From Afifella marina DSM 2698 (GTDB taxonomy: Bacteria; Pseudomonadota; Alphaproteobacteria; Rhizobiales; Afifellaceae): DNA of 64,000 nucleotides. A model generated the notes under the pieces. It was given only the letters and a program-made list of their open reading frames with translations. It was not told the origin of the DNA and made no database searches. A program made the position numbers and the translations under genes. Positions 1 through 64,000 of this stretch are shown piece by piece. The first letter of the stretch is position 1, and each line of letters opens with the position of its first letter. Location of the stretch: assembly GCF_900102695.1 (NCBI RefSeq), contig NZ_FMVW01000004.1, positions 124,001-188,000 on the forward strand, read 5' to 3'.

Positions 1-542
1 TGCGCCCGCTCCAAAGCTTCGAAGCTCGTCGCGCCGCAATCGACCGTGACGATCAGCTCCGCACCGGTATCGATGAGACGGTCGATCGCCTCCGGGTTCG
101 GTCCGTAACCTTCGATCAGGCGGTCGGGAATGTAGATTTCGGTCGTGAGCCCCAGCCCGCAGAGCGTGTCGGACAGAAGGGCTGATGAGGTGGCGCCATC
201 CACGTCATAATCGCCGAAGATGGCCACCTTTTCGCGGCGCTCGATGGCGTCTGCGAGGCGCCCGGCCGCCAGATCCATATCCATGAGGCAGGACGGATCC
301 GGCATGTCTGTCTTCAGCGACGGACCGAGAAACGCTTCCGCACCGTCGTCCGAGATGCCGCGTCCGGCAAGAACGCGACAGATGCTTTCAGACAAGCCCG
401 TACGCTGAGCGAGAGCCGTCGCTGCCGCCTCGCCCCGCGCATCCAAACGCATGCGCCAGGCGCGCCCCTTGAGAGAGGATTCGACGCCGAGGCAAATGCC
501 CGGCGCCTCAAGATTACCAGATGATTCGGGTCGACCCCACAT
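1..542 (-). CDS. recJ: Single-stranded-DNA-specific exonuclease RecJ, N-terminal part (runs off the window)
   Basis: RecJ is a 5'-3' exonuclease on single-stranded DNA that acts in recombination and mismatch repair. About 180 N-terminal residues are present; the rest lies beyond base 1. The reading shows the DHH-family metal motif DYDVDGATSSALL (near 186-212), followed by YIPDRLIEGYGPN and the second acidic motif VTVDCGATSFEAL. The ATG at 540-542 was chosen because the residues that follow (ICLGVESSLKGRAWRMRL) match the start of alphaproteobacterial RecJ proteins. The frame stays open further upstream, so a longer form is not excluded. It lies downstream of glpX on the same strand, 126 bases after its stop, with a GC-rich hairpin between them. 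Confidence 0.9.
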   Translation of the reverse strand, partial: MWGRPESSGNLEAPGICLGVESSLKGRAWRMRLDARGEAAATALAQRTGLSESICRVLAGRGISDDGAEAFLGPSLKTDMPDPSCLMDMDLAAGRLADAIERREKVAIFGDYDVDGATSSALLSDTLCGLGLTTEIYIPDRLIEGYGPNPEAIDRLIDTGAELIVTVDCGATSFEALERA

Positions 543-628
543 GCGCGCATTATGCGGCAGCAGCTGTCCCGCTGCTACCGCCGCGCCATAAGCGATCGAT
601 GACGGTCCCCGTCTTTCTGGCGACGGTG

Positions 629-648
629 CGGCGGCCCGGAGGCCGCCG
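629..648. terminator. GC-rich hairpin between glpX and recJ
   Basis: An 8-bp perfect stem (CGGCGGCC, 629-636, with GGCCGCCG, 641-648) closes a CGGA tetraloop about 20 bases after the glpX stop. On the glpX strand no U-run follows, so it is not a classic intrinsic terminator. It may stabilise the glpX 3' end or pause polymerase. On the plus strand TTTT follows, but no plus-strand gene ends here. Confidence 0.4.
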
Positions 649-668
649 TTTTGCCTGGACGCTGAGGA

Positions 669-1658
669 TCAGTCGATGAATTCGAACTTGTCCTCGACGA
701 TATGCTTGGCACGAACCCAACGCTGCGTGCCCGTATGCGAGCGCGTGACGATCGTGTGGGTCATGGCGACGCCGCGACGGAAGCTGACACCCTGGAGAAG
801 ATTGCCATCCGTCACGCCTGTGGCTGCAAAGAGCACGTCGCCTGACGCCATGTCTTCCTTGGAGTAGATCTTGCGCGGCTCGCTGATCCCCATGCGTTCG
901 GCGCGGGAGCGCTTCTCGTCCGTATCGAGGGTGAGACGGCCCCAGATCTGTCCGCCCATGCAGCGCAAAGCGGCTGCGGCCAGAACACCTTCAGGAGCGC
1001 CGCCGGAGCCAATGTAAAAGTCGATCCCGGTCGTTTCTGGATCGGTCGTATGAATGATGCCGGCGACATCGCCGTCGCCGATCAGGCGAATGGCTACACC
1101 CGTCTCACGCACCGCCTCGATCAGTTTCTGATGACGCGGCCGGTCGAGAATGCACGCCGTAAGCTCATGCGCACGGACGTCCTTTTCCTTGGCGATGCGG
1201 CGCACGATCTCCGCGGGCGGCATATCGAGCTCGATGAAATCTTCCGGAAAGCCCGGGCCGATGGCGAGCTTGTCCATGTAAACATCAGGCGCATTCAACA
1301 GGCCATTGCGATGCGTGATCGCAATGACAGCGAGAGAGTTGGGAAGGTTCTTTGCGCAGATCGTCGTGCCTTCCAGCGGGTCGAGTGCGATGTCGACCTC
1401 AGGCCCATCGCCGTTGCCGACCTCTTCGCCGATGAACAGCATCGGCGCCTCATCGCGTTCGCCCTCACCGATGACGACACGGCCGCGAATCGACAGGCGG
1501 TTCAGTTCGTTGCGCATCGCGTCGACAGCCGCCTGATCGGCCGCCTTTTCATCGCCGCGTCCACGCATCATGGCGGCCGCAACGGCGGCGCGCTCGGTAA
1601 CACGCACCAGCTCCAGAGTCAGAACCCGGTCCATTGCGGACAAATCGATATCGGCCAT
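669..1658 (-). CDS. glpX: Class II fructose-1,6-bisphosphatase (GlpX)
   Basis: This enzyme hydrolyses fructose-1,6-bisphosphate to fructose-6-phosphate in gluconeogenesis and, where present, the Calvin cycle. It acts in the cytosol and needs a divalent metal. The 329-residue protein is normal for the GlpX family and shows its signatures: GEGERDEAPM (residues 64-73) and the metal-binding DPLEGTT (93-99). The C-terminal half carries the glycine-rich YIGSGGAPEGVLAAAALRC segment. It sits 26 bases downstream of hom and upstream of recJ, an order common in Hyphomicrobiales, so it is probably cotranscribed with hom. The ATG start needs no adjustment: the conserved N-terminus MADIDLSAMDRVLTLELVRVTE begins there. 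Confidence 0.95.
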   Translation of the reverse strand: MADIDLSAMDRVLTLELVRVTERAAVAAAMMRGRGDEKAADQAAVDAMRNELNRLSIRGRVVIGEGERDEAPMLFIGEEVGNGDGPEVDIALDPLEGTTICAKNLPNSLAVIAITHRNGLLNAPDVYMDKLAIGPGFPEDFIELDMPPAEIVRRIAKEKDVRAHELTACILDRPRHQKLIEAVRETGVAIRLIGDGDVAGIIHTTDPETTGIDFYIGSGGAPEGVLAAAALRCMGGQIWGRLTLDTDEKRSRAERMGISEPRKIYSKEDMASGDVLFAATGVTDGNLLQGVSFRRGVAMTHTIVTRSHTGTQRWVRAKHIVEDKFEFID

Positions 1659-1684
1659 TTAGCCCTCCCTCAAAATTCTGGCGC

Positions 1685-3001
1685 TCAAAGCGCCTCAATC
1701 CGGATCATTTGGGGCCGGCCGACAATGTCACCCTCCCCCTCGATACGGCCCAATGCGTCACGCACGGCCTGCTCGGTCGTATCGTGGGTGATGATGGTGA
1801 CAGAACGCAGATGATCGGGATTGCCGCGCGGCGCCGCGCCCGCGGGGCGATTTCTCTGCACGATCGAATCGAGCGAGATGCCGCCATCGGCCATGGCGCG
1901 CGCGATCGCCGCGAAGGCTCCGACGCGGTCGGGCACCGACAAACGCAGATAGTACCCGCCGGGATGGGCCCGCATCCGGGCTCTCTGATACGGTTTGAGG
2001 CTTGCCACCGGGCGCCCGAAAGGCGGAGCGCGGAAGCCGCGGGCGCAATCGACGATATCGCCAACGACGGCGGACGCGGTCGCGTCGCCACCCGCTCCCG
2101 GCCCCGACAGAACCACCTGCCCGATGAAGTCGCCTTCGACCGCAACCGCATTGGTGACGTCGGAGATCCGTGCGAGCTGAGAGTTCTTCGGCAGCATTGT
2201 CGGATGCACGCGCTGCTCGATGCCGCTGTCCGTTTCCTGGGCGACGGCGAGAAGCTTGATCCGGTAGCCGAGTTCTTCTGCGGCCGCGATATCCTCCGCG
2301 GTGATCGAGGCAATGCCTTCCACGAAGATGGCGTCTTTGTTGAGCTCCACCCCGAATGCCAGAGAGGTGAGAATGGCGAGCTTATGAGCCGCGTCGAGCC
2401 CGTCGATATCGAAGCTCGGGTCTGCTTCCGCGTAGCCGAGTTCCTGCGCATCGGCGAGACACTGCTCGAAGCTCAGCCCTTCGGCTTCCATGCGTGTCAG
2501 GATGTAATTGCAGGTGCCGTTCAAGATGCCGAAGAGACGGGTGATGCGATTGCCGGCCAGCGCTTCCCGCAGTGCCTTTACGATCGGTATGCCGCCACCG
2601 ACCGCCGCCTCGAAGGCGAGCACGCCGCCGCCACTCTCGGCCGCGGCGGCAAGTTCGATCCCGTGCTTCGCCAGAAGCGCCTTGTTCGCCGTCACCACCG
2701 ACTTCCCGGCGTCGAGGGCCGCGCGTGTTGCCTCTCTGCAGACACCGTTTTCGCCACCGATCAGCTCGATGAAGCAGTCGATGTCCGGTGACGAGGCGAG
2801 TGCGACGGGATCGCTGTGCCAGCTGAGCCCGTCGAGCGAGATGCCCCGGTCTTTGTTCGGGTTGCGCGCGGAGACGGCGACAAGCCGCAACGGCCGTCCG
2901 GCACGATCCGTCAGCGCCTCTTCATGATCTCGAAGAAGCCGAATGACGGATGTGCCGACCGTGCCCAACCCGGCCAGTCCGAGCCTGAGCGGCTGATCCA
3001 T
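1685..3001 (-). CDS. hom: Homoserine dehydrogenase
   Basis: This enzyme reduces aspartate-semialdehyde to homoserine with NAD(P)H, the branch point to threonine and methionine. The 438-residue protein has an N-terminal Rossmann nucleotide site (LAGLGTVGTSV, residues 9-19), a catalytic domain with FEAAVGGGIPIVKALREAL and GQVVLSGPGAGGDATASAVVGDI, and a C-terminal ACT domain beginning near YYLRLSVPDRVGAFAAIA, as in monofunctional regulated enzymes. The ACT domain implies feedback control, usually by threonine; that is family knowledge and not visible here. It lies 30 bases downstream of the aminotransferase gene and just upstream of glpX, in what looks like one transcription unit. Confidence 0.96.
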   Translation of the reverse strand: MDQPLRLGLAGLGTVGTSVIRLLRDHEEALTDRAGRPLRLVAVSARNPNKDRGISLDGLSWHSDPVALASSPDIDCFIELIGGENGVCREATRAALDAGKSVVTANKALLAKHGIELAAAAESGGGVLAFEAAVGGGIPIVKALREALAGNRITRLFGILNGTCNYILTRMEAEGLSFEQCLADAQELGYAEADPSFDIDGLDAAHKLAILTSLAFGVELNKDAIFVEGIASITAEDIAAAEELGYRIKLLAVAQETDSGIEQRVHPTMLPKNSQLARISDVTNAVAVEGDFIGQVVLSGPGAGGDATASAVVGDIVDCARGFRAPPFGRPVASLKPYQRARMRAHPGGYYLRLSVPDRVGAFAAIARAMADGGISLDSIVQRNRPAGAAPRGNPDHLRSVTIITHDTTEQAVRDALGRIEGEGDIVGRPQMIRIEAL

Positions 3002-3031
3002 GGATGCCTTCCCGGAGAGAATTGGTAATTG

Positions 3032-4249
3032 TCAGGCGTTCGCCTTGAGCGGGACGACGTTGTGCAACGTTTCATCGGCCGTGGCAAGAAAACGCCGAAG
3101 GTTCCGCGCCGCCTGGCGGATGCGTTGCTCGTTTTCCACGAGCGCAATTCGGACGTGACCGTCGCCATGCTCGCCGAAGCCGATGCCTGGAGCGACGGCA
3201 ATATCCGCCTTCTCAATCAAGAGCTTAGAGAATTCCAGCGAACTCACGCCCTGAAACCGTTCCGGCAACGGCGCCCATACGAACATCGATGCCGCAGGCG
3301 CCGGAATGTCCCACCCTGCGCGCGAGAACGATTCAACGAGGCAGTCGCGCCGGCTCTTGTAGATTTCGCGCGCTTCGTCGGCCGGGCTAGCTTCTTCATT
3401 GAGCGCCGCGGCCGCGGCCACCTGAATGGGCGTGAAGGCGCCATAGTCAAGATAGGACTTCACCCGCGCAAGCGCCGCAATCAGCCGTTCGTTGCCGACG
3501 GCAAACCCCATGCGCCAGCCGGGCATGGAGAAGGTTTTCGACAGCGACGTGAATTCAACGGTGACATCCATCGCGCCCGGCACCTGCAGAACCGACGGCG
3601 GAGGATTGTCGTCGAAATAAATCTCCGCATAGGCAAGATCGGAGAGAACGAAGATATCGTTGCGCCGGGCGAAGGCGACGACGTCGCGGTAAAATTCGAG
3701 ATCCGCAACATGCGCCGTCGGATTGGACGGATAGCAAAGGATGACGGCGATCGGCTTCGGAATGGAATGGTGCACGGCCCGTTCCAGCGCCTGAAAAAAC
3801 TCCGGTCCCGGCTCTGCCGGCACGTGACGGATCGCGCCGCCCGCCATCAGGAAGCCGAAGGCGTGAATCGGATAGCTCGGATTGGGAACGAGAACGACAT
3901 CGCCCGGTGCGGTGATGGCCTGAGCCATGTTCGCGAAGCCTTCCTTCGAGCCGAGCGTAGCAACGACGTGGCGTTCCGGATCGAGCTTCACACCAAAGCG
4001 GCGTTCGTAATAGGCGGCTTGTGCGCGTCGAAGTCCCGGAATGCCTTTCGAGGCCGAATAGCGATTGGTCCGCGGCTTCTGGACGGTCTCAATCAGCTTC
4101 TCGATGATGAAGGCCGGCGTCGGAAGATCTGGATTGCCCATGCCAAGATCGATGATGTCGGCGCCACCGGCTCGAGCGGCGGCCTTGAGCCTGTTGACCT
4201 GCTCGAAAACATAGGGTGGCAGCCGTTTGATCTTGTGAAATTCGTCCAT
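3032..4249 (-). CDS. alaC: Class I/II PLP-dependent aminotransferase, AlaC / LL-diaminopimelate aminotransferase-like
   Basis: This is a fold-type I aminotransferase of 405 residues. It shows the substrate/PLP segment RYSASKGIPGLRRA, the PLP-contact motif YPSNPTAH (Asn near 176) and the Schiff-base lysine in SLSKTFSMPGWRMGF (Lys238). The subgroup is annotated either as glutamate-pyruvate aminotransferase AlaC or as LL-diaminopimelate aminotransferase, and sequence alone does not decide between them. Its constant place directly upstream of hom in Hyphomicrobiales ties it to aspartate-family metabolism, so I prefer a general alanine/aspartate-family role. The start ATG matches the typical MxEFHKIKRLPPYVF N-terminus. 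The gene is probably first in the aminotransferase-hom-glpX unit. Confidence 0.88.
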   Translation of the reverse strand: MDEFHKIKRLPPYVFEQVNRLKAAARAGGADIIDLGMGNPDLPTPAFIIEKLIETVQKPRTNRYSASKGIPGLRRAQAAYYERRFGVKLDPERHVVATLGSKEGFANMAQAITAPGDVVLVPNPSYPIHAFGFLMAGGAIRHVPAEPGPEFFQALERAVHHSIPKPIAVILCYPSNPTAHVADLEFYRDVVAFARRNDIFVLSDLAYAEIYFDDNPPPSVLQVPGAMDVTVEFTSLSKTFSMPGWRMGFAVGNERLIAALARVKSYLDYGAFTPIQVAAAAALNEEASPADEAREIYKSRRDCLVESFSRAGWDIPAPAASMFVWAPLPERFQGVSSLEFSKLLIEKADIAVAPGIGFGEHGDGHVRIALVENEQRIRQAARNLRRFLATADETLHNVVPLKANA

Positions 4250-4310
4250 TGTCCTTCATCCATTTGCAGGCAAAGACTGGTTTGGTTACGCCAGCTTCAC
4301 CGCCGTGACG

Positions 4311-4787
4311 TTATTGCACGTTTGTAGAGTTTTCGCGAATTTTCTCAGCCGTCTCTTTTTGATTTTGCTGAACGAGGCGTCGCAACTCCCCCTCCCGGGC
4401 AGCGAGTTCTTGCTGCCTGCGGCCATTGGCGCCGCGGCGAGCGGCGGCAATCTGTTCAAGCTCCGCTTTCAGCGCGGCGACGTTGCGGGTCGGTCTCACG
4501 AGCATATTCGGCGGCACGGCCGTGTCGAAGACACCCGGAAACTCTTGAGGGTTTGCGTCTTGGGCGGCCGCGCGTGCCCGAATGTCTGCGACAGTGCGGT
4601 CGTATGCCGCCGCCTTTTGAGGGTCACTCGGCCTCTGCGGCGGCGTGCTGCTCTCCTTAAGTCCGGTAAGTGCTGGGCTTTCGCAGGCAGTCAGCGCGAA
4701 GACTGCGAGGGCAGCAACGGTCAGCGCCCTTAATCCGCCGACGGGATGTGAGCGATTCTGATGACAGTTTTGAGCTAGGAAACGCAA
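4311..4787 (-). CDS. Small lipoprotein of unknown function
   Basis: The 158-residue product has a basic N-terminus, a hydrophobic stretch (ALTVAALAVFALTAC) and a lipobox LTAC, so it is predicted to be exported and lipid-anchored at Cys34. The mature part is rich in Ala, Arg, Glu and Gln. Its second half (about residues 100-158) reads as a charged helix or coiled coil (LKAELEQIAAARRGANGRRQQELAAREGELRRLVQQNQKETAEKI). I do not recognise the family. It is divergent from phaC, with 96 bases between the starts, and lies 61 bases upstream of the alaC-type start on the same strand. The distance from first Met to hydrophobic core is long, so a later non-ATG start is possible. Confidence 0.75.
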   Translation of the reverse strand: MRFLAQNCHQNRSHPVGGLRALTVAALAVFALTACESPALTGLKESSTPPQRPSDPQKAAAYDRTVADIRARAAAQDANPQEFPGVFDTAVPPNMLVRPTRNVAALKAELEQIAAARRGANGRRQQELAAREGELRRLVQQNQKETAEKIRENSTNVQ

Positions 4788-4883
4788 TTGACGCTCTCGG
4801 CCTTGCTGAGTTCGAAGGAGCTGGCTGCTGTGCTATATCGCATAAGGCGCTCGGATCACCCCTAATAAGGTAATTGTGTCAGG

Positions 4884-6734
4884 ATGGCGGAGAAAAAATC
4901 ACGCAAAGAGCGGGAGGATGTCACAGAGGAACGGCCGGACAAGCCGCTGCCCACCTCTTACATCGCTGCGGACCCGGAAGTCTTTGCCCGCAATATGGCT
5001 CGTGCCTTCGAGGAAGGCGGAAAGGCGCTCGCGGCCTATCTGCGACCTCGCGAGACGGGACAGACGGGGGCCGATCAGATGGCCGAACACACGGCCGAAA
5101 TCATGAAGACGATGAGCCATGTCGGGCAATATTGGATGTCCGACCCGGCGCGAACCATCGAAGCGCAGACCAAGCTCTGGGCACAGTATCTGTCGATCTG
5201 GAACAGCGGCCTGCGCAAAACGATGGGCGATGGAGCAGACAGTCAGCAGGCCACAGTGGCCGACAAGCGGTTTGCCGATCCGGATTGGTCGCAGAACCCG
5301 ATGTTCGATGTCTTGAAACAACTCTATCTCGCCACCTCGCGCTGGGCCGAGGACCTGGTTGAGGATGCGGAGGACGTCGATCCGCACACGCGTCAGAAAG
5401 CACGCTTTTACGTGCAGCAGATCGCCAATGCGCTGTCGCCCTCGAATTTCGCCATGACCAACCCCGAGGTGCTCCGCGCCACCGCCGAGAGCAACGGAGA
5501 AAATCTGGTCCGAGGCATGCACATGCTGGCGGAGGATATCGCCGCCGGCAAAGGCGATCTGCGCGTGCGCCAGACCGACGCGACGGCGTTCAAGATCGGT
5601 GAGAACATCGCCACGACGCCTGGAAAGGTCGTTGCCCAGAACGAGCTCTGCCAGGTGATTCAGTACGAGGCGACGACGAAGAGCGTTTTGAAGCGACCGC
5701 TCCTGATCGTGCCGCCATGGATCAATAAATTCTACATTCTCGATCTCAACAGCGAGAAGAGTTTCGTCCGCTGGGCGGTGGAACAGGGGCACACGGTCTT
5801 CGTCATTTCGTGGGTCAATCCCGACCGGCGGCACGCGGACAAGACCTTCGAGCATTATATGAAGGAGGGTATTTTCTATGCCCTCGACGTCGTCGAGCGC
5901 GCCACCGGTGAGCGCAAGGTCAACGCCATCGGCTATTGCGTCGGCGGCACGCTTCTCGCCGTCGCCCTCGCCTACCTCGCAAAGGGACGCAGCAAGCAGC
6001 GGATCGCAAGTGCGACGATGTTCGCTGCCCAGGTCGACTTCACCTATTCGGGCGATCTGAAGCTGTTTGCCGACGAGGAGCAGATCGAAACGATCGAGGA
6101 AGACATGGCCGAGCGGGGCTATCTCGACGGCTCGAAGATGGCGACGGCCTTCAATCTTTTGCGATCGAACGACCTGATTTGGCGGTATTTCGTGAGCGAC
6201 TACATGCTCGGCAAAGAGCCGCTGCCTTTCGACCTTCTCTACTGGAATTCCGATTCCACCCGCCTGCCCGCGGCGAACCATTCCTTCTATCTGCGCAACT
6301 GCTACCTTGAGAACAACCTCTCGCAGGGGCGCATGAAGATCGCCGACAAGACGCTCGATCTCAGCCGCGTGACGATCCCCATCTACAATCTCGCCACCAA
6401 AGAGGACCACATCGCGCCGGCAAAATCGGTGTTCTTTGGCAGCCAGTTTTTCGGCGGACCCGTGCGCTTCGTCCTCACCGGCTCAGGCCATATCGCGGGC
6501 GTCATCAACCCGCCGGCGAAGAACAAATATCAATACTGGATCGACGGCAACGCCGATGGCGACATCGAAACATGGATGGAAAAGGCCGAAGAGAAGCCGG
6601 GTTCCTGGTGGCCAGATTGGCAGCGCTGGATCGAGACACTCGATGATAAGCGGGTCGACGCCCGCGACATCGGCGGGCGCAAGCTCCAGGCACTTGAGGA
6701 TGCTCCAGGCTCCTACGTCAAAATGAAGTGCTGA
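4884..6734 (+). CDS. phaC: Class I poly(3-hydroxyalkanoate) synthase PhaC
   Basis: PhaC polymerises (R)-3-hydroxyacyl-CoA, mainly 3-hydroxybutyryl-CoA, into PHA at the granule surface. The protein has 616 residues, the class I length. The N-terminal domain (to about 200) is followed by an alpha/beta-hydrolase fold with the lipase-like box GYCVGGT. The catalytic triad reads as Cys352, Asp508 (in KEDHIAP) and His536 (in GSGHIAGVINPP). Other class I signatures are LLIVPPWINKFYILDL and FVISWVNPD. No phaA, phaB, phaR or phasin gene is adjacent, so the monomer-supply genes lie elsewhere. It is divergent from a lipoprotein gene and is followed by a 103-base gap holding a perfect palindrome. Confidence 0.97.
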   Translation: MAEKKSRKEREDVTEERPDKPLPTSYIAADPEVFARNMARAFEEGGKALAAYLRPRETGQTGADQMAEHTAEIMKTMSHVGQYWMSDPARTIEAQTKLWAQYLSIWNSGLRKTMGDGADSQQATVADKRFADPDWSQNPMFDVLKQLYLATSRWAEDLVEDAEDVDPHTRQKARFYVQQIANALSPSNFAMTNPEVLRATAESNGENLVRGMHMLAEDIAAGKGDLRVRQTDATAFKIGENIATTPGKVVAQNELCQVIQYEATTKSVLKRPLLIVPPWINKFYILDLNSEKSFVRWAVEQGHTVFVISWVNPDRRHADKTFEHYMKEGIFYALDVVERATGERKVNAIGYCVGGTLLAVALAYLAKGRSKQRIASATMFAAQVDFTYSGDLKLFADEEQIETIEEDMAERGYLDGSKMATAFNLLRSNDLIWRYFVSDYMLGKEPLPFDLLYWNSDSTRLPAANHSFYLRNCYLENNLSQGRMKIADKTLDLSRVTIPIYNLATKEDHIAPAKSVFFGSQFFGGPVRFVLTGSGHIAGVINPPAKNKYQYWIDGNADGDIETWMEKAEEKPGSWWPDWQRWIETLDDKRVDARDIGGRKLQALEDAPGSYVKMKC

Positions 6735-6790
6735 CCTTGCCGTATTGTTGTCTCGACCCGATGTGAGAGCGTGCCCTTGCCCTCGGCAAA

Positions 6791-6810
6791 CGGCGCATCA
6801 TGATGCGCCG
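6791..6810. repeat. 20-bp perfect palindrome between phaC and the first exported paralog
   Basis: CGGCGCATCA at 6791-6800 is followed at once by its exact reverse complement to 6810. It sits 57 bases after the phaC stop and 28 bases before the next ATG. It could be a dyad operator or the stem of a transcript-end hairpin, although no U-run follows. Its place just ahead of the ribosome binding site GAAGGA suggests a regulatory role for the downstream gene. Confidence 0.5.
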
Positions 6811-6837
6811 CATGATTCCATACCGCGAAGGACAACT

Positions 6838-7971
6838 ATGCGCGTTCATACTCCCCTGGTCATTCCGGCTCTCGCCGCCGGTTTCCTAAGCCTCACCGGC
6901 ACAGCGTTCGCTCAGGATGCGGATGCCGTTGCCAAAGCGTTCGAAGCGACCCTGACACAGGGCGGCAAGATGACGGTCTCCCATGAGGGGGACGTCTCGG
7001 GCGGTGGCGATGAGGTCGCCATCAACGGCCTCACGCTGACGCCGAGCGACGGCGGCACCGTGATTGCATTCGACGAGGTGACCCTCACGGGCGTGGCCCA
7101 GGAAGACGACGGCTACACGGCCGACGAGATCGTCTTCAACGGGGGCTCTCTCTCCGGCGATGCGACTGGCACGATCGGCAATGTGAGGCTTGAAGAAGCC
7201 ACTTTCGGCGAAACGCCGGAAGCTGAGCAGGAAACGCCGGGACTGCTGTTCCATCGCCTCGTCGGCAGCGACGTCAGCGTCACGCCGAAAGACCGCAATG
7301 AGCCTGTCACCGTGTCCGGCTTCACGATGACGAGCGAGGATATCGTCGACGGCGTGCCGCAGACGAGCGAGGGTAGCGTCGAGGATCTGGTGGTTCCCGG
7401 CAGCTATGTTCCGGCCGACCAGAAAATGAAGCCTTCCGATCTCGGCTACGACGAGCTCGCTTTTAACGTCGAATGGGCCGGCTCGCGTGATCCCGAAAGC
7501 CAGGATTTGAAGCTCGACAAGGTGGCGCTCACCCTTAAGGATGGCGGCACTTTGATGATCGATGGCAATCTCGGCAACGTCGCGATGCCGGGCGCGGAAA
7601 CCGCCGCGCAGCCGATGGCAGGCATTGCCACGATGAATGTCTCCGACTTCACGCTGCGCTACGAAGACGATTCGCTGACAGGGCGCATTCTCGACTATTA
7701 CGGCAAGCAGCAGGGCATGGACGGCGACAAATATGCGGAACAGCTGGCGGCCGCGGTCCCCTTCATGCTGAGCGCCATGCAGAACGCCGATTTCCAGAAG
7801 AAGGTCTCCGACGCTGTCAGCACTTTCCTGCGTGATCCGCAGTCGCTGACGGTCGCGATGGCTCCGGATAAGCCCATGTCCGGTGCCGAGATCCTTCAGA
7901 TTGCGGGCTCCGCCCCGCAGACCCTTCCGGATGTCTTGAACATTTCGGTTACCGCCAACCAGAGCCGCTAA
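6838..7971 (+). CDS. Exported protein of unknown function, short member of a tandem paralog pair
   Basis: The 377-residue product starts with a clear signal peptide (MRVHTPLVIPALAAGFLSLTGTAFAQD, cleavage after AFA). The ATG at 6838 was chosen because it follows GAAGGACAACT, a good ribosome binding site. The mature chain is acidic and reads as repeated beta-rich units (for example EVAINGLTLTPSDGGTVIAFDEVTLTGVAQEDDGYTADEIVFNGG). The C-terminal 100 residues (DDSLTGRILDYYGKQQG to the end) resemble those of the next gene's product, including KYAEQLAAAVPFML and a closing LTVAMAPDKP. I do not recognise a named family; periplasmic lipid-binding or AsmA/DUF945-like folds are possible but unproven. The next gene starts 32 bases downstream, so the two are probably cotranscribed. 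Confidence 0.75.
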   Translation: MRVHTPLVIPALAAGFLSLTGTAFAQDADAVAKAFEATLTQGGKMTVSHEGDVSGGGDEVAINGLTLTPSDGGTVIAFDEVTLTGVAQEDDGYTADEIVFNGGSLSGDATGTIGNVRLEEATFGETPEAEQETPGLLFHRLVGSDVSVTPKDRNEPVTVSGFTMTSEDIVDGVPQTSEGSVEDLVVPGSYVPADQKMKPSDLGYDELAFNVEWAGSRDPESQDLKLDKVALTLKDGGTLMIDGNLGNVAMPGAETAAQPMAGIATMNVSDFTLRYEDDSLTGRILDYYGKQQGMDGDKYAEQLAAAVPFMLSAMQNADFQKKVSDAVSTFLRDPQSLTVAMAPDKPMSGAEILQIAGSAPQTLPDVLNISVTANQSR

Positions 7972-8003
7972 CTGCAGACCCGTCAGAGCCGAGAGATAGT
8001 TTT

Positions 8004-10049
8004 ATGCGTTGTTTCTTTTCTGTTCGCACACCGCTCATTTTGGCTCTGACCGTGCTGCCGCCGACCGGAGCCTTGGCGGATCCGGTCGGCGAGCAGGTGT
8101 TCCGTGACCTCGTGAGCGAGCTCGATGGCGTTCCGGGCTGGAGCGCGAGCGTCGGCAGCATCACCAGCGATGACGATATCGTCGTGGGAACCGGTGTGCA
8201 TTTCGTTCGCACCGAGCCACCACTCGATATCACCTTCGATGAGCTGCGGCTGGGGCAGCCCCGGGAGGCTGCAGGAGGGCTCTCGGCCGATAGCATTCAG
8301 GCCGCGGGGTTGAGCGTCGTTGGCGAAGATGTGGCCTTCGATGCCCCGGTCCTTTCCATGACCGGCATCGCCGTGCCGAGCCTGGCGGATATGAGTTTCG
8401 ATCAGGATCGCCCCTTCTCTTCGCTGCGGACGCTCTATCAGCGTCTTTCGGAGGTGTCGGTCGAACACGCCGAGATCCCGGAGTTTCATCAGGTTGTCCT
8501 GCCGCGCCTGACAACGGTGCGGAAGCAGAGCATCACCTATGAAGGGCTCGAGCTCCGCGACTGGAAGGACGGTGTTATCGCCCATTCGGCGGTCGGCCCG
8601 ATCACGATGCGCACGGAGGGCGACGATCCCGCCACGGCTCGCATCGCTTCGGTGCGTGTCGAGGGAACAAATTTTAACAGCGTGCTGCGTCTGCTTTCCG
8701 ACGATGTCACCGGATCAGCCGGCGACGCACCCAATGAATGGCAGAATGCCGTCTCTGAAATTTCCTATGCGGGCCTCAGCATCACGACCGAGGAGGGTTT
8801 GCGGGTCTCCATTGATGACATGACCTTGTCCGACATTGAGACGCGCCGCCCGGACAAGCCTTACATCGCGACCTTCGAGCAGGCGATGCAAGAGGCGGAT
8901 AGCGGAACCGACGCAGACACCGACGACCTGGAGGTCATGGAAGCCGTCACGACCTTCTTTGACGCAATGCGGCTCGGCGAATTCAAGTTGGACCGCCTGA
9001 TTGCGGAAAAGACAGGCGAAGAGGCGGGCCGCACAGAAATTGCCGAGATCGGTATGTCGAACCTCACGCGAGACGGTTTCGAACGGGCGTGGGGAACGGC
9101 ATTGCTGACGGATTTTCCCGACGCATATGTCAAGCTCGATCGCTTTGCGCTCAACGATCTCGTTTTTCCGCTGCCGAACCCGGAGGCCTTTGCTGCTCTG
9201 GAAGAGGCCGAAACCGGTTCCCTGACGGAGGAAGAGAGACGGGCTTTTGCCACCCTTCCCTTTCAGATGGCACCGCAGATCGGCAGTCTGGACATGGAGG
9301 GGCTGGCCGTCGGCCAGAGCCGGATTCTGGCCATCTCGGTCGATCGCATACAGACGAAGAGCGTCCCGTCGGATCGTCTTCTGCCAGAACGGGGGGAGCT
9401 CAAAATCTCCGATCTCTCCGTGCCAGGCGCTCTCCTGCGCCGAGATCCGAAGTCAGCCCTTTTCTTCGACGGCCTTGGCTATGACGGACTCCTTATCGAC
9501 ATCGATGGGGCGAGCGAGCTCAGCGAGGATGGAAGACTGGAGACGACCACGGCCCTAGAGGTTGCGGATGCTGCGGGATTGCGATTCGGCGCGAAGGTTA
9601 CGGGTCTCACCGAGGAGTGGGTTCTCGATCTGATGATGCAGCAGATGGAGAACAGCGATGATCCCGCGGCGCTCTTCGCGCTTCTGTCGAAGCTGCGTTT
9701 AGAGCAGATGACCGTCGCACTCACCGACCACTCGCTGATCGATCGGTCGTTCGCCTTGGCCGCGGAGAAGCAGGGTCAGCCGGCCGACCAGTACAAAGAG
9801 CAAATCGTCGGTGCGCTGCCGTTCCTGATTGCCAGTGCGGTTCAGCCGAAGATCGCCCAGTTCTTGGCCGACCCTCTCAAGGACTTCCTGGAAAAGGGGA
9901 ACACGCTCGTTCTGACGCTGGCACCGCGGGCGCCCCTGCCCTTCTCGGCGCTTGTGGGCGCGCAAGACGATCCGGAAGCCTTGCTCAAGCTGGTCGGCGC
10001 ATCGCTGGAGACACGTGAGACGGCGCCGGAACTGCCCGTCCTCAAGTAG
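8004..10049 (+). CDS. Large exported protein of unknown function, paralog of the preceding gene
   Basis: The 681-residue product has a signal peptide (MRCFFSVRTPLILALTVLPPTGALAD, cleavage after ALA). The mature part is acidic and beta-rich, with repeated phrases of the type (S/A)D.I.A.GL.V.G..V.FD.P.L. Its last 120 residues align with the C-terminus of the upstream product: MTVALTDHSLIDRSFALAAEKQGQPADQYKEQIVGALPFLI, then DFLEKGNTLVLTLAPRAPL. The protein is about twice the length of its neighbour and could be a duplicated or extended version. I see no catalytic motif, metal site or transmembrane segment after the signal. It is 32 bases downstream of its paralog and is followed by a strong hairpin, so the two form a compact operon. 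Confidence 0.75.
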   Translation: MRCFFSVRTPLILALTVLPPTGALADPVGEQVFRDLVSELDGVPGWSASVGSITSDDDIVVGTGVHFVRTEPPLDITFDELRLGQPREAAGGLSADSIQAAGLSVVGEDVAFDAPVLSMTGIAVPSLADMSFDQDRPFSSLRTLYQRLSEVSVEHAEIPEFHQVVLPRLTTVRKQSITYEGLELRDWKDGVIAHSAVGPITMRTEGDDPATARIASVRVEGTNFNSVLRLLSDDVTGSAGDAPNEWQNAVSEISYAGLSITTEEGLRVSIDDMTLSDIETRRPDKPYIATFEQAMQEADSGTDADTDDLEVMEAVTTFFDAMRLGEFKLDRLIAEKTGEEAGRTEIAEIGMSNLTRDGFERAWGTALLTDFPDAYVKLDRFALNDLVFPLPNPEAFAALEEAETGSLTEEERRAFATLPFQMAPQIGSLDMEGLAVGQSRILAISVDRIQTKSVPSDRLLPERGELKISDLSVPGALLRRDPKSALFFDGLGYDGLLIDIDGASELSEDGRLETTTALEVADAAGLRFGAKVTGLTEEWVLDLMMQQMENSDDPAALFALLSKLRLEQMTVALTDHSLIDRSFALAAEKQGQPADQYKEQIVGALPFLIASAVQPKIAQFLADPLKDFLEKGNTLVLTLAPRAPLPFSALVGAQDDPEALLKLVGASLETRETAPELPVLK

Positions 10050-10068
10050 ACGGGCCTCCGATCAAAGG

Positions 10069-10100
10069 CTGTCCCGCTCGCGTCTTGGCCAGCGGGACAG
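10069..10100 (+). terminator. Intrinsic-type terminator after the exported paralog pair
   Basis: A 10-bp perfect stem (CTGTCCCGCT, 10069-10078, with AGCGGGACAG, 10091-10100) encloses a 12-base loop 20 bases after the stop codon. GGTGTTCTGTG follows, only moderately U-rich. Confidence 0.65.
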
Positions 10101-10138
10101 GGTGTTCTGTGATATGGGAAAGCATCGAGAAGACGAGA

Positions 10139-10157
10139 GAGCCGCCGTTGGCGGCTC
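10139..10157 (-). terminator. Hairpin terminator after aspS
   Basis: On the aspS strand an 8-bp stem (GAGCCGCC with GGCGGCTC) and a 3-base loop lie 22 bases after the stop. A pyrimidine-rich tract (TCTCGTCTTCTCG) follows on the transcribed strand. This fits an intrinsic terminator with a weak U-run. Confidence 0.6.
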
Positions 10158-10178
10158 CCAACATCAATCTTGTAGGCC

Positions 10179-11963
10179 TCAGTCCTGAGGCGCCGTCACG
10201 CGGATGGAGAGCTCGCGGAGCTGCTTCGGCGTCACGGAGGACGGCGCGCCCATCAAGAGATCCAGCGCCTGCTGGTTCATCGGGAACATCGTCACTTCGC
10301 GCAGGTTCTTCGCGCCGACGAGAAGCATGACAATGCGGTCGATGCCCGCCGCCATGCCGCCATGCGGAGGTGCACCGTACTGGAGCGCCCGCAGCATGCC
10401 GCCGAACTTCTCCTCCAGCACCTCTTCCGGATAACCGGCGATTGCGAAGGCCTTCTTCATGATCTCCGCCTTGTGGTTGCGGATCGCACCAGATGCGATC
10501 TCGTAGCCATTGCAGACGCAGTCATACTGGTAGGCCGGAATGGTCAGCGGGTCTTTGGTCTCGAGCGCTTCAAGGCCACCCTGCGGCATGGAGAACGGGT
10601 TGTGCGAGAAGTCGACCTTCTTCTCCTCGTCGTCCCATTCGTACATCGGGAAATCGACGATCCAGGCGAGTGCGAAACGGTTCTCGTCGATGAGATTGAG
10701 CTCACGGCCCGCACGGTCGCGCGCCTTGCCCGCGAAGTCCGCAAAGATCTTGGGGTTGCCCGCAACGAAGAAGACGGCGTCGCCCTCTTTGAGACCGAGC
10801 TGGCTGCGGATCGCTTCCGTCCGCTCTTCACCGATATTCTTCGCGACCGGGCCAGCGCCCGTCAGCTTGTCTGCTTCGTTGCGGAAGAAAATGTAACCGA
10901 GGCCAGGCTGGCCCTCGCCCTGGGCCCACGAATTCATGCGGTCGCAGAAAGCGCGCGAGCCGCCGCCGGGAGCCGGGATCGCCCAGACTTCCACCTTCGG
11001 GTCGCGCTCGATCATGCCGGCGAAAACCTTGAAACCGGAGCCGGCGAAATGCTGCGTCACCGCCTGCATCTCGATCGGGTTTCTGAGGTCCGGCTTGTCG
11101 GTCCCGTATTTGCGGATGGCATCGGCATAGGCGATCCGCGGGAAGACCTGCGTCACCTCGCGGCCGTCCGCGAAGCTCTCAAAGATGCCCCGCATCACCG
11201 GCTCCATCGCCGCGAAGACATCGTCCTGCGTGACGAAGCTCATCTCGATGTCGAGCTGGTAGAACTCGCCCGGCAGACGGTCGGCGCGCGGATCCTCGTC
11301 GCGGAAGCAGGGCGCGATCTGGAAGTAGCGATCGAAGCCCGCCACCATGATTAGCTGCTTGAACTGCTGCGGCGCCTGCGGCAACGCGTAGAATTTGCCC
11401 GGATGGATGCGCGACGGCACCAAAAAGTCGCGCGCGCCTTCGGGCGACGAGGCCGTGAGGATCGGCGTCTGGAACTCATTGAAGCCTACCCCGCCCATAA
11501 GCTCGCGCAGACGCGAGATCACGGCCGAGCGCTTCATGATGTTCTTATGCAGCGTGTCGCGGCGCAGATCGAGGAAACGATAGCGCAGGCGCGTGTCCTC
11601 CGGATATTCCGGCTCGCCGAAGACCGGCAGCGGCAGCTCCGGCGCTTCGGAGAGGATCTCGATCTCGTTGGCAAAGACCTCGATCTCGCCCGTCGGCAGA
11701 TTGGGATTGACGACTTCGGGGGCACGTGCCTTCACCTCGCCGTCGATGCGCACGCACCATTCGGCGCGCAGCTTTTCAGCGCTCGTGAAGGCGGGCGAAT
11801 CGGGATCGGCAACGATCTGCGTCAGACCATAGTGATCGCGCAGATCGATGAAGAGCAGGCCGCCGTGGTCGCGCACGCGGTGCACCCAGCCGGAGAGACG
11901 AACATTTTCACCGACATCGCTGGCGCGAAGCGCGCCGCAATGGTGGGAACGATAGCGATGCAT
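10179..11963 (-). CDS. aspS: Aspartyl-tRNA synthetase
   Basis: This class II synthetase charges tRNA-Asp; many alphaproteobacterial enzymes also charge tRNA-Asn for later amidation. The 594-residue length is the bacterial type, with an N-terminal OB-fold anticodon domain ([26 protein letters not shown]), the class II core and the inserted GAD domain. Visible motifs are [24 protein letters not shown] (motif 2) and the motif 3 region [22 protein letters not shown]. Whether it is discriminating cannot be read from the sequence. It is convergent with the exported paralog pair and divergent from rnd, with 236 bases between the aspS and rnd starts; both promoters must lie there. Confidence 0.97.
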
Positions 11964-12199
11964 GATACCGCTTCTTTCGGGTTTTGAGACAGTGGTCCGA
12001 AACGGACAAATTCGGCCGGAGAAGCACAGAAGCTCGGGCTTGTGTCAAGGGAGCCGCCGCCTCAGATGGAGTGCTTGTCACACCCGGGGGATCCGGCGGG
12101 ATGGGCCGCATGAACCCTCCTGCGAAGCGCGAGAATCTCCTAAGGTGCGCCACGAAAGCGTGGCGACAGCTGCTTTCAGATTCGCTATAGAGCAGCTCA

Positions 12200-13390
12200 A
12201 TGAGTGCCAAAAACGATTATCAAGTCATCACCGAAAGCGAGCAGCTTGCGGAGATCTGCCGCCGCTTTTCCGCCTCGCCTTTTGTCTCCATCGACACGGA
12301 ATTCATCCGTGAGACCACTTTCTGGGCGCGCCTTTGCCTGATCCAGATGGCGGATCCCGAGGTCGCGGTCATCGTCGATCCTCTGGCTGAAGGGCTCGAT
12401 CTTGCGCCCTTCTTTGAGCTGATGCGCAATGAGAAGGTCACCAAGGTCTTCCATGCTGCACGGCAGGATGTGGAGATCTTCGTCAAGCTTGACGGCGCGG
12501 TCCCACAGCCTCTGTTCGACACACAGCTTGCGGCCATGGTGTGCGGCTACGGCGATCAGATCAGCTACGATCAGCTCGTCTATCGCGTCACGGGCGTGCG
12601 GATCGACAAATCCTCCCGTTTCACGGATTGGCAACGTCGACCTCTCAGCCAAAAGCAGCTCGATTACGCCGTTTCGGACGTGACGCATCTTTGCGACGTC
12701 TACCGCTTCCTCAAAGCCAATCTGGAGGAGCAGAAGCGCAGCGATTGGGTCGCCGAGGAGCTTGCCGTTCTCAACGACGTCGAGACTTACCGGACACACC
12801 CCGAAAATGCCTGGAAGCGGCTCAAGATGCGGGTCAGGAAGCCGCGTCAACTTGCTGTCATGCAGAAGGTTGCCGCCTGGCGGGAGAAGGAAGCGCAGAG
12901 CCGCGACGTCCCGCGCCAGCGCGTCCTGAAGGACGAGGCGATTTACGAGATCGCACTGCAGCAGCCGCGGAACGCCGAACAGATGGCAAGGCTGCGGGCC
13001 CTGCCCCGCGGCTTCGAGCGTTCGCATTCCGCGCAGGCGTTGATTGCGGCGGTCGAGGAGGCTCTCGCGGTCCCGGATGACGAACTCCCGTCGATCCCGA
13101 AACCGCGCCCGGCCCCGGAGCATGCAAGCGCGTCGGCCGAGCTTCTCAAAGTGCTCTTGAAGATGGTCTCAGAAGAGCACGGCGTCGCCTCGCGGCTCGT
13201 CGCGACAGTCGATGAACTGGAGAAGATCGCAGCCGACGATCATGCCGATGTGCCGGCCATGAAAGGATGGCGGCGGCAGCTCTTCGGGGAACGGGCGCTC
13301 GCTTTGAAGCGCGGAGAGATGGCGCTCCTGCTCGGCAATGGGCGTGTGCGCGCCGTACAGGTCGACGATATGCAGGCCGCGGCCGAATAA
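12200..13390 (+). CDS. rnd: Ribonuclease D
   Basis: RNase D trims the 3' ends of tRNA precursors and other stable RNAs. The 396-residue protein has the DEDDy exonuclease core: FVSIDTEFIRETTFW (Asp and Glu of Exo I), VFHAARQDVEIF (Exo II Asp) and LDYAVSDVTHLCDVY (Exo III Tyr and Asp). An HRDC-type RNA-binding region follows (ARLRALPRGFERSHSAQALIAAVEEAL). The length is normal. It is the only plus-strand gene between aspS and purM. It converges on ppx with only 4 bases between the stops, leaving no room for a separate terminator. Confidence 0.95.
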   Translation: MSAKNDYQVITESEQLAEICRRFSASPFVSIDTEFIRETTFWARLCLIQMADPEVAVIVDPLAEGLDLAPFFELMRNEKVTKVFHAARQDVEIFVKLDGAVPQPLFDTQLAAMVCGYGDQISYDQLVYRVTGVRIDKSSRFTDWQRRPLSQKQLDYAVSDVTHLCDVYRFLKANLEEQKRSDWVAEELAVLNDVETYRTHPENAWKRLKMRVRKPRQLAVMQKVAAWREKEAQSRDVPRQRVLKDEAIYEIALQQPRNAEQMARLRALPRGFERSHSAQALIAAVEEALAVPDDELPSIPKPRPAPEHASASAELLKVLLKMVSEEHGVASRLVATVDELEKIAADDHADVPAMKGWRRQLFGERALALKRGEMALLLGNGRVRAVQVDDMQAAAE

Positions 13391-13394
13391 CCTC

Positions 13395-14978
13395 TCAGCC
13401 GTCTATGACGATGCGGCTCTCCAGACCCACGAGGGCCGCCAACTGTTTCAACCGCGTCTCCAGACGCCCTCCGGCAAGTTCGCTGAGATCGGGCGGCAGG
13501 ACGAGTTGCAGCTCGTTTTCCGTGCGACGCAAGGCGGTGCGCGGCACCACACCCGGCATCGAGGCCGAGACGAGATAGGCGACGCGAAAGATTGCCGCGA
13601 GCGCCCTCGCCCGCTCCTTGTAGCGCGTCGGGACGATCTCCCGCAGTCCCGGTCCGAGTTCATCGTCCGACAGGCCGGAATGCCGGTAGTAAACCGACAG
13701 GCCGAGATAGGCTCGTCCCGGATGATCGACGCCGACGAACCCCGCATGGGCGATAATATTCAGGCTCTGCTCGCCTCGATAATCGGGATGCGCGCGCCAG
13801 CCGATATCCGCCAGCAGACAGGACGCAGCCCGCAACCTTTCCTCTTCCTTCGTCTCGTCGATGCCGAGGGCCTTCATCGCATCGCCCGTCCAGGCGATCA
13901 GCTCCTCTGAATGCGCCGGCGAGCGGGAGCGCAGAAAGCAGAGTTCGCGTGCGGCGGCGATGAGCGCATTCTTCTCCTGCTCTTCGGCCGGCAGGCGCGA
14001 ATAGAGAAAGCCTTCGCGCAGGCCTAGAGCGGAAATGACGATGCGGTCGGGTTTGCCAGCGCGCACCAGCTCCGACAAGACAAGGCCGCCATATGCCAGA
14101 AGGGGTTGCCGCTGCTTGGAGACGGCGTCGATGGAATCGATCGAGGCGACCGGCTGCCGGTAAAGGCTTTTCAGGAAATCACGGCTGCGATCGGTCTCCA
14201 GCGTGTAGCCATGCATGACGTGAAGCGGGTAGCCGGTCTGGCGCATATGCAGTTTGGCGATCGACCGCCAGGTTCCGCCGATCGCGTAAAATGTGCGGCC
14301 TTCCAGATGTCGAATGACCTTGGAGCTTTCGAGGGCCGCGCGCGCGATCTTCTTGGCTGCTTTCAGATCGCCGCCGGAATCGTCCTTGAGACGCAGGCCG
14401 CCGAGCGGAAAGGTCTCGCCGTCGCCGATACGACTGCCGCGCACATTGGTGAGTTCGAGGCTGCCGCCGCCGAGATCTCCCGCAACGCCTTCCGGGGTCT
14501 CGAAGCCGTCCACCACGCCCAGAGCCGCGTAATATGCTTCTGCGGGACCGGTGAGCACGGTGACGTCGCAGCCGCATATGTCCCGCACCTTGGCGATAAA
14601 TTTCGAGCCGTTCTCCGCCTCGCGCGTCGCGGCCGTCGCCAGAACACTGAGTTCCACGACGCCGATCTGGCGACAGAGAGCTGCAAAGCGCCTCAGCGCC
14701 GAAAGGGCCTTATCGACAGATGCATCGGACAGGCGGCGCGAGGTCGCAACGCCCTCTCCCAATCCAGCGAGAACCTTCTCGTTGAAAAGAGGCGTCGGTG
14801 ACCGCGCCATCCTCTCGTAGACGACGAGACGGACCGAGTTCGAGCCGATGTCGATGACGGCAACAGGCCCATAGCCGGCAATGCGGCCGGGCGCGTCAGG
14901 CTCAATTATCAAGCCGGTCGGCGAAGGTTCGAGGGGTGTCGGATTTGAGCGATTTTCCACGGCCGGAGAGACTTGCAT
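13395..14978 (-). CDS. ppx: Exopolyphosphatase / GppA-family phosphatase
   Basis: Ppx removes terminal phosphates from polyphosphate; related enzymes hydrolyse pppGpp. The 527-residue protein shows the actin-like phosphate motifs [17 protein letters not shown] (about residues 38-54) and [11 protein letters not shown], and a C-terminal HD-like helical region ([15 protein letters not shown]). The first ATG lies inside the end of ppk, so the two frames overlap by 77 bp. No later in-frame start before the conserved motif looks better, so the overlap is probably genuine and implies translational coupling. Downstream it meets rnd tail to tail. Together with ppk it sets the polyphosphate level. Confidence 0.93.
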
Positions 14979-17100
14979 TGGTCATAAAATAGCGATGGGC
15001 GTTAAAGAGTTCCTCCCCCTCTTCCGGCTCGATGCGCCGGGAGGTGCCGTCGGAGAGGATTTCCCAGCTTTGCTGGTTGTCTTTCAGGTTCGCGACCATG
15101 ATCTGGTCGAGGATCTGCATATGAACCGTCGGATTGGTGATCGGCACCATCGTTTCCACACGCCGATCGAGGTTGCGCGGCATCAGATCGGCCGAGCCGA
15201 TATAAAGGAGCGCCTCGTCCGACGGCAGGCCGTGGCCGTTGCCGAAACAGAGGATGCGCGAGTGCTCCAGGAAACGGCCGACGATTGATTTCACGCGGAT
15301 GTTTTCCGACAGGCCAGGAAGCCCGGGCCGGAGGCAGCAAATACCGCGGATGACGAGCTCGACCTTCACACCGGCGCCGCTCGCCCGATAAAGCGCATCG
15401 ATGATCTGCGGATCGACGAGCGAATTCATCTTCATCCAGATGCGGGCCGGACGCCCTGCAGCTGCGTGGCCGATCTCGGCGTCGATATGTTCGAGGATGC
15501 GAGAGCGCAGCGTGTAGGGAGACACAGCGAGACGCACGACATCCTGCGGCGGCGCATAGCCGGTGATAAAATTGAAGACGCGGGCGACGTCGCGGGCGAT
15601 CGCGGGATCCGCCGTAAAATAAGAAAGATCGGTGTAAATCTTGGCCGTGATCGGGTGATAATTGCCCGTGCCAATATGCACATAGCTCACGAGCCCGTTG
15701 GGCTCGCGACGCACAACCTGGCTCAGCTTGGCATGCGTCTTGAGCTCCATGAAGCCGTACACAACCTGCGCACCGGCTCGCTCCAGATCGCGAGCCCAGC
15801 GGATGTTGGCCTCCTCGTCGAAGCGTGCCTTGAGCTCGACGAGCGCCGTCACCGACTTGCCCGCCTCGGCAGCTTCCGTCAGCGCCTTGATGATCGGGCT
15901 GTCGTTTGATGTGCGGTAGAGCGTCTGCTTGATCGCCATCACGTCCGGATCGCTGGCCGCCTGGCGTAGGAACTGCACCACGACATCGAAGGATTCGTAG
16001 GGATGATGGACGACGATGTCCTTCTGCTGGATCGCGGCGAAGCAATCGCCCGCATGCTCGCGGATCCGCTCGGGAAAGCGCGGCGTATACGGCTTGAATT
16101 TGAGATCGCGACGATCGATTCCGACGAGCTGTTCGAGATCCTTGATCCCGAGCAGGCCATGAATGACGTAGACCTCGTCATTGTCGACGGAGAGCGACTG
16201 CTGCACGACCGCGCGCAGATCTTCCGGCATCGATGATTCGAGCTCCAGCCGGATGACCGAACCGCGGCGGCGCTGCTTGAGCGCGCGCTCGAACAGGCGT
16301 GCCAGATCCTCAGCCTCTTCCTCGATCTCGATATCGGAATCGCGAATGACCCGGTAAACGCCCTTCCCGACGACCTCGTAGCCCGGAAAGAGCCGGTCGA
16401 TGAAAAGGCCGACGGTCTCTTCCACGCTGATGAAGCGGGTCGGATGCTTCTCGTTGTGGCGCGGGAGGCGAATAAAGCGCGACAAGGTGTGCGGCATGCG
16501 CACGAGCGCCCGCATGAAGCGATGATGGACCGGGTCGGTCAGAGAGAGCGCGAGCGTGAAGCCTAGGTTCGGGATGAACGGAAACGGATGGGCGGGATCG
16601 ATGGCGAGCGGTGTCAGGACCGGGAAGACCGTCTCCATGAAATATTCCGCAAGCCATTCGGCATCGTCAGAGGTGACCTCTTCGCCGCGGACGATCGAAA
16701 TCCCCTCCCTGTCGAGGAGCTCGCGCAAAACGATCCATTGCGCCTGCTGATCGTTGACCAGCGCCTCGACCTTGCGGTCGATTTCGGCGAGCTGCTGCGA
16801 GGGCGTCAGCCCATCGGCGCTGACGGTTGCAATCTTCTCGCGCTCCTGGCCCTTCAGGCCGGCGACGCGGACCATAAAAAACTCGTCGAGATTGTTCGCT
16901 GAGATCGACAGAAAGCGCAGCCGCTCCAGAAGCGGGTGATTTGGGTTCTCCGATTCCTCCAGCACGCGGCGGTTGAATTCCAGCCACGAGATCTCGCGGT
17001 TGATGAAGCGCTTAGGGTCTCCGAGCAGCTCGCTGGTCGCTACGGCGATCGTCCCATTCTCAGAATCACCCGGATCAGTGGCTATCGATGTCTCTTCCAT
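14902..17100 (-). CDS. ppk: Polyphosphate kinase (PPK1)
   Basis: PPK1 reversibly makes inorganic polyphosphate from ATP. With the start at 17100 the protein has 732 residues, normal for the family. It shows the N-terminal region [19 protein letters not shown], then [21 protein letters not shown], the autophosphorylation motif VHIGTGNYH (His about 475) and [11 protein letters not shown]. The ATG at 17100 is preferred over one 60 bases upstream because AGAGAGA lies at a ribosome-binding distance and the extra residues ([14 protein letters not shown]...) look untranslated. It lies 84 bases downstream of hdaA, and its 3' end overlaps ppx. Confidence 0.96.
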
Positions 17101-17184
17101 CAATTCTCTCTCAGTCTGCGAACCGCGTGATCGCAGCGGAGGGTAACACTTGGATGACACCTGCGGAAACCGAGCTCTTGCACC

Positions 17185-17868
17185 TCAGGAGCCGATCGCC
17201 TGGTTTTCTCGGCTCGCGAGAACCTGCGCGACGAGGGGGCGCGTGATACGCCGCCCCTCACTCAGTGCTTCTTCGTCGATGGCTGCAACCAGCGCCTGGG
17301 CCTCCCGCAGCGAGCGTTCCATCCGAACGACCATATAGTCGATGACGTTGCGCTCCACCGAAAGCTGACGATCGCTGAAAAGCTTGACGAGAACCTGTCG
17401 CAACAACGGCTCATCGGGACGGTCGATGGAAATGGGGATCGCAAGCCGCAGGCGGGAGATCAGGTCTTTCAGCGACAGCTGCCAACGCGCGAGAGGTTCG
17501 CGTGCCGTGATGAGGATCGTAAAACCTTCTTCACGCGCCCGGTTGATCAGATGGAAAAGTGCGCGCTCTGGAACTTCGTCGGCGGCCACATCTTCCACGA
17601 GAACGGGCTGGCCGGGGCCGCCCACCTCTCTCTCTTCAAGCGTCGCGCCCGCGACAACCACGGCTCCTGCTCTTTCCGCCCAAAGGCTGGCGAGATGGGT
17701 TTTGCCGGAGCCTTCCGGCCCACACAACAGCACGACCGGCGCGGACCAGTTCGGCCAGCTCATGATGACCTCATAGGCCGCGCGGTTCGCCTCCGTCACC
17801 AGATAGCTGTCGCTGTCGTAAGCGGCTTCATGGGCGAGCGGAATCGGGATCTGACGTTGCGAGCTCAT
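17185..17868 (-). CDS. hdaA: DnaA-homologous regulator of replication initiation, HdaA
   Basis: Hda/HdaA proteins resemble DnaA domain III and, with the sliding clamp, stimulate hydrolysis of DnaA-bound ATP after initiation. The 227-residue protein begins with a short QIPIPL-containing N-terminus, where a clamp-binding motif is expected. It has a Walker A (LLCGPEGSGKTHLASLW, about residues 48-64), an acidic Walker B region (PVLVEDVA) and a C-terminal AAA+ lid (RSLREAQALVAAIDEEALSEGRRITRPLVAQVL). The DnaA DNA-binding domain is absent, as expected. The ATG at 17868 lies 4 bases after the stop of the upstream permease gene, so the two are coupled. Confidence 0.9.
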   Translation of the reverse strand: MSSQRQIPIPLAHEAAYDSDSYLVTEANRAAYEVIMSWPNWSAPVVLLCGPEGSGKTHLASLWAERAGAVVVAGATLEEREVGGPGQPVLVEDVAADEVPERALFHLINRAREEGFTILITAREPLARWQLSLKDLISRLRLAIPISIDRPDEPLLRQVLVKLFSDRQLSVERNVIDYMVVRMERSLREAQALVAAIDEEALSEGRRITRPLVAQVLASRENQAIGS

Positions 17869-17872
17869 GGCG

Positions 17873-18958
17873 TCACTGCAGTCCGCTTGGCGGTGGTGGT
17901 GGCGGATCACCGGTGCCGAGATAGATCCGGCTCTCGCGGTATTGCTCGAGGCCGAAGCGAACAAGCACGCCGATGGCGGCCGTGACGGGGACCGCGACAA
18001 GCAGGCCGACGAAACCGAACAAGGCGCCGAATGCGAACATCGCAAACATCAACCAGACGGGATGGACCCCGACGGAATGGCCGACGATGCGCGGCTGCAG
18101 AAGGTTGCCTTCGACGACCTGCCCGGTGACGAACACCCCCGCGACCACGACGATCCAGGGCCATTCGGGCCAGAACTGCACAAGCGCCACGCCCACAGCC
18201 AGAATGAAGCCGACGGTCGAGCCGATATAGGGAATAAAGTTGATGACCCCGGCGACGACCCCGATCAAAAGCCCGAAATTGAGCCCGACCGCTGTCAGGC
18301 TGACGACATAGAAACCACCGAGCAGCGTGCAGACCAGCCCCTGACCTCGGAGAAAACCCGACAGTGCCTGATCGACGTCCGAAGCGAGCGTTCGAATGAC
18401 ATCGGCATGGTCGCGCGGAAGATAGCTGTCGACCATCTTCACCATCCGATCCCAATCGTAGAGCAGATAGAAGGCGACGACCGGCGTCACGATGAACAGG
18501 CTTACGAAGCTGATCAATGCCTGACCGCCGGCGAGCAACGAAGAAACCAGACCGGCCATCCAGGTGGCCGCGCTCTTCAGAAGCGGCTCGACGTCGAATT
18601 CTCCGCTTGCTGGCAGATATTTGGCGAGCGGCGAGGCGAACACCTCGCTGCCGAGATGGCGCAGGCGCTCGATGAGACTGGGGAGCCTCTCGGCAAAATC
18701 GCTCGCCTGACCGATCAGCGGCGGGATGATCGAGACCAGGACGACGATGAAAAGCAAGAGGGCGAAGATCAGGATCGCAAGCGTTGCGAGGAGGCGGTTC
18801 ATGCCGAGCCGCTCAAGCCAGTCCGCGACCGGATCGAGAAAATAGGCGAGCGCCATCCCGAGCAGGAACGGCAATAAGATGCCGCTGAAAAGCCAGAGAA
18901 ACACGATGAGAGCGGCAAGCGCACCCAGCCAGAAGATCGCCTGACGCTGAGCCGACAT
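17873..18958 (-). CDS. AI-2E family (PerM-type) membrane transporter
   Basis: The 361-residue protein is strongly hydrophobic, with about eight transmembrane segments. It shows the family pattern: an N-terminal pair (FWLGALAALIVFLWLFSGILLPFLLGMALAYFLDPVADWLERLGMNR), then the conserved QGLVCTLLGGFYVVSLTAVGLNFGLLIGVVAGVINFIPYIGSTVGFILA block and a C-terminal PVTAAIGVLVRFGLEQYRE. Members are implicated in export of small molecules or ion antiport; the substrate here is unknown. The real start is the ATG at 18958, which overlaps the stop of the phosphatidyltransferase gene as ATGA. A longer open frame upstream is out-of-frame shadow of that gene. hdaA follows 4 bases downstream. Confidence 0.88.
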   Translation of the reverse strand: MSAQRQAIFWLGALAALIVFLWLFSGILLPFLLGMALAYFLDPVADWLERLGMNRLLATLAILIFALLLFIVVLVSIIPPLIGQASDFAERLPSLIERLRHLGSEVFASPLAKYLPASGEFDVEPLLKSAATWMAGLVSSLLAGGQALISFVSLFIVTPVVAFYLLYDWDRMVKMVDSYLPRDHADVIRTLASDVDQALSGFLRGQGLVCTLLGGFYVVSLTAVGLNFGLLIGVVAGVINFIPYIGSTVGFILAVGVALVQFWPEWPWIVVVAGVFVTGQVVEGNLLQPRIVGHSVGVHPVWLMFAMFAFGALFGFVGLLVAVPVTAAIGVLVRFGLEQYRESRIYLGTGDPPPPPPSGLQ

Positions 18959-19554
18959 CAGCCCTCCTCCCGCCGTGGCTCGTCGCCGGCCATGTGGCGC
19001 AGCCACTCCGCGAGATAGGCACCGGCCGAGCCAACGGTCAAGCCGGCCGTTGTGATGATCATCGGCCAGATTGCGATCGAAAGCGATTTGATGCCGGCGT
19101 GTTCGGCCAGAACCAGCGCGAGGAGAACGATCTGAGCAGTCGTGTTGAACTTCGACACCCATAGCGGCCGCATCGCGATCGGATTGACGAGCATCCATGC
19201 GAGGATCACGCCGCCGACGATCAGAATGTCCCGGCTGACAACCAGAATAATCAGCCATGGCGGCAGAACGGCCTGGAACCCCAGCACGAGAAACAGCGAG
19301 ACGAGGAGCGCCTTGTCGGCGATCGGATCGAGATAAGCGCCGAGATCGGACGAGGCGCCGAAACGCTTGGCGATCAGGCCGTCGATGCCGTCGCTTATCC
19401 CTGCGAGAACGAAGACGACCGTTGCGCCCGTCCAATTCTGGATCACGATCAACCAGACGATCAACGGAACGGAGACGAGCCGCGCGAGAGTGATGAAGTT
19501 TGGAAGGGTCAAGGAGAACGGTGCCTGGAGCCAAAACGCAGTGCCAAATGGCAC
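18958..19554 (-). CDS. CDP-alcohol phosphatidyltransferase family protein
   Basis: Members transfer a phosphatidyl group from CDP-diacylglycerol to an alcohol in the inner membrane. The 198-residue protein has several hydrophobic segments and a readable family signature: [27 protein letters not shown] (about residues 55-81), in which the DG..AKR, G and D...D positions are conserved. It resembles PgsA-like and cardiolipin-synthase-type CLS_cap enzymes; sequence alone does not fix glycerol-3-phosphate or phosphatidylglycerol as acceptor. It is first in a minus-strand unit with the AI-2E-type permease, hdaA, ppk and ppx, and is divergent from purM with only 47 bases between the starts. Confidence 0.88.
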
Positions 19555-19601
19555 AACGCCGCTTGCAAATTCAGGCTATCGCCTCTACCCGCTTTCGAGC
19601 C

Positions 19602-20672
19602 ATGGGGGAAGACCGCACCACACTCAGCTATCGTCAGGCCGGCGTCGATATCGACGCGGGCGCAGCGCTCGTCGACCGCATCAAACCGCTTGCTGCCAGC
19701 ACCCAGCGTGCCGGCGTCATGGGCGGACTTGGCGGCTTCGGCGCGCTTTTCGATCTCAAACAGACAGGTTACCGCGATCCGGTGCTGGTGGCGGCGACCG
19801 ATGGCGTCGGCACGAAGCTCAAGATCGCCATCGAGAGCGGGCACCACGACACGGTTGGGATCGATCTCGTTGCGATGTGCGTCAACGACCTCATCGTGCA
19901 AGGCGCCGAGCCGCTCTTCTTCCTCGATTATTTCGCGTCCGGTGCCCTCTCCGTCGAGGAGGCGGCATCCGTGGTCGCGGGCATCGCCGAAGGTTGCCGG
20001 CAGGCCGGTGCTGCCCTCGTCGGTGGCGAAACGGCGGAACTGCCGGGACTATATGCCGCCGGGGATTATGACCTCGCCGGGTTCTCGGTGGGGGCCGTCG
20101 AACGGGAAGAGATTCTGCCGCACGCGGTGAAGGAAGGCGACGTCGTGATCGGCGTTGCTGCGAGCGGCGTTCATTCCAACGGCTTCTCGCTGGTGCGCCG
20201 CGTGGTCGAGAAAAACGGCCTTGCCTGGGACGTGCCGGCACCGTTTGAGCCCGGCAGGAGCCTTGCAGAGGCGCTTCTGGAGCCGACCCGCATCTATGTC
20301 CGCCCTCTCCTTTCGGCGATCCGCGAGACCGGCGCCATCAAGGCGCTGGCGCATATCACCGGCGGCGGATTGCCGGAGAACCTGCCAAGGGTCTTGCCCG
20401 ACGGGCAGGCGGCTCGCATTCATCTCGATGAGATCCCGCTGCCCCCGGTTTTCCCCTGGCTCGCCAAGAGCGGCCCGATCGAAGAGGCTGAGCTTTTGCG
20501 CACCTTCAATTGCGGTGTCGGTATGGTGGTCATCGCGGAGGCCGATGCGGCTGAGCGAATCATGGCGCATCTAACGGCTGCGGGTGAGAAGGCTTTCCGT
20601 CTCGGCGAGATCGAGCCACGGGAAGACTCGTCCGTCGTGTTCGAAGGCAAGCTCGCGCTGGACGAGAAGTAA
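19602..20672 (+). CDS. purM: Phosphoribosylformylglycinamidine cyclo-ligase (AIR synthetase)
   Basis: PurM closes the imidazole ring in purine synthesis (FGAM + ATP to AIR). The 356-residue protein shows [23 protein letters not shown], the ATP/metal segment [39 protein letters not shown] and [10 protein letters not shown], all typical. The ATG at 19602 was chosen because the conserved N-terminus begins there; the open frame extends upstream without conserved residues. purN follows after 2 bases, so the pair is translationally coupled. Confidence 0.96.
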
Positions 20673-20674
20673 CA

Positions 20675-21346
20675 GTGAAAACAGCGATTTTGATTTCGGG
20701 ACGCGGTAGCAATATGCGCGCCCTCGTCGAAGCGGCGCAAAAGCCAGGCTTTCCCGCCTCGATCGAGCTGGTCCTTTCCAACCGCGCCGATGCAGCCGGT
20801 CTCGCCTATGCCGCCGATGCGGGCATTGCGACCGCGGTTCTTCCGCATGGGGATTATGAAAGCCGCGAAGCGTTTGAGGCCGCGCTCGACGCGACACTGC
20901 GCGAGGCCGGAATCGAACTCATCTGTCTTGCGGGCTTCATGCGCCTCTTGTCCGATGAATTCGTCGAGGGATGGCGCAATCGGGTGATCAACATCCACCC
21001 CTCGCTCCTGCCGTCGTTTCGAGGCCTCCGGACGCATGAACGTGCGCTGGCGACTGGCGTGCGCGTGCATGGCGCAACGGTCCATTACGTCCGTGCCGAA
21101 ATGGACGATGGACCGATCATCGTTCAAGGTGCCGTGCCGGTCCTCGACGAGGACACCGCAGAAAGCCTGGCTGCACGCGTGCTAGAAGCCGAGCACCGGA
21201 TCTACCCGCTTGCGCTTTCCTGGGTCGCCGGGCGCAAAGCCCGTGTCGTGGCCGAGAAGGTCATTCTCGAGGGACTGCCGACGCCGGAGGACAGCGTCTT
21301 GATCGTGCCCTCCGATGTCCCACAGGCGGACGCCCCGCAGAATTGA
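20675..21346 (+). CDS. purN: Phosphoribosylglycinamide formyltransferase
   Basis: PurN transfers a formyl group from 10-formyl-tetrahydrofolate to GAR in purine synthesis. The 223-residue product starts at a GTG, 2 bases after the purM stop. It shows AILISGRGSNMRALVEA at the N-terminus, the catalytic segment INIHPSLLPSFRGLRTHERAL, the family H in GVRVHGATVHYV, and the Asp in EMDDGPIIVQ. Length is normal. It is second in a two-gene purMN unit. Confidence 0.95.
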   Translation: MKTAILISGRGSNMRALVEAAQKPGFPASIELVLSNRADAAGLAYAADAGIATAVLPHGDYESREAFEAALDATLREAGIELICLAGFMRLLSDEFVEGWRNRVINIHPSLLPSFRGLRTHERALATGVRVHGATVHYVRAEMDDGPIIVQGAVPVLDEDTAESLAARVLEAEHRIYPLALSWVAGRKARVVAEKVILEGLPTPEDSVLIVPSDVPQADAPQN

Positions 21347-21358
21347 GGACCAACCGCC

Positions 21359-21682
21359 TCAGCGGGTGCAGGTCTCGAAAGCCTGAACGTATTTGGGCTG
21401 GGTCGTCTTCGGGATCTGACCGCTGGCGACGAAGGCTGCAGCTTCGGGCTCGCTCATCTGCGGCTCAAGACGCTTCGCAAGGCACGAGCAATCCCTCGTC
21501 ACACTCTTGAGCGCATCCCCTTCCCGCTTGCGCCATTCGGCGTAAACGCATGCGTCGGCGAGACGATTGCGCACCGTTTCATGCGTCATGCCGGCCGGAA
21601 GTGTGGTGGGTGCGGAACCTCCCTGGCAGGCCGCCAGCGCAAGCGTCGCGAAAACGAAAGAAGGAACCGCTGAGAAGCGCAT
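21359..21682 (-). CDS. Small cysteine-containing lipoprotein of unknown function
   Basis: The 107-residue product has a signal sequence (MRFSAVPSFVFATLALAAC) with lipobox LAAC, so it is predicted to be lipid-anchored at Cys19. The mature domain holds four more cysteines (ACVYAEW, DCSCLAKRL, FETCTR), which could pair as disulfides in the periplasm. I do not recognise the family. It is convergent with purN (12 bases between the stops) and lies downstream of the molybdopterin oxidoreductase gene, 45 bases after its stop. Confidence 0.7.
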   Translation of the reverse strand: MRFSAVPSFVFATLALAACQGGSAPTTLPAGMTHETVRNRLADACVYAEWRKREGDALKSVTRDCSCLAKRLEPQMSEPEAAAFVASGQIPKTTQPKYVQAFETCTR

Positions 21683-21727
21683 CTTTATCTCCGAAAAAAG
21701 AGGCGCGATATTCTCCGCACGCCTTCC

Positions 21728-23848
21728 TCAGTCAAGCGGCGCCGCCGCAACACAGGGCGCAATTCGCACCGCATTGTCGTGAAACGCAGCCCCGCCATAA
21801 GGCGCGACCGCATCGGCACCCGTCAGAGCATTGATGCCGCGCCCTCCCTGATGTGCCGAGTTCGGCCAGACACCTTCTGCAATGAGAGTGCCGCGCTGCT
21901 GACCATCGCTCAGCCGCACATGCAGCCGGCAGGCACCGCGCCGGCTGGTGAGCTCTACGAGATCTCCCTCGTTCAGATGGGCAGCCTCCGCGTCGCGCGG
22001 ATGTATCATCACCTCGGGGCGCTTCTCGCGCGCCTTGCCCGATGGCGTTTCGGAGAAGGTGGAATTCAAGAATGAGCGGGCCGGCGCGGTGACGAGGCGG
22101 AACGGATACGCCTCGTCGGCCGTCTCGATCGCCTCCCACTGATCGGGAAACTCCGGCAGAGATTCCCATGGACCGAGAGCCTTGCCGTCCTGCGGCCGGT
22201 TCGGCGCAGCGAAACGACCCCAATCGGGCGCGAAGCGAAACTTGCCGTCGGGATAGCCGAAGCCCTTGAGATAATGCGCCTCCTCAAAGCCCGGCTGACA
22301 ATCGATCCATTTGTTCTTTTCAAGCGTTGCAAGGTCACCCCAACCGGAGGCCTTGAGCAGCCAATCGATGTGCTCGCGTGCGCTCATGGCGAAACCCGGA
22401 TGTTCGGCACCAAGGCGTTTGGCGAGGCCGGTCACGACCTGATGGTTCGTGAGGCAGCCCTGCGGCGGGTCGACGAGTTTCGGTCCGAACAGAATGTTCT
22501 GATGACCTCCGCCTTTGTAGATATCGTCATGCTCCAAAAACATCGTCGCCGGCAGGACGATGTCGGCCATTTCTGCCGTGTCCGTCATGAACTGTTCGTG
22601 CACGGCGACGAAGAGATCGTCGCGCAGGAAGCCGCGCCGCACCTGTTCCTGGTCAGGCGCCACGTTCATGGGATTGGTGTTTTGAATGAGCATGGCGCCG
22701 ATGGGCGGACCGCCCTTGAGATCGGCTTCATTGCCGCAAAGGATCGGGCCGATGCGCGACTGGTCGAGCATGCGCACTGATGTATCGAGGCGATCCAGGC
22801 CGGCGATCATCGTCTCGTCGAGATGATAGATGCCGCCGTTGTTGTGAAATGCCCCTCCCCCCTCGTGTCGCCACGCGCCCGTAACGGTCGCGATGCATGA
22901 GGCGGCGTGCATGGCGACGGCGCCATTGCGGCTGCGCGTGAAGCCATAGCCAAGGCGCATGAAGGTTTTTGGCGTCTTGCCAATCCAGGCGGCAAACGTC
23001 TCGATATCCTCGATGGCAAGACCGGTGATGGCAGATGCCCATTCCGGCGTCTTTTCCTCAAGGTGACGGGCAAAATCCTGAGGGCGATCGCTGTAGCGAT
23101 TGAGATAGTCCCAGTCAGCGTGACCGTCGCGGAAGAGAATATGCATGACGGCGCAGGAAAGAGCCGCGTCGGTGCCGGGTCTCAGACACAGCGCGAGGTC
23201 CGCCTGCCGCATTGTGGCGTTTTCATAAACGTCGACGACGACGAGCTTCGCTCCCCGGGTCTTCCTTGCTGTCGTCGCGTGGGTCATCACATTGACCTGC
23301 GTCGCGACCGCGTTGGTGCCCCAGATGACGACGAGATCGGCTTTTGCGATCTCACGCGGGTCGGGTCCCGTCAGGCTGCCGGTCCCCGCCATATAGCCGG
23401 TCCATGCCATGTTCGTGCAGATCGACCCGAACTCTCCGGAATAGCGCTTGACGTGGCGAAGGCGGTCGAGCCCGTCGCGCTGCACCAGTCCCATCGTCCC
23501 GGCGTAATAATAGGGCCAGACGGCTTCCGACCCGTGTCTCGTCTCGGCCCTAACGAAAGCCTCGGCAATCTCGTCGAGCGCATCCTCGACGGAGATTTCC
23601 TGCCATGCGCCATCACCCTTGGCGCCCTTGCGCTTCAGGGCCTTTGTGAGCCTGTCCGGGTGGTGCAGGCGCTCCGAATAGCGCGCAACCTTGGCGCAGA
23701 TCACGCCGGCCGTATAATCGTTCTCAGAATTGCCCCTGAGCCTGCCGACGCGCTCGTCGGGCAGAATTTCCACGTCAAGCGCGCAGGTCGAAGGGCAATC
23801 GTGCGGGCAGGCGGAATTGCCGGTTCTCACCGGCGACATGTCATTCAT
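21728..23848 (-). CDS. Molybdopterin-dependent oxidoreductase (DMSO reductase superfamily)
   Basis: The 706-residue protein has an N-terminal 4Fe-4S site (CPHDCPSTCALDV ... GVICAKV, four cysteines within about residues 14-51). The Mo-bisMGD core includes GEFGSICTNMAWTGYMAGTGSLTG, LVVIWGTNAVATQVN, MLIQNTNPMNVAPDQ and DTAEMADIVLPATMFLEHDDIY. The C-terminal dinucleotide-binding domain includes RLVTAPARSFLNSTFSETP and the closing GRGINALTGADAVAPYGGAAFHDNAVRI. I see no twin-arginine signal, so a cytosolic enzyme is likely. The substrate is not predictable. No electron-transfer partner or cofactor gene is adjacent. Confidence 0.88.
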   Translation of the reverse strand: MNDMSPVRTGNSACPHDCPSTCALDVEILPDERVGRLRGNSENDYTAGVICAKVARYSERLHHPDRLTKALKRKGAKGDGAWQEISVEDALDEIAEAFVRAETRHGSEAVWPYYYAGTMGLVQRDGLDRLRHVKRYSGEFGSICTNMAWTGYMAGTGSLTGPDPREIAKADLVVIWGTNAVATQVNVMTHATTARKTRGAKLVVVDVYENATMRQADLALCLRPGTDAALSCAVMHILFRDGHADWDYLNRYSDRPQDFARHLEEKTPEWASAITGLAIEDIETFAAWIGKTPKTFMRLGYGFTRSRNGAVAMHAASCIATVTGAWRHEGGGAFHNNGGIYHLDETMIAGLDRLDTSVRMLDQSRIGPILCGNEADLKGGPPIGAMLIQNTNPMNVAPDQEQVRRGFLRDDLFVAVHEQFMTDTAEMADIVLPATMFLEHDDIYKGGGHQNILFGPKLVDPPQGCLTNHQVVTGLAKRLGAEHPGFAMSAREHIDWLLKASGWGDLATLEKNKWIDCQPGFEEAHYLKGFGYPDGKFRFAPDWGRFAAPNRPQDGKALGPWESLPEFPDQWEAIETADEAYPFRLVTAPARSFLNSTFSETPSGKAREKRPEVMIHPRDAEAAHLNEGDLVELTSRRGACRLHVRLSDGQQRGTLIAEGVWPNSAHQGGRGINALTGADAVAPYGGAAFHDNAVRIAPCVAAAPLD

Positions 23849-23901
23849 GCGAAATCTCCAAGCGACAACAGTCGCTTACCAGCTCCGGCAGGTCAAGATG
23901 C

Positions 23902-24981
23902 TCAGCTGGCGGTGGGCCTTGCCGCATGCCGTACGAGCAGCCCGAACAGGACCAGCGCCATCGCCTGGTGGGCGAGCGCGATCGGCCAGGGAACGACGAG
24001 AAGGAGCGCCAGAATTCCGAGAGAAACCTGGCAGACGACGACGGCGAGGATCAGCGTCAGATCCGAAGACCATCTGCGCACGGCAAGGCGCCACAGACCG
24101 TATCCGATCACAAGTGCGGCCAGCACGTAGCCGCCAATGCGATGATCAAACTGAACGGTCGTGATGTTGTCGGTGAAATTGTGCCAAAGCGGCTGCATCG
24201 CAAGAAGACCGGCGGGCACGAAGCGCCCGTCCATCAGCGGCCAGGTGTTGTAGGTCAGGCCGGCATCGTGGCCTGCGACGAGACCACCGAGGGCGATCTG
24301 AACGAGCGCGGCGACAGCGATGACCCAGGCTACAACGGTGCCTGCGGTTGCGCGCCGCACAGCTTCGGCCCCACCGAGGCGCGCATGCGTGGCGACCAAG
24401 AATGCAAAGAACAGGCTTGCGAGCGTCAGATGCAATGACAGTTTGACGGGCGCGACCGCGATCATTCCCGGTTTCAGACCCGACGCGACCATGATCCAGC
24501 CGACCAGACCTTGAAGTCCGAGGAGGAGCCCGCCAGCGAAAAGCCACAGGCCGAGCCGCAGCGTCAATTTCCCGGCGATGGCGAAGCCGACAAGGCCGAC
24601 GAGATAAACTGCGCCGATGAACCGACCCAACTGGCGATGCGCCCACTCCCACCAGTAAATCCGCTTGAACTCGCCAAGGCTCATGCCCCGGTTCATCAGT
24701 TCGTATTGGGATGTCGCCCGGTAACGATCGAACTCCTCGCTCCAGGCCTGGCCGGACAAGGGCGGCACGGCGCCCACGACCGGCTTCCATTCGGTGATCG
24801 AAAGACCGGAATCGGTCAGCCGGGTCATGCCCCCCACAAGCACCATAACGAAGACCAGAAAGGTCAGGATCGCCAGCCAAAGCCTGACGCTGCGCAGCCG
24901 CATCCAGGAAGACCCAAGTTTTTCGGAACGCGTCTCGAAGGAACTCTGCGCCAAGGGCAAAATGCTGTCGTCAAAGGACAT
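23902..24981 (-). CDS. ctaA: Heme A synthase (COX15/CtaA)
   Basis: This inner-membrane enzyme oxidises heme O to heme A for aa3-type cytochrome oxidase. The 359-residue protein has about eight transmembrane helices and the type 2 signatures: FVMVLVGGMTRLTDSGLSITEWKPVVGAVPPL, YWWEWAHRQLGRFIGAVYL with a heme-ligand His, and GYVLAALVIGYG following VQFDHRIGGY. No cytochrome oxidase subunit genes are nearby. It is divergent from the DUF2842 gene, with 105 bases between the starts. Confidence 0.95.
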   Translation of the reverse strand: MSFDDSILPLAQSSFETRSEKLGSSWMRLRSVRLWLAILTFLVFVMVLVGGMTRLTDSGLSITEWKPVVGAVPPLSGQAWSEEFDRYRATSQYELMNRGMSLGEFKRIYWWEWAHRQLGRFIGAVYLVGLVGFAIAGKLTLRLGLWLFAGGLLLGLQGLVGWIMVASGLKPGMIAVAPVKLSLHLTLASLFFAFLVATHARLGGAEAVRRATAGTVVAWVIAVAALVQIALGGLVAGHDAGLTYNTWPLMDGRFVPAGLLAMQPLWHNFTDNITTVQFDHRIGGYVLAALVIGYGLWRLAVRRWSSDLTLILAVVVCQVSLGILALLLVVPWPIALAHQAMALVLFGLLVRHAARPTAS

Positions 24982-25086
24982 CGGCGTCGTCCCATCTGAT
25001 AGGCCTGTGAGCCAGTTCTCGCCTACGCGACACCGCGGCCCGGCACAAGAGATTGAAAACGACGTCCATTGCGGCTAGCTGCCTCT

Positions 25087-25296
25087 ATGCGTCAGAAATA
25101 CCGTAAACCGATCGGCACCGTTTTTCTTGTCGTGTGGGTGATCTTCTACAGCCTCACCGCGATGACGATCGGAGCCGCGAAGCTTCCCGGCACCAGCGGG
25201 CTCGTGCAACTGGCCTATTATGCGGTTGCCGGGATCGCCTGGGTGGTCCCGGCCGGGGCTATCATCTGGTGGATGGCACGTCCCGACCGCGCCTAA
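25087..25296 (+). CDS. DUF2842 family small membrane protein
   Basis: The 69-residue protein (MRQKYRKPIGTVFLVVWVIFYSLTAMTIG ... WVVPAGAIIWWMARPD) has two predicted transmembrane segments. It matches the small alphaproteobacterial DUF2842 family, whose function is unknown. The ATG at 25087 was preferred over an upstream TTG because the conserved MRxKYRKPIG start begins there. The last 35 bases overlap the 3' end of the convergent deacetylase gene. Confidence 0.85.
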   Translation: MRQKYRKPIGTVFLVVWVIFYSLTAMTIGAAKLPGTSGLVQLAYYAVAGIAWVVPAGAIIWWMARPDRA

Positions 25297-26341
25297 GTGC
25301 GTTTTTCGCCTGCATGAGCGGCTCTGCGATCCGCCACAGCCCCGGGGCGAGCAAGATCTCCTGAAGGCCGACATCCTGGTAATAACCGTTCAGCGAAACC
25401 CGCGGCAGAAAACGCGGATCGGCAGAGGGTCGAAGCGTGCCAGGCTTCGTCAGGAAGGCGGCCTTCATCCCCGCCTGTGCTGCAAGTGCGGCCTCGCGCC
25501 CGCCGACAGCGCCGGGAAATCCGTAGGGATAGGCAAGAAGGTCGGGCCTTTCCCCGGTCTCGTCTGCGATGCGGTCGGCACTTTCCTTGATCTCCGCCAG
25601 CGCGCTATCCGCAGGCAACCTGGCGAGCGCCGGGTGGGTCATGGTGTGGGCGCCGATCGTCGCGAGCGGCTCTTCTGCAAGCAGGCGCACCCCATCCCAA
25701 TCCAGAACCAATTCGTCCGTCAGCGCGTGTGCATCGAAATCATGGGCTTCATAAAGGCGCGCCATGACCTCACGGTGCTGCACGCCATCGAGGTCGACCA
25801 GCAGAGCCTGCCGCCATGCGGCGAAAGCTGCATATTTCTCAGCGGTTGTTGAGGTCGGCATACGCCCCGGCCCCTCACCTTCCAGACCGAACTCAGAATT
25901 CGCGGCGATCATGCGTTCCAGAGCGACCCACCAGGGCGCAGCACTGCGGTCGCAAAAGCCCGCGCAGATGAACGTGGTGAACGGCGTCCGATGGCGCCGG
26001 AAGACGGGAAGCGCCTTCTCGAGATTGTTGCGGAAGCCGTCATCGAGCGTGATCGCCACATCATTCGGCGACGCGCGCCCCGCCATCTGATTGGCCACCA
26101 TTTCGCCAAGCGGCACGATGCGCCGGTCCGCCTGCCTTAGAAGTCTCAAAAGCGCATCCAGAAAATCGGGCGCGATCACGAGCCCGGCATTGGGCGCAAA
26201 CGCAGCAGGAGGTTCCGGCTTCACTTCGTGGAGAGTGAGAACGAGGCCACTGCCTTTCGGCTCCGTCGGCAACCATCGTGTCGCCTTGGTGAAGGCGAGC
26301 GTGTTCAGCGCCGCGCGAATCCCCTGGTGACGTAGGCTCAC
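25262..26341 (-). CDS. NodB-type polysaccharide deacetylase
   Basis: Enzymes of this family remove N- or O-acetyl groups from polysaccharides. The 359-residue protein carries DVAITLDDGFRNNLEKALPVFRRH (the NodB motif 1 with catalytic and metal Asp) and IGAHTMTHPALARL (the HxxxH-like metal motif). A C-terminal motif is YPYGFPGAVGGREAALAAQAGMKAAFLTKPG. A GTG start at 26341 follows a G-rich stretch and gives a sensible N-terminus; the open frame extends upstream into the Wzz-like gene without conserved residues. I see no signal peptide, so it may act in the cytosol or by another route. It is 37 bases downstream of the Wzz-like gene, which places it in exopolysaccharide modification. Confidence 0.85.
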   Translation of the reverse strand: MSLRHQGIRAALNTLAFTKATRWLPTEPKGSGLVLTLHEVKPEPPAAFAPNAGLVIAPDFLDALLRLLRQADRRIVPLGEMVANQMAGRASPNDVAITLDDGFRNNLEKALPVFRRHRTPFTTFICAGFCDRSAAPWWVALERMIAANSEFGLEGEGPGRMPTSTTAEKYAAFAAWRQALLVDLDGVQHREVMARLYEAHDFDAHALTDELVLDWDGVRLLAEEPLATIGAHTMTHPALARLPADSALAEIKESADRIADETGERPDLLAYPYGFPGAVGGREAALAAQAGMKAAFLTKPGTLRPSADPRFLPRVSLNGYYQDVGLQEILLAPGLWRIAEPLMQAKNALRRGRDVPSTR

Positions 26342-26378
26342 CTCATGCCCCCACTTTCGTACTCGCTGCGTCGGCCTT

Positions 26379-28460
26379 TCAAGCCGCCTCGTCCGCCGCC
26401 TCCGGCTCTGCACCCGCTTCATTCGAGCGCTGCAGAAGAATGGCGTTGCGAGCACCCGCCGCCATCGCCTGGCGATGAAGTTTGCGGCGTGCCTCGGCTC
26501 CCATGTCTTCGTCGCAGACGAGGACAGCAAGATCCGGACGAACATAGTCGCTCGGCCAATCCTCGAAGCGGTCGGCCAGGAGAACGACGCGGTCATACGT
26601 GTTGCTCAAAGCTCCGATGACGAGGCTGAGGCGTTGCAAGGGCGGGTCCTCGGCCATCGATCCAAGAGGAATGAAATGGACGCGGCTGTCGCCGTCGAGC
26701 CGGATGGCGTCTCCGAAAGGCGCCTCGCCGCTCAACAGGTCGCCGAGCCCCGGCCCGCCGTCGCGGTCGAGTGCCGAGGCGGGCTCCACCCCGATATCGA
26801 GAAGAATGATGCGCAGCGACGCCGTGCGAACTGCGAGACGGCACGCACCCAGCGCTGCATCGCCAGCGGTCGAGCCACCGTCTCCTGCAAAGAGAACCGT
26901 CTTGAGACCCTCCGTTGCAATGAGATCGGCGAGCTCTGCCAGGCCGGGAATTTCCTTAGCCGCATCGAGGCTCGGCGTTCCACCCGGGGGAATGGCGCCC
27001 AGAACCAGAAGAGGCTCGGCCGGAACTTCTCCGGCCGGCGGCACTTCGATGTCGTCCAGCGGGCGAAACGCCCGACCAGACGCGAATTCCCGAACGATGA
27101 CGATGGCCATGGCGAGGAACAAGGAGCCAAGAACGGCTGCAGCGGTCAGCAGCCCTTTTTTGGGCCAGGACGGACGCCGTGGCGGGATCGCCCGCGAAAT
27201 GATCCGTGCGTCGGCCGGCAGATAATTGGAATCGGTGCGTGCCGCCGCTTCTCTGTAGCGTCCGAGGAAGGTCTCCAAGAGGTCACGCTGCGCGGCAGCT
27301 TCGCGCTCCAGGGCGCGAAGCTCGATGCTCTCCTCGTTGGAGCGGGCAACCGCGGCTTTCGCCTCATTCAGCCTGGCTTCGAGCGAAGTCACACGGGCGC
27401 TTGCGACGCGCGCGGCGGTCTCCAGCGATTGCAGGATCTTGCGAACTTCGGTGCGAACCTGCCCATCGAGATCCGCCAGCTGGCTGCGCAGCGCCTGCAG
27501 ACGCGGATGCTGCGGCAGAAGGCTCGTCGACAGTTCCGCGATCTGGGCACGCAAGGCGACCTGGCGCTCGCGGAGCCGCTGGATCAGCTGGGAATTCAGA
27601 ACCTCTTCGGCGGAATCGAAGGAACTGCCCTCACGCAGCAAGGAGCGCAGCAGTTCGGCTCGCGACTGCGCTTCAGACTGTGCGGCCTTGGCACGACCGA
27701 GCTCCGCATTGAGCTCGCTCAGCTCCTGCTTCTGCAAGGTCGTTTCCGGCTGGCTCGACGTATTGACGTCGAAAAGGTTGTTTTCGGAGCGATAGGCCGC
27801 GACTGCGCCTTCCGCCTCCTCGACCCGCTCGCGCAAGCGGTCGATCTCGGTCTGCAACCATGCTGTCGCGGCTGACGTCGACTGCCTCTTCGCTTCGCTT
27901 TGCAGGTTGACGAACGCTTCCGCCACGGCATTGGCGATTTGAGCTGCAAGCTCGGGGTCATGCGCGTTGAACTCGACTGCGATCACCCGCGATTTGACGA
28001 CGGAATAAACCGACAGGCGCTCGTAGTACGTCTCAAGAACGCGCTGCCGAATCGTATTCTCCGCCGGGCCCTTTTTGAGGCCGGAGGCGATCAGGACTGT
28101 ATCAATGAGAGACGGTGACAGCGCCGGATCGAAGTCCGGTCGATGCGTCAGGTCGAACTTGTCGATAATGGTATTGGCGATATCGCGCGAGCGCAGAACT
28201 TCGACCTGGCTCGCGATTGCCGATTCGTCCAACTGCACTGTCAGATTCTCTGCGCCCGAGTCGCGTGGCCGCGTCAGCGGGGATTCCCGCGCCTCGATCA
28301 AAATGCGGGCGTCGCCAGTATAAAGCGGGTCGACGAGCGAGAGACCGAAATAGGTTCCTGCCCCCACGAGGACCGCCACCAGGCCAAAAAGCCAGGCGCG
28401 ACGCCACAGCGCGGCGGCAATTGCAGAAATGTCCATTTCCATAGGACGCGGCTCGGCCAT
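26379..28460 (-). CDS. Wzz/Wzc-like polysaccharide co-polymerase with degenerate tyrosine-kinase-like domain
   Basis: Such proteins set chain length and drive export of exopolysaccharide at the inner membrane. The 693-residue protein has a Wzz domain with a first transmembrane segment (AWLFGLVAVLVGAGTYFGLSLV). A long periplasmic coiled-coil region follows (about 170-420: LQTEIDRLRERVEEAEGAVAAYRSENN ... LRSQLADLDGQ). The second membrane segment is KGLLTAAAVLGSLFLAMAIVIV, and the rest is cytosolic and BY-kinase-like. In that domain the Walker A position reads FAGDGGSTAGDAALGACRLAV, with no GK(S/T). The A' motif (RIILLDIGVEP) is recognisable, and no tyrosine cluster ends the protein. The ATG at 28460 follows AAGGAG at a good distance. 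It is divergent from the Wza-like gene. Confidence 0.88.
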   Translation of the reverse strand: MAEPRPMEMDISAIAAALWRRAWLFGLVAVLVGAGTYFGLSLVDPLYTGDARILIEARESPLTRPRDSGAENLTVQLDESAIASQVEVLRSRDIANTIIDKFDLTHRPDFDPALSPSLIDTVLIASGLKKGPAENTIRQRVLETYYERLSVYSVVKSRVIAVEFNAHDPELAAQIANAVAEAFVNLQSEAKRQSTSAATAWLQTEIDRLRERVEEAEGAVAAYRSENNLFDVNTSSQPETTLQKQELSELNAELGRAKAAQSEAQSRAELLRSLLREGSSFDSAEEVLNSQLIQRLRERQVALRAQIAELSTSLLPQHPRLQALRSQLADLDGQVRTEVRKILQSLETAARVASARVTSLEARLNEAKAAVARSNEESIELRALEREAAAQRDLLETFLGRYREAAARTDSNYLPADARIISRAIPPRRPSWPKKGLLTAAAVLGSLFLAMAIVIVREFASGRAFRPLDDIEVPPAGEVPAEPLLVLGAIPPGGTPSLDAAKEIPGLAELADLIATEGLKTVLFAGDGGSTAGDAALGACRLAVRTASLRIILLDIGVEPASALDRDGGPGLGDLLSGEAPFGDAIRLDGDSRVHFIPLGSMAEDPPLQRLSLVIGALSNTYDRVVLLADRFEDWPSDYVRPDLAVLVCDEDMGAEARRKLHRQAMAAGARNAILLQRSNEAGAEPEAADEAA

Positions 28461-28480
28461 AGCGTGGCGACTCCTTGCAG

Positions 28481-28541
28481 GCTGAAGGCAAGATGCGTCG
28501 ATTACGGTTAGGAGGCGGTTAACGACCGCCATGCCTTCAGC
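28481..28541 (-). promoter_or_regulatory. Inverted repeat and nested hairpin in the leader of the Wzz-like gene
   Basis: GCTGAAGGCA (28481-28490) pairs perfectly with TGCCTTCAGC (28532-28541). A second stem, GGCGGT (28514-28519) with ACCGCC (28525-28530), lies inside it. In the minus-strand transcript this would be a branched stem-loop ending about 20 bases before the Wzz-like ATG, next to the AAGGAG ribosome binding site. It may be a structured leader or a dyad operator shared by the two divergent exopolysaccharide genes. Confidence 0.5.
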
Positions 28542-28612
28542 TACAGGCAATTTTAGCGCGACATTAACTATGGGCCGGCATATTTCAGCCGATCATAGGC
28601 TGGGTGCTCGCA

Positions 28613-29173
28613 ATGAACGCGGTTCGTGTCGCCATTATAATCACGCTTGTTTGTCTTCTCGCATCTTGTATGGGCGAGCGCGCACCTTTGGCGACTGGGT
28701 CACCCACAGTGAAAGGGCCGTATCGACTGGATACCGGCGATGAACTCCGCATCGTCGTCTTCGACCAGAGCGAGCTCACCAACGTCTACAAGGTCGATCA
28801 GGCCGGCTATGTCACGATGCCCCTCGTGGGCGAGATCGCGGCTCGCGGCACCAGCACCGACGAGCTTGAGGGGCGCATTCAAAGCGCATTGTCGAGCCGC
28901 TTCGTCCGCAATCCCGACGTGACCGTCGAGGTCGCCTCCTATCGTCCCTTCTTTATTCTTGGCGAAGTGGGCAGCCCTGGCCAATATCCCTATGTGCCAG
29001 GCATGACCGTAGAGAATGCCGTCGCGGTAGCTGGAGGCTTCACGCCCCGTGCAAATGAACGGGTGGTGCGGCTGAGCCGGCAGCTGAACGGCGTCCTCTA
29101 CGAAGGGCGCCTCGCGGTTACCCAGCCGATTCGTGCCGGTGATACCGTCTATGTCGGGGAGCGCCTGTTCTGA
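28613..29173 (+). CDS. Wza-like polysaccharide export lipoprotein
   Basis: Outer-membrane polysaccharide export proteins form the exit channel for capsular or exopolysaccharide. The 186-residue protein has a lipoprotein signal (VAIIITLVCLLASC, lipobox LASC). Next come the Poly_export domain (YRLDTGDELRIVVFDQSELTNVYKVDQAGYVTMPLVGEI) and a SLBB domain (FFILGEVGSPGQYPYVPGMTVENAVAVAGGFTPRANE). It is the short form of the family, lacking the C-terminal amphipathic helix of E. coli Wza. ATG at 28613 is used; a GTG 9 bases earlier is equally possible. It is divergent from the Wzz-like gene and 92 bases upstream of the glycosyltransferase gene. Confidence 0.9.
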   Translation: MNAVRVAIIITLVCLLASCMGERAPLATGSPTVKGPYRLDTGDELRIVVFDQSELTNVYKVDQAGYVTMPLVGEIAARGTSTDELEGRIQSALSSRFVRNPDVTVEVASYRPFFILGEVGSPGQYPYVPGMTVENAVAVAGGFTPRANERVVRLSRQLNGVLYEGRLAVTQPIRAGDTVYVGERLF

Positions 29174-29265
29174 TCCGAGTTGATTAACTCTAGCAGGCGG
29201 AACAGATTGAATAAAATCGCGCAAGACAGACAGCTACCGGCGGGGCCGAAGCGGGATTTTAGACA

Positions 29266-30786
29266 GTGACATCGAGCAATGCACCGGCGGAGAATGAGCC
29301 TGGCACAAAGCGGCCCGGAGCAGGTCGCTCGGCTCTCAACCTCGCCGCAGCGCGTGTTGCCGCAAACCTTAAATATCGCCCGGTCTCGGCCGGTTTTCTG
29401 GCAGCCCTTCTGCGCCTTGCGGACTTCACAGCCCTCGTCGGCCTTGGCACCCTCATCCACTATTTCTGGGTCACGCCAAGCGAAGGTGAGTTGGCTCTCC
29501 GCTATCTCCTGCCACTCATCCTCCTGCCGGTTTTCACGATCTCGCTGATCGGCACGTTCAAAGGCTATACGCTGCCCGCCTACCGGCATCCGCTGAAACA
29601 TATCGGTCGTGCAGCCGGTCTTTGGGCGGTGGTCTTCGCCTGCTTCACCCTGGTCGCGTTCTTTCTGAAGATCGGCGACGATTTCTCCCGTCTGTGGCTC
29701 GGCGCCTGGTTTTTTCTGGGCTTTGTGGCGCTCGCGGCAGCACGCATTCTGCTCGCGCGTCTCGTACGCGTCTGGACCCGCGTTGGTCTCCTGGAGCGAC
29801 GCGCGGTTCTCGTCGGGGCCGGCCCAGAAGCGGTCTCGCTGATCCGTGCCCTCGACGCCGAACCCGAGAATGACATCCGCATTTGCGGGATCTTCGACGA
29901 CCGCGGCGGTGATCGTGCGCCGGCCATCCAGGAAGGCTACCCGCTGCTCGGCCGAATCGACGAACTCGTCGAATTCGGGCGCCAGGCGCAGATCGACCTC
30001 TTGATCATCGCGCTGCCGCTGACGGCCGAGAACCGGCTCCTCGAAATGCTCAAGCAGCTCTGGGTGCTGCCGGTCGACATCCGCATGGCCGCGAACACGT
30101 CACGCCTGAGGTTCCGCCCGCGCTCCTATTCCTTCATCGGCTCTGTGCCATTTTTGGATCTGTTCGATCGGCCGATCGCCGGATGGGATTCCGTCGTCAA
30201 GCGGATGTTCGATATTGCCTTTGCCAGCCTCGCCCTCGTCGCCCTGTCTCCGGTCATGCTGGCAGTCGCTGCCGCGATCAAACTCGACAGCCGTGGGCCC
30301 GTTCTCTTCCGTCAAGACCGCTACGGCTTCAACAACGAGCTGATCAAGGTCTTCAAGTTCCGCTCGATGTATGTCGATCAGGTGGACCTGAACGCGGCAA
30401 AGCTCGTCAGCCGGGACGATCCGCGGGTGACGCGCGTTGGCCGCTTCATCCGCAAGACGAGCCTCGATGAACTGCCGCAATTGTTCAATGTGCTGAAAGG
30501 CAATCTGTCCCTTGTCGGTCCCCGCCCGCACGCCTTACAGGCCAAAGCCGCCGACCAGCTTTACGAGCAGGTGGTCGATGGCTACTTCGCCCGACATCGC
30601 GTCAAGCCGGGCATCACCGGCTGGGCCCAGGTCAATGGCTGGCGGGGCGAGACCGATACGCAGGAAAAGCTCGAGCGGCGCGTCGAGCACGACCAGTTCT
30701 ATATCGAGAACTGGTCGGTGCTTTTCGATCTCTACATCCTGCTTTTGACGCCGATCCGGCTCGTTACCGGCGAGAACGCCTATTGA
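29266..30786 (+). CDS. Undecaprenyl-phosphate hexose-1-phosphate transferase (WbaP/WcaJ/ExoY-type)
   Basis: This enzyme starts exopolysaccharide repeat-unit assembly by placing a sugar-1-phosphate, usually glucose or galactose, on undecaprenyl phosphate. The 506-residue protein has four N-terminal membrane helices (about residues 45-170). A Rossmann-like CoA-binding-type domain follows ([19 protein letters not shown], about 180-290), then a fifth hydrophobic segment ([27 protein letters not shown]). The catalytic domain shows [46 protein letters not shown] and [17 protein letters not shown]. It starts at a GTG. The sugar specificity cannot be read. It follows the Wza-like gene on the same strand. 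Confidence 0.93.
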
Positions 30787-30990
30787 GGGCAGCGCGGGGA
30801 TGAAGCTCGCCGCTTTCTAGATCTAGACGGCCTCTCCAAGTCCACTCCCCGGCTCCGTTGCACACGTCCGTTTCTTCAGTGGGGCCGATCGCGAGAGAAT
30901 GGAGCAAGGCATTCCGAGCCTCACGTGTCTCTCGCCTGCTCCAAGCGAGAGCGCCGCCCGGCACGCGCACCCTTTCGGGCTTCGGCTTCT
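30787..30990. other. Convergent intergenic gap with a 12-bp palindrome
   Basis: This gap lies between the glycosyltransferase stop and the O-antigen-ligase-like stop. I see no gene and no clear terminator. TCTAGATCTAGA at 30816-30827 is a perfect 12-bp palindrome containing two CTAG tetramers, a rare word in most bacterial genomes. Confidence 0.5.
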
Positions 30991-32271
30991 CTATGAAGAG
31001 ACGGTGCGGCCCTCGTTATGGGCGGGCCGTCTGTTGCTGGCGATTGCCTGCTTCATTGATTCCACGACGCTACGCGAGCTGACGGCATTCCTCTTCGCCC
31101 CGGCCTCCTCGTGAAAGCGCGCGGGATTGAAGCCCCAGAGGATGCCGAGAAGAAGCCAGAGATGGCGCCAGTGCTCGCCTTCATGCAGCGATGCGCACAT
31201 GAGCGGCGCCATGAAGGCCACAAGAACGGCGACGGCTGCCGGATGCGCCGTCATGCGGTAATTCCCCAGGCCAAAAAGGACCGACAGGAAGATCAGGGCG
31301 AGCCACGAAAAGCCTGCGAGCCAGCCGTAATTCATGAAAGAGCTCAGCCAGATGTTATGGATAGGCTCCAGAAAAATCAGGTTCTGCTGATTGATCCCGA
31401 TGCCGACCGGATTGCTGAGGATCATCGGGATCGAACGTGCATAGCGGCCGTAGCGGCCTTCGCGCCCTGCATCGTAAGATTCCTCCAAGGTGGCGCGCTG
31501 CTCGAATTTCTTCGTGAAGGTCGGCGAGACGACGATCGTGGTGCCGAGAATAATGCCGCCGAAGACCGCCATGGCAGCAGCGTAGGCCAAAAGCCTCAGG
31601 AGATGCTGTCGATAGATGAAGACCATATAGCCGGAGCAGCACAGGATGAGCGACACGGTCGCCGCTCTTGAGAATGACAGCAATACGCCGAGGCAGAGGA
31701 TCCCGATGATTGGGAAAAGCGCGGCCCTCGGCCACAGTCGTTGCTGGACCAGGTAGATCGCCATCACCACACCCGGCACCAGAAACGACGCATACATGTT
31801 CGGGTCGTCGATGAAGCCTTTCGAGCGGCCGTCCCAAAGCAGCGCCTCGATGCCGAGCGCAAAGCCCACGATCCCGAGAATCGCCGCGGTCACGCAGGAG
31901 ACGACGTAGACCCGCATGAACGTATGCAACTGCCGCGGCCCCCAATCCATGGAAACGTAGCAGGCCGTTATGCCGAGAACCACGACGAAGGTTTTCTTGA
32001 AGGCCTCCTGGCGGACATCAGGATCGCCGAAGAACGGGAACGAGGCGTACCAGAACGAAAGCGTCCACAAGAGCAACAGCGCAAAGAAAATGAAGAAAGT
32101 CAGCCGGACCTTCTGCAGCACCATAATCGACAATGCGAGCGAGAGCATGAATAGAAGGTCGACGGGCGACGGCCGCGACAGCGTATAGTTCATCGCCAGC
32201 ACCGCCAGAAAGAAAACGAAGTTCCTTACGGAGGTCGGATAAAGACGTGGACGATAGGCGTCTGGCTGCAT
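30991..32271 (-). CDS. O-antigen ligase / polysaccharide polymerase (Wzy-type) membrane protein
   Basis: The 426-residue protein is hydrophobic, with about ten to twelve transmembrane segments. It has a large periplasmic loop containing the WaaL/Wzy_C-type segment SIPMILSNPVGIGINQQNLIFLEPIHNIWLSSFMNYG, with the His-Asn pair typical of this fold. GFIDDPNMYASFLVPGVVMAIYL, earlier in the chain, is also typical. It could polymerise exopolysaccharide repeat units or ligate glycans; its neighbours favour a polymerase role. The ATG at 32271 (MQPDAYRPRLYP) is chosen; a second ATG at 32352 is possible. The C-terminal 40 residues are hydrophilic and basic. It faces the glycosyltransferase gene and closes the exopolysaccharide locus. 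Confidence 0.82.
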   Translation of the reverse strand: MQPDAYRPRLYPTSVRNFVFFLAVLAMNYTLSRPSPVDLLFMLSLALSIMVLQKVRLTFFIFFALLLLWTLSFWYASFPFFGDPDVRQEAFKKTFVVVLGITACYVSMDWGPRQLHTFMRVYVVSCVTAAILGIVGFALGIEALLWDGRSKGFIDDPNMYASFLVPGVVMAIYLVQQRLWPRAALFPIIGILCLGVLLSFSRAATVSLILCCSGYMVFIYRQHLLRLLAYAAAMAVFGGIILGTTIVVSPTFTKKFEQRATLEESYDAGREGRYGRYARSIPMILSNPVGIGINQQNLIFLEPIHNIWLSSFMNYGWLAGFSWLALIFLSVLFGLGNYRMTAHPAAVAVLVAFMAPLMCASLHEGEHWRHLWLLLGILWGFNPARFHEEAGAKRNAVSSRSVVESMKQAIASNRRPAHNEGRTVSS

Positions 32272-32468
32272 GAAAGCCCGGTTCTCGCGGGGAGACGTTC
32301 TATGTGAACGAGTTAGGCGGGAAAGCCTTAAGATTTGCTGATTTCGTAGCATATCGTGTCTCGTCCTCGGCCCACATCGAGGCGCTGTAGGAGGGCGAAA
32401 GAATCCCCGAAAACTGCGCCTTATGAGCATTGCGTCGGGCCTATGTGCTCTCTATAGTTCGCGCGCGT

Positions 32469-32545
32469 CGGAGCGTAGCGCAGCCTGGTAGCGCACTTGC
32501 ATGGGGCGCAAGAGGTCGTGGGTTCGAATCCCGCCGCTCCGACCA
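32469..32545 (+). tRNA. tRNA-Pro (anticodon GGG)
   Basis: A 77-base cloverleaf can be drawn by hand. The acceptor arm is CGGAGCG with CGCTCCG. The D arm is GCGC..GCGC around AGCCTGGTA. The anticodon stem CTTGC/GCAAG encloses the loop ATGGGGC, giving anticodon GGG. The T arm is GTGGG-TTCGAAT-CCCGC, followed by A and an encoded CCA. The GGG anticodon reads proline codons CCC and CCU. It lies beside the merR-ihfA-fabH-plsX operon, on the opposite strand. Confidence 0.97.
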
Positions 32546-32622
32546 TTCCCCACTGATTTTGAAATGAGATTACGCCGCCAGCGCGGCATGCCGTGCGAAC
32601 GATGCCCGGCCGGGATGTCCCG

Positions 32623-33153
32623 TCAGCCGGCGGCTGCGTCCTGCAGGATCCGGCGCGCCTCAAGCAGATCGCTGAGCACGGCTTGAAGACGTTCGCGGCC
32701 ATGGTGGTCGACGCGGCGAGAGACGGGCTCTTCTGCCTCTTCTCGCAGCAAGGACGGCTGCAATTCGTCGTCCTCGTCGCCGGCTTCTTCGCGCATCGGC
32801 TCGACCCTCGCCGGGGCCTCATCGCTCGGCCGCTCGGCGTCGAAATCGGCCTCGACCGGCGCCACCGTCTCCACATTGCCGCTTTGCCCAACGGCGATGA
32901 CGAAGCGCACGCCCTTCTCTTTGAGAAGACGCTGCACGCCCTTGATGGTGAAGCCTTCGCCGTAAAGAAGAAGGCGAATTCCCTTGAGAAGATCGACGTC
33001 CTCAGGGCGATAGTAACGCCTTCCGCCGCCGCGCTTCAGCGGCTTGATCTGAGTGAAGCGCGTTTCCCAGAAACGCAGGACGTGTTGCGGAAGATCGAGG
33101 TCCTCCGCAACTTCACTGATCGTCCTGAACGCGTCCGGTGATTTCACGCTCAC
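32623..33153 (-). CDS. MerR-family transcriptional regulator
   Basis: The 176-residue protein has an N-terminal MerR-type winged helix ([69 protein letters not shown], residues 9-78). A low-complexity acidic linker and a short C-terminal helix rich in Leu and Arg follow. No metal-binding cysteines are present, so it is not a metal sensor. It starts at a GTG whose bases overlap the ihfA stop as GTGA, so translation is coupled. This merR-like gene is a regular companion of ihfA in Alphaproteobacteria; its targets are unknown to me. Confidence 0.88.
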
Positions 33154-33566
33154 GTCGTCGCGACGTCTGCTTCAGCGGCCTTGAGACGCCGGGCATTGCC
33201 GGCGTCGGCACCGGTGCTGATTGCAGCTCCCCCCGTCTCTTCTTCCGGGGCGAGGCACTCGTTGATGCGCTGCTTCATGATGTTGCTTGGCTTGAAGACA
33301 GTCACGCGGCGCGGCGGAATCGGCACTTCCTTGCCCGTTTTCGGGTTGCGGCCGACGCGCTGCCCCTTGCTGCGCACGACGAATGAACCGAACGAGGAAA
33401 GCTTGACCGTTTCCCCCGATACGATCGTGTCTGAAATCTCCGCGAGCACCATTTCCACCATGGCAGCCGATTCCGTTCTGGAAAGGCCAAGCTCCCGATA
33501 AACCGCCTCTGCGAGATCGGCTCGCGTGACGGTGCGCCCTTCTGGGCGAAGTTCATTTGCCTCCAC
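33150..33566 (-). CDS. ihfA: Integration host factor alpha subunit
   Basis: IhfA pairs with IhfB to bend DNA at specific sites in replication, recombination and transcription. The 138-residue product shows the HU/IHF fold: [92 protein letters not shown] nonconserved acidic tail of about 35 residues follows. The GTG at 33566 is chosen because AGGAGG lies at the proper distance; the open frame upstream lacks conserved residues. It sits 84 bases downstream of fabH and overlaps merR. Confidence 0.93.
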
Positions 33567-33650
33567 GCAACACGCCTCCTGCACGTCCCTAAGCAACGTA
33601 TTCGCCTGTCGAAATGAGGTCAACACGCACCCCCCGATGCGTGTCACCAG

Positions 33651-34622
33651 CTACCAGCGTATCAGAGCTGAGCCCCAAGTGAAGCCGCCGCCCATCGCCT
33701 CAAGCAGCACAAGGTCGCCCTTTTTGATGCGTCCGTCGCGCACTGCGACATCAAGCGCCAGCGGGATTGAGGCTGCGGAGGTGTTGCCATGGTGCTGCAC
33801 CGTCACCACGACCTTCTCCTCGGCGATGCCGAGTCGCTTGGCGCTGGCATCGATGATGCGTCTGTTGGCCTGATGGGGAACGAACCAGTCGATTGTTTCC
33901 GCCGATTCGCCTGTCGCCTCGAATGCGTCGGTGATGACATCTGTGATGGTCGCGACCGCGTGCTTGAAAACCTCGCGGCCTTCCATACGCAAATGGCCGA
34001 CGGTTCTCGTCGAGCTCGGGCCCCCGTCGACGAACAGTTTGTCGCGAAAATGCCCGTCTGAACGCAAATGCGCGGTGAGAAGGCCCCGGGGCGACGTCTC
34101 CTCGTCCGCGTCATGGGCTTCCAGCACCACCGCACCGGCCCCGTCACCGAACAAGACGCAGGTGCCGCGGTCGCTCCAATCGAGAATGCGCGAAAATGTT
34201 TCGGCTCCGATGACGAGTGCACGTTTTGCCGATCCGGCCTTCAAATGCGCATCGGCCGTGGTGAGCGCGAACAAAAAGCCCGAGCATACGGCCTGCACAT
34301 CAAACGCGTATCCGTGATGCATGCCGAGCCGATCCTGCACCGTGCAGGCGGTCGCCGGGAATGTCTGATCCGGGGTGGCGGTCGCCAGAACAATGAGATC
34401 GATGTCGGAAGAGGTCAGGCCCGCATCCGCGAGTGCTTTCTCAGCGGCGGCCAGCGCAAGATCTGAGGTCGTTTCGCCTTCGGCGGCGATATGGCGCTCT
34501 GAAATGCCGGTGCGCTGTACGATCCATTCGTCCGAGGTGTCGACGATGCTTTCGAGATCGCGGTTGGTAAGGACTTTCTCCGGCAGGGCGCTGCCAATGC
34601 CGGCGATCAAGGAGCGTTTCAT
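33651..34622 (-). CDS. fabH: 3-oxoacyl-[acyl-carrier-protein] synthase III
   Basis: FabH condenses acetyl-CoA or another short acyl-CoA with malonyl-ACP to start fatty-acid synthesis. The 323-residue protein has the KASIII N-terminus ([42 protein letters not shown]). Its catalytic Cys113 lies in AVCSGF, followed by the His of VPHQANRRI and the Asn of [14 protein letters not shown]. Its ATG overlaps the plsX stop (ATGA), a coupling seen in many Alphaproteobacteria. Confidence 0.96.
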
Positions 34623-35692
34623 GCGGTCTGTGCCTGCGCGGCCGTTTGCTCGGCGAACTGCTTGCGCATCGATCCGAGGGTGTATTCCAAATCGTTGGCG
34701 ATCTTGCTGGTGAGGCTTCCGAGGACCATGTCGCGGCCGAGCTCGATGGCGGCGGCAAAGCCTTCGGAATCCGTACCGCCATGGCTTTTCACGACGAGGC
34801 CATTGAGGCCGAGGAAAAGGCCACCGTTGACTTTGCGCGGATCCATCTTTTCGCGCAGCCGTGCGAAGGCTGAGCGCGCGAAGAAATAGCCGATCTTAGC
34901 AGACAGCGTCCGCGTCATCGCCGAACGAAGATATTCAGCGAGCTGTCGTGCGGTCCCCTCGGCGGTCTTCAATGCGATATTGCCCGAAAAGCCTTCGGTG
35001 ACGACGACGTCGACCGTCCCTTTGCCGAGATCGTCGCCCTCGACGAAGCCATAATATTCAAAATTGGGATGGTCGATGGCACGCAGAATATGGCCTGCCT
35101 CGCGCACCTCCTCGACACCTTTCACCTCTTCTGCACCGATGTTGAGAAGGCCGACCGTCGGCCGCTCCAGCCCGAAGAGAGCCCGGGCCATGGCCGCACC
35201 CATGACGGCGAAATGGACGAGCATCTTCGCATCCGAGCCGATCGTGGCGCCGACGTCGAGGACGACGCTCTCGCCGCGCAATGTCGGCCACATCGCCGCG
35301 ATCGCCGGCCGATCGATATCGGGAAGCGTGCGCAGACAGAATTTCGACATCGCCATGAGGGCGCCGGTGTTTCCGGCAGAGACGGCAACGTCCGCCTCCC
35401 CGTCCCGCACGGCCTGCACGCACCGCCACATCGACGACTTCCAGCGGCCGAGACGAAGCGCCTGGCTCGGCTTGTCGTCCATGCGCACGGAAATCTCGCA
35501 ATGCACGAAGCGCGAGGCGGCGACGAGATCGGGATAGCGGGCGAGCAAGGGCTCAACCGCTTCTGATTGCCCATAAAGAATGAAACGCAGATCCGGCCGA
35601 CGCTTTAACGCCACGGCTGCGCCCGGGATCACCATTTCGGGACCGGCATCGCCGCCCATGGCGTCAAGAGAGATGGTGAGAGGTGACGGCAT
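34619..35692 (-). CDS. plsX: Phosphate acyltransferase PlsX
   Basis: PlsX converts acyl-ACP to acyl-phosphate for phosphatidic-acid synthesis, acting at the membrane surface. The 357-residue protein shows [20 protein letters not shown] at the N-terminus, then [33 protein letters not shown] and [20 protein letters not shown], and [36 protein letters not shown]. The ATG at 35692 is chosen over one 36 bases upstream because the conserved N-terminus begins there. It lies 91 bases downstream of the DUF177 gene and overlaps fabH. Confidence 0.96.
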
Positions 35693-35783
35693 CGCTTTCT
35701 TCTGGTCGGGTCGCCGGCCGCGGGACAATACCCACTCGCCCGGTCATGACAAGCCGTTTGGAGAAAAAGGCTGGTAAGGTGCG

Positions 35784-36341
35784 TCAGTTACTTTGCTGCT
35801 TCAGACGCTCCAATACGGCAAATGGCGACGCCTCCGCCGTATCATCCTCCACATGTTCCTTAAATTCCGCTCCTGCAACCCTCGGATAGGGGTCGAGACC
35901 AAGCGCCACATATTCGACGAGCAAGGCGCCGAGGTCGACCCTGTCTCCGAAATAGGGTTCCGTGTCCTCGGCCCCGTCGACTTCCACGTCGAAAGGATCG
36001 CTGGAGCGATCACCGTTCGCCTCGCCGCCGCCATCTCGGGATTCGCCGGGCTTGGGCGGCCGCAGGACAAGGTGCACATCTTCCGACACCTCTTCCTCTA
36101 GGGGCGTCAAAGTCACGACGCAACGCCGCGTCACACGGCCGGAAATGTGCGCCTCAACCCGGTAATGATCGCCCGCCATCGGCGTCACGCCGACCTCGGC
36201 AGAGAGATCTTCCACAGAGGGGATACCAAGCTGAGCGGCGATCTTTTCGCGCTCGGCGGGGGACGCCTCCAAATGCAGTTTGCGTCCCGAGGCGGGTATC
36301 TCGACCAGGCGCAGCGGCTTGGCGAAAGACGCGGTGTTCAT
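35784..36341 (-). CDS. DUF177 (YceD-like) protein
   Basis: YceD-family proteins are linked to 23S rRNA accumulation, and their gene is usually next to rpmF or plsX. The 185-residue product shows the C-terminal signature (VDLGALLVEYVALGLDPYPRVAGAEFKEHVEDD) and the central VEAHISGRVTRRCVVTLTPLEEEVSEDVHL. The paired cysteines of some family members are absent. No rpmF gene is adjacent. The ATG at 36341 follows the CBP3-like gene stop by one base, so these two are coupled. Confidence 0.9.
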   Translation of the reverse strand: MNTASFAKPLRLVEIPASGRKLHLEASPAEREKIAAQLGIPSVEDLSAEVGVTPMAGDHYRVEAHISGRVTRRCVVTLTPLEEEVSEDVHLVLRPPKPGESRDGGGEANGDRSSDPFDVEVDGAEDTEPYFGDRVDLGALLVEYVALGLDPYPRVAGAEFKEHVEDDTAEASPFAVLERLKQQSN

Positions 36342-36342
36342 T

Positions 36343-36891
36343 TTAACTGTTCTCCGCAACGAGGCTGATGGGGTCCGGGAATACGATGCGCCCATCTTTC
36401 AGGGTTGCACTGGGAACATCGTCCAGCCAGGCAAGCAGCGCACGCAGATATCGCGCCAGGCGCCGGGACGCACCCGAATCACTTTCTCCAACAAAGATAT
36501 TGCGTGCAATCGCACCTTCAAGCGCATCACCCTCTGCAGACAACGCTGAGCCATAAGCCCCGAGCCTGCCGCCATAGGAGGAAAAAAGCGTTTTCATCCG
36601 CTTTGGGATACGTCGATCGCTGACACCGATGTCTCGGTACGTGGCATCCATGTCGACGACAAAGGCTTCGGTGGTCAGCCGAGCAAGCTCAGGCTCTGGA
36701 TCCGGCCCGAAAGTGAGACGATGGACAACTGCGAAAAGATGCAGCGAGAGCATCTCAAAGCGACCGTCGACCGTGTCATCGACACCAAATTCTTCATAGA
36801 GTTGCGGATGACGCGAAGCTGCAGCCGTCGCGCCATAAAGTACCGCTGCGCGCTCGCGCTCCTGCCGTTTGCGGCTTTTAAACCAACCCAT
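36343..36891 (-). CDS. Ubiquinol-cytochrome c chaperone family protein (CBP3/UQCC1-like)
   Basis: The 182-residue protein matches the bacterial relatives of CBP3/UQCC1, which assist assembly of cytochrome b of the bc1 complex in mitochondria. Visible signatures are YGATAAASRHPQLYEEFGVDDTVDGRFEMLSLHLFAVVHRL, then FVVDMDATYRDIGVSDRRIPKRMKTLFSSYGGRLGAYGSAL and LEGAIARNIF. A bacterial assembly role is inferred from the family. It is first in the unit DUF177-plsX-fabH-ihfA-merR and is divergent from bamE. Confidence 0.9.
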   Translation of the reverse strand: MGWFKSRKRQERERAAVLYGATAAASRHPQLYEEFGVDDTVDGRFEMLSLHLFAVVHRLTFGPDPEPELARLTTEAFVVDMDATYRDIGVSDRRIPKRMKTLFSSYGGRLGAYGSALSAEGDALEGAIARNIFVGESDSGASRRLARYLRALLAWLDDVPSATLKDGRIVFPDPISLVAENS

Positions 36892-37001
36892 CGTGCGATC
36901 TATGCCCTTCTAAGCCTTCAAGACAATGCGGCAGAGCCCCGCGAAGGCCATTGCAATGCCGCATTCACCCCGCTAGCAAGCGGAGTTCAACGGGACCGCC
37001 A

Positions 37002-37442
37002 ATGACCAAAAAATCTCACGTTCTCGCCCTTCTCGTTTCGGTCGCCGCAGCCGGCGCCCTGGGGGGCTGCATCGGGCAAACCCAGCACCGCGGCTATATC
37101 GCCAACGAGCTCGCCCTGGAACAGATTCCGGAAGGATCTAGCCGCGACCAGGTGCTTATCGTGCTCGGCACCCCCTCCACGACGGCCGACTTCGGAGGCG
37201 AGGTGTTCTATTACATCTCGCAGACGGCTTCGCGACCTGTCGCCTTCTTGAACCCGCATATCGTCGACCAGCGCGTTCTCGCTGTCTATTTCGACAAGGA
37301 CCAGACGGTCACGCGCGTCGCGAATTACGGTTTGAAGGACGGCAAGGTCTTCGACTTCGTCTCTCGCACCACACCGACCGCCGGCAAGGACTTCTCGTTC
37401 GTGTCTCAGCTTCTGTCGGCTGCTGGACGGGTGGCGTTCTAG
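37002..37442 (+). CDS. bamE: Outer membrane protein assembly factor BamE (SmpA/OmlA family)
   Basis: BamE is a small lipoprotein of the BAM complex that inserts beta-barrel proteins. The 146-residue protein has a lipoprotein signal (VLALLVSVAAAGALGGC, lipobox LGGC). The SmpA/OmlA fold shows ALEQIPEGSSRDQVLIVLGTPSTTADFGGEVFYYISQTASRPVAFLNPHIVDQRVLAVYFDKDQTVTRVANYGLKDG. The ATG at 37002 is used; the frame extends upstream without a signal peptide. It is divergent from the CBP3-like gene, with 110 bases between starts. A structured region and a strong terminator follow. Confidence 0.93.
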   Translation: MTKKSHVLALLVSVAAAGALGGCIGQTQHRGYIANELALEQIPEGSSRDQVLIVLGTPSTTADFGGEVFYYISQTASRPVAFLNPHIVDQRVLAVYFDKDQTVTRVANYGLKDGKVFDFVSRTTPTAGKDFSFVSQLLSAAGRVAF

Positions 37443-37460
37443 ACACACGATGCCGCTCAT

Positions 37461-37530
37461 CGGCTAGCTTCAGCCGACCAAAGCTCCTGCGTGAAGAGCT
37501 TTGGTCGAGCGTTGCATCACGCAGGATCAA
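37461..37530 (+). ncRNA. Candidate structured RNA (pseudoknot-capable) downstream of bamE
   Basis: Three nested pairings fit the plus-strand RNA. A small stem pairs CGGCT (37461-37465) with AGCCG (37472-37476). An 11-bp perfect stem pairs GACCAAAGCTC (37476-37486) with GAGCTTTGGTC (37496-37506). The whole loop of that stem, CTGCGTGA (37487-37494), is complementary to TCACGCAG (37517-37524). The last pairing makes an H-type pseudoknot, with a 10-base crossing loop. A strong intrinsic terminator follows at once. This could be a 3'-UTR-derived small RNA or a structured transcript end. I do not match it to a named RNA family. Confidence 0.45.
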
Positions 37531-37535
37531 CAAAA

Positions 37536-37562
37536 GGCGGCCCCTATCTGGCCGCCTTTTTT
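37536..37562 (+). terminator. Strong intrinsic terminator
   Basis: GGCGGCC (37536-37542) pairs with GGCCGCC (37550-37556) around the loop CCTATCT and is followed by six T. AAAA precedes the stem, so it extends by A-T pairs and could also work on the other strand. It ends the bamE transcript and the putative structured RNA before it. Confidence 0.9.
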
Positions 37563-37904
37563 AGTGTCTGAGCCAATGGGCCGCTGGCCGAATTCGGCTC
37601 ATGCCCACGACATCTCGCGTTCTTCGCCCCGGCGATGGCGTCCCTCCCGCATTCAGCAGAACGTCAATATTTCTTATAATTATTTCCATTTTTAGTATAT
37701 AATACTATCACATTTGCTTGATTCTATATGTATTACGGGATTGATCACAATATACCCTTCCTCTATCTATTTTATGCTCTATTTTCTTCTCGGATCCGAT
37801 CCGTGAGGACTTATCTTCATCGTATGTACACTCACATTTCGGTGCTTCCTTAATATATCAATACAACGCAAACACCGTCATTCCCTGCGATGGAGGTTAA
37901 CACT
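37563..37904. promoter_or_regulatory. A+T-rich upstream segment of the orphan gene, with inverted repeat
   Basis: There is no gene in these 342 bases. From about 37660 to 37880 the sequence is strikingly A+T-rich compared with the GC-rich surroundings. It holds two TATAAT hexamers 17 bases apart (37675-37680 and 37698-37703) and a TTGATC/TATCTA pair (37741-37746 and 37764-37769, 17-base spacer). It also holds a 13-bp dyad CGGATC-C-GATCCG (37791-37803) whose flanks are partly symmetric. Promoters for the downstream gene probably lie here, and the dyad is an operator candidate. The ribosome binding site GGAGG is at 37892-37896. Confidence 0.5.
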
Positions 37905-38678
37905 ATGGCCACCGTAACGATCCCGCAAATCGTCGCCGAATGGATCCATGTCGTTCCTCGCCTATCCCGGACGGCAACCAGGCTCAGTGATGATGCCGCG
38001 GCCGCGACCGCACGCGGCTCAACTCTTGGGGATGACAATTCCGATCCCCAGGCCAATGGCACTGAGATCTACTCCGAGCCACAAAATCTCCCGACCGCGA
38101 TATCGAGCATCATGAACCATGCGCAGAAGCGCTCAAACTTTCACCCGGCCAGCAGTCCGCCAGAGGATCTCTATGAGCGATACAATGATTATATCACCGA
38201 GGTCGACGACACGCCTTTCTTTCATCTTGAGAAGCATGATTACGTCAAACAGACCTTCTATTCGAAGGACTACAACAAGCTGATCGATCAAGTCGTCAGC
38301 CTTTACGATTCGGTCAGCGCCGGAGACCAGGAGAAGCTCAAAGAGGATATCACCGACATGGCGAAATCAGTGTTCGGTGAAAGCAAGTCGGAGCAATGGC
38401 GCAATCTGTTTTCGCAGTCGACGATCGATTTCTCCAACCTCTCACGACCGCGCGTCTTTATTTATTATACGACGCTCTACATGCGCCACGAAGAGGACGG
38501 GAAATCGGAGGTCAATGAGCAGGAATACATGGTGCATCGGACCGAATATGCCGTGCTCTCCGACCTCATCCACGCTTATGCCAACGAGCTCGCAAGCCTC
38601 GACAAAACGTCGGTGGATGATTGGCTCGACGATTCGACGACGCCTGAAAAAGAAGACGCGGCGTTGTGCTTCAAATGA
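37905..38678 (+). CDS. Orphan protein of unknown function
   Basis: The 257-residue protein starts at an ATG with GGAGG at a good distance. I do not recognise a family. It is hydrophilic, rich in Ser, Asp, Glu and Tyr, with a poorly ordered Ala/Ser/Asp-rich N-terminal 70 residues. The rest looks helical (YVKQTFYSKDYNKLIDQVVSLYDSVSAGDQEKLKEDITDMAKSVFG, then WRNLFSQSTIDFSNLSRPRVFIYYTTLYMRHEEDG and YAVLSDLIHAYANELASLDKTSVDDWLDD). There is no signal peptide, membrane segment or known catalytic motif. The chain ends in Cys-Phe-Lys. The A+T-rich upstream, isolation from operons and flanking terminators suggest recent acquisition. An effector-like or stress role is possible but unsupported. Confidence 0.65.
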   Translation: MATVTIPQIVAEWIHVVPRLSRTATRLSDDAAAATARGSTLGDDNSDPQANGTEIYSEPQNLPTAISSIMNHAQKRSNFHPASSPPEDLYERYNDYITEVDDTPFFHLEKHDYVKQTFYSKDYNKLIDQVVSLYDSVSAGDQEKLKEDITDMAKSVFGESKSEQWRNLFSQSTIDFSNLSRPRVFIYYTTLYMRHEEDGKSEVNEQEYMVHRTEYAVLSDLIHAYANELASLDKTSVDDWLDDSTTPEKEDAALCFK

Positions 38679-39012
38679 GCCGGCGCGGATCGCGCAAAAT
38701 CCTTCGGGGCGACCTGGCCCGCGCAACCTGATGCCCCTCACGCCGTGCCCGGAGTGGTGGCCAAAACGTGCTGGCTCTGCGGATGATGATGCGCATTGAT
38801 GCGTCAAGCGCGACAGGCGTGCCGGGCCAAGGGGCGACCAGCCGCAAGTGCAATGGCGATCTACAACGACGATCCCGCCCTGAAAGCCTGCTTCTAGGTG
38901 GGGATACGGGGATAGTGTGGCCTCGTCTGACCACGACCAAGCGCTGGGCTGCAGACACAAAAAAGGCCCCGCGGCGTACCGCGGGGCCTCGTTTTTGTTT
39001 CGAGCAATCTGC
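38679..39012. other. Intergenic region between the orphan gene and hppA
   Basis: This 334-base stretch is GC-rich. It holds no convincing gene on either strand; the short frames have no ribosome binding site or recognisable motif. Its only clear element is the bidirectional terminator at its right end. Confidence 0.6.
38964..38989. terminator. Bidirectional intrinsic terminator (hppA and orphan gene)
   Basis: An 11-bp perfect stem (AGGCCCCGCGG, 38964-38974, with CCGCGGGGCCT, 38979-38989) has a CGTA loop. On the minus strand it is followed by TTTTTT, which ends hppA. On the plus strand it is followed by CGTTTTTG, which can end the orphan-gene transcript. Confidence 0.92.
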
Positions 39013-41127
<2,115 letters not shown>

Positions 41128-41279
41128 TGATTTCCCCCGGAAGATGGCCGGCGGATTGCCGACCGGGAATGGAGGCCGAACCCTCCGACAGAGCCGGGGG
41201 CGGCTTCCTGTATCGCGGCGGGGTATTGACGAAAGAACAAGCCCCGTCAAGGGCTGCAAAATCGCGCTACCCGCTTGGT

Positions 41280-42506
41280 TTAGCGGGACGCCTCCTGGCG
41301 ACCACGCCGCAAAAGAAGCAATGCAAGCCCAAGAAGAGCGACGACGGCGATCGGTATCACGGTCAGCGCCACTGCAGACCAGCCGCCGATAGACAGGATT
41401 TGACCGGAAGAAAACGAGGCCAGCGCCACCGTCGCAAAGACAAGCAGGTCGTTGAGGCCTTGCACCTTCTCCTTCTCGACCGGCTCATAAGTGCTTGCAA
41501 CAAGTGCTGTCGCGCCGAGAAACCCAAAATTCCAGCCAACGCCCAAAACAACGAGAGCGCCCCAGAAATTGATGAGATCTATGCCTTGAAAGGCGATGAA
41601 GCCGCACAGGATGAGAAGCACAAGTCCCGCCGCAACCACGCGCTCTGCTCCAAAGCGCAGGATCAATGACCCTGTAAAGAAGCTTGGAGCGAACATTGCG
41701 ATGACATGCCACTGGATGCCGAGAACCGCCGCATCGGTCGGAAAGCCGCAGCCGACCATCGCCAGCGGCGCGGCCGTCATCATCAAATTCATGAGGGCAT
41801 AGGCCGTCACGGCGCAGGCGACGGCCACGATGAAGCGTGGCTGCGCAGCAATCTTCCGCAACGGTCGTCCTGCATGGGTGTGGACGGCCGTCACGGCCGG
41901 AGCATGCAAGAACGCAAGAACAATTGCCGCAAGCACCATCAGTCCGGCAGCGCCGACATAAGCACCGACAAATTCGATCGGGAAAGCCGTGCGGGTGTGG
42001 ATGACGGTTTGAGGTCCGATAATGGCCGCCATCACGCCGCCGATCAGCACGTACGACATCGCCTTCGGCCGGAAGGATGGACTGGCCGTATCAGCGGCAG
42101 CGAAACGAAACTGCTGCACGAAGGCGGCGGTAAATCCCATCATGAAGACGCCGAGGCACAGGATTGGAAACGAGAAGACCGTGACGGCCACCGCTTCCAT
42201 GAGTGCGCCCATCGCGCCGATCAGCATTCCGCAGATGAGCCCGAAACGACGCCCGATTCGCCGCTGCAGCAGCGCGGCCGGCATGGTGCCGATCGCGGTG
42301 CCGACGACGAAGGCGCTGAGCGGCAAAGTCGCCCAGGACTTGTCCGGCCCCAAGAGCATGTGAGCCGCAAGCGAAGATATGGAAAAGTTGATCGGCGCTC
42401 CGGCGCCCGCAATGGCCTGAGCCGTGGCGAGGACCACCACATTGCGCCGGGCGACCCGGTTGTCCACTTGCGGGTGAAAGGCGGCGTCGGGGGAATTGTC
42501 CATCAA
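41280..42506 (-). CDS. Major facilitator superfamily transporter
   Basis: The 408-residue protein has about twelve transmembrane segments and the MFS loop 2-3 motif in a variant form ([25 protein letters not shown]). The substrate is unknown; the fold resembles small drug/metabolite MFS exporters. Its ATG overlaps the stop of thiL by four bases (ATGA), so it is translated with the nusB-thiL unit, an uncommon partner there. hppA lies downstream on the same strand. Confidence 0.85.
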
Positions 42507-43474
42507 TGGCTGCCGTGCACGAAAGACCTATGGGAAAACGCCATTTCCTGCCCGTCTTTCAAAATCACGGCGCGATCGCCACCCGCCTCGACACAGCCAA
42601 TGGCCGTCACGGGAATGTCGGCGCGCGCCGCAGCCTCCTTGAAGCCCCCCTCCTCGCCTGGCGGGATCGCTGCCAGGATCTCGTAATCATCCCCGCCGGT
42701 CAGCGCCTCCTCCAAGGAGAAGCCGTGGCCGAAGAGCTGGCTTAAAGCCGGGTCGAGCGGAACGTTCTGTGCCTCAATCACGGCACGGATGCCGCTTGCG
42801 GAAGCGAGCTTGTCCGCGTCGCCGGCCAGTCCGTCAGAAATGTCGAGCGCGGCGCTGGCGTGGCGACAGACGGCCTCGGCCAGATCTGTGCGTGGCTGTG
42901 GCTCGCGGTAACGCAGAACGAGTTGCGCCCTGTCGTCTGCAAGTAGATCTGCATCCGCACGGTTTTGAAGAATCGCCAGACCGGCGCCGGATCCGCCGAT
43001 CGTCCCGGAGAGATACAGAATGTCGCCAGCTTTCGCGCCGGAGCGATGCACCATTCGGCCTTTCGGCAGCGTGCCGATCGCCGTAATCGAGACCGTCACG
43101 CGATCCGGGGATGCGATCGTGTCGCCCCCGATCAGCGAGATGCGATACCGTTCTTGATCGCTGGCAAGACCGTCGCAAAACGCCCTCAGCCAGGCCTCGT
43201 CGCAACCGGGGGTCTGGGCAAGGGCGAGAAGATAGCCGAGGGGCTTTGCCCCTTTGGCCGCAAGATCCGAGAGATTGACCCGCAATGCTTTGCGCGCCAC
43301 GGTTTCTGGAGGATCACCCGGAAGGAAATGCACTCCCTCCGCGATCATATCTTTGGTAACGACAAGATCCCGGTCTGAAGACGGGCTCACGAATCCCGCG
43401 TCATCTAGAAGCCCAAGCGCACCTTCTCCGGCGAGTGGTCGGAAAAAGCGGTCAATCAGTTCCAGCTCATCCAT
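42503..43474 (-). CDS. thiL: Thiamine-monophosphate kinase
   Basis: ThiL phosphorylates thiamine monophosphate to the active diphosphate. The 323-residue protein belongs to the PurM/SelD fold and shows LELIDRFFRPLAGEGALGLLDDAGFV, then DLVVTKDMIAEGVHFLPGDPPETVARKALRVNLSDLAAKGAKPLGYLLALA. Next come GDTIASPDRVTVSITAIGTLPKGRMVHRSGAKAGDILYLSGTIGGSGAGL and ALDISDGLAGDADKLA. It starts 6 bases after the nusB stop, the usual nusB-thiL pairing. Confidence 0.95.
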   Translation of the reverse strand: MDELELIDRFFRPLAGEGALGLLDDAGFVSPSSDRDLVVTKDMIAEGVHFLPGDPPETVARKALRVNLSDLAAKGAKPLGYLLALAQTPGCDEAWLRAFCDGLASDQERYRISLIGGDTIASPDRVTVSITAIGTLPKGRMVHRSGAKAGDILYLSGTIGGSGAGLAILQNRADADLLADDRAQLVLRYREPQPRTDLAEAVCRHASAALDISDGLAGDADKLASASGIRAVIEAQNVPLDPALSQLFGHGFSLEEALTGGDDYEILAAIPPGEEGGFKEAAARADIPVTAIGCVEAGGDRAVILKDGQEMAFSHRSFVHGSH

Positions 43475-43480
43475 GAAGAT

Positions 43481-43978
43481 TTAGCCGGCACCCGCTTTGC
43501 CGAATTCGTCCGGCCTGACATCCCGCGCCACCTTGTCGAGCACCGCGTTCACAAGCCCCGGCTCTTCCTTTTCGAAGAAGGCATGGGCCACGTCGAGATA
43601 TTCGCTGATGACGACGCGGGCCGGAACGTCGCGACGCGACTTCAGCTCATAGACGCCGCAGCGCAACAGCGAGCGAAGCGTCACATCGAGGCGTGCCAAA
43701 GGCCAGGAAGGCGGCAACGTCGCGTGAATGAGGGGATCGATGACCTCCTGCTCCTCGACGACGCCTGCCACGAGCAGACGGAAAAATGCGGCATCGGCGC
43801 TGCGCAGCGTCTCGCCTTCCATCTCCTGGCCAAGGCGGAAGGCTTCGAACTCCGCGACGACACGGGGCAGGCTCACCCGCCCCACATCCATCTGATAGAG
43901 GGCCTGTACGGCAGCCAGTCGTGCAGCGCCGCGTTGGTTGGCCCCTCGGGCCGCTATGGCTGGCTCACTCTCAGGCAA
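43481..43978 (-). CDS. nusB: Transcription antitermination factor NusB
   Basis: NusB with NusE forms the antitermination complex used on rRNA operons. The protein shows ARLAAVQALYQMDVGRVSLPRVVAEFEAFR, then RSADAAFFRLLVAGVVEEQEVIDPLIHATLPPSWPLARLDVTLRSLLRCGVYELKSRRDVPARVVISEYLDVAHAF and PGLVNAVLDKVARDVRP. No ATG lies before the conserved region. The TTG at 43978 (first residues MPESEPAIAARGANQRGAARLAAV) gives a normal length of 165 residues and overlaps the ribH stop by 8 bases; this start is an inference. It is coupled to ribH upstream and thiL downstream. Confidence 0.9.
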   Translation of the reverse strand: MPESEPAIAARGANQRGAARLAAVQALYQMDVGRVSLPRVVAEFEAFRLGQEMEGETLRSADAAFFRLLVAGVVEEQEVIDPLIHATLPPSWPLARLDVTLRSLLRCGVYELKSRRDVPARVVISEYLDVAHAFFEKEEPGLVNAVLDKVARDVRPDEFGKAGAG

Positions 43979-44417
43979 GGCCCCACCTTTCGCGCAACTC
44001 GGCCATTTCACAGGCCGCCGCGGCCGCAGCCGCACCCTTGTTTTTTCCCTCAACGCCGGCCCGGGCCCATGCCTGATCGCCGTTTTCGACCGTCAAGACG
44101 CCGTTTCCGAGCGCAAGACCATAGGCAGACACCAGATCCATCACGGCGCGCGCCGATTCCACGGCCACGATATCGTAGTGCGACGTCTCTCCGCGGATCA
44201 CACAGCCGAGGAGAACGAAACCGTCATAAGAGCTTATGTTTCCCTCTTCGGCCGCAATCAAGGCCATAGAAAGGGCGCCCGGGATTTCGAGGACGCCCGG
44301 GACGGCGATACGATCGTACGTAGCGCCACGACGTTCCAGCTCCGCGATCGCGCCGCGAGCGAGTTCGTCTGAGAGGTCGCGGTAGAACCGCGCCTCAATC
44401 AAAAGGAAATGACTCAT
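43971..44417 (-). CDS. ribH: 6,7-dimethyl-8-ribityllumazine synthase
   Basis: RibH condenses the pyrimidinedione from RibD with dihydroxybutanone phosphate to lumazine, the next-to-last step of riboflavin synthesis. The 148-residue protein has LLIEARFYRDLSDELARGAIAELERRGATYDRIAVPGVLEIPGALSMAL and GFVLLGCVIRGETSHYDIVAVESARAVMDLVSAYGLALGNGVLTVEN, all typical. It lies 18 bases downstream of ribE and overlaps the nusB start. Confidence 0.95.
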   Translation of the reverse strand: MSHFLLIEARFYRDLSDELARGAIAELERRGATYDRIAVPGVLEIPGALSMALIAAEEGNISSYDGFVLLGCVIRGETSHYDIVAVESARAVMDLVSAYGLALGNGVLTVENGDQAWARAGVEGKNKGAAAAAAACEMAELRERWGLA

Positions 44418-44435
44418 CTGAGTTTTGCCGAAGCC

Positions 44436-45035
44436 TTATGCGCTTTGAAGACGCGCGAGGTAGCGCGCCATGAGATCGATCTCAAGGTTGACGTGATCGC
44501 CGACTTTCTTTTCGCCCCAAGTGGTGACCTGGAGCGTGTGAGGAATGAGCATGATGGTAAACGTTGCGCCTTCCACCGTGTTGACGGTGAGCGACGTGCC
44601 ATCAAGAGCAACGGAGCCTTTTTCGGCGATGAAACGGGCGAGATCGTCGGGAACGGCGAAGGTGAACTTCGCCATGTCGCCCTCGTCCGCCCGCCCGATG
44701 ATCTCGGCCACCCCATCGATATGTCCGGTCACGATGTGGCCGCCGAGTTCGTCGGAGGCGCGCAACGCGCGTTCAAGATTGATCCGTGTTCCCGTCTGCC
44801 AGCTGCCAAGGGCGGTGCGCTCCAAAGTCTCGGTCGAGGCCTCGACGGCAAACCACCCGCCGCCTTGGGTCGTGCCGAGCTCAATCACCGTCAGACAGGT
44901 GCCGGCGCAGGCGATCGACGCACCGATCGCAATCGTTTCAGGATCATAGGCGGTGGCGATTTCGAAGCGACGCCCGGCCGCAAGGTCGGACGTGGTCAGG
45001 ACTTCGCCGACATCGGTGATGATGCCTGTGAACAT
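44436..45035 (-). CDS. ribE: Riboflavin synthase alpha subunit
   Basis: This enzyme dismutates two lumazines into riboflavin. The 199-residue protein contains two lumazine-binding repeats. The first starts at [15 protein letters not shown], with ATAYDPETIAIGASIACAGTCLTVIEL. The second starts near GGHIVTGHIDGVAEIIGR, with KGSVALDGTSLTVNTVEGATFTIMLIPHTLQVT. Its ATG shares a base with the ribD stop (TAATG), so it is coupled to ribD. No FMN riboswitch is visible nearby. Confidence 0.95.
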   Translation of the reverse strand: MFTGIITDVGEVLTTSDLAAGRRFEIATAYDPETIAIGASIACAGTCLTVIELGTTQGGGWFAVEASTETLERTALGSWQTGTRINLERALRASDELGGHIVTGHIDGVAEIIGRADEGDMAKFTFAVPDDLARFIAEKGSVALDGTSLTVNTVEGATFTIMLIPHTLQVTTWGEKKVGDHVNLEIDLMARYLARLQSA

Positions 45036-46138
45036 TAGGCTGCTCGCTTGTAGCGGGTGAAATCATCGGGTCCGAAATGCCGCTGCTCAACGGCCCGAAA
45101 CGGGGTGATCATATCGGAAACTGAGCTGTCGGGAAAAGCGGCAATGCGTTCCTCACCCAATAGAATGGGGCTGCGGAAAAGCAGGAGCTCATCGACGAGG
45201 CCCGCCTTAAGGAAGGCCGAGGCCGTTTGCGCCCCGCCTTCGAGAAGCAACGTGTTGACGCCGCACGCCCCGAGCTGAGCGAGCGCTTCTGCGGGCACAT
45301 CGCTTTCGGCCCGGAGTTGAAGCCAGCGCAGAGCTCCGTCTCGCGCATCGATCAGCTCTTGCATGACAAGAGATGGAGATTTCGGGCTCAAGACCCAGGT
45401 GTCAGGGCCTGCGACAAACATCTTGGCATGCTCGGGCAAAACGCCCGACCGACTCAAGACCGATCGAATCGGCGAACGCGCCAATAGGCCCGGCAGCCGG
45501 CATGTCAGAAGCGGATCGTCCGCCCGCAAGGTTCCAGCGCCGACGAGAATGGCATCGACCCGGCTCCGCAATACCTGCACGTGGCGTCGGGCGAGCGGTC
45601 CGGTGATGGCAATCTGTCCGTGCCCCGTGAGGCCGATACCTTCGTCCGCTGAGAGAGCGAGCTTGAGAAGAACATAAGGCCGGCCCTTTGTGGTGCGCGT
45701 CAGATATCCTTGATGGGCATCCCTGGCGGGCTCAGCCAGGAGACCTTCCCGCACCTCGACGCCGGCAGCACGGAGCTTTGCAACACCTTTGCCGTCGACC
45801 CTCGGATCGGGGTCGCGGATCGGCATCACCACGCGGCCAATGCCGGCTGCAACGATCGCGTCCGCGCAAGGGGGCGTACGGCCATGATGGGCACAGGGCT
45901 CCAGAGAGACGTACAATGTCCCTCCCCGCGCTTTGTCGCCGGCTTCGAGAAGTGCCGCCGTCTCGGCATGCGGGCGCCCGCCGATCGCGGTGCGCCCTCG
46001 CCCGACGACGGCGCCATCCTTCACAACAATGGCGCCCACGGCTGGGTTTGGCGCTGCCTCTCCGAGCGACAACCGACCGAGCCTGATGGCTGAGGCAAGA
46101 AAGCGGCTGTCGAGATCCCGAGGCTGCGCCTCAGACAT
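45035..46138 (-). CDS. ribD: Bifunctional riboflavin deaminase-reductase RibD
   Basis: RibD deaminates the pyrimidine intermediate and reduces its ribosyl chain. The 367-residue protein has an N-terminal zinc deaminase domain with the motifs [14 protein letters not shown] and [19 protein letters not shown] (His, Glu and two Cys ligands). The C-terminal reductase domain starts with [62 protein letters not shown]. The ATG at 46138 overlaps the nrdR stop by 8 bases; the frame continues upstream without conserved residues. Confidence 0.95.
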
Positions 46139-46655
46139 CGTCGTCGAAAGGACGCTCAGGAAGCTCCAAACGCTCCTTGATGTCGCGATTGAGATCGTCG
46201 TGGCGTCCGCCACTGATTTCCGTCAGCAACTCCTCGAAGTCTTTGGCTTCGCGGAAATCGCGATAGACGGAGGCAAAACGTACATAGGCCACGTCATCGA
46301 GACGACGCAGGCCCTCCATGAGGAGGATGCCGATGTCGCTTGAAGGAATTTCCGATTCACCGCGCGATTCGAGCTGTCGGACGATCCCCGACACCATGCG
46401 TTCGACGCGATCCGGGTCGACGTCGCGTTTCCTCACCGCGACCTGAACCGAACGCATCAGCTTGTCGCGATCGAAGGGTACGCGACGACCGGATTTTTTC
46501 ACGACGGTGAGCTCGCGCAATTGCACGCGCTCGAAGGTCGTAAAACGGCCGCCGCAATCGCCGCAGATACGCCGCCGGCGGATCGCATTCCCGTCCTCTG
46601 TCGGCCGGGAATCCTTCACCTGCGAATTGTCGGCCCCGCAATAGGGACAGCGCAT
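46131..46655 (-). CDS. nrdR: Transcriptional repressor NrdR
   Basis: NrdR represses ribonucleotide reductase genes in response to ATP/dATP. The 174-residue protein has the N-terminal zinc ribbon ([17 protein letters not shown] ... [20 protein letters not shown]) and the ATP-cone ([84 protein letters not shown]). It starts at the ATG at 46655, 10 bases after the glyA stop, and overlaps ribD. glyA-nrdR-ribD-ribE-ribH-nusB is a familiar alphaproteobacterial order. Confidence 0.96.
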
Positions 46656-46665
46656 GACGCCTCGC

Positions 46666-47973
46666 TCAGTCGTTGTAAATCGGGAAGCGATCGGTGAGAG
46701 CCGCGACGCGCTCACGCACCGAGGCTTCGACAGCCTCGTTGCCGTCTTCGCCATTGGCGGCAAGCCCGTCGAGCACTTCCACGATCAGCTCGCCCACCTG
46801 CTTGAATTCCGCCGTACCGAAGCCCCGTGAGGTCGCTGCCGGCGTGCCCAGGCGAATGCCGGAGGTGACCGTCGGCTTCTCGGGATCAAAGGGAACGCCG
46901 TTCTTGTTGCAGGTGATATTGGCACGGCCGAGTGCCGTCTCGACCACTTTTCCGGTCAGGCCTTTGGGGCGCAGATCGACCAGAAGAAGGTGCGTATCGG
47001 TGCCGCCGGAGACGATGTCGCAGCCGCCGCGCTGAAGCGTTTCTGCAAGTATTTTAGCGTTCTCAACGACGTTCTTCGCATATTCCTTGAACTGCGGATG
47101 CAGCGCCTCGCCGAAAGCGACAGCCTTTGCGGCGATCACATGCATGAGCGGCCCACCCTGCAGTCCCGGGAAAACGGCCGAGTTGATTTTCTTGGCGATC
47201 GTCTCGTCGTTGGTCAGAACGAGACCGCCTCGAGGACCGCGCAGCGTCTTATGCGTCGTCGATGTCACGACATGCGCGTGCGGGAACGGGCTCGGATGGG
47301 CACCGCCCGCGACGAGGCCAGCGAAGTGGGCCATGTCGACCATGAAATACGCGCCGACCTTGTCGGCGATCTCGCGGAACTTCTTGAAGTCGATCTCGCG
47401 GCTATAAGCCGAGCCGCCAGCGATGATGATCTTCGGCTGATGCTCCTGCGCAAGTTCGGCCACGACGTCCTCGTCGATCCGCCCATCCTGCTTGCGGACG
47501 CCGTACTGCACGGCGTTGAACCATTTGCCGGAAAGGTTCGGCTTGGCGCCGTGGGTCAGGTGACCTCCCGCATCGAGGCTGAGGCCCATAACGGTATCGC
47601 CCGGGCTCGCGAGCGCGAGAAGAACCGCCTGATTGGCCTGGCTGCCGGAATTCGGCTGCACGTTGGCGAAATTGCATCCGAAGAGCTTCGTAACGCGCTC
47701 GATCGCCAGGTTTTCGACCACGTCGACATGCTGGCAGCCGCCGTAATAGCGGCGGCCCGGATAACCTTCAGCGTATTTGTTCGTCAGAACCGAGCCCTGC
47801 GCTTCCAGGACGGCGCGCGAGACGATGTTTTCTGACGCAATCAGCTCGATCTCGTGTTGCTGGCGACCGAGCTCGGCCTTCACGGCTGCGGCGATATCCG
47901 GATCGGCATCGCGCAGAGAGGCAGAAAAGAAATCAGAGGGCGTGGCGCTCACAGGCCTGGCGACATCTTGCAT
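46666..47973 (-). CDS. glyA: Serine hydroxymethyltransferase
   Basis: GlyA interconverts serine and glycine with transfer of a one-carbon unit to tetrahydrofolate, using PLP. The protein shows [51 protein letters not shown], the PLP lysine in [19 protein letters not shown], and [19 protein letters not shown]. Two ATGs are possible: 47997 (443 residues) and 47973 (435 residues). I prefer 47973 because a TATAAC -10-like box at 48003-48008 would put the transcript start close to the first ATG. It leads the nrdR-rib-nusB-thiL unit, which suits the one-carbon and nucleotide theme. Confidence 0.95.
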
Positions 47974-48098
47974 GGGCGAAAATCCGTTGGCTGGCATCGG
48001 CCGTTATACGCCACGAATGCGCGGCAGGCCGGCATTGGCGGCGATAACACAATCGCCCGGGGACGGAAAGCACGGAGACCCGGAGTGTCTGCCCGCGA

Positions 48099-48132
48099 GG
48101 ACGGCCACGTAGCGGAATGTACAGGGCCGTCC
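48099..48132 (-). terminator. Hairpin after the phytase-like gene
   Basis: An 8-bp perfect stem (GGACGGCC, 48099-48106, with GGCCGTCC, 48125-48132) has an 18-base loop about 19 bases after the stop on the minus strand. No U-run follows, as with the glpX hairpin. It may be a transcript-end stabiliser or a Rho-assisted stop. The rest of the 177-base gap to glyA holds the glyA promoter region. Confidence 0.35.
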
Positions 48133-48150
48133 AAAAAGCGGTTCACACCG

Positions 48151-50340
48151 TCAGTCGGCGAGATCAGCCCCCTCAAAGCGCAGGAAGAGCGTCTCGCCGT
48201 TGGAATCGTCGACCCCATCATTGTCCGTCACGATGTAAGCGGCGCCGTCCTTGTCGACTGCGAAGCCTTCGACCTTGTCAACGACATAGCCGTGGGTCGA
48301 TTTGAGATCGCCCAGAAGATCACGCACCAGCGTCTTTTCGACGATCGGCGCATCGTCGCCAGGGGCGGCCGGCGTCACCCCGTCGAGCGACACCGCATAG
48401 AGACGCTTGATCCTGGCAGCTTCACCGATCTGATTGTCGCGCTCGATTACAAGAAGGCGCCCCTCTCCCGCCGCAGTGACTTCCGACAATCCGACCCAAC
48501 CATTTTCGGCCTTTTCGAGCGGATAGCGCACGACGCCCCACGTGTCGCTCGCAGGCTTGTAGGACAGGAGCTTGACGAGACCGTCCCCGTCATCACCCCA
48601 CGGGCGCTGGACAGCGAGCCAGACCGTCTCGTCATCGCCGTTGCCGATGGCCGTGACACCTTCCAGACCGAAACGCGACGCCTTTGAGGCGACCTCCTCG
48701 GGAAGCACAAGGTCGTCCTCGACTTCGCCCTCAGCGGAAATACGGAGGAGCCTGTTGGATTTCCCTTTTTCCGGATTTCCTTCGGAGGCAAGCCAGAAGC
48801 CTCCGTCGCGGCGGGCCGCGATGCCCTCCAGATCGAGATCCTCAACGGGCTTCCCATCCTTGGTGACGGTGATTGCAGACGTAATCCTCGCCGGGGTCGC
48901 GGTGGCATCGATCGTGAAGATCTTGGCTTCTTTGTAGAAGCTGTCGGAGACGCCATGGAGTTTCCCGGCGACGCTCAGATCCGCCGTAAGACCGGAGAGC
49001 GCTCCCCATCCGCCCACATCTTCAGCCGCTTCGATCATCGGATACGAGGCAGCTTCCCCACCCTGCTCATAGATCATGACCGTGGCACGGGCGCCGCCAT
49101 CCTCCACCAGGTCTTCCTCATTGGCGGTCACAAGGAGCTTGCGTGCGGGAATGGCGAGAAGCCCTTCCGGGCCGATGCCTGACGGCAGCACTTGGAGAAA
49201 CTGCGGTGCTGCACCGGTGTCACGATAGACGGCAACGAACGAAGACCTCTCCGTACCGACAAAAATCAGCCGATCGTTGCCGAAAGTGGCGACTTCGATG
49301 GCTTCCGGTTCGGTTCCCTTCTTGGCGGAACGCTTTTCCGGACAATGTCCGATGCGCATCGCGAGATGCTCGAGCGCATTGCCGGAATCCCAGAGAACGC
49401 TGCCGCCTTTTTCGAAAATCGTGAAGCCGCGCGAGCCACCTTCGTAATCGCCTTCGTTGGCGGTCACGAAGCGATCTTCATCCAGCCATTGGACGCCATC
49501 GGGCTCGCGCTTGACGGCCTTCAGGCTGCCCGTCGGCGAGATGCGGCCATCCTTTTCGGTATCGATTCCATCGATATCGACTGAGCCCGCCGAAAAGCCG
49601 CCTGTGACCTCGCCCGTTGCCATTTCGACGATGGCGATCGCGTTGTTTTCCTGAAGCGTCACGACGGCTTCGCCCGCTTCATTCACGTCGACGAATTCCG
49701 GTTCGGCATCGTCCGGGGCGATCTCTGAGATCCCGGTCAGGTCGATCTCCTGCATTCCGGAGCAATCGACTGCCCCCTTGTCGACCGGGAAGGTCACGAG
49801 AAGACCGGTGGGCGCCTGCGGGATCGCTCCGTCGTTCAGATCTTCATCGCGCTCGTTTTCGATGACCACCGCGATCTTCGTGGCGTCCGCCGTCAGCGCT
49901 ACGGAATCAGGCTGACCCGGAAGCGCGCAGGTCGCCACCACGGATTTCGCGGCAATATCGACCGATGCGAGCTCGCCGGAAGGCTCCGCATAGCTTTCCG
50001 ACGTGACGACGGCTACGAGCGCCTTGCCGGACGTCACAGCAACCGAAGTCGGCTCGCCCGCAAGCGCCACGAAGCCTTCGGGCTTCGGCGCATGCGCGTC
50101 GGTGATATCGATGATGCCGACGGCCTCCTGGGCCGCATCCGTGTAGACCAGCGTCTCGCCATCCTCGGTCGCGGCTATGATCTCCGCCACGGTGGGCGAA
50201 GCGGCATCGCGATCGATCGGCATGTTGGCGGCAACGGGGAAGGTTGCGATCCGGTTGAAGGCTTCGGGCTGCTGAGCCGCCGCCGGCAAGCTCCAGGCTG
50301 CGGCAAGGGCGAGCGCGCTGGTGGAGAGAAAGAAGCGCAT
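48151..50340 (-). CDS. Secreted two-part beta-propeller protein with esterase-like phytase domain
   Basis: The 729-residue product has a signal peptide (MRFFLSTSALALAAAWSLPAAAQQ) and is predicted to be exported. The N-terminal part (about 25-400) is a propeller of the choice-of-anchor I/YVTN type, with repeats such as EGFVALAGEPTSVAVTSGKALVAVV and WLDEDRFVTANEGDYEGGSRGFTIF. The C-terminal part (about 430-729) matches the phytase-like esterase domain (DLDLEGIAARRDGGFWLASEGN, FGLEGVTAIGNGDDETVWLAVQRPWGD, VDKVEGFAVDKDGAAYIVTDNDGVDDSNGETLFL). The substrate is unknown; phosphate release from organic esters is the family's suggested role. The ATG at 50340 follows CGGAG. It stands alone, downstream of an EamA transporter gene. 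Confidence 0.82.
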   Translation of the reverse strand: MRFFLSTSALALAAAWSLPAAAQQPEAFNRIATFPVAANMPIDRDAASPTVAEIIAATEDGETLVYTDAAQEAVGIIDITDAHAPKPEGFVALAGEPTSVAVTSGKALVAVVTSESYAEPSGELASVDIAAKSVVATCALPGQPDSVALTADATKIAVVIENERDEDLNDGAIPQAPTGLLVTFPVDKGAVDCSGMQEIDLTGISEIAPDDAEPEFVDVNEAGEAVVTLQENNAIAIVEMATGEVTGGFSAGSVDIDGIDTEKDGRISPTGSLKAVKREPDGVQWLDEDRFVTANEGDYEGGSRGFTIFEKGGSVLWDSGNALEHLAMRIGHCPEKRSAKKGTEPEAIEVATFGNDRLIFVGTERSSFVAVYRDTGAAPQFLQVLPSGIGPEGLLAIPARKLLVTANEEDLVEDGGARATVMIYEQGGEAASYPMIEAAEDVGGWGALSGLTADLSVAGKLHGVSDSFYKEAKIFTIDATATPARITSAITVTKDGKPVEDLDLEGIAARRDGGFWLASEGNPEKGKSNRLLRISAEGEVEDDLVLPEEVASKASRFGLEGVTAIGNGDDETVWLAVQRPWGDDGDGLVKLLSYKPASDTWGVVRYPLEKAENGWVGLSEVTAAGEGRLLVIERDNQIGEAARIKRLYAVSLDGVTPAAPGDDAPIVEKTLVRDLLGDLKSTHGYVVDKVEGFAVDKDGAAYIVTDNDGVDDSNGETLFLRFEGADLAD

Positions 50341-50483
50341 CGGATCTCCGTTCAAGCAGGATGGGTGTCGAGCCGTTTTGGCTTCAAACCTCTTATGATC
50401 GGCAGATCACGCTTCGATGACAGAAACGCTGCATGGAGCCTCGGGACCTCGCCGAGCCTGACGCGCCATTCACGGGTGATCAA

Positions 50484-51398
50484 TCAGCGTCGAAGAGCGA
50501 GAATGCCGGCCCCGACGATGAGCGCCATGCCGCATAGGGTGATGAGCGACGGAATCTCCTGGAACAGGAGAAGACCCCACACGGCGGCGAAACCGACATA
50601 GGAAAAGTCGAGAGTGCCAACAACGTTCGATGGCGCGCGCTGATAGGAGAAAGCGGCACCCAGACTGCCGATGATCATCGCAGCAGAGAGGACGACGAGC
50701 GTGCCGATCTCGGCAGCACCAAGCGGCAACCAGCCGGTCGTGAGGTAGCCTCCCTCTCCGTTCCCGTCTCCAAAAATGCCGACGCCAAGGAGACCGGCCA
50801 CGACGAATGCGAGATTGAGTGCGAGGGACAATGTCAGAGGATGTTCCTCGCGGCATTTCGTGCGCGTCAGAATCATCGCCAGTGCGTAGAGGACCGCCGA
50901 GAGAAGCGGCAGCAAGGCGTAGGCGTTGAACGCCGCCGCATCCGGCCTCAGGATCAAGAGCACGCCGGTAAGGCCCAACGCCACCGCCACCCAGCCGACC
51001 GGCCCGACACGTTCGCCAACGAACAGAGCGGAAAACAAGGTGATGAAGACGGGCAGCGTATAATAGGAGACTGCGGCGACAGAGAGCTGCAGATGCGGAA
51101 GCGCCGCGTAATAGGCGAGCCACATAAAGACCAGCATCAGACTGCGCAGCGTCGTCCAGGCCAAGGCGCGGGGCCGAAGCGTCGCACTCGAGCTTGCCAG
51201 GACGGCTGGAACGAGCAGTGGCAGAGCCATCAGCGAGCGGAGAAGGAAGAGCTGCCAGACGGCGATCGTACCGCTCGTCAGCTTGATGAGCGCATCGCCC
51301 AGCGACAATGCGAGGTCCGTCATCAAGATGACGGCCGCAGCTGCGGCTAGATTGTCGGCGGAAGCAATCTGCCTCCGCGAGGTTCGTACCGTCATCAC
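50484..51398 (-). CDS. EamA/DMT-family transporter
   Basis: The 304-residue protein has about ten transmembrane helices in two EamA repeats. The first begins at ALSLGDALIKLTSGTIAVWQLFLLRSLMALPLL, the second at AYALLPLLSAVLYALAMILTRTKCREEHPLTLSLALN. Each repeat carries family-type segments (VSYYTLPVFITLFSALFVGERVGPVGWVAVALGLTGVLLI; GTLDFSYVGFAAVWGLLLFQEIPSLITLCGMALIVGAGILAL). Members export metabolites such as amino acids or related small molecules; the substrate is unknown. It is downstream of the L,D-transpeptidase terminator and 143 bases upstream of the phytase-like gene on the same strand. Confidence 0.87.
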   Translation of the reverse strand: MMTVRTSRRQIASADNLAAAAAVILMTDLALSLGDALIKLTSGTIAVWQLFLLRSLMALPLLVPAVLASSSATLRPRALAWTTLRSLMLVFMWLAYYAALPHLQLSVAAVSYYTLPVFITLFSALFVGERVGPVGWVAVALGLTGVLLILRPDAAAFNAYALLPLLSAVLYALAMILTRTKCREEHPLTLSLALNLAFVVAGLLGVGIFGDGNGEGGYLTTGWLPLGAAEIGTLVVLSAAMIIGSLGAAFSYQRAPSNVVGTLDFSYVGFAAVWGLLLFQEIPSLITLCGMALIVGAGILALRR

Positions 51399-51522
51399 GT
51401 CCCTGGATGGTTCGGGAATACGTAAGGGGAAGCGTTGCGGCAGGTCAACGCAGGCCCACGCCGGGGCCAGCGTACCGGCGCCTCACATGGGAGCCGCCAC
51501 ATCTCGGCGCACAAAAAAACCC

Positions 51523-51552
51523 CGCGAGGCGTGCTCGCGGGGCCGGAAATTC
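51523..51552 (-). terminator. Intrinsic terminator of the L,D-transpeptidase gene
   Basis: On the minus strand a 9-bp stem (CCCCGCGAG, 51530-51538, with CTCGCGGGG, 51544-51552, plus-strand letters) is followed by seven U. It lies 15 bases after the stop codon. Confidence 0.93.
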
Positions 51553-51566
51553 GATAGAGCCGAAGC

Positions 51567-52817
51567 TTATTGCGGCAGCGGCGAGCCGATCAGTTCTGAC
51601 GGCTGATTGAGAGCCACTTCGCCCGGAGCATCGAAATTGTAGATGTCGTCGCGGAAGTGAACGACGCCGTCACCGGTTGTCCAGGCCGTGAAATAGACCG
51701 TGTAGAGAGCCGGCGGGTTGGTCACTTCCACATCGAGACGCTCGCCGGAGCGGATCGTCTGATCGACCGTGGCACGCGTGTAACCGTTGTCGCGCAAAAT
51801 CCAGGCGACGAGCTCGCGCACATTCATCACACGCACGCAGCCTGAGGATTCAAAGCGATAGTCGGAGCCGAAGAGGCCTTTCGACGGCGTGTCGTGCAGG
51901 AAGACCGAATAAGGATTGTAGAAGTTCATGCGCACCGATCCGAGCGAGTTCTGATCGCCCGGGTCCTGCTTGAACATGTAATTGATCGCTTCGTCCGAAT
52001 GCCAGTTCACCTGGCTCGGCTGCAGCTCCTCGCCCTTTTGGGTGAAGATGCGGATGCGGTTGCGCGTCAGATACTCCGGATCCTTCTGCATCTTCGGGAT
52101 CAGATCCTTGCGGATGATGGAGTTCGGGACCGTCCAGTACGGGTTGAAGTTGATCTCATGGATCTTGCTGGACAAGAGCGGCGTCTGCCGGTCCACCTTG
52201 CCAACCACCGCGGTGTGCCTGGAGACGACATGTCCGTCCTCGACCACCTCGATCTGAGCACCGGGGACGTTGACCATCACATAACGGCTGGCAGGATCCT
52301 TCATCGCGGCGATGCGCTCGCGATTGACCCGCAATTGATTGAGGCGAACCTCGGCGGGGACGTTGAGCGCCTTGAAGGTGCCGGCACCGACGACGCCATC
52401 GGCGGGAATGCCGTGGCGCTCCTGAAAACGCATGACAGCCGACTGCACATAGGAATCGAAGGCGTCGGAGCCGGTCGTCTGCCGCAAATCACCGGAAGCG
52501 ATGAGACGCTGACGCAGGGCTACGACATTGGGATGGCGCATGCCGATTTTGAGCGTCGGCTCGGAGGGCACGGAATTCCAGCCACCGGCATCGACCAGGC
52601 CCTGATACCATTCGATGGCCTGATCCATGGCAGGAACCGTGTAGGGCGACAGAATCGGGACGGTAGAAGTCACCGGCGCAGCCGTCCGGGGCCCCGTATC
52701 AAAGGATTCGCTCCATTCCGATTGATTGACGGGCATCATGTTCTGCGCCTGTGCGGCCAGCGGAAACACAAGCGCCGCGGCGCAAAGGGAGGATCGCAGA
52801 AGCGAAAAAGCGGTCAT
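51567..52817 (-). CDS. L,D-transpeptidase (YkuD family) with peptidoglycan-binding domain
   Basis: Such enzymes form 3-3 cross-links in peptidoglycan or attach proteins to it. The 416-residue protein has a signal peptide (MTAFSLLRSSLCAAALVFPLAAQAQ). A PG_binding_1 domain follows (RHPNVVALRQRLIASGDLRQTTGSDAFDSYVQSAVMRFQERHGIPADGVVGAGTFKALN). Next comes the YkuD domain (YVMVNVPGAQIEVVEDGHVVSRHTAVVGKVDRQTPLLSSKIHEINFNPYWTVP) with its catalytic motif HDTPSKGLFGSDYRFESSGCVRV. The length and order match the large YcbB-like group. The ATG at 52817 starts the signal peptide. It is adjacent to an LdtR-type gene on the same strand, with three ACAAATGC repeats in its upstream region. Confidence 0.92.
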   Translation of the reverse strand: MTAFSLLRSSLCAAALVFPLAAQAQNMMPVNQSEWSESFDTGPRTAAPVTSTVPILSPYTVPAMDQAIEWYQGLVDAGGWNSVPSEPTLKIGMRHPNVVALRQRLIASGDLRQTTGSDAFDSYVQSAVMRFQERHGIPADGVVGAGTFKALNVPAEVRLNQLRVNRERIAAMKDPASRYVMVNVPGAQIEVVEDGHVVSRHTAVVGKVDRQTPLLSSKIHEINFNPYWTVPNSIIRKDLIPKMQKDPEYLTRNRIRIFTQKGEELQPSQVNWHSDEAINYMFKQDPGDQNSLGSVRMNFYNPYSVFLHDTPSKGLFGSDYRFESSGCVRVMNVRELVAWILRDNGYTRATVDQTIRSGERLDVEVTNPPALYTVYFTAWTTGDGVVHFRDDIYNFDAPGEVALNQPSELIGSPLPQ

Positions 52818-52840
52818 AGGAATGGTGTGCCTCTCGTCAG

Positions 52841-52965
52841 ACAAATGCCGGTGAATGCGCCCCCGAACGCACCCTTTGAGAACGGATTACCATCAAGGAC
52901 CCGCACTCCACAAATGCATCGCATCCAGCGATCAACATTGTGAATCATTCGAAGCGCACAAATGC
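52841..52965 (-). promoter_or_regulatory. Three direct copies of ACAAATGC upstream of the L,D-transpeptidase gene
   Basis: The octamer ACAAATGC occurs at 52841-52848, 52910-52917 and 52958-52965, all in the same orientation (plus-strand letters), within 125 bases of the 240-base gap. The copies begin 24, 93 and 141 bases upstream of the ATG. The second and third share the flank CACAAATGC. They are operator candidates, possibly for the MarR-type regulator next door; that link is inferred. Confidence 0.5.
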
Positions 52966-53008
52966 CCACCTTTCATGGATTTATGGCCAATCCGTGATCG
53001 AAAACAAA

Positions 53009-53031
53009 AGGGCCCGGTCATGCCGGGCCCT
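53009..53031 (-). terminator. Intrinsic terminator of the ldtR gene
   Basis: On the minus strand a 9-bp stem (AGGGCCCGG with CCGGGCCCT) and a 5-base loop are followed by TTTTGTTTT. The stop codon of ldtR lies 27 bases before it. Confidence 0.9.
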
Positions 53032-53057
53032 GTTGCAAAGATGTCAATATAGATCTG

Positions 53058-53573
53058 TCAGAGACGATAGAGAATCTGATCAGTCCAGAACCGCTCCAAC
53101 CGATGCAAGGTCTTGTTGAGGCGCTTGAAATCGTCCTCTGAAACGCCCCCGACCTTTTCGATCGAACCGATATGGCGCTCATAGAGGCGGTCGACGACAT
53201 CGGCCACCTCCTTGCCCTTCTCTGTCAGCGAGACCCTGACCGACCGACGGTCGACGCGCGAGCGCTCGTGATAGATAAAGCCGGCATCGACGAGCTTCTT
53301 CAGATTGTAGGACACGTTGGAACCAAGATAATAGCCGCGAGTCCGCAACTCACCGGCTGTCAGTTCCGCATCCCCGATATTGAACAGAAGCAGCGCCTGG
53401 ACGCTGTTCACGTCGGAGCGGCCCATCCGATCAAATTCATCTTTGATGACATCAAGCAGCCGCCGATGCAGCCGCTCCACCAACGTCAGAGCATCAAGAT
53501 AAAGTGTCTTGAGGTCCTCTGGCTCAGACTCGCCCCTCTCGTAGGCGAGCGCTGTCCGCTCTGCTAGCAACAT
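53058..53573 (-). CDS. ldtR: MarR-family regulator of the LdtR group
   Basis: The 171-residue protein is a MarR-type winged helix (DVNSVQALLLFNIGDAELTAGELRTRGYYLGSNVSYNLKKLVDAGFIYHERSRVDRRSVRVSLTEKGKEVADVVDRLYERHI, about residues 54-137). Helical arms surround it. LdtR proteins of Liberibacter and Sinorhizobium control an L,D-transpeptidase gene next to them; the neighbour here fits that picture. The ATG at 53573 follows GGAGAGG. It has its own terminator before the L,D-transpeptidase promoter region, so the two genes are transcribed separately though in the same direction. A palindromic A/T-rich ATTTAAAT (53635-53642) lies upstream. Confidence 0.85.
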   Translation of the reverse strand: MLLAERTALAYERGESEPEDLKTLYLDALTLVERLHRRLLDVIKDEFDRMGRSDVNSVQALLLFNIGDAELTAGELRTRGYYLGSNVSYNLKKLVDAGFIYHERSRVDRRSVRVSLTEKGKEVADVVDRLYERHIGSIEKVGGVSEDDFKRLNKTLHRLERFWTDQILYRL

Positions 53574-53810
53574 TACGCCTCTCCGTCATTTTTCTTCAGC
53601 CTTCTCCCCGTTACTTGTGCAGGATAGAGAGCCAATTTAAATGGAGATTTAAGCGTCAGCATGAATGAAATCTTGCTCGAAAAAGGGTAAATTTTCTGCT
53701 GCCGCACATCAACTACTCCTGAACGCCGACAGATGGCGCTTTCTGACGGCGGTACCGCACCCCCGTCTCTCGCGTCTCATCCCCTGCTCCGCGCTCGCGC
53801 GGCGGCTGCC
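53574..53810. other. Gap between ldtR and the DUF6163 gene
   Basis: These 237 bases hold the ldtR promoter region, with the A/T-rich palindrome ATTTAAAT at 53635-53642. I see no gene and no clear terminator for the DUF6163 unit. Confidence 0.5.
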
Positions 53811-54214
53811 TCACTCGTCGCGGCGGCGCCGACGATCGCCCAGGAGAACGGCGATATAGAGGCCCATCAAAGCCGCATGCGCGAGGATCCTCTCCTGGTG
53901 TTGTCCGTAGATATCCCGGAAAAGCGTGTACATCGCGATCTCGGTGATCGCGGCCACAGCCCAGATCACCGGCCCCCACACGGCATTGATCCACAGGCCG
54001 ACGGCCGCGAGGAGGTCGAGGATGCAAAGGACGATCATGGCAGCCTGCCACGGTCGTTCAAACGTCAGGAAATGACCGGCATCAAAACCGACACCCATGA
54101 TCTGGGCCGCCCTCACAAGTCCCGCAGAGAGCAGGAGGAAAGCGACCACACGCAGATAGTAGCGTGTCAGGCGACCGCGGTTCGGGTCGTAGTCAAGGAG
54201 ATCGACAGCGTCAC

Positions 54215-54218
<4 letters not shown>
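53811..54218 (-). CDS. DUF6163 family membrane protein
   Basis: The 135-residue protein has four predicted transmembrane segments (VVAFLLLSAGLVRAAQIMGV; AAMIVLCILDLLAAVGLWI; VWGPVIWAVAAITEIAMYTLF; LAHAALMGLYIAVLLG) between a hydrophilic start (MSDAVDLLDYDPNRGRLTRYYLR) and a basic tail. It matches the small alphaproteobacterial DUF6163 family of unknown function. Its ATG overlaps the stop of the 3-hydroxyisobutyryl-CoA hydrolase gene, so the two are coupled. Confidence 0.83.
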
Positions 54219-56603
<2,385 letters not shown>

Positions 56604-56673
56604 AAGCTCCGTCTGGCAGAGCTTGAAACAAAGCATGGGCCTCCCCACTTCCTCAGGATCGAAGGAGAGGCCC

Positions 56674-57165
56674 ATGACTGCAATTCACGACGCAATCGAT
56701 CTGGACGAGACGCGGATGCTTGATCCGACACAGCATCCTGAGCTCTACGACAACGTCAGAACGCGCCGTATTTCGGCCTTTCTCGTCGACGCAGTCATCA
56801 TGGTCGTGCTGATGACCATATCGTTCGTCGTCATCACTTTCCTTGGCCTTTTCACCCTCGGCCTCGGCTGGCTTCTCTTCGGGCTGATCTGGCCCGTCGT
56901 GCCGATCCTCTACACGATGTTCACCCTGGGCAGCTCCGAATCGGCGACACCCGGCATGCGCGCCATGGGGATCGAGATGCGCACCTTCGACGGCGGGCGC
57001 ATGTACAGCCTCCTCGCCTTGGTTCATGCTGTCCTCTTCTGGTTCTCGGTGACGGTGCTCACGCCCTTTGTTCTGCTTGTTTCCCTGTTCTCTCCGCGCA
57101 AGAGACTTCTGCACGACATCGTTCTCGGGACGACGGTCATCCGCAGGGATGACGGCCGGATCTGA
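56674..57165 (+). CDS. RDD family membrane protein
   Basis: The 163-residue protein has the RDD signature (VRTRRISAFLVDAVIMVVLMTISF, with the Arg-Asp pair in the first helix) and three hydrophobic segments. A C-terminal SPRKRLLHDIVLGTTVIRRD follows, typical of RDD proteins. Functions in the family vary; some act in ion homeostasis. The ATG at 56674 follows GAAGGAGAGG, an excellent ribosome binding site. It may be read from the hemB transcript. Confidence 0.88.
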   Translation: MTAIHDAIDLDETRMLDPTQHPELYDNVRTRRISAFLVDAVIMVVLMTISFVVITFLGLFTLGLGWLLFGLIWPVVPILYTMFTLGSSESATPGMRAMGIEMRTFDGGRMYSLLALVHAVLFWFSVTVLTPFVLLVSLFSPRKRLLHDIVLGTTVIRRDDGRI

Positions 57166-57257
57166 CGCGCACCGAGCGCATGTCACTGATCGAGCCCCGC
57201 GACAATCTGGGATTGTAGGGTCTTGACTCCGCCGGTACTTTGCCGACGGAGCCGGGC

Positions 57258-59060
57258 ATGACTTTTTCCGATTTGCAGATGTGGCTCACCTTCGGGGTGA
57301 TCGCGCTGACCATCGTTGGCTTTTCGCTCGAGCGCGTGGCGGTCGAGACGACCGCGCTCGCCTCGCTCTTTCTTTTGACGCTCGTCTTCGTCGTCTTTCC
57401 CGAAGCTTTCGACCTTTCGTCCCCCTTGTCGTTCGCGGATTTGCTGCTGGGCTTTTCCAATCCCGCGCTGGTGGCTGTGCTCAGCTTGATTGTCGTGGGA
57501 CAGGGGCTGTTTCAGACAGGCGCGCTCGACGCTCCGAGCCGGCACCTTGCGCGCAACACCCGCCTGCCGCCATCTGCGGTCTTCATACTCCTCATCGTCT
57601 TTGCGGGCGCACTCTCGGCCTTCCTCAACAACACGCCCGTCGTGGTGATGATGATCCCGGTGCTGATGTCGCTCGCCCGTGAGCAGCGGATCTCGCCAGC
57701 CAAGCTTCTCATGGCGATGAACTTCGCGACGATCATCGGCGGCTCGACCACATTGATCGGATCATCGACCAATCTTCTCGTCGCGCAGGTGGCGCATCAC
57801 GAAGCCGGCATCAATCTCCGGCTCTTCGATCTCACGGCGCCCGGACTTGCAATCGCCGCTGTGGCAGTCCCCTACATCCTGTTCGTCATTCCCCGGTTCT
57901 TCGGGAAACGTCCCCAGGAAGCGGTCAAGTTCGCGAGCGGCAAGCAGTTCATCACCGAAATCGTTCTGCCGGAGGGGCATCCGCTCGTCGGCATGCGCTC
58001 GGTCGCCGGGTTGTTCCCAGGGCTTCGCGACGTCACCGTCCGCCTCGTGCGGCGCGGCGCCGCCATCCATCTGCCGCCTTTCGAAGATCTCGAGCTGCAG
58101 CCGGGCGATCTCGCCGTGTTCAGCGGCGTGCGCGAGGATCTGGCCCGTCACGGCATCATCAAGCCCGCGCGCGGCGAACGCGGGGCCGATACCGCCGGCG
58201 GTGGCACACATTCCGTCGGCGAGGCGATCGTGGCGCCCGGTGGCCGCATCATCGGTCGTTCGCCGGCCGAAACGGGTATCGAGCAGACGAGCGGCATCAA
58301 TGTCGTCGCCGTCGAGCGCCGCGGTCGTATGTCCCGTCAGGCATTCTCCGAAGTTCGCCTGGAAGAAGGCGACGTGCTGCTGCTTTCCGGCACGGACGCA
58401 TCGTTCGATCGTCTGCGGGGCAGCCGCGATCTGCTTCTCCTCGAAAAGTCGTTCGCACCGCTGCCGGCTCGCCGCGATTCGCTTCGCTCGATCCTCATCT
58501 TCACGGGCCTTGTCGTTCTCGCCGCAACCGGGCTCGTCCCCATCGCCATTGCAGCCCTCGGCGCAGCGCTCCTGATGCTCGTCTTCGGCTGCCTCAACAT
58601 CCGCCAGGCGCGACGGGCCTTCGACAGCCGCATTTTCATGCTGATCGGTGCCTCCATCGCCCTTGCAACCGCACTGGAACGAACAGGCGGCGCGCAATTC
58701 CTGGCTGAACATCTCGTCGCCCTGACGGAACACGGAGGGCCGCGCCTGCTCCTCTCGGCGCTCTTCGCATTGATCGCGATCCTCACCAACGTCTTGTCGA
58801 ACAATGCGACGGCGGTGCTTTTCACGCCGATCGCAGTGTCAGCGGCCGCGGCGATCGGGGCTCCGGCCCTGCCGTTCGTCATCGCCGTGATCTTCGCCGC
58901 CAATGCATCCTTCGCGACACCGATCGGGTACCAGACAAATCTCCTCGTCATGGGACCCGGGAACTACCGCTTCGTCGATTTCCTCTTGGCGGGCGGACCG
59001 CTCACCATCATTTCATGGCTTGTATTTTCACTGTTCGCGCCGTGGTATTATGGCATCTGA
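57258..59060 (+). CDS. SLC13-type permease with two RCK_C (TrkA-C) domains
   Basis: The 600-residue protein is a DASS/SLC13-type inner-membrane carrier of dicarboxylates, sulfate or similar anions. The N-terminal helical half carries [65 protein letters not shown]. Two cytosolic RCK_C domains follow (about 235-310 and 325-400: [16 protein letters not shown] ... [13 protein letters not shown] and [36 protein letters not shown]). The second helical half carries [51 protein letters not shown]. The substrate is unknown. The bpt gene starts 11 bases after its stop. Confidence 0.87.
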
Positions 59061-59071
59061 GTGAGGTTCAT

Positions 59072-59818
59072 ATGACGCGGCCGATCGCTGAAGCTCAGCA
59101 ATTCTATCTCACAGCCCCCGGCCCCTGCCCCTACCTTCCCGGTCGGCAGGAACGCAAAGTCTTCACCCAGCTCGCAGGACCGCATTCGGCCCCCTTGAAC
59201 GACATTCTGAGCCAGGGCGGATTCCGGCGCAGCCAGACGATCGCCTATCGCCCGGCCTGTGACCGTTGCGCGGCCTGCGTGTCCGTTCGGGTCTGCGCCG
59301 ACCTTTTTTCTCCGACACGCTCCATGCGTCGAATCACGCAGCGCAACCGCGATCTCGTCTCCGACTGGCGTGACAACATCGCAACCACTGATCAGTATTC
59401 GCTCTTCTACCGCTATCTCGAAGAACGCCATTCCGGCGGCGGCATGCTGCAGATGACGGTCCTCGACTATTCACTCATGGTCGAAGACAGCCATGTCGAG
59501 ACGAAGCTCGTTGAATACCGGCGCCGCACCGCAGACAGCGCCACGGGGCGTCGGGGCGACGGCGAACTCATCGCCTGCGCGCTCACGGACGTGCTCGCCG
59601 ACGGGCTCTCGATGGTCTACTCGTTCTTCGATCCGGAGGCGAAAGACCGCTCCCTCGGCACCTTCATCATCCTCGATCACATCGAGCGCGCCAAGCGGCT
59701 CGGAAAGCCCTATGTCTATCTCGGCTATTGGGTCGAGGGTTCCCGAAAGATGGCGTACAAATCGCGTTTCCGACCGCAGGAACGGCTGACCATGCGAGGC
59801 TGGGAACGCTTTTGCTAA
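59072..59818 (+). CDS. bpt: Aspartate/glutamate leucyl-transferase Bpt (arginyltransferase family)
   Basis: Bpt adds leucine from Leu-tRNA to N-terminal Asp or Glu of proteins, marking them for ClpAP by the N-end rule. The 248-residue protein shows the N-terminal cysteine-containing core [26 protein letters not shown] and [24 protein letters not shown]. The ATE C-terminal region follows ([58 protein letters not shown]). The ATG at 59072 is preceded by GAGG. The next gene overlaps its stop by 7 bases. Confidence 0.95.
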
Positions 59819-60783
59819 GATTTCTCGTGTGGGTGGGGCTCGTCGGTGCGATGCTGGCGAGCCTGATCAGCTTTGGCGGCTATTGGTGGCCGTCTTTCGA
59901 CAGCATCAATCACTTCCGCCCCTTTCTCTTCGTCGGGTTCGCGCTGGTCGCGGCAATCGGCCTCCTCGCGCGCTTGAGGCTGGCATTTGCGCTCAGCCTG
60001 TTCCTCGCGCTCGCCCAAGGGTGGTTCCTGATCGCGGAGATTTTGCCCGAAGCGCATTTCGGAAGCATCGCAGCCGAACCCGCCGGCGTTCCGCTCAAAG
60101 TGATCAGCTTCAACATGCTCGACAAACGCGTCGACGCCGAGGGCCTTGCTCGCATGGTGGAGCGGGAGCGCCCCGATGTCCTCGTCTTGATCGAGGCCTG
60201 GCCCAATACCGCGCATGTTCTGGCGAAGTTGAAGCCTTTTCTGCCCTATCGGCTCGATTGCTTCTCGGCGCATTTCTGCGACGTCGCGATCCTCGCCCGC
60301 CACCCGTTCACCAATACCTATGTGTGGGATCCTCCCGCCGGAGAGCCTCGCGAGAACAACGTCTCCCTCATGAGTGTCACGTTTGAGAAGGACGGCATTC
60401 CCGTCACCGTCTGGGGTACGCATCTCGACTGGCCGGTCCCGGCGCGGGGCCAGACGATGCAGTTTGAGGCGATGAGGAAGGATCTGCAGGATGCGGGACC
60501 CAACACGATCCTCGCAGGCGACTTCAATTCAACGCCGTGGTCCTTTGCCTTGCAGAGATTCGGCGCGGCGATCCCGTTGCGGCGCATCACACGCGCCATG
60601 CCGACCTGGCCGAGCGAAAAGGCCGTCTTTCGCGGCCGAAATACGGTTCGCGCCTTCGGCCCGTTCATGCCGCTCGACCATATCTTCATCGGCAAAGCCA
60701 TTCGCAAAATCGATGTGAGACGGGGCCCCTATCTCGGCTCTGATCATTACCCGGTGATCGCCGACCTCAAACTGATCAACTGA
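59812..60783 (+). CDS. Membrane-anchored endonuclease/exonuclease/phosphatase-family protein
   Basis: The 323-residue protein starts, on present evidence, at a TTG overlapping the bpt stop; GAGG lies at a good distance. It begins with three hydrophobic segments (about residues 5-85), then the EEP fold: [89 protein letters not shown] and [36 protein letters not shown]. The metal Asp/Asn and His residues ([15 protein letters not shown]) are present. The enzymatic domain may lie outside the cytosol. The substrate is unknown. Confidence 0.85.
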
Positions 60784-60806
60784 ACACCCTTATCAACTGA
60801 GCGCCC

Positions 60807-63074
60807 TCAGGATGCGGGGCTGAAGCGGTTCGACTTCGGAAAGCCCTGCGGCGCCATGCGTCCGGCCTGGGCGCGTTCGCCGAGCCACTCCGACAGATCA
60901 CCATAAGAGCGGGCATGCGTGCGCCCGGCGGAATCGCTCCACGAAAGCCCCTGTTCGCCTTCGAAGACGCGCACGTCCGAAATGCCGCCATCCTTGTAGC
61001 GCTGCAGCCTGACGCCCTTGCCGCGCGTCATTTCCGGCAACTGCTCCCTCGGGAAAATCAGAAGTTTCCGATTCTCTCCGATGACGGCGACATGATCGCC
61101 GGCGGCCGGAACGCATATCCGGGCCTCATCCGCCCCAGATACATTCAATATCTGCCGTCCCTTACGGGTGTTTGCTACCATATCGGTTTCGGCGATGATG
61201 AAGCCGTTTCCGACAGTGGAAGCGACGAGGCGCTTCACCTGCGGGTCGTGCACGAAGGCGGCAAGGATGTCGCTGTCCTTGTCCATCTCCACCATCAGGC
61301 GGACCGGCTCTCCCTGGCCGCGGCCACCGGGCAGCCGGGCAGCCTCGAGGGTGAATGCCTTACCGGCGGTGGAGAAGAACAAGATCTTGTCGGTCGTGTG
61401 CGCCGGGAATGCGATCTTGAGTCGGTCGCCTTCTTTGAAGCTCAGCGACGAGAAATCGGTCATATGGCCACGCATCGTGCGCAGCCAGCCTTTTTCAGAC
61501 AGAATGACGGTGATCGGCTCGCGCTCGATCATCGCCTGCTGAATCTCCTCGACGTCGATTTCCGGCGCGTCCGCAAACGTCGTGCGCCGACGTCCGAGCT
61601 CGGTATCGGGACCGAACTTTTTCTTCACCGAAGAGATTTCAAAGGAGACACATTTCCATTGGCGGTCTTCCTCTTCGAGAAGGCCGGTCAGATCCGTCTG
61701 CTCGGCGGTCAGAGCCTCGTGCTCCTTGCGGATCTCGAGCTCTTCGAGCTTCCTCAATGCGCGCAGGCGCATATTGAGGATCGCTTCCGCCTGGACATCG
61801 GTCAGATCGAAGGCCTGCATCAGCTCCGGCTTGGGTTCATCGCTTTCGCGGATGATGCGGATCACCTCGTCGAGGTTGAGATAGGCGATCAGATAACCGC
61901 CGAGAATTTCCAGACGGTGGGCGATCTTATCCAGGCGATGGCGCGTGCGGCGCAAAAGCACGTCGCGCCGGTGGTGCACCCATTCGTTCAACACGTCTCG
62001 CAACGACATCACCTTCGGCACGCGGCCTTGCGAGATGACGTTCATGTTGAGCGAGAAACGCACTTCGAGATCGGCACGCTTGAAGAGCGATTCCATCATC
62101 AGGTCGGGATCGACCGTGCGGCTCTTCGGCTCGATGACGATGCGCACGTCTTCTGCACTCTCGTCGCGAACGTCGCCGACGAGCGGCAATTTGCGCGCCT
62201 CGATCTGGTTTGCGATCTGCTCGATCAGCCGCCCCTTCTGCACCTGATAGGGGATTTCGGTGATGATCGCAGACCACGACCCCCGGCTGCCTTCCTCTTT
62301 TTCCCAACGGGCACGCACGCGCATCATGCCGCGTCCGGTCGAATAGGCTTCGAGGCGATCAGAGGCGGGGGAGACAATAACGCCGCCGGTCGGAAAATCC
62401 GGGCCTGGGACGAATTCGAGCAGCTTCTCGGCGCTCGCATTCGGGTGCTTGATGAGGTGGAGAGCCGCGTCGCACAATTCGGCCGCGTTGTGCGGAGGAA
62501 TGTTGGTCGCCATGCCGACGGCGATGCCGGATGCGCCGTTCGCCAGAAGGTTCGGGAAGGCACCCGGAAGGACGACCGGCTCCTCATCCTCGCCATCGTA
62601 GGTGGCACGGAAGTCGACGGCATTCTCGTCGATGCCTTCAAGCAGAAGGTTCGCGACTTCGGTCAGCCGCGCCTCGGTGTAGCGCATGGCGGCCGCGTTA
62701 TCGCCGTCGACATTGCCGAAATTGCCCTGACCGTCGACGAGCGGATAGCGAACAGCAAAGCTCTGGGCCAAGCGGACCATCGCGTCATAGATCGCCTGGT
62801 CGCCATGCGGGTGAAAATTACCCATCACCTCGCCCACGACCTTCGCGGACTTCTTGAAGCCCGACCCCGGCAGAAGCCGCATCAGACGCATGGCGTGCAG
62901 GATGCGCCGGTGGACGGGCTTCAGCCCGTCGCGCACGTCCGGCAGCGCCCGATTCATGATCGTGGAAAGCGCGTAGGCGAGATAGCGCTCTTCAAGCGCT
63001 TCACGCAGATTGATGGGGACGATGTTCCCGTCGCCCTCGCCTCCGCCTGGAGGCGGAATCAGTTCCTTGCCCAT
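60807..63074 (-). CDS. parC: DNA topoisomerase IV subunit A
   Basis: ParC with ParE separates linked daughter chromosomes. The 755-residue protein has the class II topoisomerase core: [40 protein letters not shown], then [24 protein letters not shown] and the active-site tyrosine Tyr132 in [19 protein letters not shown] follows, and a beta-pinwheel C-terminal domain (about 500-740) with [18 protein letters not shown]-type repeats. At the quinolone-contact position (Ser80 of E. coli ParC) it carries Gln93, with Asp97 at the next position of interest. It is convergent with the EEP-family gene and divergent from ruvX. Confidence 0.95.
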
Positions 63075-63138
63075 GGCGCCCTATGTGGCGAATTCTTGAA
63101 GCCGCGACAATGCACGCGGGCCGTGCTAGGCGAATCGA

Positions 63139-63621
63139 ATGGCTGCTGACCTCACAATCGAAGAGTTTTCCACCGCCGCCCCCATCGGAACGCGGCTTGC
63201 GGGCCTCGACCTTGGCACGAAGACCATCGGGATCGCCGTTTCCGATCCAGGTCAAAACGTGGCGAGCCCGGTGACGACCATCCGCCGCGTCAAGTTCGGA
63301 CAGGACGCGGCGAGCCTTCTGTCACTGTGCGCCACGGAGAAAATCGGGGGCCTCGTCCTCGGCCTGCCCGTCAACATGGACGGCAGCGAGGGCCCGCGCT
63401 GTCAGGCGACCCGGGCATTTGTTCGCAATCTGAAGACGCTCACGGACTTGCCGGTCACCTTGTGGGACGAACGCCTGTCCACGATGGCGGTCGAGAGGGC
63501 GATGATCGAAGCCGATCTGTCACGGCGCAAGCGCGCCGAGCGGGTCGATGCGGCGGCGGCCGCTTATATTCTGCAAGGCGCGCTCGATCGGCTGGCGACA
63601 TTGCGGCGCCAGCGCGTCTGA
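63139..63621 (+). CDS. ruvX: Holliday-junction resolvase-like RuvX (YqgF)
   Basis: YqgF/RuvX proteins act in 16S rRNA maturation and have a RuvC-like nuclease fold. The 160-residue protein shows [29 protein letters not shown], then [77 protein letters not shown], typical of the family. It is divergent from parC with 64 bases between starts. Its stop faces the acyl-CoA dehydrogenase fragment 3 bases away. Confidence 0.94.
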
Positions 63622-63624
63622 GGA

Positions 63625-64000
63625 TCAAGGCTCGGGGAATGCGTAATCCAGGAGCGCACGCATGTTGAAGCGCCGGTCCAGCATTCCATAGGTCGAGCGC
63701 CAGGGACGCCCGAGCCGCGTCTCGATGAAGGCGTCGGCGAAGACCGGCGGGAAATCGCGTCGCAAGGCAGCGGCGGCCGCGGTCAATGCCAATTGCTCCG
63801 TCAGCACACGTGCGCTTCCCTCGTCCTCCATGGCGACTTCGGCGGCGGCGGCGAGAACGTCAACGGCTGCACGGCCATTGTTGCCGAGCTCCTGGCGGAA
63901 GTTTTCAAGAACCATCGCCAGGATCTGAGGATCGCGACCGAGCACTCGCAGCACGTCGAGCGCCATGACATTGCCGGAACCTTCCCAGATGGCGTTGACC
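63625..64000 (-). CDS. Acyl-CoA dehydrogenase, C-terminal part (runs off the window), AidB-like
   Basis: Only about the last 125 residues are present. The reading starts VNAIWEGSGNVMALDVLRVLGRDP, the phrase of AidB and isovaleryl-type acyl-CoA dehydrogenases, in which IWEGSGN closes the FAD-binding part. A helical tail rich in Ala follows (NNGRAAVDVLAAAAEVAMEDEGSARVLTEQLALTAAAAALRRDFPPVFADAFIETRL) and ends in PEP. The helical extension of about 120 residues after that motif suits AidB better than short acyl-CoA dehydrogenases. The N-terminal three quarters lie beyond base 64000. Confidence 0.82.
   Translation of the reverse strand, partial: VNAIWEGSGNVMALDVLRVLGRDPQILAMVLENFRQELGNNGRAAVDVLAAAAEVAMEDEGSARVLTEQLALTAAAAALRRDFPPVFADAFIETRLGRPWRSTYGMLDRRFNMRALLDYAFPEP

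Follow-up and report, generated by a model that had tools for sequence, protein, structure and literature searches.

A structured 3' untranslated region with a possible pseudoknot and an intrinsic terminator behind bamE in Afifella marina

Introduction

In Afifella marina DSM 2698, the end of bamE is followed by two perfect pairings that interlock and by a terminator. This raises the question of whether the stretch forms a special RNA element or is simply the 3' untranslated region (3'UTR) of the gene. We analyzed a window, that is, the whole stretch of 64,000 nucleotides from contig NZ_FMVW01000004.1, and all positions below are counted from its first letter. A preliminary description had proposed a pseudoknot-capable RNA element, possibly a small RNA derived from the bamE 3'UTR. 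We examined the locus in the source genome of the window (G000) and in other genomes of the same genus (G001, G002, G003 and G004), and we searched more distant genomes and databases. The results suggest that the stretch is probably an ordinary 3'UTR and not a new RNA element.

Results

The 3' end of bamE and its terminator

The bamE coding sequence (37002..37442, + strand, stop codon included) encodes BamE, an outer membrane assembly lipoprotein (Pfam PF04355, E 1.9e-17). The element lies directly 3' of this gene, and its earlier placement in the bamE 3'UTR was therefore correct. Relatives of bamE were found in 57 of 61 genomes and in all 11 family members examined, and the BamE of G001 is 99% identical to that of the window. 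When a second copy of the element was sought in its own genome, the locus itself was the sole match, and a search of a plasmid collection with the element gave no match.

An intrinsic terminator stands behind bamE at 37532..37562 (+ strand), as had been described. Both sequence and fold reveal a GC-rich stem (37532-37542/37550-37560) with a T6 tract directly after it (37557-37562), and the structure is kept in three genomes: 11 of 11 stem pairs in G000, 11 of 11 in G003 and 10 of 11 in G001, where a C-G pair has become U-A. Given the number of changes, the chance of retaining this pairing was 0.17 in G003 and 0.017 in G001. The terminator is the best-kept part of the element in all three sister genomes, and no other helix has support in G001. 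A pattern-based terminator scan did not list the stem at 37532-37560 with its T6, probably because A-T pairs extend the stem into the T tract, as we interpret the scan rule. Like other intrinsic 3'UTR terminators, it consists of a GC-rich hairpin (37532-37560) and a T tract, lies 90 nt past the end of the stop codon, and has a helix that is compensated across the three genomes. It differs from them in that about 75 nt of structured RNA stand before it; according to PMC7821165, a UTR of 40-50 nt is enough for a terminator.

Interlocking helices and their chance expectation

We refer to the stem of hairpin P1 as S1, to the pairing of the P1 loop with a downstream strand as S2, to a nested closing helix as P0 and to a small upstream hairpin as H0, all on the + strand. 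The perfect 11-bp stem of the preliminary description is present, with GACCAAAGCTC at 37476-37486 paired to GAGCTTTGGTC at 37496-37506. C37475-G37507 makes a twelfth pair, so P1 (37475..37507) has up to 12 bp (37475-37486/37496-37507) and a 9-nt loop. The loop bases CTGCGTGA at 37487..37494, the 5' strand of S2, pair perfectly over eight bases with TCACGCAG at 37517..37524, which sequence and alignment mark as the 3' strand of a possible pseudoknot helix. Eleven bases separate 37524 from the GC part of the terminator, which starts at 37536. The small stem said to precede P1 also exists: H0 (37462..37475) has 4 bp (37462-37465/37472-37475) beside the 11-bp P1, and a longer form of up to 6 bp (37460-37465/37472-37477) becomes available once the first P1 pairs open. 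One competing helix was absent from the earlier account. P0 pairs 37449..37458 with 37507..37518, the latter arm carrying a TT bulge at 37512-37513, and because it takes the linker bases of the pseudoknot and two S2 pairs, P0 and the pseudoknot are mutually exclusive.

Such a pair of perfect pairings had been thought unlikely to arise by chance. Among 637 copies of the 64 kb window drawn from a first-order Markov model and read on both strands, S1 of at least 11 bp with S2 of at least 8 bp occurred once, which upholds the claim for one window; the figure refers to a single window with a site chosen by eye, and about 60 stretches of this length fit into the 3.96 Mb genome. Looser combinations were more frequent, with 14 cases of S1≥11 with S2≥6 and 593 of S1≥8 with S2≥6 in the 637 copies, the real window having three of the latter. 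In the 1,552,696 strand-bases of 80 related loci, S1≥8 with S2≥6 was seen at 41 places; S1 reached at least 11 bp at two of these, and at neither was it joined by S2≥8. The rarity of the structure in the window counts against reading it as an ordinary 3'UTR. It also argues against a near-neutral coincidence, in which a chance inverted repeat would lie beside the terminator and G000 and G003 would share it through close kinship only, a reading that we regard as quite improbable and to which we return with the comparison of genomes.

As a separate observation, 20 of the 41 background places were read out, and 19 of these were one coding motif of hppA (H_PPase, PF03030; 39013-41259, - strand), which lies within 40379-40563. 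The DNA of this motif forms pseudoknot-like repeats that yield false positives in pseudoknot scans.

Comparison with sister genomes

The element is recognizable in three of the five genus genomes examined (G000, G001 and G003). By eye, no copy was found after bamE in G002, G004 and six other family members, nor did any model match above 10 bits appear there. The two helices of an H-type pseudoknot can form in the window (12 + 8 bp) and in G003 (10 + 7 bp). It had been proposed that the stems be checked for conservation and covariation in relatives, and the outcome was divided. G003 keeps both: its P1 has 10 contiguous pairs with one compensatory C-G to U-A change, and its S2 has 7 pairs with one C-G to U-A change that depends on the placement of an inserted T; in MAFFT columns, six of the eight S2 pairs hold. 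G001, on the other hand, has only a core of 7 contiguous P1 pairs, its S2 is down to 3-4 bp, and no S1≥6 with S2≥5 was found in it. Covariation was judged here on three sequences, a number that gives R-scape no power. The H-type pseudoknot is not kept in all relatives, being retained in G003 and lost in G001. That G001 has lost S2 despite its nearly identical BamE counts for an ordinary 3'UTR. The other helices varied as well. H0 in its longer form keeps six of six pairs in G003, with G-U changes, and three of six in the aligned columns of G001. P0 keeps 8 of 10 pairs in G003 and is lost in G001 (4 of 10), and this loss counts against the ordinary 3'UTR as we picture it.

We then measured this retention against 20,000 random mutants with as many changes as G003 (9 substitutions and 1 insertion), under the assumption that every site changes at the same rate and with cut-offs fixed at the values seen in G003. 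Only 5 of the 20,000 retained S1≥10 and S2≥7, the level of G003, and this retention of both helices counts against an ordinary 3'UTR. In the comparison with G001, an S1 of 7 bp was kept by 2.7% of random mutants, so the P1 core argues against the coincidence introduced above. That coincidence gains, however, from the tests that take into account how many changes each helix carries: those on P1 (0.13), S2 (0.17) and P0 (0.09) were not significant in G003, where H0 gave 0.06, and pair retention in G001 was no better than random (P1 0.64, S2 0.70). Identity over P1 and S2 between G000 and G003 is 42/50, close to that at fourfold sites of bamE (71/88), whereas it is far lower in the spacer past the terminator (184/326); this greater likeness of the UTR speaks against coincidence. 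Between G000 and G001, the whole UTR is identical at 78/118 positions, below their fourfold sites (69/87). The UTR in G003 is therefore held better than the spacer, though not better than silent sites. Its advantage over the spacer points to some constraint and counts against an ordinary 3'UTR; the identities close to or below those of fourfold sites count for one.

Competing folds

Over its full 136 nt, terminator included, the stretch has a folding energy of -62 kcal/mol (z -6.08). The minimum free energy fold of the stretch without the terminator (-36.0 kcal/mol, z -3.86) is a three-way junction of P0, H0 and P1. When the S2 strands and the linker were held free, the remainder folded at -25.0 kcal/mol. 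To this we added about -12 kcal/mol for a 6-bp S2, consisting of the computed duplex energy of -7.9 with the initiation term added back, and a pseudoknot penalty of +7 to +10 kcal/mol. The shortened S2 follows from steric rules, a point that the earlier account also lacked: because the first loop base directly follows the P1 stem, S2 would be limited to about 6 bp, with about two distal pairs opened. Beside an S1 of 11-12 bp, a 6-bp S2 with loops of 2, 1 and about 9-10 nt is sterically possible. The sum is about -28 to -30 kcal/mol, a rough estimate. On this estimate, the nested fold would be favored over the pseudoknot in the window. The element thus resembles H-type pseudoknots, such as the IBV frameshift pseudoknot, in its two interlocking helices, but differs from them in being estimated as weaker than the nested fold in the window and in not being conserved in G001; unlike the IBV pseudoknot, it stands after a stop codon and has no slippery site by eye.

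The sister genomes folded differently. The pre-terminator stretch of G003 did not fold better than shuffled sequences (z -0.31). For the 51-nt core as well as the 123-nt UTR of this genome, the best fold pairs the S2 strands as a plain hairpin that replaces P1. In G001, the corresponding stretch forms one long bulged hairpin (-32.0 kcal/mol, z -1.55). No single nested fold is common to G000, G001 and G003, and this, together with the poor fold of G003, counts against an ordinary structured 3'UTR. All three UTRs retain an intact terminator hairpin in their best folds.

Searches beyond the genus

A covariance model, R1, was built from P1 and the terminator of the three sequences and searched against 297 genomes with stricter filters, taking at most 13 first-look candidates per genome. 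G000, G003 and G001 scored 118.6, 120.8 and 102.1 bits, as they must by construction, and the next best match had 40.4 bits. The model search that had been suggested thus recovered the three sister genomes, but the other 294 of the 297 gave nothing above that score. Matches at E≤0.001 occurred in at least 32 genomes. When the seven matches ranking next after the sister genomes were aligned, they agreed most, by eye, in the terminator; two of them, L121 and L124, can form small interlocking pairs (S1 17/S2 5 and S1 8/S2 6, respectively), and the L124 match is not located near the bamE of its genome. The P1 core, searched as a pattern, was found in six of the 297 genomes (G000, G003, G039, G145, G158 and G257), at bamE in G000 and G003; both of its places in G039 are away from bamE. 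Pseudoknots with S1≥7 and S2≥6 lay within 200 nt past bamE in 5 of 110 loci (L001, L003, L019, L048 and L061), a set that includes some genomes twice (e.g., L004 and L032). We take L048 to resemble the end of an insertion sequence. In Rfam searches with E up to 10, nothing credible appeared, the best by score over 37400-37620 being SCARNA20 (23.8 bits; cut-off 44).

These searches bear on whether the 3'UTR yields a trans-acting sRNA. Such an RNA would arise through RNase E cleavage of the bamE mRNA or from an internal promoter, would end at the terminator and would have P1, with or without the pseudoknot, as its body. The stable fold, the terminator with its T6 tract and the retention of P1 and S2 in G003 are consistent with such an sRNA, and 3'UTR-derived sRNAs are attested in alphaproteobacteria (PMC7821165), SorX from Rhodobacter sphaeroides being one example. 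Against it, Rfam at gathering score found only a tRNA in the window (32469-32542) and no family for the element, no covariance-model match above 40.4 bits extended beyond the three genomes, and P1 and S2 are degraded in G001. Further, no + strand sigma-70-like site was found in 36900-38000, where the two sites present are both on the - strand, although this is a weak test in alphaproteobacteria. Bacterial 3'UTRs diverge fast even within a genus, and several functional ones are unconserved in close relatives (PMC7821165); for this reason, missing deep conservation alone does not exclude an sRNA. Our literature search found nothing on Afifella sRNAs. We consider an sRNA unlikely here, though by no means far-fetched.

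The region downstream of the terminator

The preliminary description held that no gene directly downstream would be under attenuation, and we agree: the next plausible + strand gene begins 328-343 nt past the T tract. A hairpin, a possible pseudoknot and a terminator in series look like an attenuator, and in the window the frame that continues past the bamE stop codon stays open for 42 codons, across the terminator. The element might therefore be imagined as controlling the downstream gene in cis, as an attenuator or a riboswitch, or as promoting stop-codon readthrough or frameshifting where bamE ends. However, the downstream gene lies across an AT-rich spacer (43% GC vs 62% in the window) and was not found in G001, which has the UTR, and the terminator hairpin does not give way in any of the three best folds. 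The post-stop frame closes early, within 20 codons in G003 and within 7 in G001, and we rejected readthrough and frameshifting. Taken as a whole, regulation in cis is scarcely credible.

The downstream gene itself is an orphan in the interval between bamE and hppA (37890-38678, + strand; about 257-262 aa, with a likely start at ATG 37905 after GGAGG), and the spacer upstream of it has 33% GC over 37660-37880. It was present in 2 of 199 genomes (G000 and G003, 92% identical). Neither Pfam nor NCBIfam gave its protein a family above the cut-off, a phage collection held no match to it, and its structure was predicted with low confidence (mean pLDDT 41.7). The gene may be a lineage-specific insertion. 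We also observed that over 38957-42000, the hppA region on the - strand, G000 is closer to G001 (97.0%) than to G003 (93.2%), whereas over 36002-36950 it is closer to G003 (90.4%) than to G001 (86.6%). In these alignments, the switch of nearest relative suggests recombination, although hppA is also simply better conserved.

Discussion

The pairings are there, the terminator is there and is conserved in three genomes, S2 is lost in G001, and no recognizable copy exists beyond the sister group among the genomes searched. The idea of a special pseudoknot RNA element was not carried by the comparison, given the loss of S2 in G001, the estimated advantage of the nested fold and the lack of a match above 40.4 bits outside the sister genomes. 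Structured, quickly diverging 3'UTRs that end in intrinsic terminators are common, and on balance we think it likely that the stretch is an ordinary, fast-evolving, lineage-specific bamE 3'UTR with a hairpin that stabilizes the 3' end and an intrinsic terminator. The compensated terminator helix of the three sister genomes and the stable nested fold in the window speak for this reading as well. In such a 3'UTR, RNA polymerase would leave at the terminator around 37562. The pre-terminator stretch would exist in this species mainly as the nested three-way junction of P0, H0 and P1, and in G001 as a long hairpin with bulges that carries the P1 core at its tip. Most likely, the structured stretch would serve only as a barrier to 3' exonucleases and as a spacer between the stop codon and the terminator. 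Pairing into the pseudoknot would be a minor or alternative fold in two sister species that is not maintained in the third.

A bolder proposal is that a lineage-specific bamE 3'UTR RNA switches between the P0 three-way junction and the S2 pseudoknot and acts in trans as an sRNA that, in some Afifella species, connects the assembly of the outer membrane with envelope stress; we find this very doubtful. SorX of Rhodobacter sphaeroides and CpxQ of Salmonella likewise come from the 3' end of a protein-coding mRNA, are structured and end in a terminator, but the present element, a candidate at most, is recognizable only in three sister genomes. We know of no earlier link between the 3'UTR of a BAM-complex gene and RNA regulation, and a stable RNA derived from bamE, if true, would be the first. 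If instead the stretch is an ordinary 3'UTR, the finding has little importance in itself; it would mean that perfect interlocking pairings in one genome may, by our estimate, be outcompeted by a nested fold and may be lost in a sister species.
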